Below are positions 1-64,000 of a DNA stretch of 64,000 nucleotides, piece after piece. This DNA comes from Candidatus Roseilinea sp. (GTDB taxonomy: Bacteria; Chloroflexota; Anaerolineae; J036; Brachytrichaceae). Made by a program: the position numbers and the translations under genes. The DNA is taken from NCBI GenBank assembly GCA_026003755.1, contig BPHV01000001.1, positions 1,028,393 to 1,092,392 of the forward strand. The letters run 5' to 3'. A model generated the notes under the pieces. It saw nothing but the letters and a program-made list of their open reading frames with translations, was not told the DNA's origin and ran no database searches. Every line of letters starts with the position of its first letter. Within the stretch, counting starts at the first letter, position 1.

Positions 1-4
1 TGTG

Positions 5-10
5 TATAAT
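5..10 (+). promoter_or_regulatory. -10 box of tRNA-Asn
   Basis: A perfect TATAAT preceded by TGTG (extended -10 style) lies 10 bases before the first base of the tRNA. The -35 region is outside the window. Confidence 0.6.
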
Positions 11-20
11 AGCAGTGCTA

Positions 21-93
21 TCCTCGATAGCTCAATGGGTAGAGCAACCGGCTGTTAACCGGTAGGTTACAGGTTCGAGCCCTGTTCGAGGAG
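21..93 (+). tRNA. tRNA-Asn(GTT)
   Basis: The 7-bp acceptor stem TCCTCGA/TCGAGGA pairs positions 21-27 with 86-92, with discriminator G at 93. The anticodon stem ACCGG/CCGGT holds the loop CTGTTAA, giving anticodon GTT. The T arm carries GGTTCGAGCC. No CCA is encoded. Length is 73 nt. The gene faces folD tail-to-tail with a shared terminator between them. Confidence 0.95.
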
Positions 94-102
94 CTGCGCC
101 GA

Positions 103-139
103 GCTTCCGTAGCCATACGGCTACGGAAGCTTGCTTTTT
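103..139. terminator. Bidirectional intrinsic terminator between tRNA-Asn and folD
   Basis: A 12-bp perfect stem (103-114 with 119-130) with loop ATAC is followed on the plus strand by a T-rich run (131-139). It sits between the convergent tRNA-Asn and folD genes, so it can end both transcripts. Confidence 0.8.
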
Positions 140-1025
140 ATCCCACCGCGCCCGTCACGCGCCGCTGAGCCGCGATCAGCGTGTTCCTCAGCAACATCGC
201 AATCGTCATCGGCCCAACGCCGCCGGGCACCGGAGTAATGGCCGACGCCTCCTCGCGGACCTCATCGAAGTCCACATCGCCCACCAGACGCACGCCGCGC
301 GGATTGCTTGCGTCTGGGACGCGGTTGATGCCCACATCAATCACCACGACGCCGGCCTTAACCATGTCACCGGTGACGAAGCGCGGCTTGCCGATGGCAG
401 CGACGAGGATGTCGGCGGTGCGCGTGATGCTGGCGATGTTGGGCGTGCGGCTGTGGCAAACCGTCACCGTCGCATCGCGCGCCAGCAGCATCAGTGCGAC
501 GGGCAAGCCGACGATCGCGCTGCGCCCCAAGACCACAGCGCGCCGGCCGGCGATGCGGATGTCGCTACGCTCGAGCAGCTCGATGCAGGCCTGGGGCGTG
601 CATGGCGCAAAAGGAGCCTGCCGACCTTTCACACCCAGCAGTCCCAGATTGACCGGGTTAAAGCCGTCCACATCTTTGTGCAGCGGCACCGCGGCCAGGA
701 TCGCTTGCTCATCCAGATGCGCCGGCAGGGGCAACTGCACCAGGATGCCATGCACGTCTTCACGCGCACTCAAGTCGCGCATCAGGTGCATCAGCTCGTC
801 TTGCGTCGTGGACGCAGAAAGCTCATACCCGAACGACGCGATGCCTACTTCAGAACACGCTTTGCGCTTGTTGCGCACGTAGGTCGCCGAGGCGGGGTCG
901 TCCCCGACCAGCACCGTCGCCAAGCCAGGCGTCACGCCATGTTCTGCTTTCAGGCGCGCCACGGCTTCCTTGATCTCGGCCCGAATTGTCGCAGCGATCG
1001 CCGCGCCGTCAATGATCTTTGCCAT
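138..1025 (-). CDS. folD: Bifunctional methylene-THF dehydrogenase / methenyl-THF cyclohydrolase
   Basis: FolD interconverts 5,10-methylene-THF, 5,10-methenyl-THF and 10-formyl-THF in the cytosol, feeding one-carbon units to purine and fMet synthesis. The 295-residue protein starts MAKIIDG, the usual FolD N-terminus; an upstream in-frame start would add 37 residues unlike the family, so 1025 is chosen. Family motifs visible are TYVRNKRKACSEVGI (substrate Tyr and catalytic Lys), the VQLPLPAHLD segment, the GRSAIVGLP nucleotide-binding loop and the C-terminal TPVPGGVGPMTIAML signature. It is convergent with tRNA-Asn. Identification is secure. Confidence 0.96.
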   Translation of the reverse strand: MAKIIDGAAIAATIRAEIKEAVARLKAEHGVTPGLATVLVGDDPASATYVRNKRKACSEVGIASFGYELSASTTQDELMHLMRDLSAREDVHGILVQLPLPAHLDEQAILAAVPLHKDVDGFNPVNLGLLGVKGRQAPFAPCTPQACIELLERSDIRIAGRRAVVLGRSAIVGLPVALMLLARDATVTVCHSRTPNIASITRTADILVAAIGKPRFVTGDMVKAGVVVIDVGINRVPDASNPRGVRLVGDVDFDEVREEASAITPVPGGVGPMTIAMLLRNTLIAAQRRVTGAVG

Positions 1026-1102
1026 GGGGATGGAGCGATGATTGCAGATGATACTGCAGGATTGGGCTGCTCCGCAGCTATGCCACCAGCATCCGAACGG
1101 CG

Positions 1103-1309
1103 CTAGCCACAAGCCGGGCTGCCGACCGATCGGCAATATGCCTCCTCTATCCGGAAGCGCGGGCTGTCATGCGGCTCGTTCGTGCCTTTCGCCTTGTTGC
1201 CTGCGCCGATGTGTTCATCGGCGCAGATGCGGGTGGAGATCGCGGCGCATAGCGACCAGCCGGTCGCGCATCGCATCGGCTCCTTCACGTAGTTGGGTGG
1301 GTTGACCAT
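1103..1309 (-). pseudogene. Collapsed remnant of an M20 amidohydrolase (N-terminus joined to C-terminus)
   Basis: Read on the minus strand, one frame gives EADAMRDRLVAMRRDLHPH-like sequence, matching the N-terminus of the intact M20 gene at 14868-16070 ([19 protein letters not shown]). A second frame then gives HIGAGNKAKGTNEPHDSPRF, matching its C-terminus ([19 protein letters not shown]). About 330 residues between these two ends are missing. This is a decayed paralogue with a large internal deletion. It is more diverged from the intact gene than the second relic at 1972-2350. Confidence 0.7.
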
Positions 1310-1440
1310 GTTTACTCCTGACGAGACTCAAACAAATGAACGAGCAATTTCGACACTTCCAAAGCGCTTCATCGCTCGGGACGCGCTCGAACCGGGACTA
1401 TACGCGAAAGTTGACCATGCACATCGCATAGCGACTGCAA

Positions 1441-1761
1441 ATGGCGTTGCATAGCGCTCAACGCGCGATACAAATGGCCTTGTCGCTAAGCTGGAGCGCC
1501 GCCGGCGGCGCGACGGGCTACAAGGTGTGCGTCGGCATCACGCCGGCGGACTGCTCGGCCACCGGCGGCCGGTGGGTGCACACAACGACCACTTCCTACG
1601 CGCTGAGTGGGCTGCGCTACGGCGTCACCTACTTCTGGCAGGTGCACGCCGTTAACAACGCCGGCGATGTAACACCCGCCGACGATGGCGCATGGTGGTC
1701 CTTCTCCACGGTGAGTTCGCCTTACCGCGCTTTCATCCCCATCGTGCGCCGCACGCCATAG
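1441..1761 (+). pseudogene. C-terminal fragment of an extracellular FN3-like protein
   Basis: The 106-residue frame contains a fibronectin-III-like beta-sandwich (LSLSWSAAGGATGYKVCVG, YALSGLRYGVTYFWQVHAVN, WWSFSTV). It ends in FIPIVRRTP, a short hydrophobic-basic tail of the kind seen at the C-termini of large secreted Chloroflexota proteins. There is no signal peptide, and the apparent start is only the first in-frame ATG. A strong terminator follows at once, so this is probably the surviving 3' end of a larger surface-protein gene. It could instead be a short expressed protein. Confidence 0.5.
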
Positions 1762-1776
1762 CCCGGCGCGCCTGTT

Positions 1777-1821
1777 GATGGGCGAAGGTCTTCGGCCTTC
1801 GCCCATCTTCCCTTTTCTCTT
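1777..1821 (+). terminator. Intrinsic terminator after the FN3 fragment
   Basis: A perfect 12-bp stem (1777-1788 with 1796-1807) encloses loop TCTTCGG and is followed by a T-rich tail (TTCCCTTTTCTCTT). It lies 16 bases after the stop codon of the FN3 fragment. Confidence 0.75.
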
Positions 1822-1971
1822 GCCCACAGGGCGGCGAGGGATTCGCCGGTCGCATCGCTGAGGCGACAGCGAGCCATCGCCTCGGCCCGCGGCGGAGCAC
1901 ATGGAATCTACCCTGCGCCCGGTCCGGCGCGCGTCCACTCACCAGTCAGCCGGGGGAACCGTTGATCGGGG

Positions 1972-2350
1972 ACGCACCACTGCGCCTACGCCGCGAGCAT
2001 TCGCATCGCAGCGGCGGTCAACAGGGCGACCGATAAAGGCAGCACGTCCTCGTCTATCTGAAATCGGGGGCTATGGTGCGGTTCGATGAAGGTCACGGCG
2101 GCCTCCAACGCCCAACCCTGCGGCGACCTGTGAGACGATTTGTTGAACGCGCGCTTGCAGCAATTGCATGACCGGTTCCTCAAACGCGCGAAGGGGGCCT
2201 TGCAGCTCAACTCCGCCAGGGATCACGCTCGGCGCAGCGCCGCCATGGATGCAGCCCACGGTCACCACGCCTTGCGCCATGGGATCTACCTTGCGCGCCA
2301 CGATGGTCTGAAGCGCGGTGATGATGTGGGCAGCGGCTACAATATCGGAT
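1972..2350 (-). pseudogene. Truncated second copy of the M20 amidohydrolase 3' end
   Basis: This is a close nucleotide copy of 14855-15427, the last third of the intact M20 gene plus 13 bases after its stop codon, with a few percent of mismatches by eye. It lacks the 5' two-thirds of the gene and about 195 bases internally (the segment equivalent to about 14970-15168). Residual peptides include [18 protein letters not shown] and [18 protein letters not shown]. With the intact gene it forms direct repeats around the 12.5 kb accessory island. Confidence 0.85.
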
Positions 2351-2382
2351 TCGTCAGCCTGACATACAGTCAAGAGCAGTGT

Positions 2383-2389
2383 GTTGGGT
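2383..2389 (+). other. Candidate cassette core site GTTGGGT (left boundary)
   Basis: GTTGGGT fits the integron core consensus GTTRRRY and is the exact reverse complement of ACCCAAC at 2997-3003. In a true gene cassette the first bases must match the R'' box of that cassette's own attC, and they do here. It lies 33 bases past the point where M20 homology stops and 20 bases before the acetyltransferase start. Confidence 0.5.
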
Positions 2390-2408
2390 AAAAACAGCAA
2401 ATGAGTGC

Positions 2409-2945
2409 ATGAATAACCAACTCACCATCCAAGTCATGCAGGGCGCATTCTTGTCAGAGTCAGATCGGAAACCCATCATTGCGCTCTGCAACCGCGCTTA
2501 TGAAGAGGACTTGGAGCCGCTGTTCAACACTTCTGTTGGTGCGACCCACGTTCTCGGTTACTGCAATGGTCTTCTTGTAAGCCATGCACTATGGGTGACT
2601 CGCTATTTGCAAGTTGGCAGCGGTCCTCTTTTACGCACGGCATACATCGAAGCAGTTGCCACAGACCCAGCCTGTCGCAATCGCGGTTTTGCAACAGCCA
2701 TTATGAAACGCGTCGCTGATGAGATTCAGGACTATGCGTTGGCAGCGCTTTCTCCATTCAGTGTTGCATTCTATGAGCGACTTGGATGGGAGCTTTGGCA
2801 CGGCCCGTTGTTCATCAGAACCGAGAATGACTTGTTGCCATCTCCAGACGAAGAACAGGTGATGATTCTACGTCTCCCGAAGACACCGCCGCTGGACCTA
2901 AGCGCACCACTTTCTGCAGAGTGGCGTGAAGGTGAATTATGGTGA
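2409..2945 (+). CDS. GNAT acetyltransferase, AAC(2')-like
   Basis: A 178-residue GNAT-fold enzyme expected to transfer acetyl from acetyl-CoA to an amine. The acetyl-CoA loop is visible as AVATDPACRNRGFATAIM (R-x-x-G-x-A type) near residues 81-98. The C-terminal pattern FYERLGWELWHGP, then SPDEEQVMILRLP, ending AEWREGELW, parallels aminoglycoside 2'-N-acetyltransferases, which end in DWRxGDVW. Similarity is by motif only, so the substrate is unproven. The start at 2409 is preferred to an upstream in-frame start because the family N-terminus is short. Base composition is clearly lower in GC than its neighbours. It lies alone between a cassette-like core site and an attC-like structure. Confidence 0.75.
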   Translation: MNNQLTIQVMQGAFLSESDRKPIIALCNRAYEEDLEPLFNTSVGATHVLGYCNGLLVSHALWVTRYLQVGSGPLLRTAYIEAVATDPACRNRGFATAIMKRVADEIQDYALAALSPFSVAFYERLGWELWHGPLFIRTENDLLPSPDEEQVMILRLPKTPPLDLSAPLSAEWREGELW

Positions 2946-2996
2946 CAGCGGGTTGTAAGAGCAACATCATGAAGCCGGATTTTGGTTCGTTGGCCT

Positions 2997-3178
2997 ACCC
3001 AACACGCGCTGCTAAGAAACAGCGGGCTTGCCTGTTGTGGGACAGCCTTTCAAGGCTGTCTAGGACAGGCCAGAAGTCCTGTACTAAGTTTGGCTGTTTC
3101 ATGCGGTTGGAAGGCAGGCCGCGCCTGCCGGAGGGTGTTGCAGCCGACGCCGCTCCGTGCTAGCGCAGGCCGTTAGAC
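2997..3178 (+). other. Candidate attC-like recombination site, 3' end of a gene cassette
   Basis: Ends are ACCCAAC (RYYYAAC, 2997-3003) and GTTAGAC (GTTRRRY, 3172-3178). Just inside, GCGCTGC on the left faces GCTAGCGC on the right, complementary apart from one unpaired base, as in L''/L' boxes. The interior folds heavily: 3016-3023 with 3093-3100, 3030-3035 with 3065-3070, 3041-3049 with 3052-3060, and 3113-3119 with 3123-3129. Weak points are the unusual length (182 bases) and unequal R-L spacers (2 and 5). No integrase gene is in the window. Confidence 0.45.
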
Positions 3179-3219
3179 GCCCCAGCCAACCGCCACAGTC
3201 CAACGATTGGAGGTAGAAA

Positions 3220-4824
3220 TTGTCCAAGCGCAAGAACAACTCAAAGACGACCAACTCCAGCAGCGCCACCCTCGGCTTCGAGGCTCAGCTATGGCAGATG
3301 GCCGACGCCCTGCGCGGCAGCATGGACGCCGCCGAGTACAAACACGTCGTGCTGGGGCTTATCTTCCTCAAGTACATCTCCGACACCTTCGAGGAGCATC
3401 GCAGGCACCTCGAGCAAGAGCCCTACGCGGACCCCGAAGACCCGGACGAGTACCGCGCCGAGAACATCTTCTGGGTGCCCCCCGAGGCGCGCTGGGCACA
3501 CCTCCAGGCTCAGGCCAAGCAACCCACCATCGGCCAATTGGTGGACGATGCCATGCACGCCATTGAGCGGGACAATCCGGCCTTGAAGGGGATGCTCCCT
3601 AAGGACTACGCCCGCCCTGCGCTCGATAAGCAGCGCCTTGGCCAGCTCTTTGACCTCATCAGCAACATCAAGGTGGGCGACGAGGAGGCCCGCGCCAAGG
3701 ACGTACTCGGCCGCGTTTACGAGTACTTCCTCTCGCAGTTTGCCAGCGCCGAAGGCAAAAAAGGCGGCGAGTTCTACACGCCGCGCTGTGTGGTCAAGCT
3801 GCTGGTGGAGATGCTGGAGCCCTACCGCGGCCGCGCCTATGACCCCTGCTGCGGCTCGGCGGGGATGTTCGTGCAATCCGTGGAGTTCATCGAGGCCCAC
3901 GCCTCAGGGAATGGCAACGGCGGCCGCGCTCGCTCCCAGATCAGCATCTACGGCCAGGAACTCAACTACACCACCTGGCGACTGGCCAAGATGAACCTTG
4001 CCATCCGCGGCATTGATGGGCAGATCGAACAGGGTGACACCTTCCTCAACGATCGCTTCCCCGATCTCAAGGCCGACTTCATCCTCGCCAATCCGCCCTT
4101 CAACATGAAGCAGTGGGGCGGCGAGCACCTGCGCGACGACCCGCGCTGGAAGTACGGCGTGCCACCGGTGGGCAACGCCAACTTCGCCTGGGTGCAGCAC
4201 ATCATCCACCACCTGGCGCCCAACGGGGTGGCCGGCTTTGTCCTCGCCAACGGCTCGATGTCCTCGAACCAGTCGGGCGAGGGCGAAATCCGCAAGAATA
4301 TCATCGAAGCGGACCTCGTGGATTGCATGGTGGCGCTGCCGGGCCAGCTTTTCTACTCGACGCAGATCCCGGCGTGCCTGTGGTTCCTCGCGCGCAACAA
4401 ATCCGGTGGGGGCGGGTTCGGACCTCACCCCTACAGGGACCGCCGCGGCCAGGTGCTGTTCATAGACGCCCGCAAGCTGGGCCGCATGGTGGACCGCACC
4501 CACCGCGAGCTGACCGACGAGGACATCAAGAAGATCGCCGACACCTATCACGCATGGCGGGGCGAATCCGACGCGGGCGAATATCAGGACATCCCTGGTT
4601 TCTGCAAGAGCGCCACGCTGGAGGAGATCCGCCAGCACGGTTACGTCCTCACCCCCGGCCGCTACGTCGGCGCCGAGGCGATCGAGGACGACGGCGAGCC
4701 GTTCGACGAGAAGATGAAGCGGCTCGTTGCACAGTGGCGCGAACAAAAGGCCGAAGCGGCGAAGCTGGATGCGGCGATTGCTGCTAACCTCAAGGAATTT
4801 GGTTTTTGGAAGGAGACGCGATGA
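3220..4824 (+). CDS. hsdM: Type I restriction-modification DNA methyltransferase, M subunit
   Basis: HsdM methylates adenine in a bipartite site chosen by HsdS and is also part of the restriction complex. The 534-residue protein has the N-terminal helical domain ([20 protein letters not shown], about residues 25-45), the GEFYTP segment, AdoMet motif [11 protein letters not shown] (about residues 208-217) and catalytic motif IV NPPF (about residues 291-294). The start is TTG with TTGGAGGT six bases upstream; no better ATG exists. It ends in the [18 protein letters not shown] tail that recurs twice downstream. The stop overlaps the next start (ATGA). It appears intact. Confidence 0.95.
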
Positions 4825-6517
4825 CACCTGAGGCCTTGAAGGCACTGATTACTGCAGGCGAAGTACTCTCCGTCGAGTTCAAGGGTGAGAAACGCGCACC
4901 GCTCAACGATCGCGAGCTCGTCGAAGCCGTTGTTTGTCTTGCCAATCGTGCCGGCGACGAGCCAGCGTACTTGCTCGTCGGCGTGGAAGACGACGGCCGC
5001 ATCACCGGCGCCTGGCACCGACATGGCGAGACAACCGACCCGACCTGAGTTGCTGCCCTGATCGCCAACCGCACCCGGCCCTCCATAGCCGTGCAGGTCG
5101 AAACCGTGATCGTCGACGGTAAAGCCGTGCTGGTCATCAAAGTCCCGCCACAACATCAGCCCGTGGCAACCAGCGACGGCGTCTTTCTACGTCGCGCGCT
5201 TGGCGGAGATGGCAAACCCGCCTGCGTGCCGATGGACGGTTACGCCGTACAGTCGTTGCAGGCCGGCCGTGGGCTGCTCGACCCATCGGCGCAGCCCGTC
5301 GCCGACGCACGTTGGGAGCACCTCGACCCGCTCGAGTTCGAGCGTTTCCGGCGCAGCGTGCGCGAGCGGCGCGGGCGCAGCGACGAATCGTTGCTCGATC
5401 TGCCCAATCTCGAGCTGGCCAAGGCGCTCGGTGTCGTGGAAGCCAACGGTGCCGTGCGCGGGGTTCGGTTGGCGGCGCTGTTGCTCTTCGGCAAGGAAGA
5501 CGCCCTGCGTCGCTTCGTGCCCGGCCATGAGGTCGCCTTCCAGGTACTGCGCGGACTCGACGTCGAGGTCAACGACTTCTTCCGCTGGCCGCTCTTGCGG
5601 GTGATGGAAGAAATCGAGGCGCGCATCCGTGCCCGCAACCGCGAACAGGAGCTGATGGTGGGCCTGCTGCGCGTGGGCGTGCCCGACTACCCCGAACGCG
5701 CGCTGCGCGAGGCGCTGGCCAACGCGCTGATCCACCGCGACTACCAGCGGCTGGGCGCCGTGCACTTCCAGTGGCAGCTTGAGCAGATCGAAATCACCAG
5801 TCCCGCGGCTTTCCCGAGGGCGTGCGGCTCGACAATCTGCTCGTCACCGCGCCGCGCCCCAGGAACCCGCTCCTGGCCGATGCCTTCAAGCGCGCCGGCA
5901 TCGTCGAGCGCACTGCGCGCGGCATTGACACCATCTTCTTTGAGCAACTGCGCAACGGCCGTCCGGCCCCCTCTTACGCGCGCAGCAACGAGGCCACGGT
6001 GAGCGTCGTCATCCCCGGCGGCGCGGCCAATCTCGACTTCGTGCGCCTGCTGGTGACCGAAGCGCAACGGGGGCGCGACCTCGCGCTCGATGAGCTGCTC
6101 ATCCTCAACGCCTTGTGGCAGGCACGCAGCCTGACCACGCTGGAGGCCGCCCGCCTCGTGCAAAAGCCCGAAGCCGACACGCGCGCCGCGCTGCACCGGC
6201 TGGTCGAGGCCGGGTTCATCGAGGAGCGCGGGCAGAAGAAAGGCCGCACCTGGCATCTCTCCGCCGCCACCTACCGCCTGCTGGGCGACAAAACGGGTTA
6301 TGTGCGGCAGCGAGGCTTCGAGCCCTTGCAGCAGGAGCAAATGGTGCTGCAGTACGTGGACAAGCACGGGCGCATCACTCGGCGCGAGGCGGCGGAGCTG
6401 TGCCGGATAGGCCCTTACCAAGCTACACGTCTTCTCGATCACTTGGTCAAGGACGGGCGACTGATCCGACATGGTGAGCGCAAGGGCGCGTGGTATGAGC
6501 GAGGGCAAAAAATATGA
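4821..6517 (+). pseudogene. AlbA_2/Schlafen-type ATP-binding regulator (COG2865-like), interrupted
   Basis: The N-terminus (SVEFKGEKRAPLNDRELVE, then LVGVEDDGRITG) is an AlbA_2 nucleotide-binding domain. The middle (ALREALANALIHRDY, ITSP) is the GHKL-like region of COG2865 proteins, and the C-terminal third holds winged-helix segments (ITRREAAELCRIGPYQATRLL). The gene is broken twice: an in-frame TGA at 5046-5048, after which the same frame continues in family sequence, and a one-base loss near 5805 that moves reading into another frame up to 6517. Such genes are frequent inside type I RM loci and may act in regulation or anti-phage defence. Either two mutations or two sequencing errors would explain the breaks. 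Confidence 0.75.
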
Positions 6518-6559
6518 GCGCGCTCATAAACCGCTCGTTTCCGCTCATATTTATGAGCG
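6514..6559. promoter_or_regulatory. Cluster of ATGAGCG/CGCTCAT inverted repeats
   Basis: Two dyads share one half-site: ATGAGCG-CGCTCAT (6514-6527, a perfect 14-bp palindrome) and CGCTCAT-ATTT-ATGAGCG (6542-6559). A fifth half-site ATGAGCG lies at 6495-6501. They sit at the 3' end of a gene with winged-helix domains and upstream of fic, so they may be operators for that regulator. This is inference from sequence symmetry only. Confidence 0.4.
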
Positions 6560-6636
6560 CCGCTGAGCAGCAGGCCGAGGCGGCGAAGCTCGATGCCGCC
6601 ATCGCCAGAAACCTGGAGGAGCTCGGGTTCGGCTAG
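6514..6636 (+). pseudogene. First hsdM tail echo (40-residue ORF)
   Basis: The short ORF starts in an ATGA overlap with the preceding gene. Its last 25 residues ([20 protein letters not shown], then GFG) mirror the C-terminus of HsdM ([20 protein letters not shown]). Nucleotide identity is only moderate, so it is not a fresh copy of the hsdM upstream but probably the tail of a different hsdM allele. The first 13 residues come from a palindrome-rich segment. Expression is possible but no function is suggested. Confidence 0.7.
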
Positions 6637-6694
6637 GGCTTTTTCTGTTGAACGAAGGGAATTCGACTTATAATAAACGCTGCGTTGAACAAGA

Positions 6695-7888
6695 ATGGAT
6701 AGCTCGTCCTTGATAAACGCACCGATAGCCGAGTCCCACCGGGCCGGGCGATACGTCCGGCAGCCTGAGGGCTATTGCGCCTTCATCCCGGCGCCCTTGC
6801 CGCCTGACCCGCCGGTGGCCCTGGACAAGCCGCTCCGTACGCTCCTGTCGCAGGCCGACTATGCCCTGGGCCGGCTCGACGGCGCCATCCTTACCCTGCC
6901 CAACCCCGACCTTTTCGTCTTCATGTACGTCCGCAAGGAAGCCGTGCTCTCCAGCCAGATCGAGGGCACGCAAAGTTCGCTGCAAAACCTGCTGGCTGCA
7001 GAGGTGCGCCTCAACGACCCGGACGCGCCGGCCGACGTGAGCGAGGTCATCAACTACGTCCGGGCGATGAACCACGGGCTGAAACGCCTGGCCGAGCTGC
7101 CGGTATCGGTGCGGCTCATCCGCGAGATCCACGCGGAACTGATGCGCGGCGTGCGCGGCGGACGGCTGGCACCCGGGGAGCTGCGAACCAGTCAGAACTG
7201 GATCGGGCCGGCGGGTTGCACCCTGGCCGAGGCCGCGTTCGTTCCGCCCCCGCCTCACGAGGTCCCGAACGCGCTGGCCGATCTCGAGCGCTTCCTGCAC
7301 GCGAAGGACGACCTGCCGGTTCTGGTCAAGGTCGGTCTCGCCCACGCCCAGTTCGAGACCATCCACCCCTTTCTCGACGGCAACGGGCGCATCGGGCGAT
7401 TGCTCATCACCTTCCTGCTCACGGAACGCAAGCTCCTGGCCCGGCCCGTCCTCTACCTCTCCCATTACTTCAAGCGCCACCGCGCCGAGTACTACGACCG
7501 CCTCCAGGCCGTGCGCGACCAAGGCGACTGGGAAGGCTGGCTCGCCTTCTTCCTGCGCGGTGTGGCCGAGGTCGCAGCCGAAGCGGCGCAGACCGCGGCG
7601 GCCGTCCTGCGCATGCGCGAGGAGTACCGCAACCGCATCACCGAGCGTTTGGGACGCGCCGCCGCTAACGGCCATCGCATCATGGAGAAGCTCTTCGATC
7701 ACCCCATCGTGACCGTCGGTACCGTGCGACAGTGGCTTGGCCTCACCCCTGCAGGCGCCAACAACCTGGTCAACCGCCTCGTGGATGTGGGCGTGCTGCG
7801 CGAGATTACCGGCTACGCCCGCAACCGCCGCTTTCGCTTCGATCCCTACCTGCGCGTATTCGAGGAGCCCGAGGAGGCACGGTCATGA
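6695..7888 (+). CDS. fic: Fic-family adenylyltransferase
   Basis: Fic proteins transfer AMP (or another nucleotide moiety) from ATP to hydroxyl side chains. The 397-residue protein carries the catalytic loop HPFLDGNGRIGR (about residues 224-235). Near residues 87-92 it has the self-inhibitory motif SQIEGT ((S/T)xxxE(G/N) type) upstream of the Fic core, which marks class II Fic proteins. A Fic N-terminal helical domain precedes it, and a winged-helix-like segment (VGTVRQWLGLTPAGANNLVNR) lies near the C-terminus. It is placed inside the RM operon after an hsdM tail echo. Its stop overlaps the start of a second tail echo. It looks intact; the target is unknown. Confidence 0.93.
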   Translation: MDSSSLINAPIAESHRAGRYVRQPEGYCAFIPAPLPPDPPVALDKPLRTLLSQADYALGRLDGAILTLPNPDLFVFMYVRKEAVLSSQIEGTQSSLQNLLAAEVRLNDPDAPADVSEVINYVRAMNHGLKRLAELPVSVRLIREIHAELMRGVRGGRLAPGELRTSQNWIGPAGCTLAEAAFVPPPPHEVPNALADLERFLHAKDDLPVLVKVGLAHAQFETIHPFLDGNGRIGRLLITFLLTERKLLARPVLYLSHYFKRHRAEYYDRLQAVRDQGDWEGWLAFFLRGVAEVAAEAAQTAAAVLRMREEYRNRITERLGRAAANGHRIMEKLFDHPIVTVGTVRQWLGLTPAGANNLVNRLVDVGVLREITGYARNRRFRFDPYLRVFEEPEEARS

Positions 7889-7992
7889 GAAGCTACCTGT
7901 CGTTCATAGCGTCGCGCGGGCAGCAGGCTGAGGCCCGGCGGTTGGATGAAGCTATCTGGAAGAACCTGGAGGAGCTGGGCTATGACGCTTGA
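7885..7992 (+). pseudogene. Second hsdM tail echo (35-residue ORF)
   Basis: It starts in an ATGA overlap with fic. Residues [20 protein letters not shown], then GY, match the HsdM C-terminus and especially the first echo at 6514-6636. The stop lies 8 bases inside mntA. It probably marks another recombination event with a related RM locus. Confidence 0.7.
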
Positions 7993-8272
7993 GGAGCTGT
8001 TGCGCGTCAAACGCGAGGAAATCCTGAGGGTGTGCGCCAAGTATGGGGCCCGCAATGTGCGGGTCTTCGGCTCCGTCGCCCGCGGGGAGGCAGACGAACA
8101 AAGCGACCTTGACCTCATTGTTGACTTTGAGCCCGGCCGTAGTCTGCTGGACCATGCGGGACTCTGGCTGGAGCTTCAGGAGCTGGTAGGGGCTAAGGTG
8201 GACGTGGTGAGCAGCGGCGGCATTAGGCCCAGGATTCGAGAGCGTGTGCTAAAGGAGGCTGTGCCGCTATGA
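7982..8272 (+). CDS. mntA: MntA-type nucleotidyltransferase antitoxin
   Basis: This 96-residue minimal nucleotidyltransferase has the signature [20 protein letters not shown] (G-S...D-x-D) at about residues 32-51. In characterised HepT-MntA systems MntA adds AMP to a tyrosine of HepT and so neutralises it. The start at 7982 is chosen because it begins [15 protein letters not shown], a typical family start; it overlaps the preceding tail echo by 11 bases. The stop overlaps hepT by 4 bases (ATGA). Confidence 0.9.
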
Positions 8273-8622
8273 GGGAGCCAAAGGAGCGCCTCCGAGACAT
8301 CCTCGATGCCATCTCCCGGATCGAGCGCTATGCCGCCCGGGGCCAAGCGGCCTTTGAACAGGAAGAACTGATCCAGACCTGGGTCTTATACCACATTCAG
8401 CTCATCGGCGAGGCGGCCGCCCGGCTCGGCAAAGCCTTTCATGAGTCTCACCCTGAGATACCCTGGGCGCAGATTGTCGCCATGCGGAATGTGGTCGTTC
8501 ACGAGTATTTCGGGGTGGACTTGCAGGAAGTCTGGAGAACGGTGGAAAGAGACCTCCCCGTGCTAAAACGCCAGGTCGAGGCGCTTGTGAAACGGTTGGA
8601 GGAACAAGCCTATGGCGGGTGA
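8269..8622 (+). CDS. hepT: HepT-type HEPN ribonuclease toxin (DUF86)
   Basis: This 117-residue all-helical HEPN protein has the catalytic R-x4-H-x-Y motif, seen as RNVVVHEYF near residues 77-85. The tyrosine of that motif is the AMPylation target in characterised homologues. The [13 protein letters not shown] segment is also typical of DUF86. It is predicted to cleave RNA when not modified by MntA. It is coupled to mntA (4-base overlap) and to hsdS (11-base overlap), so the toxin-antitoxin pair is built into the RM operon. Confidence 0.9.
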
Positions 8623-9934
8623 GTGGCGAGAAGTACGGTTGGGGGAAGTGGTAAGTATCAATCCCGATGCCCTTGGGAGCGACTGGCCATTTTCTTACCT
8701 CAAGTACATTGATATTTCGAGTGTTGGCGAAGGTTCAATCTTAGAACCTCCGCGAATCCTACGTTTGGATGAAGCGCCAAGTCGAGCAAAGAGACTTGTC
8801 CGAGAGGGGGACACGGTTCTTTCAACGGTTCGGCCTGGTAGACGATCAATGTTTTTCGTAAAAGAGCCAGAGCCTGAATGGGTGGTTTCTACTGGCTTTG
8901 CTGTTTTACGGCCTCGTAGGGATTATATAGAACCTCGCTATCTCTACGCTTGTGTCTTCGACAGGGGCTTCACTGAATTTCTCGTCAAAAGGGAGAAAGG
9001 CGCTGCGTATCCAGCCGTCCTGCCAGAAGACATAGCGGATGCGATTATCATACTCCCTCCCCTCCCCGAACAGCGCGCCATTGCGCACATCCTCGGCACG
9101 CTGGACGACAAGATCGAGGTGAACCGGCGGATGAGCGAGACCTTGGAGCAGATGGCGCGGGCGCTGTTCAAGGCGTGGTTCGTGGACTTTGAGCCCGTGC
9201 GCGCCAAATGTAGGGGCGGGCTTCAAACCCGCCCCTACACCGGCCTGCCCGCGCACCTCTACGACCTCTTCCCCGACCGCCTGGTGGACTCGGTACTGGG
9301 CGAGATTCCGGAGGGGTGGGAAGTCAAACCCATCAGCGAGTTGGCAGATGTTGTCGGTGGGAGTACCCCGAAGACTGAGCGGGCCGAATATTGGGAAGGC
9401 GGCACGCATCACTGGGTCACGCCGAAGGACCTATCTGCGCTTTCGATGCCGGTTCTGCTTGACACCGAACGAAAGATCACCGACGCCGGATTAGCACAGA
9501 TCAGTTCGGGCTTGCTCCCCCAGGGAACCGTTCTGCTGTCTTCACGCGCTCCGATTGGCTATCTAGCCATTGCCGAAGTTCCGGTCGCTGTCAATCAGGG
9601 TTTCATCGCGATGAAGCCGCGTCACGGCACGTCGAACCTGTTCCTGCTGCGCTGGGCTCAGGCGTTCCACGAAGAGATCGTCAGACACGCCAACGGCTCC
9701 ACGTTCCTTGAGATCAGCAAGTCGAGCTTCCGATCCATTCGCACCGTTGCACCGACCGACGCAGTGATGAATGCCTTCGATCGGATGTCGCAACCGCTGT
9801 ATCGCAAAGTAGTCCAGCATGAGCGCGAATCCCGCACCCTCGCCGCCCTGCGCGATGCGCTGCTGCCCAAGCTCATCTCCGGCGAGCTGCGGGTGAAGGA
9901 TGCGGAGAAGTTTCTACGAGAGTGTGGATTATGA
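8612..9934 (+). CDS. hsdS: Type I restriction-modification specificity subunit S
   Basis: HsdS has two target-recognition domains that read the two halves of a bipartite DNA site. The 440-residue protein shows TRD1 from WREVRLGEVV, the central conserved linker (LPPLPEQRAIAHILGTLDDK, about residues 149-168), TRD2 from GEIPEGWEVKPISELADVVG, and the closing repeat (LRDALLPKLISGELRVKDAE). The region between VRAK and GLPAHLYDLF carries an extra in-frame CRGGLQTRPYT encoded by a REP palindrome at 9210-9238. The start overlaps hepT. It appears intact. Confidence 0.93.
   Translation: MAGEWREVRLGEVVSINPDALGSDWPFSYLKYIDISSVGEGSILEPPRILRLDEAPSRAKRLVREGDTVLSTVRPGRRSMFFVKEPEPEWVVSTGFAVLRPRRDYIEPRYLYACVFDRGFTEFLVKREKGAAYPAVLPEDIADAIIILPPLPEQRAIAHILGTLDDKIEVNRRMSETLEQMARALFKAWFVDFEPVRAKCRGGLQTRPYTGLPAHLYDLFPDRLVDSVLGEIPEGWEVKPISELADVVGGSTPKTERAEYWEGGTHHWVTPKDLSALSMPVLLDTERKITDAGLAQISSGLLPQGTVLLSSRAPIGYLAIAEVPVAVNQGFIAMKPRHGTSNLFLLRWAQAFHEEIVRHANGSTFLEISKSSFRSIRTVAPTDAVMNAFDRMSQPLYRKVVQHERESRTLAALRDALLPKLISGELRVKDAEKFLRECGL
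9210..9238. repeat. REP-like palindrome inside hsdS
   Basis: GTAGGGGCGGG and CCCGCCCCTAC form an 11-bp inverted repeat around CTTCAAA. Two related copies lie at 10961-10981 and 11223-11251. It is read through in frame as CRGGLQTRPYT between the two halves of HsdS. Confidence 0.85.
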
Positions 9935-10824
9935 ACAGCAATATTACCCAAGTTGGCTTCGCCGACGAATCATATTGGAATACGGGCCGATTTCGCAGTC
10001 TTGGGATGGTGACGCTGCCCTTGGATTGCCTGCAGGTCATGGAAAGCGAAGTGAGACAACTGCTGGACGAGTCGCAGGTTAAGGAATTCAAATGGAAAAA
10101 GCTGGATGGAGCCAAAGAGCGCTTCGCAGCCGAGAAGCTTTGTAGATTCGCTGTAGATAAGGCATGCCCGGGTCAGTTTCGCGTGGATGTACTGGTTTGG
10201 GATACCGAAGACAGCCGGCATAAGATCCCCAATAGAGACGATATTGCCAATCTCGAGCGGATGTATTACCACCTCTTCCGAAACGTCTTGAGGGCACGGT
10301 GGCCGAACAATGCCATCTGGAGGCTTCATCCCGATGAGCACACCGCCCTGAATTGGGAAACAGTGAGAGACTGCCTCGAGAATAAGAGCACCGGTATTGA
10401 CGTAGATCGTTCCCTTTTTACTGGTGGCCAGTTTCGCATCCGGCTGCGGCAGGAGTTCGGCATACAAGAAATCCAGGCGGTATCGTCCGGGGCGCATCCA
10501 CTTCTCCAGCTTGCTGATCTGTTTGCCGGTTTGGCCGTATTCTCGCGCGATAAGTTCGACGACTATCAGAAGTGGTTGCAGGCCACGTCACCGCAGGCCC
10601 GCCTATTCGACGAAGGCGACGCTTCAGACGATCCATCCCGTAGTTCTCGAGAGCGTTTTCAAGTCCTCAAAGAGTTTGACCACTTGTGCAAACAGAGAAA
10701 ACTCGGCGTGAGCTTGGAGACGAAGCGCGGGCTGTGGACGCCAGACCCAAAGAACCCTATAAATTTTTGGTTATATGAACCTCAGCATCCAGAAGATAAG
10801 GCACCGCAAAAGGAGAGGCGATGA
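9931..10824 (+). CDS. DUF3800 domain protein
   Basis: The 297-residue protein begins with a strand carrying the acidic ADES motif (residues 9-12), continues with FKWKKLDGAKERFAAEK, FRVDVLVWDTED and VSSGAHPLLQLADLFAG, all typical of DUF3800, a family with a predicted RNase H-like fold. Function is unknown; members are often found in defence islands. The ATG at 9931 is preferred to an in-frame GTG at 9922 because it overlaps the hsdS stop as ATGA, like other junctions in this operon. Confidence 0.8.
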   Translation: MNSNITQVGFADESYWNTGRFRSLGMVTLPLDCLQVMESEVRQLLDESQVKEFKWKKLDGAKERFAAEKLCRFAVDKACPGQFRVDVLVWDTEDSRHKIPNRDDIANLERMYYHLFRNVLRARWPNNAIWRLHPDEHTALNWETVRDCLENKSTGIDVDRSLFTGGQFRIRLRQEFGIQEIQAVSSGAHPLLQLADLFAGLAVFSRDKFDDYQKWLQATSPQARLFDEGDASDDPSRSSRERFQVLKEFDHLCKQRKLGVSLETKRGLWTPDPKNPINFWLYEPQHPEDKAPQKERR

Positions 10825-10857
10825 GCATTTCAGGGTTGAGCAAAGAACTGTTGAATC

Positions 10858-10944
10858 CTGCGCGATGCGCTGCTGCCTAAGCTCATCTCCGGCGAGCTGC
10901 GGGTCAGGGATGCGGAACGGTTTTTGAAGGAGCGGGGGCTATGA
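10858..10944 (+). pseudogene. hsdS tail echo
   Basis: This 28-codon open segment encodes LRDALLPKLISGELRVRDAE and then RFLKERGL, repeating the last residues of HsdS (LRDALLPKLISGELRVKDAE, FLRECGL). The first 50 or so bases are nearly identical to 9848-9897. No start codon in this frame is obvious. The stop overlaps the next ATG (ATGA). It is a relic of another hsdS, left after the DUF3800 gene. Confidence 0.8.
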
Positions 10945-11501
10945 TTGATCACCATGGCACGGGTGGGTTTCAAACCCGCCCCAACCGCCGCAGCATCCGC
11001 CTGAAGGGATACGATTATTCTCAGGCCGGGGCGTATTTCATCACGATTTGCACAAAGGATCGGGCGTGCCTTTTCGGGGAGGTGGTGAATGGCGAAATGC
11101 GGTTGAACGCATTAGGCCAGATTGTGCACGGCGTTTGGAATAATTTGCCAAACCATTATGCAGGTGTAGAAATGGACGCGTTCGTTGTGATGCCGAACCA
11201 TGTGCATGGGATCGTTGTCATCGTAGGGGCGGGTTTCAAACCCGCCCCCACGACCACCACCGCCCCTACGACGACCCGCCACGGCCTGCCCGAAATCGTC
11301 CGGCAATTCAAAACATTTTCTGCGCGTCGAATAAACGAAATGCGCGGCACACCTGGCGTTTCGGTTTGGCAACGCAATTACTACGAACATATCATCCGCA
11401 ACGAGGAATCATTGCACCGCATCCGCGAATACATCGCAAACAACCCGCTCAAATGGGAATTGGACCGGGAAAATCTGGGCATTGCAGGAGGCGGGTTCTG
11501 A
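10941..11501 (+). CDS. REP-associated tyrosine transposase (RAYT, Y1 family)
   Basis: The 186-residue protein has the Y1 (HUH) hallmarks: YDYSQAGAYFITICT at the N-terminus, the metal-binding MPNHVHGIVV (HxH) near residues 82-91, and the presumed nucleophile tyrosine in VWQRNYYEHIIRNEESL near residues 142-158. RAYTs are single-copy domesticated relatives of IS200/IS605 transposases that act on REP palindromes. Two REP palindromes lie within its own coding sequence (encoding GGFQTRP and GAGFKPAP) and one lies in hsdS. It starts in an ATGA overlap with the hsdS tail echo. Confidence 0.88.
   Translation: MIDHHGTGGFQTRPNRRSIRLKGYDYSQAGAYFITICTKDRACLFGEVVNGEMRLNALGQIVHGVWNNLPNHYAGVEMDAFVVMPNHVHGIVVIVGAGFKPAPTTTTAPTTTRHGLPEIVRQFKTFSARRINEMRGTPGVSVWQRNYYEHIIRNEESLHRIREYIANNPLKWELDRENLGIAGGGF
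10961..10981. repeat. REP-like palindrome in the RAYT 5' end
   Basis: GGGTGGG and CCCGCCC surround TTTCAAA. It belongs to the same family as 9210-9238 and 11223-11251, with one mismatch in the stem. It encodes residues before the conserved RAYT start. Confidence 0.75.
11223..11251. repeat. REP-like palindrome inside the RAYT gene
   Basis: GTAGGGGCGGG and CCCGCCCCCAC surround TTTCAAA. It is read in frame as VGAGFKPAPT, just after the HxH motif region, in a place where the protein family tolerates inserts. Confidence 0.8.
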
Positions 11502-11525
11502 ACCCACCGCGACAGGGAACGAACC

Positions 11526-14500
11526 ATGGCGCGTCTGACCGAATCCGACATTGAATCCGCCGCCCTTGACTGGCTACGAGCCACCGGCTGGCAGGTGGCC
11601 TACGGGCCTGATCTTGCGCCGGATGGCCCCGCGCCCGAACGCACCGATTACGGACAGGTCGTTCTGGAGCAACGCCTGCGCGATGCGCTCGCCCGCCTCA
11701 ACCCCCAACTCCCCGCCGAGGCGCTGGAGGACGCCTTCCGCAAACTGACCCGTCCCGCGGACGCCGACCTGATGCAGCGCAACCGCACGCTGCACCGGCG
11801 GATGGTAGACGGCGTGACGGTGGAGTATCGCCGGGTAGACGGCTCGATCGCGGGAGCGCAGGCGCGAGTCCTTGACTTCGACGCCACCGAGAACAACGAC
11901 TGGCTCGCGGTGAACCAGTTCACCGTCAGCGAGAACCGCCACACCCGGCGGGCCGACATCGTGCTATTCGTGAATGGCCTGCCGCTCGCCATCATCGAGC
12001 TGAAGAACCCCACCGATGAGCATGCCACCATCTGGGCAGCCTGGCAGCAGCTCCAGACCTACAAACACGAGATCCCTTCGCTCTTTGCTTACAACGAGGC
12101 GCTCGTCATCTCCGACGGCATCGAGGCGCGGGTCGGGGTGGTGGGCGCCGGGCGCGAGTGGTTTAAGCCCTGGCGCACCATCGCAGGCGAGGCCCTGGCA
12201 CCCGATACGATGCCGCAGTTGCAGGTGATGATCGAGGGGCTGTTCGAGAAGCAGCGGTTCCTTGATTTGGTGCGTGATTTCATCGTCTTCGAAGATGACG
12301 GCAGCGGACGCCTGATTAAAAAGATGGCCGGCTACCACCAGTTCCACGCCGTGCGGGTGGCCGTGGCCGAGACCCTGCGCGCCGCGCAATTGACGCATAC
12401 TGATCGGGTGGCGGACGCGCTCGGGCGCTACGAAGCAGGCCGTAAGTCCGGCGGTCAACCGGGCGATCGCCGCATTGGGGTGGTCTGGCACACCCAGGGT
12501 TCGGGCAAGAGCCTGACCATGGCCTTCTACGCCGGCCGCATCATCCGCGAGCCGGCCATGGAGAACCCTACCCTGGTGGTGCTCACCGATCGCAACGACC
12601 TCGACGACCAGCTCTTCGGGACGTTCTCCCGCTGCCAGGAGCTGCTGCGCCAGCCGCCGGTGCAGGCCGAGAGCCGCGCCCACCTGCGCGAGCTGTTGTC
12701 GGTGACCGCGGGCGGGGTGGTGTTTACCACCATCCAGAAGTTCCTGCCCGAAGAGAAGGGCGACCGGCACCCGACGCTTTCTGAGCGGCGCAACATCGTG
12801 GTCATCGCCGACGAAGCCCACCGCAGCCAGTACGACTTCATTGACGGCTTCGCCCGCCACCTGCGCGACGCCCTGCCGGGCGCCTCCTTCATCGGCTTCA
12901 CCGGCACGCCGATCGAACAGGCCGACGCCAACACCCGCGCGGTCTTCGGCGACTACATCAGCATCTACGACATCCAGCGCGCGGTGGAGGACGGCGCCAC
13001 CGTGCCCATCTACTACGAGAGCCGGCTGGCCAAGCTGGCGCTCGCGCCGAGCGAACCACCGGATCGACGAGGACTTCGAGGAGGTCACCGAGGGCGAGGA
13101 GCTCGAGCGCAAGGAAAAGCTCAAGACGAAGTGGGCGCAGCTCGAAGCGGTGGTTGGTGCAGAGAGGCGCCTCAAGCTCGTCGCCCAGGACATCGTCGAG
13201 CACTTCGAGCAGCGGCTCGAGGCGATGGACGGCAAGGCGATGATGGTGTGCATGAGCCGGCGCATCTGCGTGGAGCTCTACCGCGAGATCGTCCGCCTGC
13301 GCCCGCAGTGGGCCAGCGACGACGACGCAAAGGGGCAGATCAAGATTGTGATGACCGGCTCGGCCTCCGACCCCCCCGACTGGCAGCCGCACATCCGCAA
13401 CAAACCGCGCCGCGAGGCGCTGGCGAAGCGCTTCCGCGACCCAAACGATCCGCTCAAACTGGTCATCGTGCGCGATATGTGGCTCACCGGCTTCGACGCC
13501 CCAGCCTGCACACCCTCTACCTCGACAAGCCCATGCGCGGCCACGGCCTGATGCAGGCCATCGCCCGGGTAAACCGGGTGTTCCGCGACAAGCCGGGCGG
13601 CCTGGTGGTGGATTACCTGGGTCTGGCGCACGAGCTTAAACAGGCGCTGGCGACCTACACCGAAAGCGGCGGCACGGGGCAGACCGCGATCGTTCAGGAT
13701 GAAGCGGTGGCGCTGATGCGAGAGAAGTACGAGATCTGCCGCGGCCTCTTCCACGAGTTCGACTGGTCGAAGTGGGTGACGCGGCACGCCTCAGGAGCGG
13801 CTGGCGCTTCTCCCTGCTGCGCAGGAGCACATCCTACGCTAGCAGAAGGGCAAGGAGCGGTTTCTGCAGGCGGCGCGCGAGCTGTCGCAAGCCTTCGCGC
13901 TGGCGGTGCCGCACGAGGAGGCCCTGGCGCATCAGGGACGATGTGGCTTTCTTTCCAGGCGGTGCGGGCAGCGCTCGCCAAACGCACGGCAGAGGGGCGC
14001 ACGGCCATGAGCCCCTCGAGCACGCCATCCGCCAGATCGTCGCCCGCGCCATCGCCCCCGAGGGCGTGGTGGACCTCTTCGCCGCGGCCGGCCTCAAGAA
14101 GCCCGACCTCTCGATCCTCTCCGAGGAGTTCCTGGCCGAGGTGCGGGGGATGCCGCAGAAGAACCTGGCCGTGGAGCTCCTGCGCAAGCTGCTCAAGGGC
14201 GAGATCAAGCCCACTGGCGCAGGAACATCGTCCAGGGTCGGTCTTTTGCCGCCCTGCTTAGAGCAGGCCATCCGCCGCTACCAGAACCGCGCCGTCGAGG
14301 CCGCCCAGGTGATCGAGGAACTGATCGCCCTCGCCGGGGAAATGCGAGAGGCGGCAGCCGCGGGGTGAGAAGCTGCGCCTGATCAGAAGAGGAGCTGGCG
14401 TTCTACGATGCGCTGGAGACCAACGACAGCGCGGTCAAAGTGCTGGGCGACGAGACGCTCCGGACCATTGCCCGCGAACTGGTCGCAACGGTGCGCAACA

Positions 14501-14669
14501 ACGTCACGATCGATTGGACGCTGCGGGAAAGTGTCCGTGCTAAGCTGCGGCGTGTTGGTCAAGCGCGTCTTGCGCAAGTATGGTTACCCGCCCGACAAGC
14601 GGGAAAAAAGCGACGCAGACGGTGCTGGAGCAGGCCGAGGTCCTGTCCGCAGAATGGGCGATCGCATGA
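11526..14669 (+). pseudogene. hsdR: Type I restriction enzyme R subunit, frameshifted
   Basis: HsdR is the ATP-dependent translocase and nuclease of the RM complex. The N-terminal nuclease region is intact ([20 protein letters not shown] holds the D...ExK motif, about residues 143-162). The helicase core shows Walker [12 protein letters not shown], motif [13 protein letters not shown] and the later [20 protein letters not shown]. Reading changes frame near 13050, near 13505 and several times between about 13790 and 14390. All parts of the protein can be followed to the stop at 14667-14669 ([21 protein letters not shown]). At least five indels are needed. Either the gene is decayed or the sequence is error-rich here. 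Confidence 0.88.
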
Positions 14670-14854
14670 ACGGGGAGTCGAACAACAGCATGCAGCAGAC
14701 GGCCCGCTGTGCGGCCCACCTCAAGATCACGCAGCGCGTGGTCCTGGCCAACTTTCAGTTCGCGAAGATGGCCATGGTCGAGGATCTGAAGAGGAACGGG
14801 GACACCATAGCTTCGAGCGTCATCGTTGCGGACGGTGCTGCGCGCCGCCAGTAA
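14666..14854 (+). CDS. Small hypothetical protein coupled to hsdR
   Basis: The 62-residue ORF starts in an ATGA overlap with the hsdR stop. It contains [20 protein letters not shown] and [20 protein letters not shown], with no recognisable domain, signal peptide or membrane segment. It ends immediately before the right copy of the M20 3' repeat. It could be the last cargo gene of the island or a chance frame. Confidence 0.35.
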
Positions 14855-15427
14855 CGCACCACTGCGCCTACGCCGCGAGCATTCGCATCGCAGCGGCGGT
14901 CAACAGGGCAACCGATAAAGGCAGCACGTCCTCGTCTATCTGAAATCGGGGGCTGTGGTGCGGTTCGATCATCCCCTTGGCCCGGTTGCCTGCCCCGACG
15001 AACACGTACGCGCCGGGGACCGCTTGAAGGAAGAAAGCACAATCCTCAGTGGCCATGATGCGATAGTCGTTGCGCACTCGCTCTGGCCCCAGCAACGCCG
15101 CCGCCGTCTCGCGCGCAAGCGCCGCCATGGCTGGGTCGTTCACCGTGGCCGGCGTGCTCGGCTCCGCGAAGGTCACGGCGGCCTCCACGCCCAACCCTGC
15201 GGCGACCTGTGAGGCGATTTGTTGAACGCGCGCTTGCAGCAATTGCATGACCGATTCCTCAAACGCGCGAAGGGTGCCTTGCAGCTCAACCCCGTCAGGA
15301 ATCACGTTCGGCGCGGCGCCGCCATGGATGCAGCCCACGGTCACCACACCTTGCGCCATGGGATCAACATTGCGCGCCACGATGGTCTGAAGCGCGGTGA
15401 TGATGTGGGCAGCGGCGACAATCGGAT
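14855..15427. repeat. Right direct repeat (M20 3' end) flanking the island
   Basis: The segment starts ACGCACCACTGCGCCTACGC, 13 bases beyond the M20 stop codon, and is repeated at 1972-2350. The left copy lacks about 195 internal bases. The two copies are in the same orientation and enclose 2351-14854. Confidence 0.85.
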
Positions 15428-16070
15428 CGGCGCCTAGGTGCGGTGCTGCGCCGTGCGCGCCGCGCCCGCGCACGGCGATGCGATAGGCTGTGCTGGCTGC
15501 CAAGGTCGGGCCATCGGCCACGCTGACCGTGCCTACCTCTTCGGTCGCCCAGACGTGCATCGCCAGCACCCGGTCCGGCGCCGGATCGGCCAGCACCCCG
15601 TCGCGGATCATGGCCAACGCACCGCCGACGACCTCCTCCGCCGGCTGAAAGACGAATTTCACCATCCCGCCCCACTCATCGCGACGACGCGCCAACAGCT
15701 CGGCCACCCCCAGCCCAATCGCCGTGTGCGCATCATGGCCGCAGGCATGCATCTTGTCCGGATATTGCGACTTAAACGGGACGTCCACCGCCTCTTGGAT
15801 GGGCAACGCGTCCATGTCGAAACGCAACATTAAGGTGAGCGGACGATCGGTTGCCCCCGTGCCTGTCAGCAGACCAACCACGCCGGTCCGGCCGATGCCG
15901 GTTTGCACCGCATAGCCCAGGGCGCGCAACCGCTCGGCAACAATGCCGGCAGTGCGCACCTCTTGAAAGGCCAGTTCGGGATGCTGATGGAGATCGCGCC
16001 GCACAGCGATCAGGGAATCGCGCATCGCTTCGGCTTCGGTGCGAATCTGAGACAAAGACAGGGACATCAT
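14868..16070 (-). CDS. M20-family N-acyl-amino-acid amidohydrolase / carboxypeptidase
   Basis: The 400-residue zinc amidohydrolase belongs to the hippurate hydrolase / N-acyl-L-amino acid hydrolase group (M20D). It hydrolyses N-acylated amino acids or aminoacyl conjugates. Visible motifs are [15 protein letters not shown] near residue 24, the metal-binding [14 protein letters not shown] near 98-111, [11 protein letters not shown] with the catalytic Glu pair, and [20 protein letters not shown] near the C-terminus. The start MMSLSLSQ at 16070 is chosen; upstream sequence in frame is unlike the family. It is probably co-transcribed with the GH13 gene 40 bases upstream. Its 3' end is duplicated at 1972-2350. 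Confidence 0.92.
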
Positions 16071-16110
16071 AGGCTGTGCCTCAACGAACAGGTCGCATTG
16101 GGGTTGAATC

Positions 16111-17847
16111 TCAAGACACCGCAGGCCCACCGCCGACCTGGCCGATGAACACCTCGAACGGCGCCAACTCCAACGCTGCCAGGGAGACGATCTGGCCCTC
16201 GCGCTCGTGAGAAGAGAACAGGCAGTGCGCCGTGGGCCAAGACCGAGCAAAACCGGCCACCTGCGGCTCGGCCGACATGTTCAAAACGACCAAGCAGGCG
16301 TGATCAGCGCCGGGATCGCGGCGGAGAAAGGCCAGATAGGCTTCAGCATCCTCGTTCACCGGCGCGTAATCGCCGGACAGCAGCGCCGGTGTGCGCTTGC
16401 GCAAGTGGATCAACCGCCGGTAGAAGTTCAGCAGCGAGCGGGGATCGTTGGTTTGGTCGGCCACGTTTACGCCGTGGGCGTAATTGGGGTTGACGGGCAG
16501 CCATGTCGGCACGCCGTGCGGGCTGAAGCCGGCGTTCGGCGCATTGGCCCATTGCATTGGCGTTCGGCAGCGGTCGCGGGTCATGCGCGCTGCCATGCCC
16601 ATCGCCGTTTCGGGCGAGAGGCCATCGCTCAAGGCGAGGTGGTAGAGGTTGATCGCCTGGTTGTCGCGCAACTGATCGAAGCGTTCCAGCAAGAGATCGG
16701 TCATGCCGATCTCCTCGCCGTAGTACAACACCGGCGTGCCGGGCAGGGTGAGCAGCAGCGCCGCATTCACCCGGGCAATCTGGGCGTCGTGTTGGCCATC
16801 GCCGAAGGCGCTCCACAGGCGCGTCGAGTCGTGGTTGCCCAGCGTGTTACACGGCCATGCGCCGGGCGGGAGCTTGCTCAGGCGCTCAGCCTGATTAGCG
16901 CGCACCCAGGCCGGCGTGAGCCGATTCGTGCGCATGAGCGGGAAGTTGAACACCAGGTGCAGTTCGTCATCGCCGTTGCCGTAGTAAGCTGGGTCGTCGT
17001 CCTCGCCGATCAGCACGCGGTCGCCGGGGTATGTGTCCACCAGCGCCCGCAACTCCTTCATCACGGTGTGCACCTCGGGCTGGCCAAACTGATACCTGAA
17101 CATGACCATGAGTTCGGCCATCAGCGCCTGCTGCTCCTCCGGCGGGCGATTCTCGCGCCAGGCGCGCAGCATCTCAATTTGTGAGAGGCGAGCGGTGTGG
17201 TTTGGGTAGTCCGGGTCTTCAAAGAGGGTGCCGATGGCATCCAGCCGAAAGCCGTCCACGCCCATGTCCAACCAGAAGCGCACTGCCTGCCACATGGCCG
17301 CTTTCACCTGGGGATTGCGCCAGTTGAGATCGGGCTGCTGCTTGAGGAAGAAGTGATAGTAATACTGGCCGGTGGTCGGATCGAGCTCCCAGGCCGAGCC
17401 GCCAAAGACGGAGTTCCAGTTGTTGGGGGGTCCGCCGTCGGGCGCCGGATCGCGCCAGACATACCAATCGCGCTTGGGATTATCGCGGCTGCTACGCGAC
17501 TCGACGAACCAGGGATGCTGGTCGGAGGTGTGGTTGAGCACCAAATCGAGCACAACGCGCATGCCGCGGGCGTGCGCACCGTCAAGGAAGCGCTGGAAGT
17601 CGTCGAGTGTGCCGTACTCGGGCGCGACGCCGGTGTAGTCGGCGACGTCGTAGCCTAGGTCGGCGTTGGGCGAAGGGAAGTGCGGCGAAAGCCACAACGC
17701 ATCCACGCCCAGCGATTGCAAATAGTCCAGCTTCGCGATCATGCCGGCGAAGTCGCCGATGCCATCGCCGTTGCCGTCGGCAAAGCTGCGGGGGTAGATC
17801 TGGTAGAACGTGGCGCGTTGCCACCAACGCAAGGATGCCCTTGTCAT
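16111..17847 (-). CDS. GH13 alpha-glucosidase / oligo-1,6-glucosidase
   Basis: The 578-residue cytosolic glycoside hydrolase is expected to release glucose from maltose- or isomaltose-type oligosaccharides. It has WWQRATFYQIYPRSFADGNG at the N-terminus, LDLVLNHTSDQHPWF (region I), DGFRLDAI with the nucleophile Asp (region II), VLIGEDDDPAYYGNG with the acid/base Glu (region III) and NTLGNHDSTR with the transition-state Asp (region IV). No signal peptide is present. The length is normal for GH13 glucosidases. Exact linkage specificity cannot be read from the motifs. The upstream gene ends six bases before it. Confidence 0.92.
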   Translation of the reverse strand: MTRASLRWWQRATFYQIYPRSFADGNGDGIGDFAGMIAKLDYLQSLGVDALWLSPHFPSPNADLGYDVADYTGVAPEYGTLDDFQRFLDGAHARGMRVVLDLVLNHTSDQHPWFVESRSSRDNPKRDWYVWRDPAPDGGPPNNWNSVFGGSAWELDPTTGQYYYHFFLKQQPDLNWRNPQVKAAMWQAVRFWLDMGVDGFRLDAIGTLFEDPDYPNHTARLSQIEMLRAWRENRPPEEQQALMAELMVMFRYQFGQPEVHTVMKELRALVDTYPGDRVLIGEDDDPAYYGNGDDELHLVFNFPLMRTNRLTPAWVRANQAERLSKLPPGAWPCNTLGNHDSTRLWSAFGDGQHDAQIARVNAALLLTLPGTPVLYYGEEIGMTDLLLERFDQLRDNQAINLYHLALSDGLSPETAMGMAARMTRDRCRTPMQWANAPNAGFSPHGVPTWLPVNPNYAHGVNVADQTNDPRSLLNFYRRLIHLRKRTPALLSGDYAPVNEDAEAYLAFLRRDPGADHACLVVLNMSAEPQVAGFARSWPTAHCLFSSHEREGQIVSLAALELAPFEVFIGQVGGGPAVS

Positions 17848-17853
17848 ATCGCC

Positions 17854-18195
17854 TCAGATGACCTCATAGAGTAGCAGAATGCCGAGCTGAATCGCCAGGG
17901 TCGCAGCGAAGACCTTCCACGAGCGCGGCCGGCCGAGGTTGGCGCGATGCCACTCTGCGGTGCCGATGGCGAAGGCGATGAACCCAAACGCCAGCACCGG
18001 CAACAGGCAGTGACCAATGGCATCAGCCGATTCGTAATCGCCGCCGCCGAACCGCCTGGCGAGGCGCGCATAGATCAGGTAGTAGAGCTGGCGCAGCACG
18101 TATATTTCCCACAAGCCCAGCACCACGGTGACTAACCACAGCATCAGCGCCAGGCCGGCGATCACAACCTCTTTTACTCGCAGTCCAGTCTCCAC
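17854..18195 (-). CDS. Small integral membrane protein, unknown function
   Basis: This 113-residue protein has three predicted hydrophobic helices: roughly residues 10-30 (AGLALMLWLVTVVLGLWEIY), 62-80 (CLLPVLAFGFIAFAIGTAEW) and 94-112. An arginine-rich cytoplasmic-type stretch (ARLARRF) lies between the first two. No family was recognised. It ends six bases before the GH13 start, so the two are probably in one transcript. Confidence 0.6.
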   Translation of the reverse strand: METGLRVKEVVIAGLALMLWLVTVVLGLWEIYVLRQLYYLIYARLARRFGGGDYESADAIGHCLLPVLAFGFIAFAIGTAEWHRANLGRPRSWKVFAATLAIQLGILLLYEVI

Positions 18196-18395
18196 CGGCG
18201 CGTTCCTCTCGCATCAATGGCACACCGCCATCACACCCGCAGATCAATCCGCTGTCATCCAAGCCTAGAAGGGAACGAGGACGCAGCGCGCTCCAGACGG
18301 CCCCAGGCGGCGCAGCAGCATCTGGCGCGCTGCAGCGTTGACCGACGGACGCGCCGCCCCACCCATCGCCAGGCGCGCGCGACATGATTTCTATC

Positions 18396-19445
18396 TCAAA
18401 TGCCTTTGAGCTGTAGCTCCTCGGCGCGATGACACGCCACCCAGTGATCGGGCTTCACTTCGCGAAAGGCCGGCGCCTCGGTCTTGCAGCGATCCACGGC
18501 ATAGCGGCAACGCGGGTGGAAGTAGCAGCCGCTGGGGGGATGGGCTGGGTCGGCCACATCGCCCTGCATAATGATGCGCTCGGACTTGTAAAGTGGATCC
18601 GGTTTAGGCACGGCCGAGAGCAACGCCTCGGTGTAAGGATGCAGCGGATTGGCGTATAGCTCTTCAGCGCCGGCCATCTCCGCCACCTTACCCACATACA
18701 TCACGGCCACTCGGTCTGAGATATGCTGCACCACGCTCAGGTCATGGGCGACGAACAGGTAGGACAGGTTGAACTCCTTTTGCAAGTCCTGAAGCAGGTT
18801 TAACGTCTGCGCCTGAATGGACACATCCAGCGCGGAGACCGGTTCATCGCACAACACCAAGCGCGGGTTCAGCGCCAGCGCGCGGGCGATGCCGATGCGC
18901 TGGCGCTGGCCGCCGGAGAACTCGTGGGGGTAGCGGCGCAGGTGGTCGGCGCGCAAGCCAACGCGCTCCAGCAGGTTGACGATGATCTCCTCACTGCGTC
19001 CTTTCTCGTATTTGCCGTGGATCACCATCGGCTCGGCGATGATGTCGGCCACCGTCATGCGCGGGTTGAGCGAATTGATCGGATCCTGGAAGATCATCGC
19101 GATCTCTTGACGCACTTTGGTCATTTGATCGCGGTCCAGCTCGAGCAGGTTGACCATGCGCGGTTGGCCATCGGGCGAGAGCACGCGACTTTTGAAGAAC
19201 ACCTGGCCGCCCGTCGGCTCGTAGAGGCGGATGATGGAGCGGCTGGCCGTGGTCTTGCCACAGCCGCTCTCCCCCACCAAGCCGAGCGTCTCTCCCTCGC
19301 GCACATATAGGCTGACGTCATCCACCGCTTTGACGTGGCCGACCACGCGCCGAAGCAGCCCTTTCTGGATAGGAAAGTATTTCTTTAGCCCGCGGACATC
19401 GAGCAAGAGATTGTCCATCTTACCGTTCTGCGCAACCTCTGCCAT
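18396..19445 (-). CDS. oppF: Peptide/nickel ABC transporter ATPase, second ATP-binding subunit
   Basis: The 349-residue ATPase powers oligopeptide uptake with OppD. It has the OppF-type start ([19 protein letters not shown]), Walker [11 protein letters not shown]-loop [15 protein letters not shown], signature [15 protein letters not shown], Walker [15 protein letters not shown], and the C-terminal oligopeptide-binding-transporter extension ([15 protein letters not shown]). A ribosome-binding site GGAGTGA precedes the start. It is the last gene of the opp operon, six bases after oppD. Confidence 0.94.
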
Positions 19446-19451
19446 AGCCGT

Positions 19452-20588
19452 TCACTCCTCATACAGCAAGCAGCGCACCCAGTGGTTCTCGCCCACCTGC
19501 GTCCAGTTAGGGACGAGCTTATCGCACTTACCAGCCATGAAGGCCGGACAGCGCGGATGGAACACGCATCCGGTCGGCAAGTTGAGCGGATCAGGCACCA
19601 TGCCCTCAATCGAGGCCAACCGCGCGCCGGTCTTGGGGCCAAGTTTGGGAACCGACTGCAACAACGCTTTGGTGTAGGGATGCTTAGGGTTGTAGAACAG
19701 ATCCACCACCTTGGCACGTTCCACCTGTTTGCCCATGTACATCACCACGATCTCATCAGCCATGCTGGCGATCACGCCCAGGTTGTGGGTGATGAACATG
19801 ATGGCCATGTTGGCCGTTTGTTGCAGTTCGCGCATGATGTCGAGGATCTGCGCCTCGATGGACACATCCAGCGCCGTGGTCGGCTCGTCGGCGATCAGCA
19901 TGTACGGCTCGGTGGAGAGCGCGATGGCGATCATCACGCGCTGGCGCTGGCCGCCGGAGAGTTGATGTGGATAGCTATCCACGCGCTGCTCCGGCTTGGG
20001 GATGCCGACACGGCGCAGCATCTGGACGGCAATCTCGCGGGCTTCCTCTCTAGTCACGGGACGATACTGCATGATCTGCTCAGCCATCTGCTCGCCCAGC
20101 TTCTTGACCGGCAGCAGGCGGTGCAGCGTGATCGCCTCGTTCAGGTGGGTGCCGGCCGTGTAGACCGGGGTGAGCGAACTCATCGGCTCCTGGAAGATCA
20201 TGGCGATCTCGCCCCCGCGAATCTGGCGCACCAGCTCGCCGTCGGGATCGAGCTTGGTCATGTCAATGACCTCGATGTCTTTGGTCTTGCCATCCTTGCC
20301 GGGGTAGCGCGAGTAGCGGTAGTAGAGGATCTCGCCGCCGGTGATTTTGCCGGGCCGGGGCACCATGCGCAAAATGGCGCGCGCGGTGACGGACTTGCCG
20401 CAGCCGCTCTCGCCGATGATGCCGACGGTTTGTCCGCGCTTGATGTCAAAGGTCAGGCCGTCCACGGCCTTCACGACGCCACCGCGGATGTTGAACTCCA
20501 CCTTGAGGTCGCGCACCTCAAGCAAGGTTTGGCGCATGTCGGCGGGTTGGTCGGACGTCGCCGCAGGTAAAGGGGATGGGTTGCTCAT
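19452..20588 (-). CDS. oppD: Peptide/nickel ABC transporter ATPase, first ATP-binding subunit
   Basis: The 378-residue partner ATPase shows [20 protein letters not shown] at the N-terminus, Walker [13 protein letters not shown]-loop [14 protein letters not shown], signature [15 protein letters not shown], Walker [14 protein letters not shown] and the C-terminal [12 protein letters not shown] extension typical of OppD/DppD. The GGAGATCATCATG start is well placed. Between the Walker A and Q-loop is a longer than usual stretch ([20 protein letters not shown]). It lies between oppC and oppF. Confidence 0.94.
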
Positions 20589-20599
20589 GATGATCTCCT

Positions 20600-21736
20600 C
20601 TAGCGGCTGCTGTAGGGGTCAAGCGCGTCGCGCAGGCCGTCGCCAAGCATGTTATAGGTCAGGATGGTGAGCAAGATGGGCGGCACCACCCACAGCAGCC
20701 AAGGGGTAAAGCGAATGGCCCGCACGGTGGCGGCATCTTGCAACAACGTCCCCCAACTCGTGAGCGGCGGGCGCAGGCCCAGGCCCAGCCAGCTCAACGC
20801 GGTCTCGGCCAGGATCATGCCGGGAATCGAGAGGGTCGCGATGACGATGACGTGGCTCATGGTGCCGGGCAACAGGTGGCGGAACATGATGCGCCGGTCT
20901 TTCGCGCCAAAGCTCTTGGCCGCGAGCGCATATTCGCGCTCGCGCAGCGAGAGCACCAGGCCGCGCACCTGACGCGCCAAGCCGCCCCAGTTGAGGAAGG
21001 CCAAGATCAATGTGAGCATGAAATACACCACGACGGGCGACCAGAACGCCGGGATGGCCGCCGAGAGCGCCATGAACAATGGGATGTTCGGGAAGGCAGC
21101 GAGGAATTCGGTGAAGCGCTGCACGAACATGTCCACGGCGCCGCCGTAGTAGCCGGAGATCACGCCCAGCGTCACGCCCAGCGCCAGCGTCAGGAATTGA
21201 CCGATCAAGCCGATCATCAGCGACAGCCGGCCGCCGTACATGATGCGCGTGAAATAGTCCCGGCCCAGAGCGTCAGCGCCCAGGATGAAGATGCGCTGCT
21301 CCTTCTGATCCGCCTCGATGCCGAACAGGTGGATGTTCATCGGGATCAGGCCGAACAACCGATACGCATCGCCCTGCACGAACAGCCGGAGGGGATACTT
21401 CCGGTCGGTGTTCACCTCCCAGGTGCGCAGGCGCTTCACCGGGTCCACCTTGCGCTCTAAACCGTAGATGAACGGCGCCTGGAACTGGCCGTTCGCATCC
21501 ACGAAGCGAATCGCCGTCGGCGGCGCTTCCACAAAGTTGCTGCGGTTCTCCAACTGGTAGGGGGCTATGAACTCAGGGAGCGCTACGAACGAGACATACA
21601 ACGTCACTAGCAAGATCAACCCCAGCACGCCCAGTTTGTTTTTCTTGAAGCGATACTTGACCAAGTCAAAGTAGCTTTGCCCGACTGAGCGCTTCTTGGC
21701 GACCGGGAACGCCGAGGGCGCGGTTGCAACTGCCAT
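20600..21736 (-). CDS. oppC: Peptide ABC transporter permease (OppC type)
   Basis: The inner-membrane permease has an N-terminal OppC_N segment (YFDLVKYRFKKNKLGVLGLI), a long periplasmic loop of about 100 residues, then the binding-protein-dependent transport domain with GADALGRDYFTRIMYGGRLS and the EAA loop (EYALAAKSFGAKDRRIMFRHLLP). I start it at the ATG at 21736 (378 residues), nine bases after GGAGGT; an in-frame GTG at 21763 lies upstream of that Shine-Dalgarno sequence. Confidence 0.92.
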   Translation of the reverse strand: MAVATAPSAFPVAKKRSVGQSYFDLVKYRFKKNKLGVLGLILLVTLYVSFVALPEFIAPYQLENRSNFVEAPPTAIRFVDANGQFQAPFIYGLERKVDPVKRLRTWEVNTDRKYPLRLFVQGDAYRLFGLIPMNIHLFGIEADQKEQRIFILGADALGRDYFTRIMYGGRLSLMIGLIGQFLTLALGVTLGVISGYYGGAVDMFVQRFTEFLAAFPNIPLFMALSAAIPAFWSPVVVYFMLTLILAFLNWGGLARQVRGLVLSLREREYALAAKSFGAKDRRIMFRHLLPGTMSHVIVIATLSIPGMILAETALSWLGLGLRPPLTSWGTLLQDAATVRAIRFTPWLLWVVPPILLTILTYNMLGDGLRDALDPYSSR

Positions 21737-21773
21737 GGCTGCACTACCTCCTTCAGGAAACACTGGGGGCGGC

Positions 21774-22760
21774 CTATTCCAGCCGAATCCGCGGGTCCAC
21801 CCACGCCAGCAACAAATCCGCCACCAGATTACCTACCAATAGCATGACCGTCAAGAAGACGATGCACGTGCCGGCTAAATACATGTCCAGCTTGCGCAGC
21901 GAATCCACGAAGACAGGCCCAATGGTCGGTAGGTTCAACACGATGGACACAAGCGCAGAACCGACGACGATGCTGGGAAAGACCTCTGACCCGAGGATGG
22001 TGATCAGCGGGTTGATTGCGATGCGCACGGCGTGCTTCCAGGTCACCGTGCGGTTCTTGAGGCCGCGGGCGCGCGCTGCTTCAACGAACGGCTGGCCGAG
22101 CGTATCCAGCAAGTTACCGCGCATGATGCGCACCAAGCCGCCAATGCCGGTGATGGCAGCGATCAGTGCGGGCAACCAAAGATGCCCCAGCAAATCCATG
22201 AACTTCGCAAAGCTCCACGGCGCATCCTGAAACTGCGGCGAGAACAGCCCCGTCACTTCTAGGTTGAAGACGATGATCGCGAAATACATGATGATCAACG
22301 CCAGCAAGAAGCCGGGCATGCCTAGGCCGATGAAGCTGATCACCGAGATCACCTGGTCGGTGAGCGAGTATTGCCTCACCGCCGAAATCACACCAAGGGG
22401 GATGGCGAGGAACCAGGTGATCAGCGTCGTGGCCAGTGCGAGGACGACCGTGTAGCCCAGGCGCGCGCCGAGGATCTCGCTCACCGGCCGTTCGAACTCG
22501 AACGATTCACCGAAATCACCGCGCAAAAAGTTGACCGCCCAATTCGCATAACGCTCCAGGAAAGGTCTATCCAGCCCGTAGCGCTTGCGCAGCATCTCCA
22601 CTTGTTGCTCCGCGCTCCGATCACCGCGCGCGCGAAGCTGTTCCACCTTTTGGGTGAGGAAATCGCCGGGCGGCAATTCGATGATCACGAAGCTGACGAA
22701 GGACACCAGCACGATCATGATCAGCGCGTAGCCGATCCGGCGAATGAGATAGTTCACCAT
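21774..22760 (-). CDS. oppB: Peptide ABC transporter permease (OppB type)
   Basis: This 328-residue permease has the OppB-like start MVNYLIRRIGYALIMIVLVS, the periplasmic segment with RYGLDRPFLERYANWAVNFL, five or six membrane helices and the EAA loop (PFVEAARARGLKNRTVTWKH). It pairs with OppC in the membrane. The gene is first after the binding protein, separated by a 222-base spacer containing a strong hairpin. Confidence 0.93.
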   Translation of the reverse strand: MVNYLIRRIGYALIMIVLVSFVSFVIIELPPGDFLTQKVEQLRARGDRSAEQQVEMLRKRYGLDRPFLERYANWAVNFLRGDFGESFEFERPVSEILGARLGYTVVLALATTLITWFLAIPLGVISAVRQYSLTDQVISVISFIGLGMPGFLLALIIMYFAIIVFNLEVTGLFSPQFQDAPWSFAKFMDLLGHLWLPALIAAITGIGGLVRIMRGNLLDTLGQPFVEAARARGLKNRTVTWKHAVRIAINPLITILGSEVFPSIVVGSALVSIVLNLPTIGPVFVDSLRKLDMYLAGTCIVFLTVMLLVGNLVADLLLAWVDPRIRLE

Positions 22761-22885
22761 AGGCCTCTCTCACTCAGCCGCCTCATCGAGGCTCCGCATT
22801 GAGCATTGGCGCGCCACTCCACCCAGGACCGGTGCGCCTCGCACATTCACTTTATGCAAAAACCAAAACGCCCACGATAAGAGTA

Positions 22886-22927
22886 GGCAATGCGGCAGAG
22901 TGGAACCTTGACCTCTGCCGCATTGCC
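22886..22927 (-). terminator. Hairpin between oppA and oppB (attenuator or mRNA stabiliser)
   Basis: A perfect 15-bp stem (22886-22900 with 22913-22927) with a 12-base loop lies in the 222-base spacer. On the minus strand it is not followed by a clean T-run, so it is more like a partial terminator or 3' end stabiliser. Such elements allow more binding protein than permease. Confidence 0.55.
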
Positions 22928-22982
22928 CGCGTCTCCGCCCTGACCCGACAAACGGGGCAGGTAATCAGCCTACGTCATCAGG

Positions 22983-25082
22983 CTACTTGTCCATCCACCA
23001 CGTCGCAGGGATCTGGTTGCCGGGGGTCGCCGGCGCCCACGGACCGACCACGCCGTAGTCCAGGATGTTGCGCATGTAGTTCTTGACGATGATCGGCATG
23101 GGCTGGTCGCCAGACACGCCGATGACGAACGGCCCTTCCTCGATGATCACGTCAATCGCCTCCCAAACCACCTTGTGGCGATCCTCGATGGTCTTAGTCT
23201 GCAACCCCTTCTCGTAGAGCGCCTGAAGCTTGGCCGCCGGGCTGTCCGGCTCGGGCTTCACGCCGCACGAATAGGGCTGGCCCTCCACCGGCTTGCACTG
23301 GTCTTTGCCGCTGGCATACCAGCGCCCCTCGAGCGGGAACATGTAGCGGTTGACGATCGGGAAGATCCAGTCCGGATACGTCCAGATGTCAATCTCCGAG
23401 ATGTGCGCGCCGCGCAGCATGTATTGGCCTTCGTTGGTGCGGGTATCCGCCTCGGGCTGGCCTTGCAGGTTGTTCACCTTCACCTTAATGCCCAGATTGG
23501 CTTCCCACTGCGCCTTGGCCTCGGCAGCGGCATCTACCTGCACCTTCAGGCTGCCGCCCCAGTCGGTGATATCCACCACCAGCTCGAACGGCTTGCCGCT
23601 GGGCAGGGTGCGGAAGCCGTCCGCGCCCTTCTTCATGCCGATCTCGTCGAGCAGCGCGTTGGCCTTGTCCGGGTCGAAGTTGGCGTAGGCGCTCGCCCAC
23701 TTCTTGTAGACTTCTTGCCCCTCCGGGCTGGCAAAGTGCCACGACTGTGGGCTGATGGTGGCCCCCTTAGCCTCACCGATGCCGCCCCACACCACGTCAA
23801 TCATGCGCTCGCGATCTAGCCCGTGCGACAACGCCTGGCGGAAGCGCTTGTCGCGCAACAACGCGCGAATCTCGGCCGCCATCTCCGGCGTGTCATCGGG
23901 ATAGTTCTTGCCGCCTTCGACGTAGTACTGGTTCACCATGTAGCCCGGCCACGCGCCGGCGCCGTTCAGGTAGTTCTCCAGGAAGCGATAGCCGCTGGCT
24001 TCGGCCCTCTCGCGCAGCAGCGGAATCTCGTTCGGCCCACCGCAAATGCGGAATGCCGTGTCATAGCGGCCCTGCGCGCAATTCAGGATGCGCACCTGCT
24101 CATCAGGCACCAGCTCAACCGCAATCGCGTCAATATACGGCAACTGGTTGCCCTGCTCATCCACGCGCCAGTAATACGGGTTGCGGGTGAACTTGTAGTT
24201 CTGGCCATCCTGCGAAAGCTCGGTGAGGCACCAGGCGAACAGGCACGGGAACCCAGGATTCAGCCACCACTGGTCCGCCTTCTGCAAGTCGTCGTAGGTC
24301 TTGTCCGACGCATACTTGGGGTGGAACTGCTTCAGGTAGTGCGCCGGCTTCATCATCGGGTTGGCGAACTCCCAGAAGCCCTGCGCCATGTAGAACGGGT
24401 TGATCCACATCGGCTGATCCGACTTCCACACCACCGTGTAGTCATCGGGGAATTCCATATCTATCAACGAGCCGTCCGACTTCCGCAACCACGCCGGCCG
24501 GTTGACGCTGCCCTTGTAGTCCTCGTCCTTGACCATATCCTCCCACCAGAACTTCCAGTCGGCGGTGGTGTAGGGCTGGCCGTCGGACCACTTCAGCCCC
24601 TTGCGCAGCTTGAGCGTAAAGGTCTTGCCATCCTCAGACCACTCGTAGCTCTCGGCCAGGCCAGGCTCGTAGCCGGTCAGGTCGGCCTTCCACTTGATGG
24701 GCGGCTCGGAGATGTAGAGCAGCACATTGCCCACGCCCGGCCACCAGCTCGCGGTCCGGATGGTGCCGCCATACTTGCCGATCGCTTCGCGCACAGGGGT
24801 CACCACCGGCTGCTCGGGCAAACGCTGATCCACGGGCGGCAACTTGCCCTCAGCCACCAGCTTGGCCAGATCAGGCGCCTCCTTGAACTTGGTCGTCGGG
24901 GGCAACGTGGGCACGGGTGTCGCTGTGGCTTCCACAACTTGAATGGCCGCGGTGGGTGCGGCAGGGGGTTGGGTAGGCGCCGCGGGGGCGGTCGTTGGCG
25001 CGGGTTGCTCGGCCGGCGCGCCGCAGGCAGCCAGCACGAAGGCCGCGCCCGTCACTAGAGAGATCAACTTTCCCTTTCTCAT
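22983..25082 (-). CDS. oppA: Peptide ABC transporter substrate-binding lipoprotein (SBP family 5)
   Basis: The 699-residue lipoprotein starts MRKGKLISLVTGAAFVLAAC with a lipobox (LAAC), then a Pro/Thr/Ala-rich linker. The family-5 binding fold follows: GLAESYEWSEDGKTFTLKLR, KGLKWSDGQPYTTADWKFWW, FRQALSHGLDRERMIDVVWG and AKLQALYEKGLQTK. It should capture peptides or similar solutes outside the membrane and hand them to OppBC. The start at 25082 is preferred over 25106 because GGAGG lies at the right distance. It is longer than the usual 540-600 residues, as in many Chloroflexota homologues. Confidence 0.93.
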   Translation of the reverse strand: MRKGKLISLVTGAAFVLAACGAPAEQPAPTTAPAAPTQPPAAPTAAIQVVEATATPVPTLPPTTKFKEAPDLAKLVAEGKLPPVDQRLPEQPVVTPVREAIGKYGGTIRTASWWPGVGNVLLYISEPPIKWKADLTGYEPGLAESYEWSEDGKTFTLKLRKGLKWSDGQPYTTADWKFWWEDMVKDEDYKGSVNRPAWLRKSDGSLIDMEFPDDYTVVWKSDQPMWINPFYMAQGFWEFANPMMKPAHYLKQFHPKYASDKTYDDLQKADQWWLNPGFPCLFAWCLTELSQDGQNYKFTRNPYYWRVDEQGNQLPYIDAIAVELVPDEQVRILNCAQGRYDTAFRICGGPNEIPLLRERAEASGYRFLENYLNGAGAWPGYMVNQYYVEGGKNYPDDTPEMAAEIRALLRDKRFRQALSHGLDRERMIDVVWGGIGEAKGATISPQSWHFASPEGQEVYKKWASAYANFDPDKANALLDEIGMKKGADGFRTLPSGKPFELVVDITDWGGSLKVQVDAAAEAKAQWEANLGIKVKVNNLQGQPEADTRTNEGQYMLRGAHISEIDIWTYPDWIFPIVNRYMFPLEGRWYASGKDQCKPVEGQPYSCGVKPEPDSPAAKLQALYEKGLQTKTIEDRHKVVWEAIDVIIEEGPFVIGVSGDQPMPIIVKNYMRNILDYGVVGPWAPATPGNQIPATWWMDK

Positions 25083-25388
25083 TATGCTCCTCCTTGCAAT
25101 GTTCACGTGTGTTGGCTCATCTCACCTTCTTGGATTTATCTAGCGGAATGCACACGGATCGCCTCAAGCGGGCGAGCGAGGCGAAAGAGAGAAATGACTC
25201 ACAAATCACCTTCACTCAAACATACCTCCTTACTCCTTGTTATACGTTTTGCTCAGGCGCCGGGCCACTGCGTTGACCACATCGGCCACACGCGCCGTGG
25301 GCGCATTGAATTAAATTAAATCGGTTTTAGCCACGGTAGGCGGATTTGTCAAGTCGGTGTTGAATCTTTGAAATCACTCTGCTTAGGG

Positions 25389-25394
25389 TAGAAT
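25389..25394 (+). promoter_or_regulatory. -10 box of rfbB (leaderless or nearly so)
   Basis: TAGAAT lies 11 bases before the rfbB ATG, with TTGAAA (25368-25373) 15 bases upstream. No Shine-Dalgarno sequence lies between the box and the ATG, suggesting a transcript that begins close to the start codon. Confidence 0.45.
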
Positions 25395-25405
25395 GCCCGC
25401 TCGGC

Positions 25406-26434
25406 ATGAAGCACATCATGATCACCGGCGGCGCGGGCTTCATTGGTTCTAACTACGTCCGTTACGCCCTTGAAGCACATCCTGATTGGCACATCGTGGT
25501 GCTGGATAAGCTCACCTATGCCGGCAACCTGGATAACCTGAAAGACGTGGCTGAGCGGTTCCACGGGCGCTACTACTTTGTGCAAGCCGACATCGCCGAC
25601 CGCGAGGCCGTGTTCGCCGCGGTGCGGCAATATCGAATTGACACCATCGTCAATTTTGCGGCTGAATCGCACGTGGATCGCTCGATCCTCGACCCAGACG
25701 CTTTCATCAAAACTGACGTATACGGGACCTACGTGCTGCTCGAGGCCACGCGGGAATTGGGCCTAGAACGCTTCCATCAGGTCTCCACCGACGAGGTGTA
25801 CGGCGACGTTCCAACGGGTTACTCGCAGGAGACTGACCCGCTCGCACCCAACTCGCCCTACTCGGCCAGCAAGGCCGCCGCCGAGCTACTCATCCGCTCG
25901 TATCGCGTCACGTACAACGCGCCGGTCACAGTCACGCGCGGCTCCAACACCTTTGGCCCATACCAATACCCGGAGAAGCTGCTCTCGTTATTCATCACCA
26001 ATGCCATTGATGATCAGCCACTGCCTCTCTACGGCGACGGTATGCAGGTGCGCGACTGGCTCTACGTCATGGACCACGTACGGGGCATTGACCATGTGCT
26101 GATGCATGGCCAGCTCGGCGAGGCCTACAACGTGGGCGGCGAGAACGAGCAGCACAACATTGACGTGATCCGCATGATGCTGCGCATCCTGGGCAAGCCG
26201 GAATCGTTGATCAAGCGCGTGGCTGACCGGCCTGGTCACGACCGGCGCTACGCGCTAGACACCCGCAAGCTGCGCGCCCTGGGCTGGGCGCCGCGCGCGG
26301 ACTTCGAGAGCGCCCTGCGCGAGACGGTAAATTGGTACCTGAACAACGCGTGGTGGTGGCGCAAGATCAAGAGCGGCGAATTCAAAGAGTTCTACCGCCG
26401 GCAGTACGCCGAGCGGCTGGCCCAGGCGGTTTGA
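25406..26434 (+). CDS. rfbB: dTDP-glucose 4,6-dehydratase
   Basis: This NAD-dependent short-chain dehydrogenase converts dTDP-glucose to dTDP-4-keto-6-deoxyglucose, the second step of dTDP-rhamnose and other deoxysugar synthesis. The 342-residue protein has the Rossmann loop GGAGFIGSN, NFAAESHVDRSI, the catalytic STDEVYGD segment, YSASKAAAE (YxxxK) and the C-terminal DRPGHDRRYALD signature of RfbB. Other rhamnose genes are not adjacent. The divergent oppA gene is about 320 bases away. Confidence 0.95.
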   Translation: MKHIMITGGAGFIGSNYVRYALEAHPDWHIVVLDKLTYAGNLDNLKDVAERFHGRYYFVQADIADREAVFAAVRQYRIDTIVNFAAESHVDRSILDPDAFIKTDVYGTYVLLEATRELGLERFHQVSTDEVYGDVPTGYSQETDPLAPNSPYSASKAAAELLIRSYRVTYNAPVTVTRGSNTFGPYQYPEKLLSLFITNAIDDQPLPLYGDGMQVRDWLYVMDHVRGIDHVLMHGQLGEAYNVGGENEQHNIDVIRMMLRILGKPESLIKRVADRPGHDRRYALDTRKLRALGWAPRADFESALRETVNWYLNNAWWWRKIKSGEFKEFYRRQYAERLAQAV

Positions 26435-26487
26435 CTTTAGAGCAGAATTAAAAAGCGCAACGCTGCGCGCGGCTCTGCATTCCCGGC

Positions 26488-27405
26488 ATGTTTGAGATCA
26501 CCTTCCTCGGCACTGCCGCCTCCGCGCCGCTGCCCAAACGCGGCCTTTCCTCCGTCATCGTCGCGCATGACGAGTATCGCTTCATGGTGGATTGCGGCGA
26601 GGGCACACAGCGCCAGTTACTCAGCAGCGGCCTGGGGTTCCGCCGGCTGGAAAACATCCTGATCACACATGCGCATCTGGATCACATCCTTGGCCTGGCC
26701 GGCATCCTTTCCACCTTGGGGCAGTGGGAAACGATCGAACGCATGACCATCTACGGCGGTCGAAGCGCGCTTGACCGCATCGAAGACCTGATCTACCGCA
26801 TCGTGTTCCGCGGCACGCGGCCACCCATCCAGCTCAACCTCGTCGAAATCAAACCCGGCATCATTCTCGAGGGCGAAGACTTCGACGTGGTGGCCTTCCC
26901 GGTGCAGCACCGCGGCCCGGACTGTTTTGGCTTTGTCTTCCAGGAGCACTCACGCCGCCCTTTCCTGAACGACAAAGCCACCGCGCTCGGCGTGCCGCAG
27001 GGGCCGGAGCGCCGCGACTTGGTCCGCGGCATCCCGATCACGCTGGCCGATGGCCGCATCATCCGGCCGGACGACGTGCTTGGCGAGCTTCAGCCGGGCG
27101 CCAAGCTGGTGATGACCGGCGACATTGGCGAGACGAATGGCTTGGAGCAGGTGGCGCGTCACGCGCACGCGCTGGTCACCGAGGCGACATACTTAGACGC
27201 CGACTTCCAACTCGCCCGCCAGAACAGCCACATCACCGTCGGCCTGGCCGCTCGGTTGGCGCGCGAAGCCAACGTTAAGCAACTCATCCTCACCCACATC
27301 TCCGGCCGCTATCGCGAGCGCGACCTGGAGGCCGAGGCGCGCGCCATCTTCCCCAACACAGTCATCGCGCGGGACTTCGACACTTTTAAGGTCAAGGCGG
27401 AGTGA
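26488..27405 (+). CDS. rnz: Ribonuclease Z
   Basis: This metallo-beta-lactamase-fold endonuclease matures tRNA 3' ends; the tRNAs in this window lack an encoded CCA, as expected for its substrates. The 305-residue protein has LGTAASAPLPKRGLSS, the metal motif THAHLDH (residues 60-66), VMTGDIGET, an EATY segment and the C-terminal LTHISGRYRERD histidine motif. It sits three bases before the next gene. Confidence 0.94.
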   Translation: MFEITFLGTAASAPLPKRGLSSVIVAHDEYRFMVDCGEGTQRQLLSSGLGFRRLENILITHAHLDHILGLAGILSTLGQWETIERMTIYGGRSALDRIEDLIYRIVFRGTRPPIQLNLVEIKPGIILEGEDFDVVAFPVQHRGPDCFGFVFQEHSRRPFLNDKATALGVPQGPERRDLVRGIPITLADGRIIRPDDVLGELQPGAKLVMTGDIGETNGLEQVARHAHALVTEATYLDADFQLARQNSHITVGLAARLAREANVKQLILTHISGRYRERDLEAEARAIFPNTVIARDFDTFKVKAE

Positions 27406-27408
27406 GCC

Positions 27409-28182
27409 ATGCCCATCCTCCTACTCATTCGTCACGCGACGAACGACTTCGTCAAGGCCGGCCGGCTGCCCGGCCGCACGCCGAACATTCACCTGAACGA
27501 CGAGGGGCGCACACAGGCCGAAGCGCTCGGCCAAATGTTACGCGCGCGTCCGCTGGATGCGATATATAGCAGTCCGCTGGAGCGCGCGATTGAAACGGCT
27601 TGGCGCATCGCTGCGCCGCACGGCTTGCCGATCCACATCCGCACCGATCTGACCGACATTGACAACGGCGACTTCACCGGCAAGGAGATCAAGCGACTGG
27701 GCGAAGACGAGGCTACGAAGGCCCTGTGGCAAGTGGTGGTGGAGACGCCCTCACAGGCGAAATTCCCTCACGGCGAAGCCATGCTGGATATGCAGCGGCG
27801 CGTCATAGATGCCCTAGAGGCGATCATCGCTGCACACGACGATGTAGACCTTCTCGATAAGCCACCAACGCCGTCCGCTTCCCATACCGCCCCCGCGCCG
27901 ACTTCGCCCGAGAGTGACGTAGGCAAGGCCGCCCCCCGCGATCAGGTTGCCGCTGAAAACACGCAACCGGAAAGGCCGAAAAAGCGGCCGCAGGTCGTCG
28001 CCGTCGTCGCCCATGCCGACGTGATCAAAGCAGCCCTGGCCCACTATCTGGGCATGCCGTTCGACTACTTCCAACGCCTGGCCGTATCGCCGGCGTCGGT
28101 GAGCACGCTGATGGTCGCCAACGACGAAAGGCGCGCCAAACGGCACATCGTCGTGATGAACGTGAATCACACGGCACCTTAA
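27409..28182 (+). CDS. Histidine phosphatase (phosphoglycerate-mutase-like) family protein
   Basis: The 257-residue protein has the phospho-acceptor LLIRHATND at the N-terminus, IYSSPLERAIETAWRIA, FPHGEAMLDMQRR and a second catalytic histidine in VVAHADVIKAAL. A Pro/Ala-rich insert (about residues 145-195) separates the halves of the catalytic domain, which is unusual. The substrate is unknown. It follows rnz by three bases, so the pair is probably co-translated. Confidence 0.88.
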   Translation: MPILLLIRHATNDFVKAGRLPGRTPNIHLNDEGRTQAEALGQMLRARPLDAIYSSPLERAIETAWRIAAPHGLPIHIRTDLTDIDNGDFTGKEIKRLGEDEATKALWQVVVETPSQAKFPHGEAMLDMQRRVIDALEAIIAAHDDVDLLDKPPTPSASHTAPAPTSPESDVGKAAPRDQVAAENTQPERPKKRPQVVAVVAHADVIKAALAHYLGMPFDYFQRLAVSPASVSTLMVANDERRAKRHIVVMNVNHTAP

Positions 28183-28383
28183 AGGCTGTGCGCGCCGAGC
28201 CAGGGGGCGACGCCCGGCTGCATCGAATGAAGCAGAGCGCGCCGCGCCCTTGCGCTGCACAGGCCCGTCGCATCGGCGCTGGGCATAACGGCGGGCTGAC
28301 GCGCCATCACCTCGTGCACCTCGGGGTGGCTACCACACAGACCGACGTGGCCTTCCTCCTGAGTCCACTACAATCAGCGTCGC
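28183..28383. other. Intergenic region with dinG -10 box
   Basis: The only signal seen is TACAAT at 28369-28374, nine bases before the dinG ATG and without a Shine-Dalgarno sequence. No hairpin terminator for the upstream pair was found. Confidence 0.4.
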
Positions 28384-31269
28384 ATGCGAACGCTTGTTTC
28401 ACTCGACATCGAAACCACCGGCTTTGACCCCGAACGCGATGCGATCCTAGAGATCGGCATCGTGCGCTTTCGCGGCGAAGCGGTGCTTGAGGAATGGAGC
28501 AGCTTAATTGACCCTCAGCGTCCGATCCCGCATAAGATCACCGAGCTGACCGGCATCACCGACGACATGGTGAAACGCGAGGGCATCTCGCTGTGGGACG
28601 GCTTGCACAGGGCGCAGCAGCTCATCGGCAATGCGCCAATCATCGGCCACAACATCGCGTTCGACCTGAGCTTCTTCAAAAGCCTGAAGACGCCCCCAAC
28701 CTTCACCAAGAGCACCACGCTGGACACGTTCGAGCTGGCCAGCATCCTGGTGCCGCACGCCGGACGCTACTCGCTCAGCGCGCTGGCTGGCGAGCTGGGC
28801 ATCAGTCTGCCGAGGTCTCACCGGGCCATGGACGACGCGCGCACGGCGCATCAGCTCTATCTGCGGATCTTCGAGCGCGCCGTGGCGTTGCCGCGCGAGA
28901 TCGTGGACGAGATTAGCGCGCACGCCAACCGGAGCGGTTGGGCGCTCGCCGAGTTTTGGCGCGATGTCCAGGCAGAGCAGTCGCGCAGCGCGTTCAGCGC
29001 CAGCATCGGCGCGCAGTTGCGCCGGCCGACGCCGGACGGCCAACGGCAAAAAGACCCATCCGCCGTCCTGCGCCGCCGGCGGGTACTGCAGGCCCAGCCG
29101 CTCAAGCCAAACGCGCAGATTCAGCCGCTGGACGTCGAGCGCGTGGCTGCGACGCTGGCGAGCGACGGCCCATTCGCAGCTCAGTTTCCCGGCTATGAAA
29201 TGCGCCCACAACAGATGGAGATGTCGCGCAAAGTCGCGCAGACCTTCAACGAGGGTGGCGTCGCGCTCATTGAGGCCGGCACCGGCACCGGCAAATCGCT
29301 GGCCTACCTCATCCCCGCCATGATGTGGGCGATGCAGAACGGCGAGCGCGTCGTCATTAGCACCAACACCATTAACCTGCAGGAGCAACTGGCCGATAAG
29401 GACGTGCCGGCCGTCATCCGCATCCTCGGCGAGGCCGGCCGGGCCGCCGTGATGAAGGGCAAGGGGCGTTACCTTTGCCCCAAACGTTTCGACGACCTAC
29501 GCCGCAACGGCCCGGTGACCGCCGACGAGGCGCGCCTGCTGGCCAAGATCCTGATCTGGCTGCCGAACACGCTGACCGGCGACAGCGATGAACTCTTCAT
29601 GCCGACGCCTGCCGAACGCGCCATCTTCCAGCACCTCTCCGCACAAAACCCGATCTGCAACGCCAACACGTGCAGCGCGACAGATTGCTTCTTCCACCAA
29701 GCGCGCCGGCTGGCCGAAAGCGCGCACCTCGTCATCGTCAACCACGCCCTGCTCATGGCCGACATCGCAGTGGAGAACCGCGCCCTGCCCGAATACAACT
29801 ACCTGATCGTGGACGAAGCGCACCACCTGGAGGCCGCCGCGACCGACTCGCTCACCTACCGCCTCGACCGCGATGAGATCCAGAGAGTGCTGAACGACCT
29901 GGGCCGCACGACCAAGGCGCGCCAGGCCGGCGGCAGCGGCTTGCTGGCCGAGATCGCCGCGAAAGGGCGCACCTTGCTGCGCACTGAGCACGTTGGCGTG
30001 CTGGATGGCCTGTGCGGTCAGGCCATGGATGCCGTGAGCGCAGCTTGGTCGAGCAACATCGCTTTCTTCGACGAATTGGGCGAGTTCCTGGCCGACGACG
30101 CGAGCGGCGACACAACCGACTACACGCAACGCGTGCGCCTGACGCGCGCGCTGCGCAACCGCAGCGGCTGGACGCGCGTCGAGATCGCCTTCGACAACCT
30201 GCAGCGCGACCTGAACGCGCTGGCCCGGCAGCTCAACAGCATCTTCAAGGCGCTCTCGGAGGCGTCGGAACTCATCGAGGATTTCGACGCGCTGGTCACC
30301 CGGCTGCACGGCGCAATTCACTTCATCACCGAAGCGAGCGAACAACTGAACAGCATGTTCGCCAAGCCGAGCGACGACCGCGTTTATTGGGTGGACCTCG
30401 AAATGCCGCGCAAGGCTGCGGGCCAGGCGCGGCTGACGCTGAACGCCGCACCGCTGCACGTCGGCCAACTGATGCAACGTGAGCTATGGCAACAAAAGCG
30501 CGCCGTCGTGCTCACTTCGGCCACGCTGCGCACCAGCGCGGCCAACGGCAGCGGCCAGCCCAGCTTCGATTACATCAAGGGGCGGCTCAGCGCGCCCGAC
30601 GCCGAGACGCTCGCGCTCGACTCGCCATTCGACTACCTATCCTCGACGCTGCTCTACCTCGTCACAGACATCCCAGAGCCGAACCAAGAAGGCTATCAGC
30701 AAGCCGTGGAACGCGGCTTAATCGAGCTCTTTCGCGCCTCGGGGGGACGGGGACTCGCCCTCTTCACCAGCTACTCGGCGCTGCGCACCACGTCGCGCGC
30801 CATCACGCCGGCGTTGATGCGCGACGACATCCTGGTGCTCGAGCAAGGCAACGGCGCCTCGCGCCGGGCCATGGTCGAGAGCTTCCGCGCCGCCGAGCGC
30901 GCCGTGATGCTGGGCACCAAGAGCTTCTGGGAAGGCGTAGACATCCAGGGCGAGAAGCTGAGCGCGTTGGCCATTTGCAAGTTGCCCTTCGACGTGCCGA
31001 CCGACCCGATCTTCGCGGCGCGCAGCGAGACGTTCGATAACGCGTTCAACGAATACTCGGTGCCGGAGGCGGTGCTGCGCTTCCGGCAGGGCTTCGGCCG
31101 GTTGATCCGCTCGAAGAGCGACCGCGGCGTGGTCGCGGTGTTCGACCCGCGGCTGTTGAGCAAGAGCTATGGCGCCGCCTTTTTGAATGCGTTGCCCGGG
31201 CCGACGATCATGCGCGCGCCATTGGCCAAATTGGGCCAAGCCACGCGCGAGTGGCTGGCCAAGCGCTGA
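28384..31269 (+). CDS. dinG: DnaQ-like exonuclease fused to DinG-type XPD helicase
   Basis: The 961-residue protein combines a DEDD 3'-5' exonuclease (SLDIETTGFDPERDAILEIG, residues 5-24; NIAFDLSF; HRAMDDARTAH near residue 150) with an XPD/DinG helicase. The helicase has Walker A EAGTGTGKSLAY, four cysteines consistent with a 4Fe-4S cluster (GRYLCPKR, PICNANTCSATDCFF), motif II VDEAHH and the C-terminal FRQGFGRLIRS. It probably acts in DNA repair or R-loop and G4 unwinding. The fusion is known in Firmicutes and others. Confidence 0.93.
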   Translation: MRTLVSLDIETTGFDPERDAILEIGIVRFRGEAVLEEWSSLIDPQRPIPHKITELTGITDDMVKREGISLWDGLHRAQQLIGNAPIIGHNIAFDLSFFKSLKTPPTFTKSTTLDTFELASILVPHAGRYSLSALAGELGISLPRSHRAMDDARTAHQLYLRIFERAVALPREIVDEISAHANRSGWALAEFWRDVQAEQSRSAFSASIGAQLRRPTPDGQRQKDPSAVLRRRRVLQAQPLKPNAQIQPLDVERVAATLASDGPFAAQFPGYEMRPQQMEMSRKVAQTFNEGGVALIEAGTGTGKSLAYLIPAMMWAMQNGERVVISTNTINLQEQLADKDVPAVIRILGEAGRAAVMKGKGRYLCPKRFDDLRRNGPVTADEARLLAKILIWLPNTLTGDSDELFMPTPAERAIFQHLSAQNPICNANTCSATDCFFHQARRLAESAHLVIVNHALLMADIAVENRALPEYNYLIVDEAHHLEAAATDSLTYRLDRDEIQRVLNDLGRTTKARQAGGSGLLAEIAAKGRTLLRTEHVGVLDGLCGQAMDAVSAAWSSNIAFFDELGEFLADDASGDTTDYTQRVRLTRALRNRSGWTRVEIAFDNLQRDLNALARQLNSIFKALSEASELIEDFDALVTRLHGAIHFITEASEQLNSMFAKPSDDRVYWVDLEMPRKAAGQARLTLNAAPLHVGQLMQRELWQQKRAVVLTSATLRTSAANGSGQPSFDYIKGRLSAPDAETLALDSPFDYLSSTLLYLVTDIPEPNQEGYQQAVERGLIELFRASGGRGLALFTSYSALRTTSRAITPALMRDDILVLEQGNGASRRAMVESFRAAERAVMLGTKSFWEGVDIQGEKLSALAICKLPFDVPTDPIFAARSETFDNAFNEYSVPEAVLRFRQGFGRLIRSKSDRGVVAVFDPRLLSKSYGAAFLNALPGPTIMRAPLAKLGQATREWLAKR

Positions 31270-31414
31270 TTGGCCAGCGCGGGGCGCATATAATTTGCAG
31301 CGTGACACGCGCCAAATTTTCGGTTGCCACTCATCACATTGCCTTCACATCGCCCATCCGCGTGTCTCACCTCGCCTCACCGGCACAACTCAACACTGAA
31401 GTGAAAGCACCGTC

Positions 31415-32680
31415 ATGCGAACCCTGGCCATGATCCTCGCCGGCGGGCGCGGCAGTCGCCTGAGCGTGCTGGCAAACAAACGCGCCAAGCCCGCCGTGCC
31501 TTTCGCGGGCAAATACCGAATCATAGACTTTCCGCTCTCCAACTGCGTCAACAGCGGCATCTACACCGTAGGCGTGGTGACTCAGTATCGCCCGCGCTCA
31601 CTGCAAGATCACATCCGCAACGGCGCGCCGTGGGACCTGGACCGGCTGAACGGCGGGGTGTGGATGCTGCAGCCATATCAGGGCCGCCTGGATTCGGACT
31701 GGTACGAAGGCACTGCCGACGCGGTCTACCAAAACCTGGACTTCGTGCGCAACGCCCGCGCCGACTATGTGCTCATCCTCTCCGGCGATCACGTCTATAA
31801 AATGGACTACAGCATCCTCATCGGCTTTCACCAGGAGAAGCGCGCCGATGTGACCGTGGCCACGCTCCGGGTGACGCCTGAGGAGGCCGGCCGATTCGGC
31901 ATCGTGCAGACGGATGCGAACTACCGCGTCACCCACTTTGAGGAGAAACCCAAGCAGCCCAAGGGCACGCTGGCTTCGATGGGCATCTACGTGTTCAACT
32001 ACGACACGCTGGTCAAGGTGCTGCACGAGGACGCAAAAAATCCAGACTCGACGCACGACTTCGGCAAGGACATCTTCCCGAAGATGGTGACCGAAAACTA
32101 CCGCGTCTTCGCCTTCCCTTACACCGATTACTGGGTGGACGTCGGGACGATCCAGTCCTACTGGGAGGCGCACATGGACCTGTTGGCCGACACGCCGCCG
32201 ATTGACCTGCTCGACCGCGAATGGGTGATCCACACGCGCTCCGAGGAACGCCCGCCGGTCAACATCCGCACCGGCGCTACCGTCAATCATTCGCTGATCA
32301 CCGACGGCTGCGTCATCGAGGGATCGGTCGAGTATTCTGTGCTCTCGCCCGGCGTGCGCGTCAAGCGCGGCGCAGTGGTACGCTATTCCATCATCATGAC
32401 GGATGCGGTGATCGAACCAGGCGCGATGGTGGATCGCTGCATCATTGACAAGAATGTGGTCGTCGGACGCGGGGCGTGTGTGGGCTACGGTTCGGACTAC
32501 ACCGAGAATGCCGAACTGCACCTCAACACCGGCATCAGCGTGGTGGGCAAAAATACCATCATCCCACCGGACTTTCGCATCGGGCGCAACGTTGTGGTGG
32601 GCAGCGACTTGAACGACGACGCCTTCAACGGCGACTTTCTCCCCAGCGGCCAGAACTTCATGGTTGAAGCCACCGATTAG
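31415..32680 (+). CDS. glgC: Glucose-1-phosphate adenylyltransferase
   Basis: GlgC makes ADP-glucose for glycogen. The 421-residue protein starts [20 protein letters not shown] (nucleotidyltransferase loop), continues with [40 protein letters not shown] and [11 protein letters not shown], and has a C-terminal left-handed beta-helix of hexapeptide repeats ([20 protein letters not shown]). TATAAT lies 120 bases upstream near 31288. No other glycogen gene is adjacent. Confidence 0.95.
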
Positions 32681-32685
32681 TTCAT

Positions 32686-33090
32686 ATGAAGCTCGATCAC
32701 CTCGCCATCGCCGTCGCCGACCTCGACGCTGCACTCACCTTTTATCGCGATGCGCTCGGCCTGGAACTGGACGGGATCGAAGCCGTGGAGCGAGAAGGGG
32801 TGCGGATTGCCTTTCTGCCCCTTGGCGACGGCCAATCCCGCATCGAACTCGTGCAGCCGACGCGCGACGACACCGGCATCGCCAAATGGATGGCCAAGCG
32901 CGGTCCCGGCATGCATCATGTGTGCCTGGCCGTGCCCAACCTCGAGTCTGCGCTGGCGCGGCTGGTCGCCCATGGCTGCGAGCTGATCAACCCGCAGCCG
33001 GTCATGCGCGAAGACGGCACGCCCTACGCCTTTGTTCATCCGCGCAGCGCGTTCGGCGTGCTGGTGGAGCTATACGAGAAGCCGGAGTAA
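32686..33090 (+). CDS. mce: Methylmalonyl-CoA epimerase
   Basis: The 134-residue vicinal-oxygen-chelate protein interconverts (R)- and (S)-methylmalonyl-CoA in propionate metabolism. It shows the metal residues in LDHLAIAVADLDAA, the GPGMHHVCLAV segment and the closing FGVLVELYEKP. Length and motif order match epimerase rather than glyoxalase I. It lies five bases after glgC. Confidence 0.88.
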   Translation: MKLDHLAIAVADLDAALTFYRDALGLELDGIEAVEREGVRIAFLPLGDGQSRIELVQPTRDDTGIAKWMAKRGPGMHHVCLAVPNLESALARLVAHGCELINPQPVMREDGTPYAFVHPRSAFGVLVELYEKPE

Positions 33091-33121
33091 AACAAGCCGG
33101 ACCATGCAGGCCCGGCTTGTT
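33091..33121. terminator. Hairpin between convergent mce and sufD
   Basis: A 10-bp stem AACAAGCCGG/CCGGCTTGTT with an 11-base loop. It ends in TT on the plus strand and mirrors to TT on the minus strand, so it may act weakly in both directions. Confidence 0.55.
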
Positions 33122-33137
33122 GCACACGGAAGAAGCA

Positions 33138-34409
33138 TCAGCCGATCTTCTTGCCGATCTCCTCGATCAGCCGGTTGCGCGTCTCCGCCAGGGGGATGCG
33201 CTCGATGACCGGCGCGAAGAAGCCTTCAACGATCAGCCGACGCGCCTCGGTCGCTGAGACGCCGCGGCTGCGCAGGTAGAACATCGGCTCGTCCTCGATG
33301 GTGCCGACTGTGCTGCCATGGGTGCAGCGCACATCGTCGGCCTCGATCTCCAGGCCGGGGATCGAATCGGCGCGGCTGCGCGCAGAGAGCTGCAAGTTGC
33401 GGTTGGCCTGATACGCGTCGGTCTTTTGAGCGCCTGGGAAGACGCGAATGTTGCCGCGCCACACTGTGCGCGCCTCGTCGCGCAAGGCCGCCTTGTAGAG
33501 CAGGTCGCTCTTGCAAGCCGCCGCAATGTGGTTCTGCTGCGTGTCGTAGTGCAACTGCTGCCGAGTGTCGGCAAAGTACACCCCGCTCAGCAATGCGGTG
33601 CCGCGCGGGCCGACCAGATCGGCCTCGATCAGGCTCTTGGTGAATTTGCTGCCGAGGCCGCCGATCACCCAGTGCAGTATCGCTTCCTCGCCCACCTTGG
33701 CGCGCTCGGTGGAGAAGTTATACACGTTGCGCCCCCAGTCCTGGATGCTGACGTAGTCCAATTCGGCGCCTTTGCCGAGCATGATCTCAACCACGCCGCT
33801 GTACATCGCTTGGTGCGGACCGGTGGGCGAAGCGAAGTCCTCGATCAACGTGGCTTTGGCGCCTTCGCCCAACACCACCAGGGTATGGTTGAAGCCGGCG
33901 AGCTGATCGGCGGCCATGCGCGTCGTCACGCGCAGCGGTTTGTCCAGGCGAATGCCGGCCGGCACATACAAGACCGTGCCATAGCGCACAAAGACGCCGT
34001 GCAACGCCGCATAGAAGGCATCGTTGAGCTTGACGCACTGCGTCATCAGCCACTCATCGAGCAGGCGCGGGTGCTTCTTGATCGCGCTTTCGAGGCTGGT
34101 GAAGATCACGCCTTGCTGCGATATTCCGGCGGGCAAACGCGAGCGCTTCACATCGAGTCGGGTGTTGGCCGGCGTGATGCCGGATAGGATCAGGTCCAGC
34201 TTGAACGCGCTGAGATCCACGCGACGCCAAAGCTCGTCGTGCCGGTTAGGCGCCGGCGTGTCGCGGAACACGCGCAGCGCTTCAAGACGCCGCGCCAGCA
34301 TCCACGCCGGATCGCCCAGCGCCGCCGAGTACGCTTCGACGAACTCGCGGTTCAGATCGCCGGCTCTGACTACCGGCGCCGGTTTCAATACAGGTTGAGC
34401 GACTGCCAT
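33138..34409 (-). CDS. sufD: Fe-S cluster assembly protein SufD
   Basis: SufD works with SufB and the ATPase SufC as the scaffold complex for Fe-S assembly. The 423-residue protein has the SufBD core with TLIEDFASPTGPHQAMYSGV, WVIGGLGSKFTKSLIEADLV, DTQQNHIAAACKSDLLYKAA and the C-terminal RCTHGSTVGTIEDEPMFYLR, RGVSATEARRLIVEGFFAPV. The start at 34409 follows the sufB stop by two bases. It appears intact, unlike sufB and sufC. Confidence 0.93.
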   Translation of the reverse strand: MAVAQPVLKPAPVVRAGDLNREFVEAYSAALGDPAWMLARRLEALRVFRDTPAPNRHDELWRRVDLSAFKLDLILSGITPANTRLDVKRSRLPAGISQQGVIFTSLESAIKKHPRLLDEWLMTQCVKLNDAFYAALHGVFVRYGTVLYVPAGIRLDKPLRVTTRMAADQLAGFNHTLVVLGEGAKATLIEDFASPTGPHQAMYSGVVEIMLGKGAELDYVSIQDWGRNVYNFSTERAKVGEEAILHWVIGGLGSKFTKSLIEADLVGPRGTALLSGVYFADTRQQLHYDTQQNHIAAACKSDLLYKAALRDEARTVWRGNIRVFPGAQKTDAYQANRNLQLSARSRADSIPGLEIEADDVRCTHGSTVGTIEDEPMFYLRSRGVSATEARRLIVEGFFAPVIERIPLAETRNRLIEEIGKKIG

Positions 34410-34411
34410 GG

Positions 34412-35830
34412 TTAACCGATCGTGCCCTCCATCTGCAACGCGATCAAGCGATTCATCTCGACGGCGTACTCCATCGGCAGCTCCTTCACCAATGGCTCGA
34501 TAAAACCGGAGACGACCATCGTGCTGGCGTCTTCCTCGCTCACGCCGCGGACTCATCGCGTAGAAGAGCTGCTCTTCGCCGATCTTGCTCACGCTCGCCT
34601 TCGTGGCCGATGACCACATTGTTGGTGTCCACCTCGATGTAGGGATACGTATCGCTGCGGCTGTGCTCGTCGAGCAGCAGCGCATCGCACACGACGTTGC
34701 TGCGGCTGCGCTCCGCGTCGCGATAGACCTTGAGCAAACCGCGATAGCTGGTGCGCCCGCCGTCCTTGCTGATGGACTTGCTGACGATCTTGCTGGTGGT
34801 GTTGGGCGCCGCGTGCACGACTTTGCCGCCGGCGTCCTGGTGCTGCCCGCGCCCGGCAAAGGCAATCGAGAGAATTTCGCCGTGCGCGCCCGGCTCCATC
34901 AAATAGACGGCCGGGTACTTCATGGTCAGTTTGCTGCCCAGGTTGCCGTCCACCCACTCCATCGTCGCGCCTTCGTAGGCCGCCGCGCGCTTGGTGACCA
35001 GGTTGTAAACGTTCGTGGACCAGTTCTGAATCGTCGTGTAGCGACAGCGCGCGCCTTTCTTGACGATGATCTCCACGACGGCGCTGTGCAGCGAATCGCT
35101 GGAGTTACACAGGGGCCGTGCAGCCCTCGACATAGTGCACCTGCGCGCCTTCGTCCACAATGATTAGCGTGCGCTCGAACTGGCCGACGTTCTTGGCGTT
35201 GATGCGGAAGTAAGCCTGTAGCGGCATCTCGATCTTCACGCCCGGCGGGACGTAGATGAACGAGCCGCCCGACCATACCGCGCTGTTCAACGCTGCGAAC
35301 TTGTTGTCGGTGTAGGGGATGATGGTGCCAAAGTACTGGCGGAAAAGCTCCGGATACTCGCGCAGGCCGGTGTCGGTGTCGAGGAAGATCACGCCTTGCG
35401 CCTCCAACTCCTTGGCGAGGTTGTGATAGATTACCTCCGACTCGTACTGCGCGCCCACGCCGGCCAGATATTTCTTCTCCGCCTCGGGAATCCCCAAGCG
35501 GTCATAGGTGTCCTTGATCTCCTTCGGCAGCTCATCCCAGGAACTGGCCTGTCGGTCGGTGGGTTTGATGTAGTAGTAGATGTCGTTGAAATCAATCTCT
35601 TTGAGCGCTTCACCGCCCCAGTTGGGCATCGGTTTGCTGTTGAAAGCCGCCAAGGCCGCCAGGCGGAAGCGCGTCATCCACTCCGGCTCGCCCTTCATCC
35701 ACGAAATCTCTTTGACGATCTCCTCGTCCAGGCCCTTGCGGCTCTTGAACGCGTAGTTCTCAGGCTCGGAGAAACCATACTTCTCCAGGTACTCTTCGTT
35801 CACCGAAACCTGTGTCTTTTCCTCAGCCAT
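34412..35830 (-). CDS. sufB: Fe-S cluster assembly protein SufB, frameshifted in this sequence
   Basis: The region spans 473 codons, the normal SufB size. The N-terminal half ([59 protein letters not shown]) breaks near 35110. The second part ([40 protein letters not shown]) breaks near 34600. The C-terminus ([13 protein letters not shown], then [20 protein letters not shown] read from 34412 up) needs one more shift near 34550. The shifts compensate to full length, which suggests indel errors rather than decay of an essential gene. The operon order is sufC-sufB-sufD. Confidence 0.88.
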
Positions 35831-35874
35831 GGTTCACGCCTCCTACACAGAGACTAGAAATCGTGCCCCGGTTC

Positions 35875-36705
35875 TCACTCTGCCAATTCCGGCTCCTTCA
35901 GCCAGTCATACCTTTCTCTTCCAGGTGCAATGCCAGCTCTGGCCCGCCGCTTTCCACGATTCGGCCATCTATCAGCACATGCACGAACTGCGGCTTGATG
36001 TAGTTCAGCAGGCGTTGGTAATGCGTGATCACCAACACGCCCATCTCCGGATTGCCGCGATGCAGCCGTGTTCACGCCGCTCGCGCACGATGCTGCAGCG
36101 CGTCGATGTCCAAGCCGGAGTCGGTCTCGTCCAGGACGGCCAGCTGCGGCTTTCAGCAGCGCCAGCTGCACGATCTCCGCGCCGCTTCTTCTCGCCGCCG
36201 CTAAACCCCTCGTTCACGTAGCGCCCGTGCGAACGACTCGATCCACCTCCAGCAGCTTGCATGCGCCTCGCAGCAGCTGCTTGCGTGAAGACGGGGATCG
36301 GCACGCCTTTCACGTCCGGCGGCAATACGCCGCCGTCCTTCGCCGCAGCTTCGGCCTTGATGCGCGCGTTGATCGGCCGTGCGCAGGAAGTTGGCCACCG
36401 TCACGCCGGGGATGGCCGTCCGGATACTGGAAGGCCAGGAACAGGCCCCGCTCGGCTGCGCTCGTCCGGCCTCCAGCTCCAGGAGGTCCTCGCCCCTTGA
36501 AGCAGCACCGCGCCCGCCGGTCACCTCGTAGCCGCGGATGCCCCATCAGCGCCTAGCGCCAGCGTGCTCTTCCCAGCTGCCGTTCGGCCCCATCATGCGC
36601 GTGCACCTCGCCTGGGTTAATCTTCAGGCTCAGTCCTTTGAGGATCTCCCGATCCGTATCGGCGATCTTGACGTGCAAGTCCCTAATCTCGAACCATGTG
36701 TCCAT
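35875..36705 (-). CDS. sufC: Fe-S assembly ATPase SufC, heavily frameshifted in this sequence
   Basis: The start region reads [20 protein letters not shown] and [16 protein letters not shown], typical of SufC. The sequence then changes frame many times: fragments of the Walker A (MMGPNG), [10 protein letters not shown] signature and the end [13 protein letters not shown] and [11 protein letters not shown] are recognisable in different frames. At least six single-base indels fall within 800 bases, many as an extra T after AGC. Length otherwise fits SufC. Because sufD is intact and suf is normally essential, base-level assembly error is the simplest reading. Confidence 0.8.
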
Positions 36706-36774
36706 AGGTGTTTGCTCCGGTAAGGTCGTGTTGCGTCTTTCTGTCGCGACACGGCGCGACGAATCAACTTCTCA

Positions 36775-36788
36775 CAAACTCAAGTTTG
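36775..36788 (-). promoter_or_regulatory. Dyad at the suf transcription start (possible operator)
   Basis: CAAACT-CA-AGTTTG (plus strand) is a 6-bp inverted repeat six bases downstream of the suf -10 box, covering the expected transcription start. A repressor binding there would block the promoter; SufR/IscR-type regulation of suf operons is common, but the binding protein is not known here. Confidence 0.45.
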
Positions 36789-36793
36789 ACAGC

Positions 36794-36823
36794 AGTATAA
36801 CTAAAAGTAAAGCGCGGTGTCAA
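36794..36823 (-). promoter_or_regulatory. Sigma-A-type promoter of the suf operon
   Basis: On the minus strand TTGACA (36823-36818) and TATACT (36799-36794) are separated by 18 bases. They lie about 90 bases upstream of the sufC start and point towards it. Confidence 0.7.
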
Positions 36824-36877
36824 CACCTTTCAATCGGAGTGTATCAGCCCCAGCTAAGCGCAGGCTGAGAGGATCAC

Positions 36878-37964
36878 TCACTGCCTGAGGATGCGCCCCG
36901 AATCGCCCGCTGCGACTCGCGCGTCGTTGATAGGCGCCGCCATGACGACGATCACGCCGACGAACAGCGCCATGAGCGTGATCAGCTTGGCGAGCGGTGA
37001 AAGCGGCAGCAACGCCGCCCCACCCAGCAGCGCGCAAGCGCCGGCGTAGAGTGCGATGATGCGCGCCGCCGGCCAGCCTTGATCAACCAGGCGCAGGTGC
37101 AGGTGGCCGCGGTCCGAGGCAGCCGGGCTGTGTCCCCCGCCGCACGCGATCGAGGATCTGCCACAGCACGTCGGCAATCGGCAGGCCCATCACCAATAGC
37201 AACAGTGCAATTTTTGCGCCGCCGATGATGCCGATGCAAGCCAACACGTAGCCCAGATAAATCGCGCCGCCGCCGAGGAAGATCCTGGCCGGCGGTCGGT
37301 TGAAGACGAGGAATCCGAGCAAGGTCCCGATCAGCGCGATGGGCAACAACGCCACGCTGTATTGCTCCTCGCGCCACATGTGAATGGCCACCATGCCCCC
37401 GGCAATCACCCCGACCGTTGAAGCCAACCCATCCACACCGTCCAGGAAGTTCACCGTGTTCATCATCCCCAGAAACCAGAACAGTGAGAGGCCGGCGACC
37501 ACCGCATAGCCGGCGATCGGCCCGAAGACCTCCGGCGCGGTCAGCACCACTTCGCGGCGCGTGAACGGGTTGGTGAAGCGTTCGATGAAGATTTGGCTGG
37601 TGATGGCGACCAAAGCGGCGAACGCCTGTAGCCCCAACTGCATCCGCGGCGACAAATTGAACTTGTCGTCGGCGATGGCCAGCGCGAACATCGCGCCGCC
37701 ACCGGCGATCAATCCGGCAAAGCGCAGCCCCTCTTTGGGGTCGAGCGACGGCACGCCGAACGACCGGCTGACCAGCGCCGCCAGCGTGAACGCGCCGAAC
37801 AGGGGGATCACCCCCAAGCGCGAGGTGCGCCGAGCATGTCTGCGCCGGCCGCCCGGCTCATCGGCAATGTCGAGGGACAACCCCAACCGAATCGCCAGCG
37901 CAGTGAGGGCCAGCGACGCGATGAACGCGATCAACCACGTAGCAAGCGCGGCAGCGAGCGGCAC
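36878..37964 (-). CDS. Glycosyl-1-phosphate transferase, WecA/TagO/MraY family, frameshifted
   Basis: A polytopic membrane enzyme that should load a sugar phosphate onto undecaprenyl phosphate for cell-surface polymers. Recognisable are SLDIADEPGGRRRHARRTSR, ALAIADDKFNLSPRMQLGLQ, the catalytic MMNTVNFLDGVDGLAS and FLVFNRPPARIFLGGGAIYL. A frameshift near 37130 separates this from the C-terminal part (DRGHLHLRLVDQGWPAARII, then two helices). I start it at the GTG at 37964 because the open frame upstream encodes the end of the AEC transporter. HLHLRL is a WecA-type C-terminal motif. Confidence 0.82.
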
Positions 37965-37984
37965 GGCAGCATTGTAAATCGTCG

Positions 37985-38897
37985 CTACAACGCAGCCAGC
38001 ACCAGCCACAAGGTGACCCACGCTGGCCAGGTTGGAGAAAAGCACCGTCGCCGTGACGAATTCAGGCACGACGTCGTTCTCCAACGCGATGATGGAGACC
38101 AGCACCGCTGCCGGCATACTGGCCTGCAAAAATACCGACGTTGCGCTCCAAAGCCGGCAAATCGAAGAACCCTACCAGCGCAAATGCCAACAGCGGCCCG
38201 GAGATCAGGCGAATGCTCGCCGCCATGAGCATATCGAGGCTGACGCGAGGGATGCCGGCGTTCGCGAACTGCGCGCCGAGCGCGATCAACATGATCGCGA
38301 TCATCGCCACGGCCAATAGTTCAAACGGTTCGCGCCGCAAAGGTCGGCAGTTGTAGGCCGGCGGCGTTGATCAGCATCGCCGGCGCCAGCGCAATCAACG
38401 ACGGTGTGCGCGCCACTTGGGCAAAACGCCTGAAACCGGGTTACGGTGACCGGAATTCGCCAGCAGCACACACAGCACGAAGGCAAATGCCAGGTTAGCC
38501 AGGAAGTATATGGTCGCCGGCAGTAACGCCGCCTCGCCCTGGGCAAACTGGGCGATGGGCAGCCCAAAGTTGCCCACGTTGCCGAAGGCGGCGATCATCA
38601 TGTAGGCGATGGTCATCTTGCGGCTGCGCCGCAGCAGGCGGGCCACCAGGAAGGCAATGGCGACCGAACCGACATAGACCAAGGTGATGAAGGCCACCAT
38701 GCGCGTCGCCAGGGCAGCCTCGATACGCGCCGTGCTAATCAGGTTGAACACAAAGGCCGGGCGTCAGCACGTAGTAGGCGAGGCGCGACAAGGTGCGGCC
38801 CTCCAGTCGCAAACGCCGCGTTGCAATATAAGCAACGCCCCAGGATGATGAAGACCGGCGCAAGGACGTTCACGAAGATGGGTAACAATGACAACAT
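37985..38897 (-). CDS. Auxin efflux carrier (AEC) family permease, frameshifted
   Basis: The start MLSLLPIFVNVLAPVFIILG, the middle RKMTIAYMMIAAFGNVGNFG and LPIAQFAQGEAALLPATIYF, and the end MPAAVLVSIIALENDVVPEF with FVTATVLFSNLAS match AEC transporters (about 300 residues, ten helices). The parts lie in different frames with breaks near 38770, 38400-38340, 38125 and 38020. Total length fits an intact gene of about 304 codons. The substrate is unknown. Confidence 0.78.
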
Positions 38898-38917
38898 ACG
38901 AGGAAGGAAGATGAAAT

Positions 38918-38949
38918 AGGCCCGGCCTCCACATCAGGAAACCGGGCCT
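38918..38949. terminator. Hairpin at the 3' end of clpC
   Basis: An 8-bp stem AGGCCCGG/CCGGGCCT encloses 16 bases, followed on the minus strand by ATTT. It lies between clpC and the AEC gene. Confidence 0.5.
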
Positions 38950-38977
38950 GCCCAACAACCGAGGATGGCGCGCCGGC

Positions 38978-41532
<2,555 letters not shown>

Positions 41533-41666
41533 GGATTCACCTCTCCTAGAATCTTAACCCAAGCTATTAGAGCGACCTTAACACAACGTCACGAAGCGGA
41601 ACAACATCGAGTGAAGACAGGGCGATGAAAAGGCGCAAGGGCGCAACCGGGTTGCGCCCTTGCGGT

Positions 41667-42953
41667 TCAATCTGCATCGGCAGGCGACGGTTCAACAAGA
41701 GGCTCGCCGCCGTCGCCCACCGCGTCATCCACGACGTCGGGGACGGCTGCTTGGCCTTCGTCATCGCTCGATACCTCTGCCTGCCAATCGGTATCGGCGT
41801 ATTCCGGCCAGTTCACCCGCCGCAGGCTGAGGGCGATGCGGCGCTGCTCCGGCTCCACGCGCAACACGCGCAGCGTGAGAATCTGGCCTTCCTTCACCAC
41901 CTCGCGCGGGCTTTTGACTGGCTTTTCGCTCAACTCACTGAGCGGGATCAACCCTTCGATGGCCTCGTCGTCTTTCAAACGCGCAAAGACGCCATGCTTG
42001 GGATGCACCTTGATCACCTCGGCTTCCAGCAACTGTCCGGGCTTGTACTTCTTGCCGATCATCTGCCACGGATCCGGCGCGAGCGCCTTCAGACTCAGGC
42101 CGATGCGGCCGGTTTCCCGCTCAATGTTGATCACCTTGACGCTGACCTTGTCGCCCTCCTTCACCACCTCGCTCGGATGCTTGACACGCGTGTGGGCGAG
42201 TTCGGTCAGATGAATCATGCCGTCAGCGCCGCCCAAATCCACAAACACGCCGAAGTCCTTGACGCTGCTGACCACGCCTTCCAAGGTCTGGCCGACCTCG
42301 ATGCTGCTGAGCAGCTTTTCTTTCTGCGCCAGCCGCGCTTCTTTGCTGGCAGCGCGTTCGCTCAAGATGAGGCGATTGCGCTCGCGATCCAGCTCGATGA
42401 CCTTGACCAGGGCCTTCTGGCCAACCAGCTTTTGGAAGCGTTGCTCCGGCGGCAGACTCTCATCGCCCAGCATACGCTGATGCGCCAAGCTGAGTTGAGA
42501 CGCCGGAACGAAGCCGCGCAAGCGGCCCACCTTGATGATGACCCCACCTTTGTTGAACCCAGCAATCGGGGCCTCGATCGCCTCTTGCTTCTCGAATAGC
42601 TCCTCGGCATGGCGCCAGTCTTTCTCCGAGACCGCCCTGCTCATCGAGAGCACGACGTTGCCGTTCTGATCTTCCGGCTGCACGACGTAGGCGAAGACTT
42701 CGTCACCCACCTTCAGGCTGCTGCGCACATCTTTGGGGAGCGCCTCGACATCTCTGCTGGATACGATGCCCTCAGACTTCGCACCCAATTCGACCAAGAT
42801 CTCACGATCGGTGATCGCGATGATGCGTCCCGATACGAGCTGATCCTTTTCGAAGTTGCTCACTCTGGCCTGGAATTGGTCGAGCAACTGCGAAAAGTCA
42901 TCTTCCCCCTGCTTCGGGTTATTCGCCTGTTGGGGGGTTCCTTGATTCTCCAT
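41667..42953 (-). CDS. Protein with four S1 RNA-binding domains (RpsA-like)
   Basis: The 428-residue protein has four S1 domains: VSGRIIAITDREILVELGAK, IEAPIAGFNKGGVIIKVGRL, LEGVVSSVKDFGVFVDLGGA and LEAEVIKVHPKHGVFARLKD. The tail is acidic. Family members bind mRNA or act as ribosomal protein S1. The start MENQGTPQQ at 42953 is chosen over an upstream in-frame start whose extra 62 residues are basic and unlike S1 proteins. It lies head-to-tail with clpC. Confidence 0.88.
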   Translation of the reverse strand: MENQGTPQQANNPKQGEDDFSQLLDQFQARVSNFEKDQLVSGRIIAITDREILVELGAKSEGIVSSRDVEALPKDVRSSLKVGDEVFAYVVQPEDQNGNVVLSMSRAVSEKDWRHAEELFEKQEAIEAPIAGFNKGGVIIKVGRLRGFVPASQLSLAHQRMLGDESLPPEQRFQKLVGQKALVKVIELDRERNRLILSERAASKEARLAQKEKLLSSIEVGQTLEGVVSSVKDFGVFVDLGGADGMIHLTELAHTRVKHPSEVVKEGDKVSVKVINIERETGRIGLSLKALAPDPWQMIGKKYKPGQLLEAEVIKVHPKHGVFARLKDDEAIEGLIPLSELSEKPVKSPREVVKEGQILTLRVLRVEPEQRRIALSLRRVNWPEYADTDWQAEVSSDDEGQAAVPDVVDDAVGDGGEPLVEPSPADAD

Positions 42954-43156
42954 ACTTCCGGTGTCTTTCCTTCGGCGTGAATTTGCGGAATTATACCTAA
43001 GCGCAGGATGAGAGCAGCTCAGGCCGACACCTTCCCGGCCAACATCGCCAGCGATGCGCAGGACGAGTGGCGGCTTGCGCTTACAATGATGAGATGATCG
43101 CGAAGATGGATGATCGCGGAGATGATCGCAGCGCATCATCGCAACGCATCACTACG

Positions 43157-43321
43157 ATGGACCTGCCCACTCCGTTCGTGCAGAGCGCTCTGCCGATCGT
43201 CCCACGATACGCCGGCAAGGTGCGCGACGGGTACGACTTGCCCGTCGAGCGACACGCGCTAGCGGCCGCCGATCGCATCTCGGCTTTCGACTGCATCCTC
43301 GGCGCAATCCCCTACAAATGA
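43157..43321 (+). pseudogene. purC: N-terminal stub of purC (SAICAR synthetase)
   Basis: The stub reads DLPTPFVQSALPIVPRYAGK, VRDGYDLP and ADRISAFDCILGAIPYK, which is the beginning of SAICAR synthetase (KVRDxYD, then TDRISAFD). It stops right after IPYK, and the following sequence is unrelated. About 54 residues of an expected 290 or so remain. TACAAT at 43085-43090 looks like its old -10 box. Confidence 0.8.
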
Positions 43322-43348
43322 GAGATTGGTGATAGGGAGATCGGGAAG

Positions 43349-44458
43349 TTGGCAACGCGAATCCTACCTGTGAGCGACGCGGGATCGGCAGAGGGGCGCG
43401 CGGCCATTGGTGAGGCGGCCCGAGTGATCCGCGACGGCGGGCTTGTGGCCTTCCCAACCGAGACCGTGTATGGCCTGGGCGCCAATGCGCTGGATGCGCG
43501 GGCCGTTGCGCGCATCTTTCAGGCCAAGCAACGCCCGTTGAACGACCCGCTTATTTTGCACATCGCCAGCCTAGACGACTTGACCGACCTCACCCCCGCA
43601 ACTGCCCAAAGCGACGCGACTGAACTCGGGTCGCTGGTCGCAGGGTTGACGCGCGCGTTCTGGCCCGGCCCGCTCACGTTGGTGCTGCCGCGCAGCCGCA
43701 ACGTGCCGCCCATCGTCTCAGCCGGCCTCGATACGGTCGCCGTGCGTATGCCGAATCATCCTGTTGCGCTGGCGCTGATTCGCGCCAGCGGCGTCCCCAT
43801 CGCCGCCCCCAGCGCCAATCGCTTCGGTCACGTCAGCCCAACCACGGCGCAGCATGTGCTCGACGACCTGGACGGCCGGATCGACTTGGTGCTGGACAGC
43901 CACGCCACGCCCATCGGCGTCGAGTCCACCGTGTTGGATTTGACCACTGCCCCGCCGCGCATCCTGCGGCCCGGCGGCGTGACGCGCGAGCAGATCGAAC
44001 GTGCACTGGCCAACATAGGGCAGAGGCTGGCGCCGGGCGATCCTCAATCCCCTACCGATCAACTACCGCGCACAGCGCGCACCATGCCCCTACCCTCCCC
44101 TGGCATGCTGCCATCGCACTACGCGCCACGCGCAAAGTTGGCGTTGTGTCGCGACACCGACAGCCTGCTCGCCCAGCGCGCCGACTTCGCAGCGCGCGGA
44201 CTGAAAACCGGCCTGCTCATCCTGGAAAGCCAGCGCCAGGCGTGCGACGATTTGCACCCGCAGTTTGTGCTCGGGGAAACGCTGAGCGATGTCGCGCGCA
44301 ACTTATACGCCGGCCTGCGCGCGCTGGACAGCACCGGTGTAGATGTGATCCTGGTCACCGAAGTGCCACGCAGCGGCTTGGGCGAAGCCATCGCCGACCG
44401 CCTGGCGCGCGCAGCGGCCAAGGCCGTTGAAACAGAGGACAACCGCGACCACGATTGA
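43349..44458 (+). CDS. tsaC: Threonylcarbamoyl-AMP synthase (Sua5/YwlC type)
   Basis: This makes threonylcarbamoyl-AMP for the t6A modification of tRNAs that read ANN codons. The 369-residue protein has GGLVAFPTETVYGLGANALD, KQRPLNDPLILHI, FWPGPLTLVLPR, VAVRMPNHPVALALIRASG, VPIAAPSANRFGHVSPTTA and the Sua5 C-terminal domain after the linker (SPGMLPSHYAPRAKL). The start is TTG at 43349, after GGGAAG; an upstream ATG is not available. The gene sits between two truncated purine-biosynthesis genes. Confidence 0.93.
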   Translation: MATRILPVSDAGSAEGRAAIGEAARVIRDGGLVAFPTETVYGLGANALDARAVARIFQAKQRPLNDPLILHIASLDDLTDLTPATAQSDATELGSLVAGLTRAFWPGPLTLVLPRSRNVPPIVSAGLDTVAVRMPNHPVALALIRASGVPIAAPSANRFGHVSPTTAQHVLDDLDGRIDLVLDSHATPIGVESTVLDLTTAPPRILRPGGVTREQIERALANIGQRLAPGDPQSPTDQLPRTARTMPLPSPGMLPSHYAPRAKLALCRDTDSLLAQRADFAARGLKTGLLILESQRQACDDLHPQFVLGETLSDVARNLYAGLRALDSTGVDVILVTEVPRSGLGEAIADRLARAAAKAVETEDNRDHD

Positions 44459-44459
44459 C

Positions 44460-44690
44460 TTGGACAAACCGCGCCATGCGCCCGGCGTATTCAGCGCTTA
44501 TACGCCAGGCGCACAGGCCGCGCGCGTGACGTTCTTCGGGCCGCACGCCTGGCAACATCGCGGCCAGGAATCGGCCGGCATTTGCTCGTCCGATGGCCGC
44601 ACCGCCCACATCCACAGAGCGATGGGGCGGGTCAGCAACGTCTTTACCGAAGAGCATTTGGCGCCTTGGAAAGGTGAATCGCAACTGAAA
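44460..44690 (+). pseudogene. purF: N-terminal stub of purF (amidophosphoribosyltransferase)
   Basis: The stub reads LDKPRHAPGVFSAYTPGAQA, FFGPHAWQHRGQESAGICSS and MGRVSNVFTEEHLAPWKGES, matching the start of PurF glutaminase domains (CGVFGxYAPG, ALQHRGQESAGI). The N-terminal catalytic cysteine of CGVFG is replaced by proline (APGVF), so it could not act as a glutaminase. Similarity ends near 44690. It starts in the end of tsaC. Confidence 0.75.
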
Positions 44691-44951
44691 CCCAGCGGCT
44701 CAGCCCTTTCTTCCCGCTGCCACCTTTATTAAATCCCATTCGATGGATAGACGAAGTCGTGCCCCATCACCTTAACTTCTCACGCACAATTTAGCCTGTC
44801 CTAGTGAGCTACTCTATATCTCCTTAGCACTTACTTAGCTGAACATCACAAAGCCTTCACTATAGCTGCGCATAGTTTGAACATCTGCACGTGCACAAGC
44901 AAGACAAAGCTCACGAACAAGAGACAGATCCGAATCATTGGAGGAGAACAC

Positions 44952-46400
44952 ATGTTGAAGAAAAGAGTGCTTTTGATGGGTGTAGCGAGTGCGATAGCTT
45001 TGGCAGCATGCGCAGCGCCGACTCCGATGCCTGCGCCCACACAGGCGCCTGCCCCTACCGCAACCCCTCAACCCACTGAAGCGCCGGCCATGGAGATGAA
45101 GGACATTGTGGACACCGCCCTGGCCGCCGGCTCGTTCAACACGCTGGCCGCCGCCCTGCAGGCCGCCGGCTTGGTGGATACGCTCAAGGGCGAAGGGCCG
45201 TTCACCGTCTTCGCCCCCACCGACGAGGCCTTCGCCAAGCTCGACAAGGCCCTGCTCGAAGACCTGCTCAAGCCGGAGAACAAAGACACGCTGACCGCCA
45301 TCCTCACCTATCACGTGGTGCCGGGCAAGGTGACCGCAGCCGACGTGGTCAAGCTCACCAGCGCGAAGACCGTCCAGGGCGAGGAAGTGGCGATTAAGGT
45401 GGACGGCGACGCCGTGGTGCTCAACGACGCTGCGAAAGTCATCACCCCCGACGTGATGGCCAGCAACGGCGTGATTCACGTGATCGACACCGTGATCCTG
45501 CCGCCCTCGGTGCGCGAAGCGCTCGCCGCCGCCGAGATGAAGGACATCGTGGACACCGCCCTGGCCGCCGGCTCGTTCAACACGCTGGCCACCGCCCTGC
45601 AGGCCGCCGGCTTGGTGGATACGCTCAAGGGCGAAGGGCCGTTCACCGTCTTCGCCCCCACCGACGAGGCCTTCGCCAAACTCGACAAGGCCCTGCTCGA
45701 GGACCTGCTTAAGCCGGAGAACAAAGACACGCTGACCGCCATCCTCACCTATCACGTGGTGCCGGGCAAGGTGACCGCAGCCGACGTGGTCAAGCTCACC
45801 GGCGCGAAGACCGTCCAGGGCGAGGAAGTGGCGATTAAGGTGGACGGCGACACCGTGGTGCTCAACGACGCTGCGAAAGTCATCACCCCCGACGTGATGG
45901 CCAGCAACGGCGTGATTCACGTGATCGACACCGTGATCCTGCCGCCCTCGGTGCGCGAAGCGCTCGCCGCCGCCGAGATGAAGGACATCGTGGACACCGC
46001 CCTGGCCGCCGGCTCGTTCAACACGCTGGCCACCGCCCTGCAGGCCGCCGGCTTGGTGGATACGCTCAAGGGCGAAGGGCCGTTCACCGTCTTCGCCCCC
46101 ACCGACGAGGCCTTCGCCAAGCTCGACAAGGCCCTGCTCGAGGACCTGCTTAAGCCGGAGAACAAAGACACGCTGACTGCCATCCTCACCTATCACGTGG
46201 TGCCGGGCAAGGTGACCGCAGCCGACGTGGTCAAGCTCACCGGCGCGAAGACCGTCCAGGGCGAGGAAGTGGCGATTAAGGTGGACGGCGACGCCGTGGT
46301 GCTCAACGACGCTGCGAAAGTCATCACCCCCGACGTGATGGCCAGCAACGGCGTGATTCACGTGATTGACACCGTGATCCTGCCGCCAAGCATGAGGTAA
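44952..46400 (+). CDS. Lipoprotein with three fasciclin (FAS1) domains
   Basis: The 482-residue lipoprotein has signal peptide and lipobox (IALAAC, Cys21), a Pro/Thr/Ala linker, and three FAS1 domains of about 147 residues each. In each: [49 protein letters not shown], and [18 protein letters not shown]1 domains mediate adhesion or matrix contact. GGAGGAG precedes the ATG at 44952. The three domains are near-identical even at the DNA level. A strong terminator follows. Confidence 0.93.
45093..46400 (+). repeat. Three tandem 441-bp repeats encoding FAS1 domains
   Basis: Units begin at 45093, 45534 and 45975, each starting GAGATGAAGGACAT, with a period of exactly 441 bases; the last is cut at 46400 by the gene end. 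Only about a dozen base differences were seen between units, most of them silent. Confidence 0.92.
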
Positions 46401-46437
46401 CGCTTATCGGCTACCCTCCTGAGGGTGTGCGTAAGTT

Positions 46438-46478
46438 GGCCAAGGCTTGCTGTTTCCAGCGAGCCTTGGCCGATTTTT
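46438..46478 (+). terminator. Intrinsic terminator after the FAS1 lipoprotein
   Basis: A 15-bp stem (46438-46452 with 46457-46471, one T-G pair) with loop TTTC is followed by GATTTTT. Confidence 0.85.
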
Positions 46479-46642
46479 CCGACTTGCGCCCAAACCCGGA
46501 TCAAGTCATCTGAGTGAAACGCGCCGCGGAGCCGGCCGCGCCTATGCAACGGCGCCGGCGCACCCCATGCTGCCGGCGGATGTTGCGAGCACAAGACAGA
46601 ACACGAAAAAGCAAACTGACAGGTGCACGACCTGTCAGCTCA

Positions 46643-46715
46643 AGCGGGAGACGGGATTCGAACCCGCGACTTTTTGCTTGGGAAGCAAACGCTCTACCAA
46701 CTGAGCTACTCCCGC
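46643..46715 (-). tRNA. tRNA-Gly(CCC)
   Basis: On the minus strand the acceptor stem GCGGGAG/CTCCCGC pairs 46715-46709 with 46650-46644, with discriminator T. The anticodon stem TTTGC/GCAAA carries loop TTCCCAA, anticodon CCC. The D arm (AGCTCAGTTGGTAGAGC) and T arm (GGTTCGAATCC) are canonical. No CCA is encoded. Confidence 0.94.
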
Positions 46716-46769
46716 GCCAGCTACATTATAGCACCTTCCTCTGCCGAGGAGTCATAGCTGCTGCTTCGC

Positions 46770-46775
46770 TACAAT
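46770..46775 (+). promoter_or_regulatory. -10 box of the PHP gene (leaderless pattern)
   Basis: TACAAT lies nine bases before the ATG with no Shine-Dalgarno sequence between. Confidence 0.4.
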
Positions 46776-46784
46776 CGCGCCGCC

Positions 46785-47834
46785 ATGGTCGAGATCGTCG
46801 CGAACCTGCACATGCACACACCGTATTCCGACGGTCACCTCTACCATCGAGAGATCGCCGCAGCGGCCGCGCGCGCCGGCTTGGACGCCATCATCATCAC
46901 CGATCACAACGTTCTGGTATGCGGCAAGGACAGCTATGTGGACGGCGTACTGGTGCTGGTGGGCGAGGAAGTGCACGATGTGCAACGCCGGCCGCAAGCT
47001 AACCACTGCCTGGTATATAACATCAACGCAGAGCTTGCCCCGCTCGCGTCGAATCCGCACGCGCTGACGCATGAGATCGCTCGGCGTGGTGGGCTGGCGT
47101 TCTTTGCGCACCCGATTGAGTATGGTAGTCCGCTGAGCGACGACTTCGCTGCCATCCCATGGGTGGACTGGGATGTGCCCGACAACACCGGCATTGAGAT
47201 CTGGAACTACATGACCGAATTCAAGGCTCGGCTGTGGAGTTGGCCGGCTGCGTTGTTCGGTGCGTTCTTCCCCTCGCTGGTGATCCGCGGCCCGTTCAAA
47301 GCCACGCTGCGCAAGTGGGACGAGCTGCTGCGCAACGGCCGATGCGTGGTCGCCATCGGCAATGCCGACGCGCATGGCGCGCCCTTCCAGATCGGCCCTA
47401 TTCGGAAGATCATCTTTCCATACGATTATCTGTTTCGTTGCATCAACACACACCTGCTCATCGAACGGCCATTGACGCAGGACGTCGCGCAAGACAAACG
47501 CATGATCTACGACGCGTTGCGAGCCGGGCGCTGCTTCGTCGCGTATGATCTGGCCGGCTGCGCACGAGGCTTCACGTTCACGGCGCGCAGCAGCGCAGCG
47601 CAAGCGATGATGGGTGAAACATTGCATCGGCATGGCGCGACGCGCTTTGAGGTGCGCTGCCCAGGCATCGGTTTCATCACGCTGAAACACAACGGACGAA
47701 CCGTAGCAAGGAGGCTGGGCAAGTCGCTGGAGCACACCAACGTCGCGCCAGGCGCGTATCGCGTCGAAGTGCGGCGCTTCTTTCGCGGCTGGTGGCGCGG
47801 CTGGATTTACAGCAATCCGATCTACGTCCGCTGA
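46785..47834 (+). CDS. PHP-domain phosphoesterase
   Basis: The 349-residue protein has all PHP metal motifs: NLHMHTPYSDG (HxH, residues 8-18), IIITDHNVL, GLAFFAHP and AIGNADAHGAP. PHP enzymes hydrolyse phosphate esters or pyrophosphates with a trinuclear metal centre. The C-terminal 100 residues have no recognised domain. The exact substrate is unknown. It is convergent with gltB. Confidence 0.88.
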   Translation: MVEIVANLHMHTPYSDGHLYHREIAAAAARAGLDAIIITDHNVLVCGKDSYVDGVLVLVGEEVHDVQRRPQANHCLVYNINAELAPLASNPHALTHEIARRGGLAFFAHPIEYGSPLSDDFAAIPWVDWDVPDNTGIEIWNYMTEFKARLWSWPAALFGAFFPSLVIRGPFKATLRKWDELLRNGRCVVAIGNADAHGAPFQIGPIRKIIFPYDYLFRCINTHLLIERPLTQDVAQDKRMIYDALRAGRCFVAYDLAGCARGFTFTARSSAAQAMMGETLHRHGATRFEVRCPGIGFITLKHNGRTVARRLGKSLEHTNVAPGAYRVEVRRFFRGWWRGWIYSNPIYVR

Positions 47835-47886
47835 ACGCCGATTCAGGCCAGGCTGGGTGGGCGGGCCAAGGCGATGCCCTGGCGCA

Positions 47887-50800
47887 TCACGTCTGTTGAA
47901 AGTCCGAGAACTCGTTGATGGCCTCAATTTCGGCGACGCGATCCTTGGGCAGCACGCGCCGGAACGACAGGGACGCTTCTTCCCAATTGGTCAACAGTTC
48001 GCGGGCGCGCGGGCTATTGGTCAGCTCGTAGTGCCGGCGCAGCAGACTCTTCACCAGCTTCTTCATGCCGGGGTGGGTCAGACGATCCACATCCACCAGC
48101 TCGGTATTACAACGGTTGACGAAGGTGCCGTCGGGATCGTAGACGAAGGCCATGCCGCCGGTCATGCCGGCGGCGAAGTTTCGACCGGTCGCCCCCAGCA
48201 CCACAACGACCCCGGCGGTCATGTATTCGCAGGCGTGCTCGCCCACGCCCTCCACCACGCCGCACGCGCCACTGTTGCGCACTGCGAAGCGCTCGCCAGC
48301 GCGTCCGGCGGCGAACAGCGCGCCGCCCGTCGCGCCATAGAGCGCCGTGTTCCCCAAGATATGGTTATCCGCCCAGACGTAGGTCACTTCGGGGAAGGGA
48401 CGAATCGAGATTTCGCCGCCGCGCATGCCCTTGCCGACGTAGTCGTTGGCTGCGCCGACTAAATGCAGGCGCATGCCGTTGGTGGTGAATGCGCCGAAGC
48501 TTTGGCCGGCATAGCCACGGAAGCTGATCTCGATGGTGCCGGGCGGCAGGCCGCCATCGTAGTACTTCTTGGTGATTTCGCCGCTCAACCGCGCGCCGAT
48601 GCTGCGATCCTGATTGCGGATGGTGTAATGCAGCTTGATCGGCCACTGCTGGTCAATGGCGGTGCGCGCGTCCTGCACGATCATCTCGTTGAGCGCATTG
48701 CGCGGATATTTCGGCGCCGGCTCGCTGTGGCGCAGCGGGCGATCCCTCGGCGGCACAACGTTCAGGCTGCGCAGGGTGAGCATCTCCTCGCGGTGGCGCA
48801 CCGGCAGCGCTTCGTGCAATGAGGGAGAGCGCTTAGCGATCAGATCGGAGCGGCCGATGATCTCGTCGAGCGCGCGATAGCCCATCTGCGCCAGACGCTC
48901 GCGCACGTCCTGCGCGACATACAGCAGATACGCCATGACGTGCTCCGGCTTGCCCTCAAACTTGAGGCGCAACTCCGGCTTCTGGGTCGCCACGCCCGTC
49001 GGACAGGTATTCAGGTGACACACTCGCGCCATGATGCAGCCTTCGGCGATGAGCGCGGCGGTGCCAAACGAATACTCGTCGGCGCCCAGCAACGCCGCGA
49101 TAATCACGTCGCGCCCGGTGCGCAGGCCGCCGTCGGCGCGCAGGCGCACGCGGCTGCGCAGGTTATTCTCCAGCAGCGTCTGCTGCGTCTCGGCCAAACC
49201 GATCTCCCAGGGCATCCCGGCGTTCTTGATCGAACTCAGCGGCGACGCGCCGGTGCCCCCGCTATGGCCGCTGATCAGCACAATATCGGCCATCGCTTTG
49301 ACGACGCCAGCCGCGATGGTGCCCACGCCGGCTTGCGCCACCAGCTTCACGCTCACTTTGGCGTCCGGGTTGATCTGCTTCAGGTCGTAGATGAGCTGCG
49401 CCAGGTCCTCAATCGAGTAAATGTCGTGATGGGGGGGCGGCGAGATCAACGCCACGCCGGGCACGGTGTGACGCACGCGGGCGATCAGCTCGGTCACCTT
49501 GTGGCCAGGGATCTGGCCACCCTCGCCGGGCTTACTGCCCTGCGCCATTTTGATCTGCAACTCAGCCGCGCTCAGCAGATAGGCCGGCGTCACGCCAAAG
49601 CGGCCGGACGCCACCTGCTTGATGCCGCTGTTGCCCTCCTCCATGAAGCGCCGCGCTTCTTCGCCGCCCTCGCCACTGTTGCTGAGACCGCCCAGCCGCA
49701 TCATGGCAATCGCCAGCGTCTCGTGCGCCTCCGGCGAGAGCGCACCGAGGGACATCGCGGCTGTGCTGAAGCGCGCCAGGATGCTGCTGAGCGGCTCGAC
49801 TTCGTCAATCGGAATCGGCGCGCGATCGGAGCGAATCGCCATCAAATCGCGCGGCTCGATCGGCTGATCGTTCGGCTCGAATAGGTTGGCGAATTCCTTG
49901 TAAAGCGCGTAACCTTGCTGAAAGTTCCCATTGAGCGCGAAGGTCTTGACTTTGGCGCGCGCAATGCCGGTGACCTGCTCAGTCTCGCCGGTGTAGTCGA
50001 AGATGTTGCCCAGGCGCACTGCTTTCTGAAGGGCGTGCACCGCCTTCTGCGAGTAACCATGCGGCTCGCCACCGGCGCGTTCCTTATAGAAGCCGGGATG
50101 ATCCAGTTTCAATTGAGAATTGTGAATTGAGAATTCGGAATTAGCATTTGCAGGCGCGCTTCCATTCTCAATTCGCCGGTAGGCGTTGGCGTGCCACTGC
50201 AGCACGACCTGCTCGATCTCGCCGAAGCCAATGCCACCGATGCGCGATGGCGTGCCGGTAAAGCATTCTTCGATCAGCTCGGGCGCCAGGCCGACTGCTT
50301 CAAAGATCTGCGCGCCGGTGTAGGCATCCACGCTCGCGATGCCCATCTTGGACATGACTTTCAGGATGCCCTTTTCGACGGCCTTGATGTAGCGCTTGAC
50401 CACCTCGCTTTCGCTCAACGACTTATCGCGCACCCGGCCGCGTTGCACCGCTTCGCGCGCCGTATCCAGCGCTAAGTAGGGGTTGATCGCGCTGGCGCCG
50501 TAGCCGAGCAGCACCGCGAAGTGATGCACTTCGCGCGCCTCCCCGCTCTCCACGACTAGGCTGGCCCGGCTGCGCAGCCCCCTGCGCATGAGGTGGTGGT
50601 GCACTGCGCCTACGGCCAACAAAGCCGGGATAACGGCGCGCTGGGGGCCGGTCTTCTTATCACTCAGGATCAGGATGCTGGCGCCAAACTGGACGGCGCG
50701 TTCGGCGTCGTCGCATAGCTTGCGCACCGCACGCTCCAGCGCACACTCCCGACTCCCCAATTCCGCGTCAAGAGCGAGAACAGAGGGGGCGAGCGTCGGC

Positions 50801-52638
50801 ACAGGAAAGGTCGCATCCAGCACAACTGACTGGAAGGCGGGGTCGTCCAGGTTCTGCAGCGCTTTGAGCTCTTCGTTGGAAAGCACCGGGCTGTTCAACC
50901 GAACGAGGTGAGCCAGCTCTTCGGTCTCGGCCAGCAGGTTGCCGCGCCGGCCGAGCAGCACGCGCAGGCTCATCACCTGGTCCTCGCGCAAGTGATCAAT
51001 CGGCGGGTTAGTCACCTCGGCAAAGCGCTGCTTGAAGTAGTTGAACAGCGGACGCGGCTTGGGCGAGAGCACCGCGTGCGGTGTGTCATCGCCCATCGAG
51101 CCAACCGGCTCGGTGCCGTCCTCGAACATGGTCTTGATCACCAACGTCAGCTCTTCGCTGGTCCAACCGAACTGCGCTTGTTTGACGAGCAGGGCGTCGG
51201 AGTTGACCGCGGGCTGTTCGATCACAATCTGCGCCACCTCCTCCAGGCGTACGCGCTGGCGCGAAGCCCATTCGCGGTACGGCTTTCGCGAGGCAAGCCC
51301 CTTGAGGATTTCGTCGTTGGTGAACAACCGGCGCGCTTGTAAATCGGCGCAGATCATTTGGCCGGGGCCCAGTTTGCCGTTGACGAGGATGCGCTCCGGC
51401 TCCACGTCCAGCGCGCCGATTTCGCTGCCGGCGTAGACCAGCCCATCCTTGGTCTGCAAGTAGCGCGCCGGGCGCAGGCCGTTGCGATCGAGCGCCAGAC
51501 CAATCAACGTCCCATCGCTAAAGACGATGGAGGCCGGGCCATCCCACGGCTCCATGAGCGCGGCATGGTAGCGGAAGAAACCCTTCACCGCCGGCGAGAG
51601 GTCGGGATCCTTCTCCCACGCCTGCGGAATGCACATCTTGACCGCGTGGCGAATGTCTCGCCCGCCCAGGGTGAGCAACTCGATCACGTTATCCAGCCGG
51701 CCGGTGTCGCTGCTGGTCACGTCCACGATCGGTTTGAGGTGCTCAATCTCGCTGCCCCAGATCGGCGAGTTCAGCTCCGGCTCGCGCGCGCGCATCCAGT
51801 TCTGATTGCCTTCCACGGTGTTGATCTCGCCGTTGTGGCACAGGAAGCGGAACGGCTGCGCCTTCTCCCAACTGGGAAAGGTGTTGGTCGAGTAGCGTTG
51901 GTGAAAGATCACGTGCGAGACCTTGAAGTCGGGATCGTTGAGGTCAATGTAGAAGCGGCGCAGTTGCGTGGCCGAAACGAGCGCTTTGTACACCAGCGTC
52001 CGGCACGAGAACGAACAGACGTAGAAACCCTCGATGCCGGCAGCCTTGACGGCGTTTTCGATGCGGCGCCGCACCAGGTAGAGCTGTTGATCGAACTCAA
52101 GTTCGGTGCGGAAGCCATAAGGGCGCTCAACGATGACTTGTTGGATGTCGGGCAGCATCTCCAACGCGCGCTTGCCCAGCACGTTGGGTTCGTGCATCAC
52201 GGTGCGCCACATCAGCACCTGAAGCTCGCGCCGCTCCAGCTCCGCCGCGATGATTTCTCTCGTGCGCGCGTTGGCGCTTGCATCGCGCGGCAGGAACATC
52301 ATGCCCACGGCCACGTCGCCGGGGCGATGCGCCTGCTGGCCGACGCGCTCCAGTTCGCGATTGATGAGCGTGCTGGGAAGTGAGCACAGCACACCGGCGC
52401 CGTCGCCGCTCTTACCGTCGGCGTCCAGCGCGCCGCGATGCGCCAAGCGCTCCAGACACTTCAATCCGTCATCCAGAATCTTGTGAGTCGGGCGGCCGGA
52501 GAGATCGGCCAGGAAGCCAATGCCGCACGCGTCGTGCTCGAAGCGCGCATCGTAAAGCGGCGCAAGCGCTCCCTGACGGTTGCCCCCCATCACGCGTGGG
52601 TGCCTACACGGCGTACACTGATCACCCTGATTGTCCAT
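47887..52638 (-). CDS. gltB: Glutamate synthase large subunit
   Basis: GltB makes glutamate from glutamine and 2-oxoglutarate. The 1583-residue protein has the class II glutaminase domain with the catalytic Cys in FEHDACGIGF (near residue 38, exposed after propeptide removal), the central domain, the FMN domain (SAAELQIKMAQGSKPGEGGQ, SGHSGGTGASPLSS), the Fe-S cysteines in ARVCHLNTCPTGVATQ and the C-terminal GXGXG domain (MTGGMAFVYDPDG). An in-frame AT-rich insert encoding SEFSIHNSQLK lies near 50110-50145. No gltD is adjacent. The start has GAGGG upstream. Confidence 0.95.
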   Translation of the reverse strand: MDNQGDQCTPCRHPRVMGGNRQGALAPLYDARFEHDACGIGFLADLSGRPTHKILDDGLKCLERLAHRGALDADGKSGDGAGVLCSLPSTLINRELERVGQQAHRPGDVAVGMMFLPRDASANARTREIIAAELERRELQVLMWRTVMHEPNVLGKRALEMLPDIQQVIVERPYGFRTELEFDQQLYLVRRRIENAVKAAGIEGFYVCSFSCRTLVYKALVSATQLRRFYIDLNDPDFKVSHVIFHQRYSTNTFPSWEKAQPFRFLCHNGEINTVEGNQNWMRAREPELNSPIWGSEIEHLKPIVDVTSSDTGRLDNVIELLTLGGRDIRHAVKMCIPQAWEKDPDLSPAVKGFFRYHAALMEPWDGPASIVFSDGTLIGLALDRNGLRPARYLQTKDGLVYAGSEIGALDVEPERILVNGKLGPGQMICADLQARRLFTNDEILKGLASRKPYREWASRQRVRLEEVAQIVIEQPAVNSDALLVKQAQFGWTSEELTLVIKTMFEDGTEPVGSMGDDTPHAVLSPKPRPLFNYFKQRFAEVTNPPIDHLREDQVMSLRVLLGRRGNLLAETEELAHLVRLNSPVLSNEELKALQNLDDPAFQSVVLDATFPVPTLAPSVLALDAELGSRECALERAVRKLCDDAERAVQFGASILILSDKKTGPQRAVIPALLAVGAVHHHLMRRGLRSRASLVVESGEAREVHHFAVLLGYGASAINPYLALDTAREAVQRGRVRDKSLSESEVVKRYIKAVEKGILKVMSKMGIASVDAYTGAQIFEAVGLAPELIEECFTGTPSRIGGIGFGEIEQVVLQWHANAYRRIENGSAPANANSEFSIHNSQLKLDHPGFYKERAGGEPHGYSQKAVHALQKAVRLGNIFDYTGETEQVTGIARAKVKTFALNGNFQQGYALYKEFANLFEPNDQPIEPRDLMAIRSDRAPIPIDEVEPLSSILARFSTAAMSLGALSPEAHETLAIAMMRLGGLSNSGEGGEEARRFMEEGNSGIKQVASGRFGVTPAYLLSAAELQIKMAQGSKPGEGGQIPGHKVTELIARVRHTVPGVALISPPPHHDIYSIEDLAQLIYDLKQINPDAKVSVKLVAQAGVGTIAAGVVKAMADIVLISGHSGGTGASPLSSIKNAGMPWEIGLAETQQTLLENNLRSRVRLRADGGLRTGRDVIIAALLGADEYSFGTAALIAEGCIMARVCHLNTCPTGVATQKPELRLKFEGKPEHVMAYLLYVAQDVRERLAQMGYRALDEIIGRSDLIAKRSPSLHEALPVRHREEMLTLRSLNVVPPRDRPLRHSEPAPKYPRNALNEMIVQDARTAIDQQWPIKLHYTIRNQDRSIGARLSGEITKKYYDGGLPPGTIEISFRGYAGQSFGAFTTNGMRLHLVGAANDYVGKGMRGGEISIRPFPEVTYVWADNHILGNTALYGATGGALFAAGRAGERFAVRNSGACGVVEGVGEHACEYMTAGVVVVLGATGRNFAAGMTGGMAFVYDPDGTFVNRCNTELVDVDRLTHPGMKKLVKSLLRRHYELTNSPRARELLTNWEEASLSFRRVLPKDRVAEIEAINEFSDFQQT

Positions 52639-52659
52639 CCTAGTTCCCTCTGAGATAGC

Positions 52660-52684
52660 AAAAAGAGCGACGTTCGCGCCGCTC
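52660..52684 (-). terminator. Intrinsic terminator in the gltB leader (attenuator)
   Basis: On the minus strand an 8-bp stem (52684-52677 with 52672-52665, one G-T pair) with a CGAA loop is followed by TTTTT (52664-52660). It lies 22 bases before the gltB ATG and downstream of the gltB promoter, so it should be conditional. Confidence 0.7.
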
Positions 52685-52866
52685 CCTTGCTTGTGTCACA
52701 CATTGACACGATGTGAAGTCTGCGGTGCTAACGGTTCGGCCATATCCCAGTTAGCCAAACTGTGGATGACGCACGCAAGTCGCGAACATGCGAAACAGCC
52801 GTCACCCGCATTCGGTGAGCGACAGCCCTGATGAACCGCTTCGTGGCGTTCATACACTAAGTGCTT
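52685..52866 (-). promoter_or_regulatory. Structured 5' leader of gltB, class not recognised
   Basis: About 180 bases lie between the expected transcription start and the terminator hairpin. On the minus strand small hairpins can be drawn: TGAAC/GGTTCA, TCACC/GGGTGA, CAGTT/AACTG and GTGTCA/TGACAC. This layout followed by a terminator suggests an attenuator or riboswitch. No match to T-box or glutamine-riboswitch consensus was convincing, and no leader peptide is evident. Confidence 0.45.
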
Positions 52867-52872
52867 TATAAA

Positions 52873-52900
52873 AGCATACGCGATAACCCCGCGTTGTCAA
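52873..52900 (-). promoter_or_regulatory. Sigma-A-type promoter of gltB
   Basis: On the minus strand TTGACA (52900-52895) and TATGCT (52878-52873) are 16 bases apart. The IS element begins 16 bases upstream of the -35 box, so the core promoter is intact but its upstream region is replaced. Confidence 0.65.
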
Positions 52901-52916
52901 GAGACTGCGCTCGCTC

Positions 52917-54498
52917 GGGTCTATTTCAGTTTGGGGGCGAAGAATAGGCAGCAGACCACATCGCGTCAAAGGCGTGACCCATGACGGCCGCCCGAATCGG
53001 GAGCAGACGCTCGATGCCGGGACGGCTCCAGCGCATCCCGCTACCGGCGAAGCGATGACGGAATTGCTTGCAGGCGCTCTCGACCACGCCGCTGCCGATC
53101 GGCCAGCCATCTTCGCGCAGGCTCTGGTATTGCATGCGTCGCCGGTTGTCCCCGAAGTAGCCCGCTTCACGCCGTAGCATCTCGGCGTGCTGGGGATGGG
53201 TATGGGCGGCCTGACGGAGTCGAGCCGCAATCCGGTCGGCATGGCCCTGGAACAAGAGGGTTTCGTGGGCACGATACCAAGCCTGGGCCGCCGGGCTGCC
53301 TGCTGCGTGCAGGCCGTGAGCAACCTGCCACAGATGCTGGCTGGCGTGATACCAGTCCACGGCTTGTCGGCTGTCGTAGAAGTGCTCGCTGACCAGATTC
53401 CAAATCCACGCGGCGCCATCGCCCAAGGCGATGGTGTCACGTGCCTGCGTCCAGCCGCGACGTTGGGCGGCCGTCCACAACACCTGGCCGAACCGTTCCG
53501 GCCCGCCCAGATGGGCGACGTAGCTGGCGCGGACGGCGTGGGCCGTGTCAACCCACTCCTCGCTCTGGCGATCCCAAGTCGGCTGTAGCACGACATCGAA
53601 CACGCACCCCACCTTGAGTTCCTTCCAGCCTTCGCCACGCACATGAACCGTTGCTCCGTCCAGGGCGACACCCATCTTGCCCGGCACGGTCGCCGCCTCG
53701 GCGGTGCGCCCGCCGCCGTCCGCCAGGGCGCGTTGTGTGGCTTCTACCCCCCGAAAGCGCTCTCCCCATACCGCCACCCGCCGCCACACACTGCTGTCGG
53801 ACATGACCAGCCCGCCCACCTGTCCCAGGATGCGCTCCGCTTCCTCAAACGTCACCAGCCCGCTCAGCCACACCGCCTGCTTGGCCACCTGTTCGCTCCA
53901 GTGCTTGTCCCACACCGCCAGCTGCCGATCGAGGGGGGAAAAGCCCGACGCGGCAGGCTTCACAGTAGTAGTATCCTCGCTGCACGGACAGGCTGCCCAC
54001 GCGGCTCTCGACCGTGTTCCGCTTGCGGCCTTTGGAGTGCATCTCCCGCCCGCACTGCGGACAGACCGGCCCCGGCACCGGGCGGCTCGCCTCTTGCGCC
54101 TCGATCACGGTGACCGCCATCGCCTCGCTCATCCGCTTGCGCAGCTTCAGGATCACCTCCTCGATCTGCGTCAGCGTCGGCTGGCCGGCCTGTTCATTCC
54201 AGTCCAGCAATTCATCGATCACGGCCTCCGCTTCTCGCATCAGCACCGCTTTCATCTCGCCTCGCCGTGGCGAAGACGCTGACTTGCGCTGTGTCGTCGC
54301 CCTGGTCTCTTTCATGGCACACCTCCCGGATATAACTGTCCTCGCATTATGCCCGCAGCGGCCTGCGGCTTGTCGTCCCTCGCTGAGATGCCGGTCTGTC
54401 AATCCACGACGACGTCCGTGATCTTCGGATGTTCACGCGGGCGAGGTCAATCTGCGCGCTTTTTGAGTGCGCTCCTGCCCCAAAACTGAAATGCACCC
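52917..54498 (-). mobile_element. Complete ISKra4-family insertion sequence (1582 bp)
   Basis: Terminal inverted repeats of about 22 bp are seen: GGGTCTATTTCAGTTTGGGGGC at 52917-52938, and its imperfect complement GCCCCAAAACTGAAATGCACCC at 54477-54498. A 9-bp direct repeat CGCTCGCTC flanks it (52908-52916 and 54499-54507), although the right side is part of a short CGCT tandem. One transposase in two overlapping frames fills it. Confidence 0.85.
52926..54315 (-). CDS. ISKra4-family transposase, two frames joined at a T4C6 run
   Basis: The first frame (54315 to about 53945) starts MKETRATTQRK after GGAGGTG and contains the zinc-finger-like CPQCGREMHSKGRKRNTV and YYYCEACRVGLFP. The second frame (about 53955-52926) continues with LDRQLAVWDKHWSEQVAKQA, GVALDGATVHVRGEGWKELK, GDGAAWIWNL, DWYHASQHLW and PIGSGVVESACKQFRHRFAG, the DDE-type core of ISKra4 proteins. 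The join is at TTTTCCCCCC, where a +1 slip (or a lost C) restores one protein of about 460 residues. Programmed frameshifting is possible. Confidence 0.85.
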
Positions 54499-54507
54499 CG
54501 CTCGCTC

Positions 54508-54941
54508 GCTCGCTCGTGCGCTCAATGGCGTCCGTCCATGCGTCGTGGGCAAGTTGCTCAGGTCGGGACAAGCAGCAGGCCCGCGCGCTGCCCTAGCGCC
54601 GGAACGTGGCGCGCCGCAGAAGGGGCGTTGTGGGGGAGCCGGTGAGGCTCGCGGTCAACCGCAGCAGTTGAAGTTGCACTTGCGCCTTGCGCGCGCGGCT
54701 ACAACCCACTGAGGCATCTCAGGGCGTCGCTTGCAAGGACGAGATTACGCCCGCCGTGTGACAGTCACCGCGCTCAAGGCTCTAAGCGCCAATATCCCAC
54801 ACGATATCCCACACGCGATGTGGGATAACCCTCTGCGTCGCACCGACGCGCCGGAGCGAAGGGCGAGCGTGTCCCCTTGCGCGGAATCGGCCCGGCGCCC
54901 ATGGCTATCGCCGGCCGCCGAGCCGGAGCCACAACGTGCGA
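54508..54941. other. Gene-free region between the IS and the CrtA-like gene
   Basis: No convincing gene is seen. A short CGCT tandem follows the IS. The dyad TATCCCACA-CGCGA-TGTGGGATA (54805-54827) with an extra TATCCCACAC at 54794-54803 is the only ordered signal; it has no T-run. It could be the 3' end of the CrtA-like transcript or an operator. Confidence 0.4.
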
Positions 54942-55643
54942 TCATCCGGCATCACGCGATCGCGCGAGCGGCTCGTCACCGCGCCAAGTTCCCTCGGCCG
55001 AGAGCGGTTTGAAGCGCGCGAAGAGGTCTTCGGCGTACCAAGATTCGTTGCGCGCGCACCGGATCACTTCGGCATGCGCTGGCTGGCGATAGGCAAACGC
55101 GCGCATGTCGGCATCCGAACGCCACAGGCTGAAGGTCGCCTGGCGCGCCACCGGCGCCTCGCCGATGCCGACGGACAGCACCAGGCCGGGCACGCCGACG
55201 AGCGCTCGGTCCATACCGGGCACGTGCGACCAGAACGCGGCCAAACGGCGCCATCGGATGGTGGCGCGCGTCAGCACGCAGAGCGGCCCCCCATCCGCTG
55301 AGGCAACCGGTCGAAAGGGGTTGATGCCTGACCAAGCGCCGCGCGACTGAATCGCGACCATGCGCATAGTCCACACTTCGTCGGCGTGGCTGCGAAAGCG
55401 ACGCATCACCGGCGCGCCGTCGAAGAACGCATCCGCGTATTCAGGCGATGCCCACACCGCCAGCAAGCCATAGGCGCCGAGGTCGGGGCGCAGGCTAAAG
55501 CCCTCACCGACGCCGAGCAGCTTCCAAAAACGCAAGCCGGGGATGCGGCGCAACGCCGGACGCGCGAACGCCATCTGGGTCATCATCCAAATGCGCGCCG
55601 CGCCGGTGAACCGCATTAGGGTGAGCGATGTGAGCGAACACAT
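54942..55643 (-). CDS. CrtA-like (spheroidene monooxygenase family) protein
   Basis: The 233-residue protein shows the family pattern: FARPALRRIPGLRFWKLLGV, GEGFSLRPDLGAYGLLAVWA, WSGINPFRP, VLTRATIRWRRLAAFWSHVP and the C-terminal TFSLWRSDADMRAFAYR, HAEVIRCARNESWYAEDLFA and RFKPLSAEGTW. CrtA proteins are haem oxygenases that add keto groups to carotenoids. No other carotenoid gene is nearby, so the substrate is open. The start at 55643 gives the usual length. Confidence 0.8.
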   Translation of the reverse strand: MCSLTSLTLMRFTGAARIWMMTQMAFARPALRRIPGLRFWKLLGVGEGFSLRPDLGAYGLLAVWASPEYADAFFDGAPVMRRFRSHADEVWTMRMVAIQSRGAWSGINPFRPVASADGGPLCVLTRATIRWRRLAAFWSHVPGMDRALVGVPGLVLSVGIGEAPVARQATFSLWRSDADMRAFAYRQPAHAEVIRCARNESWYAEDLFARFKPLSAEGTWRGDEPLARSRDAG

Positions 55644-55647
55644 CGTG

Positions 55648-55653
55648 TAAAAT
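55648..55653 (+). promoter_or_regulatory. -10 box of tRNA-Ser
   Basis: TAAAAT lies 11 bases before the tRNA-Ser gene. A clear -35 box was not found. Confidence 0.4.
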
Positions 55654-55664
55654 TATCTCCCCAC

Positions 55665-55751
55665 GGAGAGGTAGCATAGCCCGGTCTAATGCGCGCGCCT
55701 GGAGAGCGCGTGGGCCGAAAGGCCTCGCAGGTTCAAATCCTGTCCTCTCCG
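55665..55751 (+). tRNA. tRNA-Ser(GGA)
   Basis: The acceptor stem GGAGAGG pairs with CCTCTCC (55665-55671 with 55744-55750), with discriminator G at 55751. The anticodon stem CGCGC/GCGCG holds loop CTGGAGA, anticodon GGA. A long variable arm (GGGCCGAAAGGCC) confirms a class II serine tRNA. Length is 87 nt. Confidence 0.95.
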
Positions 55752-55763
55752 CTGGAAAAGCGA

Positions 55764-55798
55764 AACCAGGCTTCTGGCGAAGCCTGGTTCTTGTTTTT
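55764..55798 (+). terminator. Intrinsic terminator after tRNA-Ser
   Basis: An 11-bp stem AACCAGGCTTC/GAAGCCTGGTT with loop TGGC is followed by CTTGTTTTT. groL converges on it from the other side. Confidence 0.88.
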
Positions 55799-55814
55799 AA
55801 CCTGGTTCTCGCGC

Positions 55815-57461
<1,647 letters not shown>

Positions 57462-57538
57462 CTAAATCAGTTGGTGATTCAGTAATCGGTAAGGGGTAAC
57501 CGGCGCATCACGGACGACGGCCGATTACAGCCTACGAA

Positions 57539-57862
57539 TTACTCCACAACTGCGAGGATGTCGTTCTCCTTGAGGATGAGGTATTTCTTGCCTTCGATCT
57601 TGATCTCGGTGCCGGCGTACTTCGCGTAGAGCACCTGATCACCTACCTTAACGTCCATGGGGACCAGCTTGCCGTCATCGTCCTTGCGGCCAGGGCCGGC
57701 AGCCAGCACAACGCCTTTCTGGGGCTTCTCCTTGGCCGTCTCCGGCAGCACCAGCTTGCCGCCGGCAAACGTCACCTCTTCTTCCTCCATCGGCTCAACC
57801 ACGACGCGGTCAGCCAAAGGGCGAATGTTGAGTTTTGTCATAACTGAATCTTTCTTCGCCAT
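57539..57862 (-). CDS. groES: Co-chaperonin GroES
   Basis: The 107-residue lid protein contains [20 protein letters not shown], the mobile loop region [19 protein letters not shown] and [20 protein letters not shown]. The start [12 protein letters not shown] at 57862 has GGAGGG nine bases upstream; this adds seven residues before the common MTKLNIRPL start. Confidence 0.96.
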
Positions 57863-57933
57863 TGCTTTCCCTCCTGGAAATTTGCTTGACTGGTTAGCAG
57901 TCTGCTACGAGAGTGTTAGATGAGCGTCAGTTT

Positions 57934-57960
57934 TTAGCACTCAAGCCTGAGTAGTGCTAA
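57934..57960 (-). promoter_or_regulatory. CIRCE operator (HrcA binding site) of groESL
   Basis: TTAGCACTC-N9-TAGTGCTAA matches the consensus TTAGCACTC-N9-GAGTGCTAA with one mismatch. It lies between the promoter and groES, as expected for repression by HrcA and release on heat shock. hrcA is not in the window. Confidence 0.92.
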
Positions 57961-57971
57961 CGCCGAAGCCA

Positions 57972-58001
57972 ATGTTAGCACACTCAGGGTGAGAGTGTCA
58001 A
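57972..58001 (-). promoter_or_regulatory. Sigma-A-type promoter of groESL
   Basis: On the minus strand TTGACA (58001-57996) and TAACAT (57977-57972) are 18 bases apart. The CIRCE element begins 11 bases downstream and covers the likely transcription start. Confidence 0.7.
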
Positions 58002-58215
58002 GGGCTGCTGGGGCGGGGGCAGGGGCCGCAACGCCGCCACAGGGACGGCGCGCGATGCTGAGGCGGTTTGGCATCGCTTCGTGCAGCGAGACCTGCGCCG
58101 GCAGCCACTAGGAGTAGAAGCGAGCCGCCCTCGCCGCGCGCCGCGCCGGACAATTGGCCGACCGAAACGCGCGCTATTCATCCTCTTATCCTGCGCTTCT
58201 ATCATCTAGCTGCCC

Positions 58216-58923
58216 ATGAACGAGACATCGCATCACATCCTCGTCGTCGAGGATGACCGCGCGATCTCGCGCAGCCTGGAATTTGCCCTGAAGCAGGAAG
58301 GTTTCGCCGTCACCGTGGTCGAGACCGGCGAGGCAGCGCTGGAGGCCGTGCGCAAGCAAATTATTCATCTGATCTTGTTGGACGCGCGGTTGCCGGGCAT
58401 GAGCGGCTTCGACGTGTGTCGGCAACTGCGCGCCGAGGGCAAACGCCAACCGATCCTGATGGTCACCGCGCGCGACGAGGAAGTAGACAAGGTCCTCGGC
58501 CTGGAATTGGGCGCCGACGACTACATCGTCAAGCCGTTCAGCCTGCGTGAGCTGATCTCGCGCATGCGCGCCGCCCTGCGCCGCACGTACGGCGAGCTGG
58601 CCGTCAACGACGTGGGCGCTTCGGAAATCATCTTCGGCAACATCAAAGTAGACTTGGCGCGTCTGGTCGTCGAACGAGACAACCAGACCATCCCCCTGAC
58701 GCCGACCGAATTCAAGCTGCTGCGCTATCTCATCACCCACCCGCGCCGGCCATTCAGCCGCAGCGCACTGATCGAAGCGGTGTGGGGTTACAGCGGCGGC
58801 ATCGGCGACGACCGCACCGTGGACGTGCACATCCGCCACTTGCGCGAGAAGCTCGAGGACGACCCCGCCCAGCCGCGCTGGCTGGTGACGATGCGCGGCG
58901 TCGGCTACAAGTTCGAGCCGTAA
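58216..58923 (+). CDS. OmpR/PhoB-family response regulator
   Basis: The 235-residue regulator has a receiver domain (HILVVEDDRAISRSLEFALK; phospho-acceptor Asp in LILLDARLPGMSGFDV; KPFSLREL) and a winged-helix DNA-binding domain (LTPTEFKLLRYLITHPRRPF, RTVDVHIRHLREKLEDD, GVGYKFEP). The histidine kinase two genes downstream is the likely partner. TATCAT at 58200-58205, ten bases before the ATG, suggests a leaderless transcript. Confidence 0.93.
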   Translation: MNETSHHILVVEDDRAISRSLEFALKQEGFAVTVVETGEAALEAVRKQIIHLILLDARLPGMSGFDVCRQLRAEGKRQPILMVTARDEEVDKVLGLELGADDYIVKPFSLRELISRMRAALRRTYGELAVNDVGASEIIFGNIKVDLARLVVERDNQTIPLTPTEFKLLRYLITHPRRPFSRSALIEAVWGYSGGIGDDRTVDVHIRHLREKLEDDPAQPRWLVTMRGVGYKFEP

Positions 58924-59046
58924 ATCGCCGCCGGCCGTCCGGCGCGCGTTACCAAACCTTAACCGAATGCACCGACGCGCCGCAAACTTTCCTCCCTAGA
59001 ATCTCATCCGAAGATCAATACAAACGCGAAACAGGAGATGAGCGAT

Positions 59047-60294
59047 ATGACGAAACACACGTTGCGAGTGGTGAGCTTGATCGCTGCTCTGGTCATCGCC
59101 CTGGTGGGCGCAGCGACGACATCGAACATCGCCGCAGCTCAAGCGCCGGCCGCGGCTGCGATGCAAGCGGAGGATGAGAAAGGGGTGCTCATCGTCGCCG
59201 TGCAACGCGGCGGCCCAGCCGCGAAAGCCGGCATGCGCCGCGGCGACATCATCCTCAAGGTCAACGACGTTGAAGTCAATGACGCACAGGCGCTGCGCGA
59301 CGCGCTGGCCGGCCACAAGCCAGGCGACACAGTGCAAATCCGCGTCGCCCGCGGCGACCGCGAGTTGACCGTTCAGGTTAAGCTTGGCGAGGCGGACGGC
59401 CGCCCCATCCTGGGCGTGACGCCGCTCCAAGATCCTTTGCCATGGGCCGAAGCCATGCCGGCCCCGCCCGACCAAGCGCCTAGACCGCTGCCGTTCGACC
59501 CGGAGGCGTGGCGCAAGCGCCTGGAGGGATGGCTATCACGCTTCTCATCCGAGGTGCGCGTCACCGAGGTGATCACCAACAGCCCGGCAGCCAAAGCCGG
59601 CCTGCGACCCGGCGACATCATCATCGCCGTAAACGAGAACCGGCTGGACGCACAGAACCCGCTGGCCGACGTCATCGCCCGTTTCAAGCCCGGCGACACC
59701 GTGACGCTCACCCTTCGGCGCGACGACGCCGAAAAGTCGTTGAAGGTGACGTTGGGCGAAAACCCACAAAAGAAAGGGGCGGCCTTCCTCGGCATCCGCT
59801 ACGCGCCGGCCTTCGACGCCATCGGACGCTTCCCACCCGTCCTGCCGCGCGACCGCGCGCCGGCGACCGAAACTTGGGCCGCTGTGACGATCAACGAGGT
59901 CGTGGTCGGCGGCCCGGCGGACAAGGCCGGCCTGAAGCGGGGCGACCTGATTCTCGCGGCCAACGACAAGCCGATCAAGTCACCGCAAGACCTGGTTGAA
60001 CTGGTGCGCAACAGCAAACCCGGCGACCGCATCACGCTGAGCGTACAGCGCCAGGAGGAAGATAAGCCGGTCGAGATCACCGTAACGCTGGGCGAGAACC
60101 CGGACAAGGCCGGCGCCGCCTACATGGGTGTGTCGCTTGGGCAATTCCTCCGCGTTGAGCGCCTGTTGCCCGACGGCGACTCGAAAGGCTTCGAGATCAT
60201 CCCCGGCTTCCGCTTGCCATTCAACTTCGATGATCTGCCGCTGCCGCCGTTGCTGCCGCCGCAAGTCCCGGATGCGACCGGGCGCAACGCGTAG
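59047..60294 (+). CDS. Exported protein with three PDZ domains and no protease domain
   Basis: A signal peptide (VVSLIAALVIALVGAATTS...AAAQA) is followed by three PDZ domains, each with a GxxAAKAGMRRGDIIL-type loop: GPAAKAGMRRGDIILKVNDV, SPAAKAGLRPGDIIIAVNEN and GPADKAGLKRGDLILAANDK. No HtrA-type catalytic triad or S41 domain is visible. It may bind unfolded or C-terminal peptides outside the membrane and modulate the neighbouring kinase or a protease. I start at 59047 because AGGAG lies nine bases upstream; an ATG at 59038 is too close to it. Confidence 0.85.
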   Translation: MTKHTLRVVSLIAALVIALVGAATTSNIAAAQAPAAAAMQAEDEKGVLIVAVQRGGPAAKAGMRRGDIILKVNDVEVNDAQALRDALAGHKPGDTVQIRVARGDRELTVQVKLGEADGRPILGVTPLQDPLPWAEAMPAPPDQAPRPLPFDPEAWRKRLEGWLSRFSSEVRVTEVITNSPAAKAGLRPGDIIIAVNENRLDAQNPLADVIARFKPGDTVTLTLRRDDAEKSLKVTLGENPQKKGAAFLGIRYAPAFDAIGRFPPVLPRDRAPATETWAAVTINEVVVGGPADKAGLKRGDLILAANDKPIKSPQDLVELVRNSKPGDRITLSVQRQEEDKPVEITVTLGENPDKAGAAYMGVSLGQFLRVERLLPDGDSKGFEIIPGFRLPFNFDDLPLPPLLPPQVPDATGRNA

Positions 60295-60310
60295 CCCGGT
60301 CGCCGCGATT

Positions 60311-60343
60311 CCACGGGCCGCGGCAACCGACGGCGGCCCGTGG
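60311..60343 (+). other. Hairpin between the PDZ gene and the kinase gene
   Basis: An 11-bp stem CCACGGGCCGC/GCGGCCCGTGG with an 11-base loop and no T-run. It may slow or stabilise the transcript between the two genes. Confidence 0.45.
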
Positions 60344-60382
60344 CGCCTGTTGAAATTCGCATAACCGCAGAGGGATGACCGG

Positions 60383-62017
60383 ATGCGGGCGCTTTCGATT
60401 CGTTGGCGGTTAGTGTTGAGCTACGCGCTGCTGGCCGTGCTCACGGCGAGCGTAGTAGGGGCGCTGGCGCTCGAGCTGATCCGCAGCAACCTGGCGCAGC
60501 GCGAGACCGAGCTGCTGACGATGAACGCGCAAGCCATCGCGCGCCAGGCAGCGCGTTCGATTCAGCCCGTTTCCGACCGCTATCGCTTGCAACAACTGGC
60601 CGACATGGCGGCCTTCCTCGGCAATGTGCAGGTGCGCATCCTGGACGCCGACGGCAACCTGCTGGTGGATTCCGGCCCACGCGGCGCCGCGGATCGCCTG
60701 ATGTGGATTGCCCCACCCAATCGCCCTGACTTCGTCGGCGCCGACAGGCCATCGCCCTGGATCATCGCCGGCTTGTTCTCGCGCCGGATGACCTATCCCG
60801 AATTTGAGGCGCGCCTGCTCGAGGCGCTGGGCATGAACGAAGCGTCGCTGAACGCGCAGATCATGGTCGTCGAGCGCTTACCCGGCCCCTACGGCGATCA
60901 GTTCGTCTTCTCCGAGCTGCGCAAGCAGGCCGACTCGCCGCCGACGCAACCGGCAGCCCCGGCGCTCGCCAACGCGACGCGCGCACAGGTGCGTGTGCCG
61001 GTCGAGCTGGGCAACGCAATCATCGGCTATGTCGAGCTGAGCAGCGCCTCAGCGCTCAACGCGGCCACGCTACAAACAGCGCAGCGCGCTTTCATGCTTG
61101 CCGCGTTGGGTGCGACGCTGCTGGCCGTGCTGGCTGGCCTGTGGGTCAGTCGCAGCTTGTCGGCGCCCCTGCTGGACCTGACTGCAGCCGCCACGCGCAT
61201 GGCGCAAGGCGACTTATCGGCCCGCGCGCCGCTGCGCGCCAAGGGCCGGCCGCGCGATGAGATCGAGCAACTGGCCGGCCGCTTCAACGACATGGCGGCC
61301 AAACTGGAATCCAGCTTCCAGGCGCTCTCGGCAGAACGCGACGCCCTGCGTCGCTTCATCGCCGATGCGTCACACGAGCTGCGCACGCCGATCACCGCGC
61401 TGAAGATGGCTAACGAGCTGCTACAAGGCCCGGCCGGCGACGATCCGAACATTCGCGCAGAGTTCCTGACGCAAAACGCGACGCAGCTCGCCCGACTGGA
61501 GTGGATCACGCGCAACCTGCTCGATCTATCTCGCCTGGACGCCGGCATTGCCCAACTTGAGCTTGCCGAGCATGACGCTGCGGAGTTACTCGCGTCGGCT
61601 GCTCAGCCGTTCGCGCAGGCGGCTGAACAGAAAGGGATCCGCCTGGTCGTGCATCCCCCTCCCACGCCGCTCGTCGTCCGCTGCGACCGCGCGCGCATCG
61701 AGATCGCCTTGTCGAACTTGATCGAGAACGCGCTCAAGTTCACGCCGGCCGGCGGGCGCGTGGAGGTAGGCGCGGAGGTCGCGGGCGACCACGCCCGCTT
61801 GCTGGTGCGCGACACCGGCATCGGCGTCGCGCCCGAGGACCGGCCGCATGTCTTCGAGCGCTTCTATCGAGGCAAGAATCACCGCGCCGAGGGCAGCGGC
61901 CTCGGCCTGGCCATCGTCAAGAGCGTCGCCCAGGCGCACGGCGGCGCGGCGTTCGTCGAGAGCGCCCCTGGCGCGGGCAGCGCATTCGGCATCGCGCTGC
62001 CGATGACTGTTGAGTAG
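60383..62017 (+). CDS. Membrane sensor histidine kinase
   Basis: The 544-residue kinase has an N-terminal helix (residues 8-29), a periplasmic sensor region of about 190 residues, a second helix (FMLAALGATLLAVLAGLWVS), a HAMP domain, the HisKA site FIADASHELRTPITALKMAN (His of SHELRTP), and the ATPase boxes (LSNLIENALKFTPAGGRVEV, DTGIGVAPEDRPHVFERFYR, GSGLGLAIVKSVAQAHGG). With the response regulator it forms a two-component system around the PDZ protein. Confidence 0.93.
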   Translation: MRALSIRWRLVLSYALLAVLTASVVGALALELIRSNLAQRETELLTMNAQAIARQAARSIQPVSDRYRLQQLADMAAFLGNVQVRILDADGNLLVDSGPRGAADRLMWIAPPNRPDFVGADRPSPWIIAGLFSRRMTYPEFEARLLEALGMNEASLNAQIMVVERLPGPYGDQFVFSELRKQADSPPTQPAAPALANATRAQVRVPVELGNAIIGYVELSSASALNAATLQTAQRAFMLAALGATLLAVLAGLWVSRSLSAPLLDLTAAATRMAQGDLSARAPLRAKGRPRDEIEQLAGRFNDMAAKLESSFQALSAERDALRRFIADASHELRTPITALKMANELLQGPAGDDPNIRAEFLTQNATQLARLEWITRNLLDLSRLDAGIAQLELAEHDAAELLASAAQPFAQAAEQKGIRLVVHPPPTPLVVRCDRARIEIALSNLIENALKFTPAGGRVEVGAEVAGDHARLLVRDTGIGVAPEDRPHVFERFYRGKNHRAEGSGLGLAIVKSVAQAHGGAAFVESAPGAGSAFGIALPMTVE

Positions 62018-62021
62018 TCTC

Positions 62022-62357
62022 CTACGGACCCCTGGAGTCTCGCAGGGCGAGTCGAATTGGGCCTCTGGCCGAACGGCCATCCACTCTCCTGCCGCGCTGT
62101 AGGACGACAATCTGACCGGCATCGGCCAGATCGAGCGCAGCCTGGCGCACAGCCGGCATGTGTCTGCGCCAATCATCCGGCGCATAGGCGCGCGCCGCCT
62201 CGGAGGGGCAGATCGTCTTACCTGGCCCGCGCGCCCGAAGCAGCCGCAGGATGATGGCGGTTAGCTCCACGTGGGGGAAGGCCGTGTCCTCGCCCGCCAT
62301 TGCTGGCCTCTGCTCAATAGGGTGATCTTGTGCCCGCGTGCGGGCCGGCTTAGCCAT
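62022..62357 (-). CDS. DUF3253 protein
   Basis: The 111-residue protein carries LRLLRARGPGKTICPSEAAR, DDWRRHMPAVRQAALDLADA and GQIVVLQRGRRVDGRSARGP, the DUF3253 pattern, which looks like a small winged-helix fold. Function unknown. The ATG at 62357 overlaps the end of the oxidoreductase gene by eight bases, so the two are coupled. Confidence 0.8.
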   Translation of the reverse strand: MAKPARTRAQDHPIEQRPAMAGEDTAFPHVELTAIILRLLRARGPGKTICPSEAARAYAPDDWRRHMPAVRQAALDLADAGQIVVLQRGRRVDGRSARGPIRLALRDSRGP

Positions 62358-63402
62358 CACTGAACCCACTGGTGAAAATAGCGATCCACCGGCCGAGATC
62401 CGGCTCGGTCAACACGACGACCTCGCACACCCACTTCACCCACATGAAACCGCGCCGGCCGGGCGCCACCAGCCGCAGCGGGGCGCCATGCCAATGATCG
62501 AGCGGCGCGTCTTCGTAGTGCGTGGCCAGCAGCGCCTCGCGCGCCTCGGCCAGGGGCAGACTCCAGCGATAGCCGGTGACCGACACAAAACTGACGAAGC
62601 GCGCTTCGGCGCGCGCGCCGGCGCGATCGAGCAAGTCCCCCACGCGCACGCCGCGCCAATCTTGTGTGCTGTGCCAGCCGCCGGTGCAGTCCAGCGTCGC
62701 GCGCAGGGTCGCCGCCCGGTAATCCTGGCGCAGGTCGCTCAGCCGCAGGGCGAGCGAGTGTTCCACTGCGCCGTGCACCCGCAAGCGCCACATTGCCGTA
62801 TCCACCGGCGTCGGGCGGTCAAACATCCAATTCGTGACCGGCATGGCCGGGCCGGTGTCGTCGCCCGCGCTGCGCGAGCCAGAGAAGCGACGCTGCGCGC
62901 CGGGCAGTTCGAGCGCGTCATTGATGGCGCGCTGCACCGGAAGCGCCAGCGCACCCAGGCCGAGCATGCCCAGCCAGCGCAGCGCGTCGCGTCGGTTCGG
63001 CAAGTCGCGCCGCGTCGGCCGCCGGAAGCGCAAGATGACGTGACTGCCAAGCAACACCATCAGCGCGATGCCCAGGACAATGTGCAGGTGCATGCCGTTC
63101 GGATAGCCGACCGGCGCTTGCGCATGGGTCCAGAGGATGCCGGTGACGGCCGAGCCGATGGCAGCCATCGCGGTCAAGATGGAGAGCGGCGTCTTCCAGT
63201 CCCAGGCGCTGGCGTGCGTCACGCGCGGCCGCACGCGGCGGAACTTCCACGCCAGTGGGACGAGGATCGCAAGCCCGGCGGCAGCGTGGACGGCGATGAC
63301 CGGCGCCGCCTGCGCGTCGAGCAACACCCACGCGCCGAAGCCGCTGCCGGCGGCAAACGCCGCCAGGGCGAACAAAGTCCAATCCACCAGGCGTGGGCGC
63401 AC
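62350..63402 (-). CDS. YedY-like molybdopterin oxidoreductase with N-terminal membrane domain
   Basis: Four membrane helices (residues about 8-30, 34-53, 70-90, 105-125) with histidines (IAVHAAAGL, MHLHIVLG, GSHVIL) resemble a cytochrome b-type anchor. A sulfite-oxidase-fold domain follows, with the molybdenum-ligand cysteine in ATLDCTGGWHSTQDWRGV, then FVSVTGYRWSLPL, WHGAPLRLVAPGRRGFMWVK and WVCEVVV. It probably reduces sulfoxides or similar using quinol. The start is GTG at 63402. It combines in one protein what is split as YedZ and YedY elsewhere. Confidence 0.85.
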   Translation of the reverse strand: MRPRLVDWTLFALAAFAAGSGFGAWVLLDAQAAPVIAVHAAAGLAILVPLAWKFRRVRPRVTHASAWDWKTPLSILTAMAAIGSAVTGILWTHAQAPVGYPNGMHLHIVLGIALMVLLGSHVILRFRRPTRRDLPNRRDALRWLGMLGLGALALPVQRAINDALELPGAQRRFSGSRSAGDDTGPAMPVTNWMFDRPTPVDTAMWRLRVHGAVEHSLALRLSDLRQDYRAATLRATLDCTGGWHSTQDWRGVRVGDLLDRAGARAEARFVSFVSVTGYRWSLPLAEAREALLATHYEDAPLDHWHGAPLRLVAPGRRGFMWVKWVCEVVVLTEPDLGRWIAIFTSGFSDG

Positions 63403-63475
63403 AACGCTATGCTAGCGAGCCAGGCTGAGAAGGAACTGAAACAGCGGACATCGCGCGCCGCTCGGCGCTCTGACG

Positions 63476-63481
63476 TAGAAT
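63476..63481 (+). promoter_or_regulatory. -10 box of the lipoprotein gene (leaderless)
   Basis: TAGAAT ends seven bases before the ATG, which places transcription start on the start codon. Confidence 0.5.
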
Positions 63482-63488
63482 CTGCGCC

Positions 63489-63974
63489 ATGTTCACCTGT
63501 TGGGGCCGGCGCGGGCTAGCCGCGCTCTGCCTGATTGCATGGCTTGCCGGCTGCGCAGTAGCGCCGCCCCCGCGACCCGCTCGTCCCCCCGCTGCACCGC
63601 TGCCGGCTGCCACCCGAGCGTCTGCCGAGTCCGAAATCGAGATCGCCTTCCAGATCAGCGGCGGCATCGGCGGCATCGAACGATCGTGGGTCATCCGCGG
63701 CGACGGCAGCGTGACGGATCACAACGGCAGGGCGTATGCCCTGCCGCCGGCGCAGGTGGCGCAGTTGCTGGCCGAGCTTACGGCCACCGGCTTCTTCGAC
63801 CTGGACGAAACCTACGAGGACATCGCATGCGCGGACTGCTTCGCTTATTCGATCGCGGTCAACGACGGCCAACGTGCGAAGCGCGTCAGGATGCTGAACG
63901 GCGGTCAACTGCCGGAGCAGGCGCAGCGCGTCGTCGGCGTGCTGCGCGAGTTTGTCTCGGCGCTCGAACCATGA
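63489..63974 (+). CDS. Small lipoprotein of unknown function
   Basis: The 161-residue protein has a lipoprotein signal (LAALCLIAWLAGC, lipobox LAGC), a Pro/Ala linker and a globular part with IEIAFQISGGIGGIERSWVI, FFDLDETYEDIACADCFAYS and VRMLNGGQLPEQAQRVVGVL. The SGGIGG-type strand recalls small protease-inhibitor-like domains (emfourin), but that is a weak resemblance. Two cysteines (IACADC) may form a disulfide. Confidence 0.7.
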   Translation: MFTCWGRRGLAALCLIAWLAGCAVAPPPRPARPPAAPLPAATRASAESEIEIAFQISGGIGGIERSWVIRGDGSVTDHNGRAYALPPAQVAQLLAELTATGFFDLDETYEDIACADCFAYSIAVNDGQRAKRVRMLNGGQLPEQAQRVVGVLREFVSALEP

Positions 63975-64000
63975 ATCCGGTCAATATTGCACAACCGCAA

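Follow-up and report, generated by a model that had tools for sequence, protein, structure and literature searches.

Integron gene cassettes that stand alone or lie dispersed, away from an integrase, are a known phenomenon. Two or more clustered attC sites without intI are referred to as a CALIN, and single-attC elements are recognised as possibly real by the same work from which this two-site threshold comes (PMC9024848), which also proposes that CALINs are degraded integrons. For attC clusters that lack an integrase, one of the proposed origins is off-target insertion by an IntI encoded at another place in the genome (PMC8618304). Integrons have already been found in Chloroflexota (PMC2426708, PMC8618304, PMC9668308), and sul4, a cassette-linked resistance gene, was traced to Chloroflexi (PMC5732528). 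DNA can also be inserted into attC sites themselves, as by the IS1111-attC elements ISKpn4 and ISPst6 (PMC11187229).

Here, a 64-kb stretch of a Chloroflexota chromosome (Candidatus Roseilinea sp.; hereafter the window) was analysed, which very probably carries a single cassette with an AAC(2')-like GNAT gene, located outside any integron and beside a type I RM operon. The host chromosome also bears an integron of its own, at a distance of about 168 kb, and several other attC sites dispersed along it. This cassette is a fresh example of the class described above. It resembles the single-attC elements and CALINs reported by IntegronFinder (PMC9024848) in combining a cassette and an attC away from any intI, and it differs from a CALIN in that only one cassette is present and its attC is interrupted by a repeat. 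The features of the locus are as follows.

2344–3207, no strand: whole segment absent from the orthologous locus of genome G002, that is, the cassette with about 40 bp to its left and 35 bp to its right
2383–2389, plus strand: left core site GTTGGGT, read directly in the sequence, of which G belongs to the flank and TTGGGT to the cassette
2384–3172, plus strand: integron gene cassette as integrated, from the first base after the G of the left core to the G of R'
2409–2945, plus strand: AAC(2')-like GNAT acetyltransferase of 178 aa, from Pfam, NCBIfam and PDB matches
2997–3003, plus strand: attC R'' box ACCCAAC, aligned to the R'' box GCCCAAC of the Bellilinea cassette and of a resident attC
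3004–3012, plus strand: remnant of the 5' L'' side of attC, ACGCGCTGC, whose counterpart in a resident attC is ACGCGCTTGC
3008–3143, plus strand: dispersed palindromic (REP/BIME-like) repeat of about 136 bp interrupting attC, its ends uncertain by about 5 bp on each side
3144–3178, plus strand: 3' part of attC, GCCGACGCCGCTCCG ... TAGCGCAGGCC GTTAGAC, from nhmmer, the exact AGCGCAGGCCGTTAG and the alignment with resident attC sites

A preliminary description of this DNA had proposed a lone integron-type cassette at 2384–3172 with an AAC(2')-like gene, and this proposal is upheld by a sister cassette in another genus, resident attC sites of the same type and an unoccupied orthologous locus. The three boxes that it named, GTTGGGT (2383–2389), ACCCAAC (2997–3003) and GTTAGAC (3172–3178), are all at those positions. 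The consensus sequences used were GTTRRRY for the left core and RYYYAAC for R''. Both boxes lie inside a perfect 10-bp inverted pair (2381–2390 and 2996–3005) with arms 605 bp apart, which bears out the earlier remark that the left core is the exact reverse complement of the R''-like box. On one strand, a left core is thus followed by the gene and then by its complementary R'', the arrangement of a cassette. The boundaries are based on this exact complementarity, on the alignment with the Bellilinea cassette and on the G002 locus without a cassette. The GC content of the gene is 0.52, below the 0.63–0.66 of its neighbours, as had also been remarked.

The same gene is carried by a cassette array of Bellilinea caldifistulae GOMI-1 (NZ_LGHJ01000003.1), with identities of 89% at the amino acid level and 87% at the DNA level (86.8% over 2387–2981 of the window). 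In that array, the unit lies between two matches to the attC covariance model described below (43 and 34 bits), one just upstream of the gene (L135:5886–5949) and one just downstream (L135:6596–6672); two further matches bring the number of attC sites to four. The alignment begins at window position 2387, within the left core, continues through R'' (GGCCTACCCAACACG / GGCCTGCCCAACCCG), which has the same position in both cassettes, and stops short of the left flank of the window cassette. The Bellilinea cassette differs in lying in an array with intact attC sites, in having about 30 extra bp ahead of the homology start and in the 3' sequence of its attC. The GNAT homologues of genomes G005 (75%) and G046 (64%) have flanks without significant attC model matches, and the gene family therefore comprises both ordinary genes and cassettes. 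In a plasmid search for the gene, the matches listed included only relatives of 27–35% identity (Acinetobacter, Deinococcus, Proteus and Providencia). A contig of a Candidatus Poribacteria MAG (L137) encodes a GNAT that is 66% identical, followed directly by CCCTAACAAGCGATTGTACGTGACGG, which resembles the 5' half of an attC; on the opposite strand, at a distance of about 2 kb, the attC model gives a weak match (17 bits).

The preliminary description had assumed that the genome has no integrase, which is wrong, and the genome-wide search that it had proposed recovered an intI and 12 intact attC sites. The integrase (TIGR02249, C1:861341–862297) scores 469 bits against a cut-off of 265, which was passed by none of the 14 control genomes. 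A cassette array with three textbook attC sites lies upstream of, and divergent from, intI. An attC covariance model, R1, was trained on 19 attC sites taken from this array and from related arrays next to intI, with the window site left out. The model is well supported: 91% of the cells are paired, the covariation score is 0.306 compared with 0.116 in shuffles, and 45 stem cells are changed on both sides in a compensatory manner compared with 17 in shuffles. The 12 intact attC sites were found with R1 at E<1e-4; three of them lie beside intI and also belong to the training set of the model, the rest are dispersed, and most of the 12 lie far from intI. R1 matches are present in 28 of the 41 genomes searched, which shows that cassettes of integrons are passed around among Chloroflexota chromosomes and become scattered over them. 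The covariance model found no second clear attC in the 64-kb window, and intI and attI are not adjacent to the window cassette, intI being about 168 kb away. The window element is a single-attC element rather than a CALIN or a complete integron. Apart from this, the window genome and genome G007 share an intI segment of 1.1 kb at 99.8% identity (L019:16174–17301 and L095:7546–8674, respectively; the G007 copy is cut short), which suggests a recent transfer.

The attC of the window cassette is in two pieces. In a resident attC, the order is GCCCAAC ACGCGCTTGC ACCTGACGCCGCTCCGCTGCGCTTCGGCGGCGCAGGTGAAGCGCAGTCC GTTGGGC, and in the window it is ACCCAAC ACGCGCTGC (repeat) AGCCGACGCCGCTCCGTGC TAGCGCAGGCC GTTAGAC, and both ends of the window site match, box for box, those of one of the three intI-adjacent attC sites. 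The 3' part (3144–3178) lacks the inner half of L', about 17–20 nt, and ranks second in the 64 kb in an nhmmer search with an attC profile. In the sequence examined (1.8 Mb with both strands counted), [N]CCAACACGCGCT with AGCGCAG[N]CCGTT[R] no more than 400 bp after it is present only at the window locus and at one genuine intI-adjacent attC. For either half by itself, about 0.2 occurrences per 64 kb would be expected even when 1–2 mismatches are allowed, and both window halves are exact. As both halves match the resident attC sites, with a repeat between them and a shortened L', the site is read as an attC interrupted by the repeat. The 182-base attC with uneven R-L spacers of the preliminary description is rather a short attC that lacks part of L' and is split by a dispersed repeat. 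Similarly, the extensive internal pairing that it reported is present but belongs to the unrelated repeat at 3008–3143 and not to attC. The repeat itself was considered as a VCR-like attC and rejected, because the ends of its copies fall at about 3008 and 3143 and non-attC flanks surround most of them. An Rfam search of the region gave only chance-level matches.

The two checks that had been suggested for the site, a significant attC model match ending at 3172 and a bottom-strand fold, gave results against an intact attC. The unmodified site reaches only 6.6 bits with R1, in a match that does not end at R', and the top model matches in the window resemble GC-rich chance hairpins. The bottom-strand fold of the whole 196-nt stretch is strong (z −2.9), but this strength is that of the repeat, and R'' is not paired with R', nor L'' with L', unlike in the predicted fold of a resident attC; the native site thus lacks the fold of an attC. 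For the Bellilinea attC strand, the predicted fold is no better than those of shuffles, so folding alone is a poor test. Taken together, the absence of a model match and of an attC fold suggests that the cassette is probably immobile at present.

The interrupting repeat is built of several REP-like palindromes (GGACAGCC..GGCTGTC, GGACAGGCC..GTCCTGT and GGCAGGCCGCGCCTGCC) and is present in only 4 of the 28 genomes searched. Besides the window copy, copies were located on L002, L003, L004, L039, L057, L062, L063, L064 and L144; those in genomes G000, G002 and G015 are 77–94% identical, and G007 has a fragment. Three copies lie at attC or attC-half sequences. In addition to the window copy, the repeat of G007 adjoins an attC 3' part; this junction follows a CPBP-like cassette gene (identified by eye) and lies in an integron whose intI is damaged. 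The repeat of G015 (L039) lies beside the 5' part of an attC. These three cases, although attC sites account for only a few hundredths of a percent of genome sequence, are the basis for the tentative and rather unlikely idea that the repeat prefers and breaks attC sites, so that cassettes once mobile would become fixed genes throughout this Chloroflexota genus. Compared with the IS1111-attC elements ISKpn4 and ISPst6, the window insert likewise lies inside an attC; it differs in being a non-coding palindromic repeat of about 136 bp that also occurs at many non-attC sites. By eye, an IS110-type element lies inside the repeat of G007. Also by eye, the gene at 10941–11501, inside the RM island, encodes a REP-associated tyrosine transposase (RAYT / IS200-like), from which REP-like repeats may stem.

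A relative without 2384–3172, for which a search had been proposed, is G002 (C52) of the same genus, although it lacks about 75 bp more than the cassette. In G002, an M20 piece is joined almost directly to hsdM (L056: ...GGCTATAATCACTGGTGGAGG...), and the upstream region 1475–1951 is also collinear with the window; about 2344–3207 is therefore extra in the window genome or was lost in G002. As the absent segment exceeds the cassette by about 75 bp, a clean single insertion is only putative. The 40-bp and 35-bp flank remnants gave nothing significant elsewhere, nor did a search of relatives with the joined flanks for the exact unoccupied core site.

The events at the locus may be pictured as follows. 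An integron integrase, either the resident one or a predecessor, would have placed a circular cassette into a secondary site of the GTT type. The palindromic repeat would later have landed inside attC, between the R''/L'' side and the rest, and the repeat, together with the small deletion in L', would have inactivated attC and fixed the cassette in place.

Another origin, possible but somewhat unlikely, is that the cassette is the last remnant of a larger array, a degraded CALIN or integron. Loss of intI and of the adjoining cassettes would have spared, besides this cassette, only short stretches of flank next to the RM operon. Such decay has been proposed for CALINs (PMC9024848), and it would account for the unexplained flanks of roughly 40 bp (left) and 35 bp (right) and for a weak attC-like stretch at 14680–14715, the best nhmmer match in the window (E=0.0036), which adjoins the intact M20 copy at the far end of the RM island. 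However, the covariance model reveals no other clear attC in the 64 kb, and the orthologous locus of G002 has no cassette sequence.

Insertion of a single cassette at a secondary site also has to be weighed against two readings that deny either the cassette or its inactivation. The locus could be an ordinary chromosomal GNAT gene beside a palindromic repeat, with box-like heptamers by coincidence, as the G005 and G046 homologues without attC matches, the pairing due to an unrelated repeat and the absence of a model match to the interrupted site would allow; yet the Bellilinea sister cassette is bounded by attC sites, and the extended box-for-box identity with a resident attC is unique in the 1.8 Mb examined, so that this chance explanation is highly improbable. 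It is only slightly more probable, and still quite improbable, that the long site still works as an attC, the repeat forming a terminal structure of unusual size that folds on itself, and that the cassette is still mobile. In favour of this, neither R'' nor R' is damaged and the insert is a palindromic repeat, but the predicted bottom-strand fold pairs neither R'' with R' nor L'' with L', unlike that of a resident attC, and the inner part of L' is missing.

Judged from its homologues, the product of the cassette gene is probably an acetyltransferase in the AAC(2') branch of the GNATs. The protein matches Acetyltransf_9 in Pfam (60 bits), and its best NCBIfam match is AAC(2')-Ic with 53 bits (E=2.5e-14), far below the curated cut-off of 375. 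The best PDB match is 1m44, the AAC(2')-Ic of M. tuberculosis (E=1.1e-15 over residues 6–178), and the best seven PDB matches are all AAC(2') enzymes, in keeping with full-length homology. In 12 homologues, the C-terminal Trp and the YIEAVA-motif Glu are fully or almost fully conserved; their counterparts in the 1m44 alignment are Trp181 and Glu82. The enzyme thus shares full-length similarity and the C-terminal tryptophan with AAC(2')-I (1m44, 7crm and 6vr2), and it differs in its low identity (53 versus 375 bits) and in being cassette-borne. With an E value of about 1e-15 to 1m44, the earlier label "AAC(2')-like" is fair by sequence alone, and a role in aminoglycoside acetylation or resistance is only putative. 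In a literature search for aminoglycoside 2'-acetyltransferases together with cassette, integron and attC, the single paper retrieved mentioned the enzyme just in the title of a reference, a weak negative. At least two genera carry an AAC(2')-like acetyltransferase as a cassette, and environmental cassettes with such resistance-like genes are a possible reservoir. Cassettes whose attC is broken by a repeat, as in the window, would probably be missed by standard attC searches.

The neighbourhood of the cassette agrees with the preliminary placement beside an RM operon, hsdM of the type I RM operon lying directly to the right. To the left, 1972–2343 holds an incomplete M20 amidohydrolase gene with an internal deletion; the intact copy of this gene lies at 14868–16062. 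These two copies flank the RM island, and their pieces are 94.9–98% identical in the comparison with 14854–15422, with an internal deletion of 198 bp in the left copy. An AlbA_2/Schlafen-type gene (4806–6002) is apparently split by an in-frame TGA at about 5046. The hsdR frame (11526–14261) looks frameshifted, its 911-aa ORF being of low complexity past about 13000, and HsdR-like sequence lies in another frame at 12841–13551.
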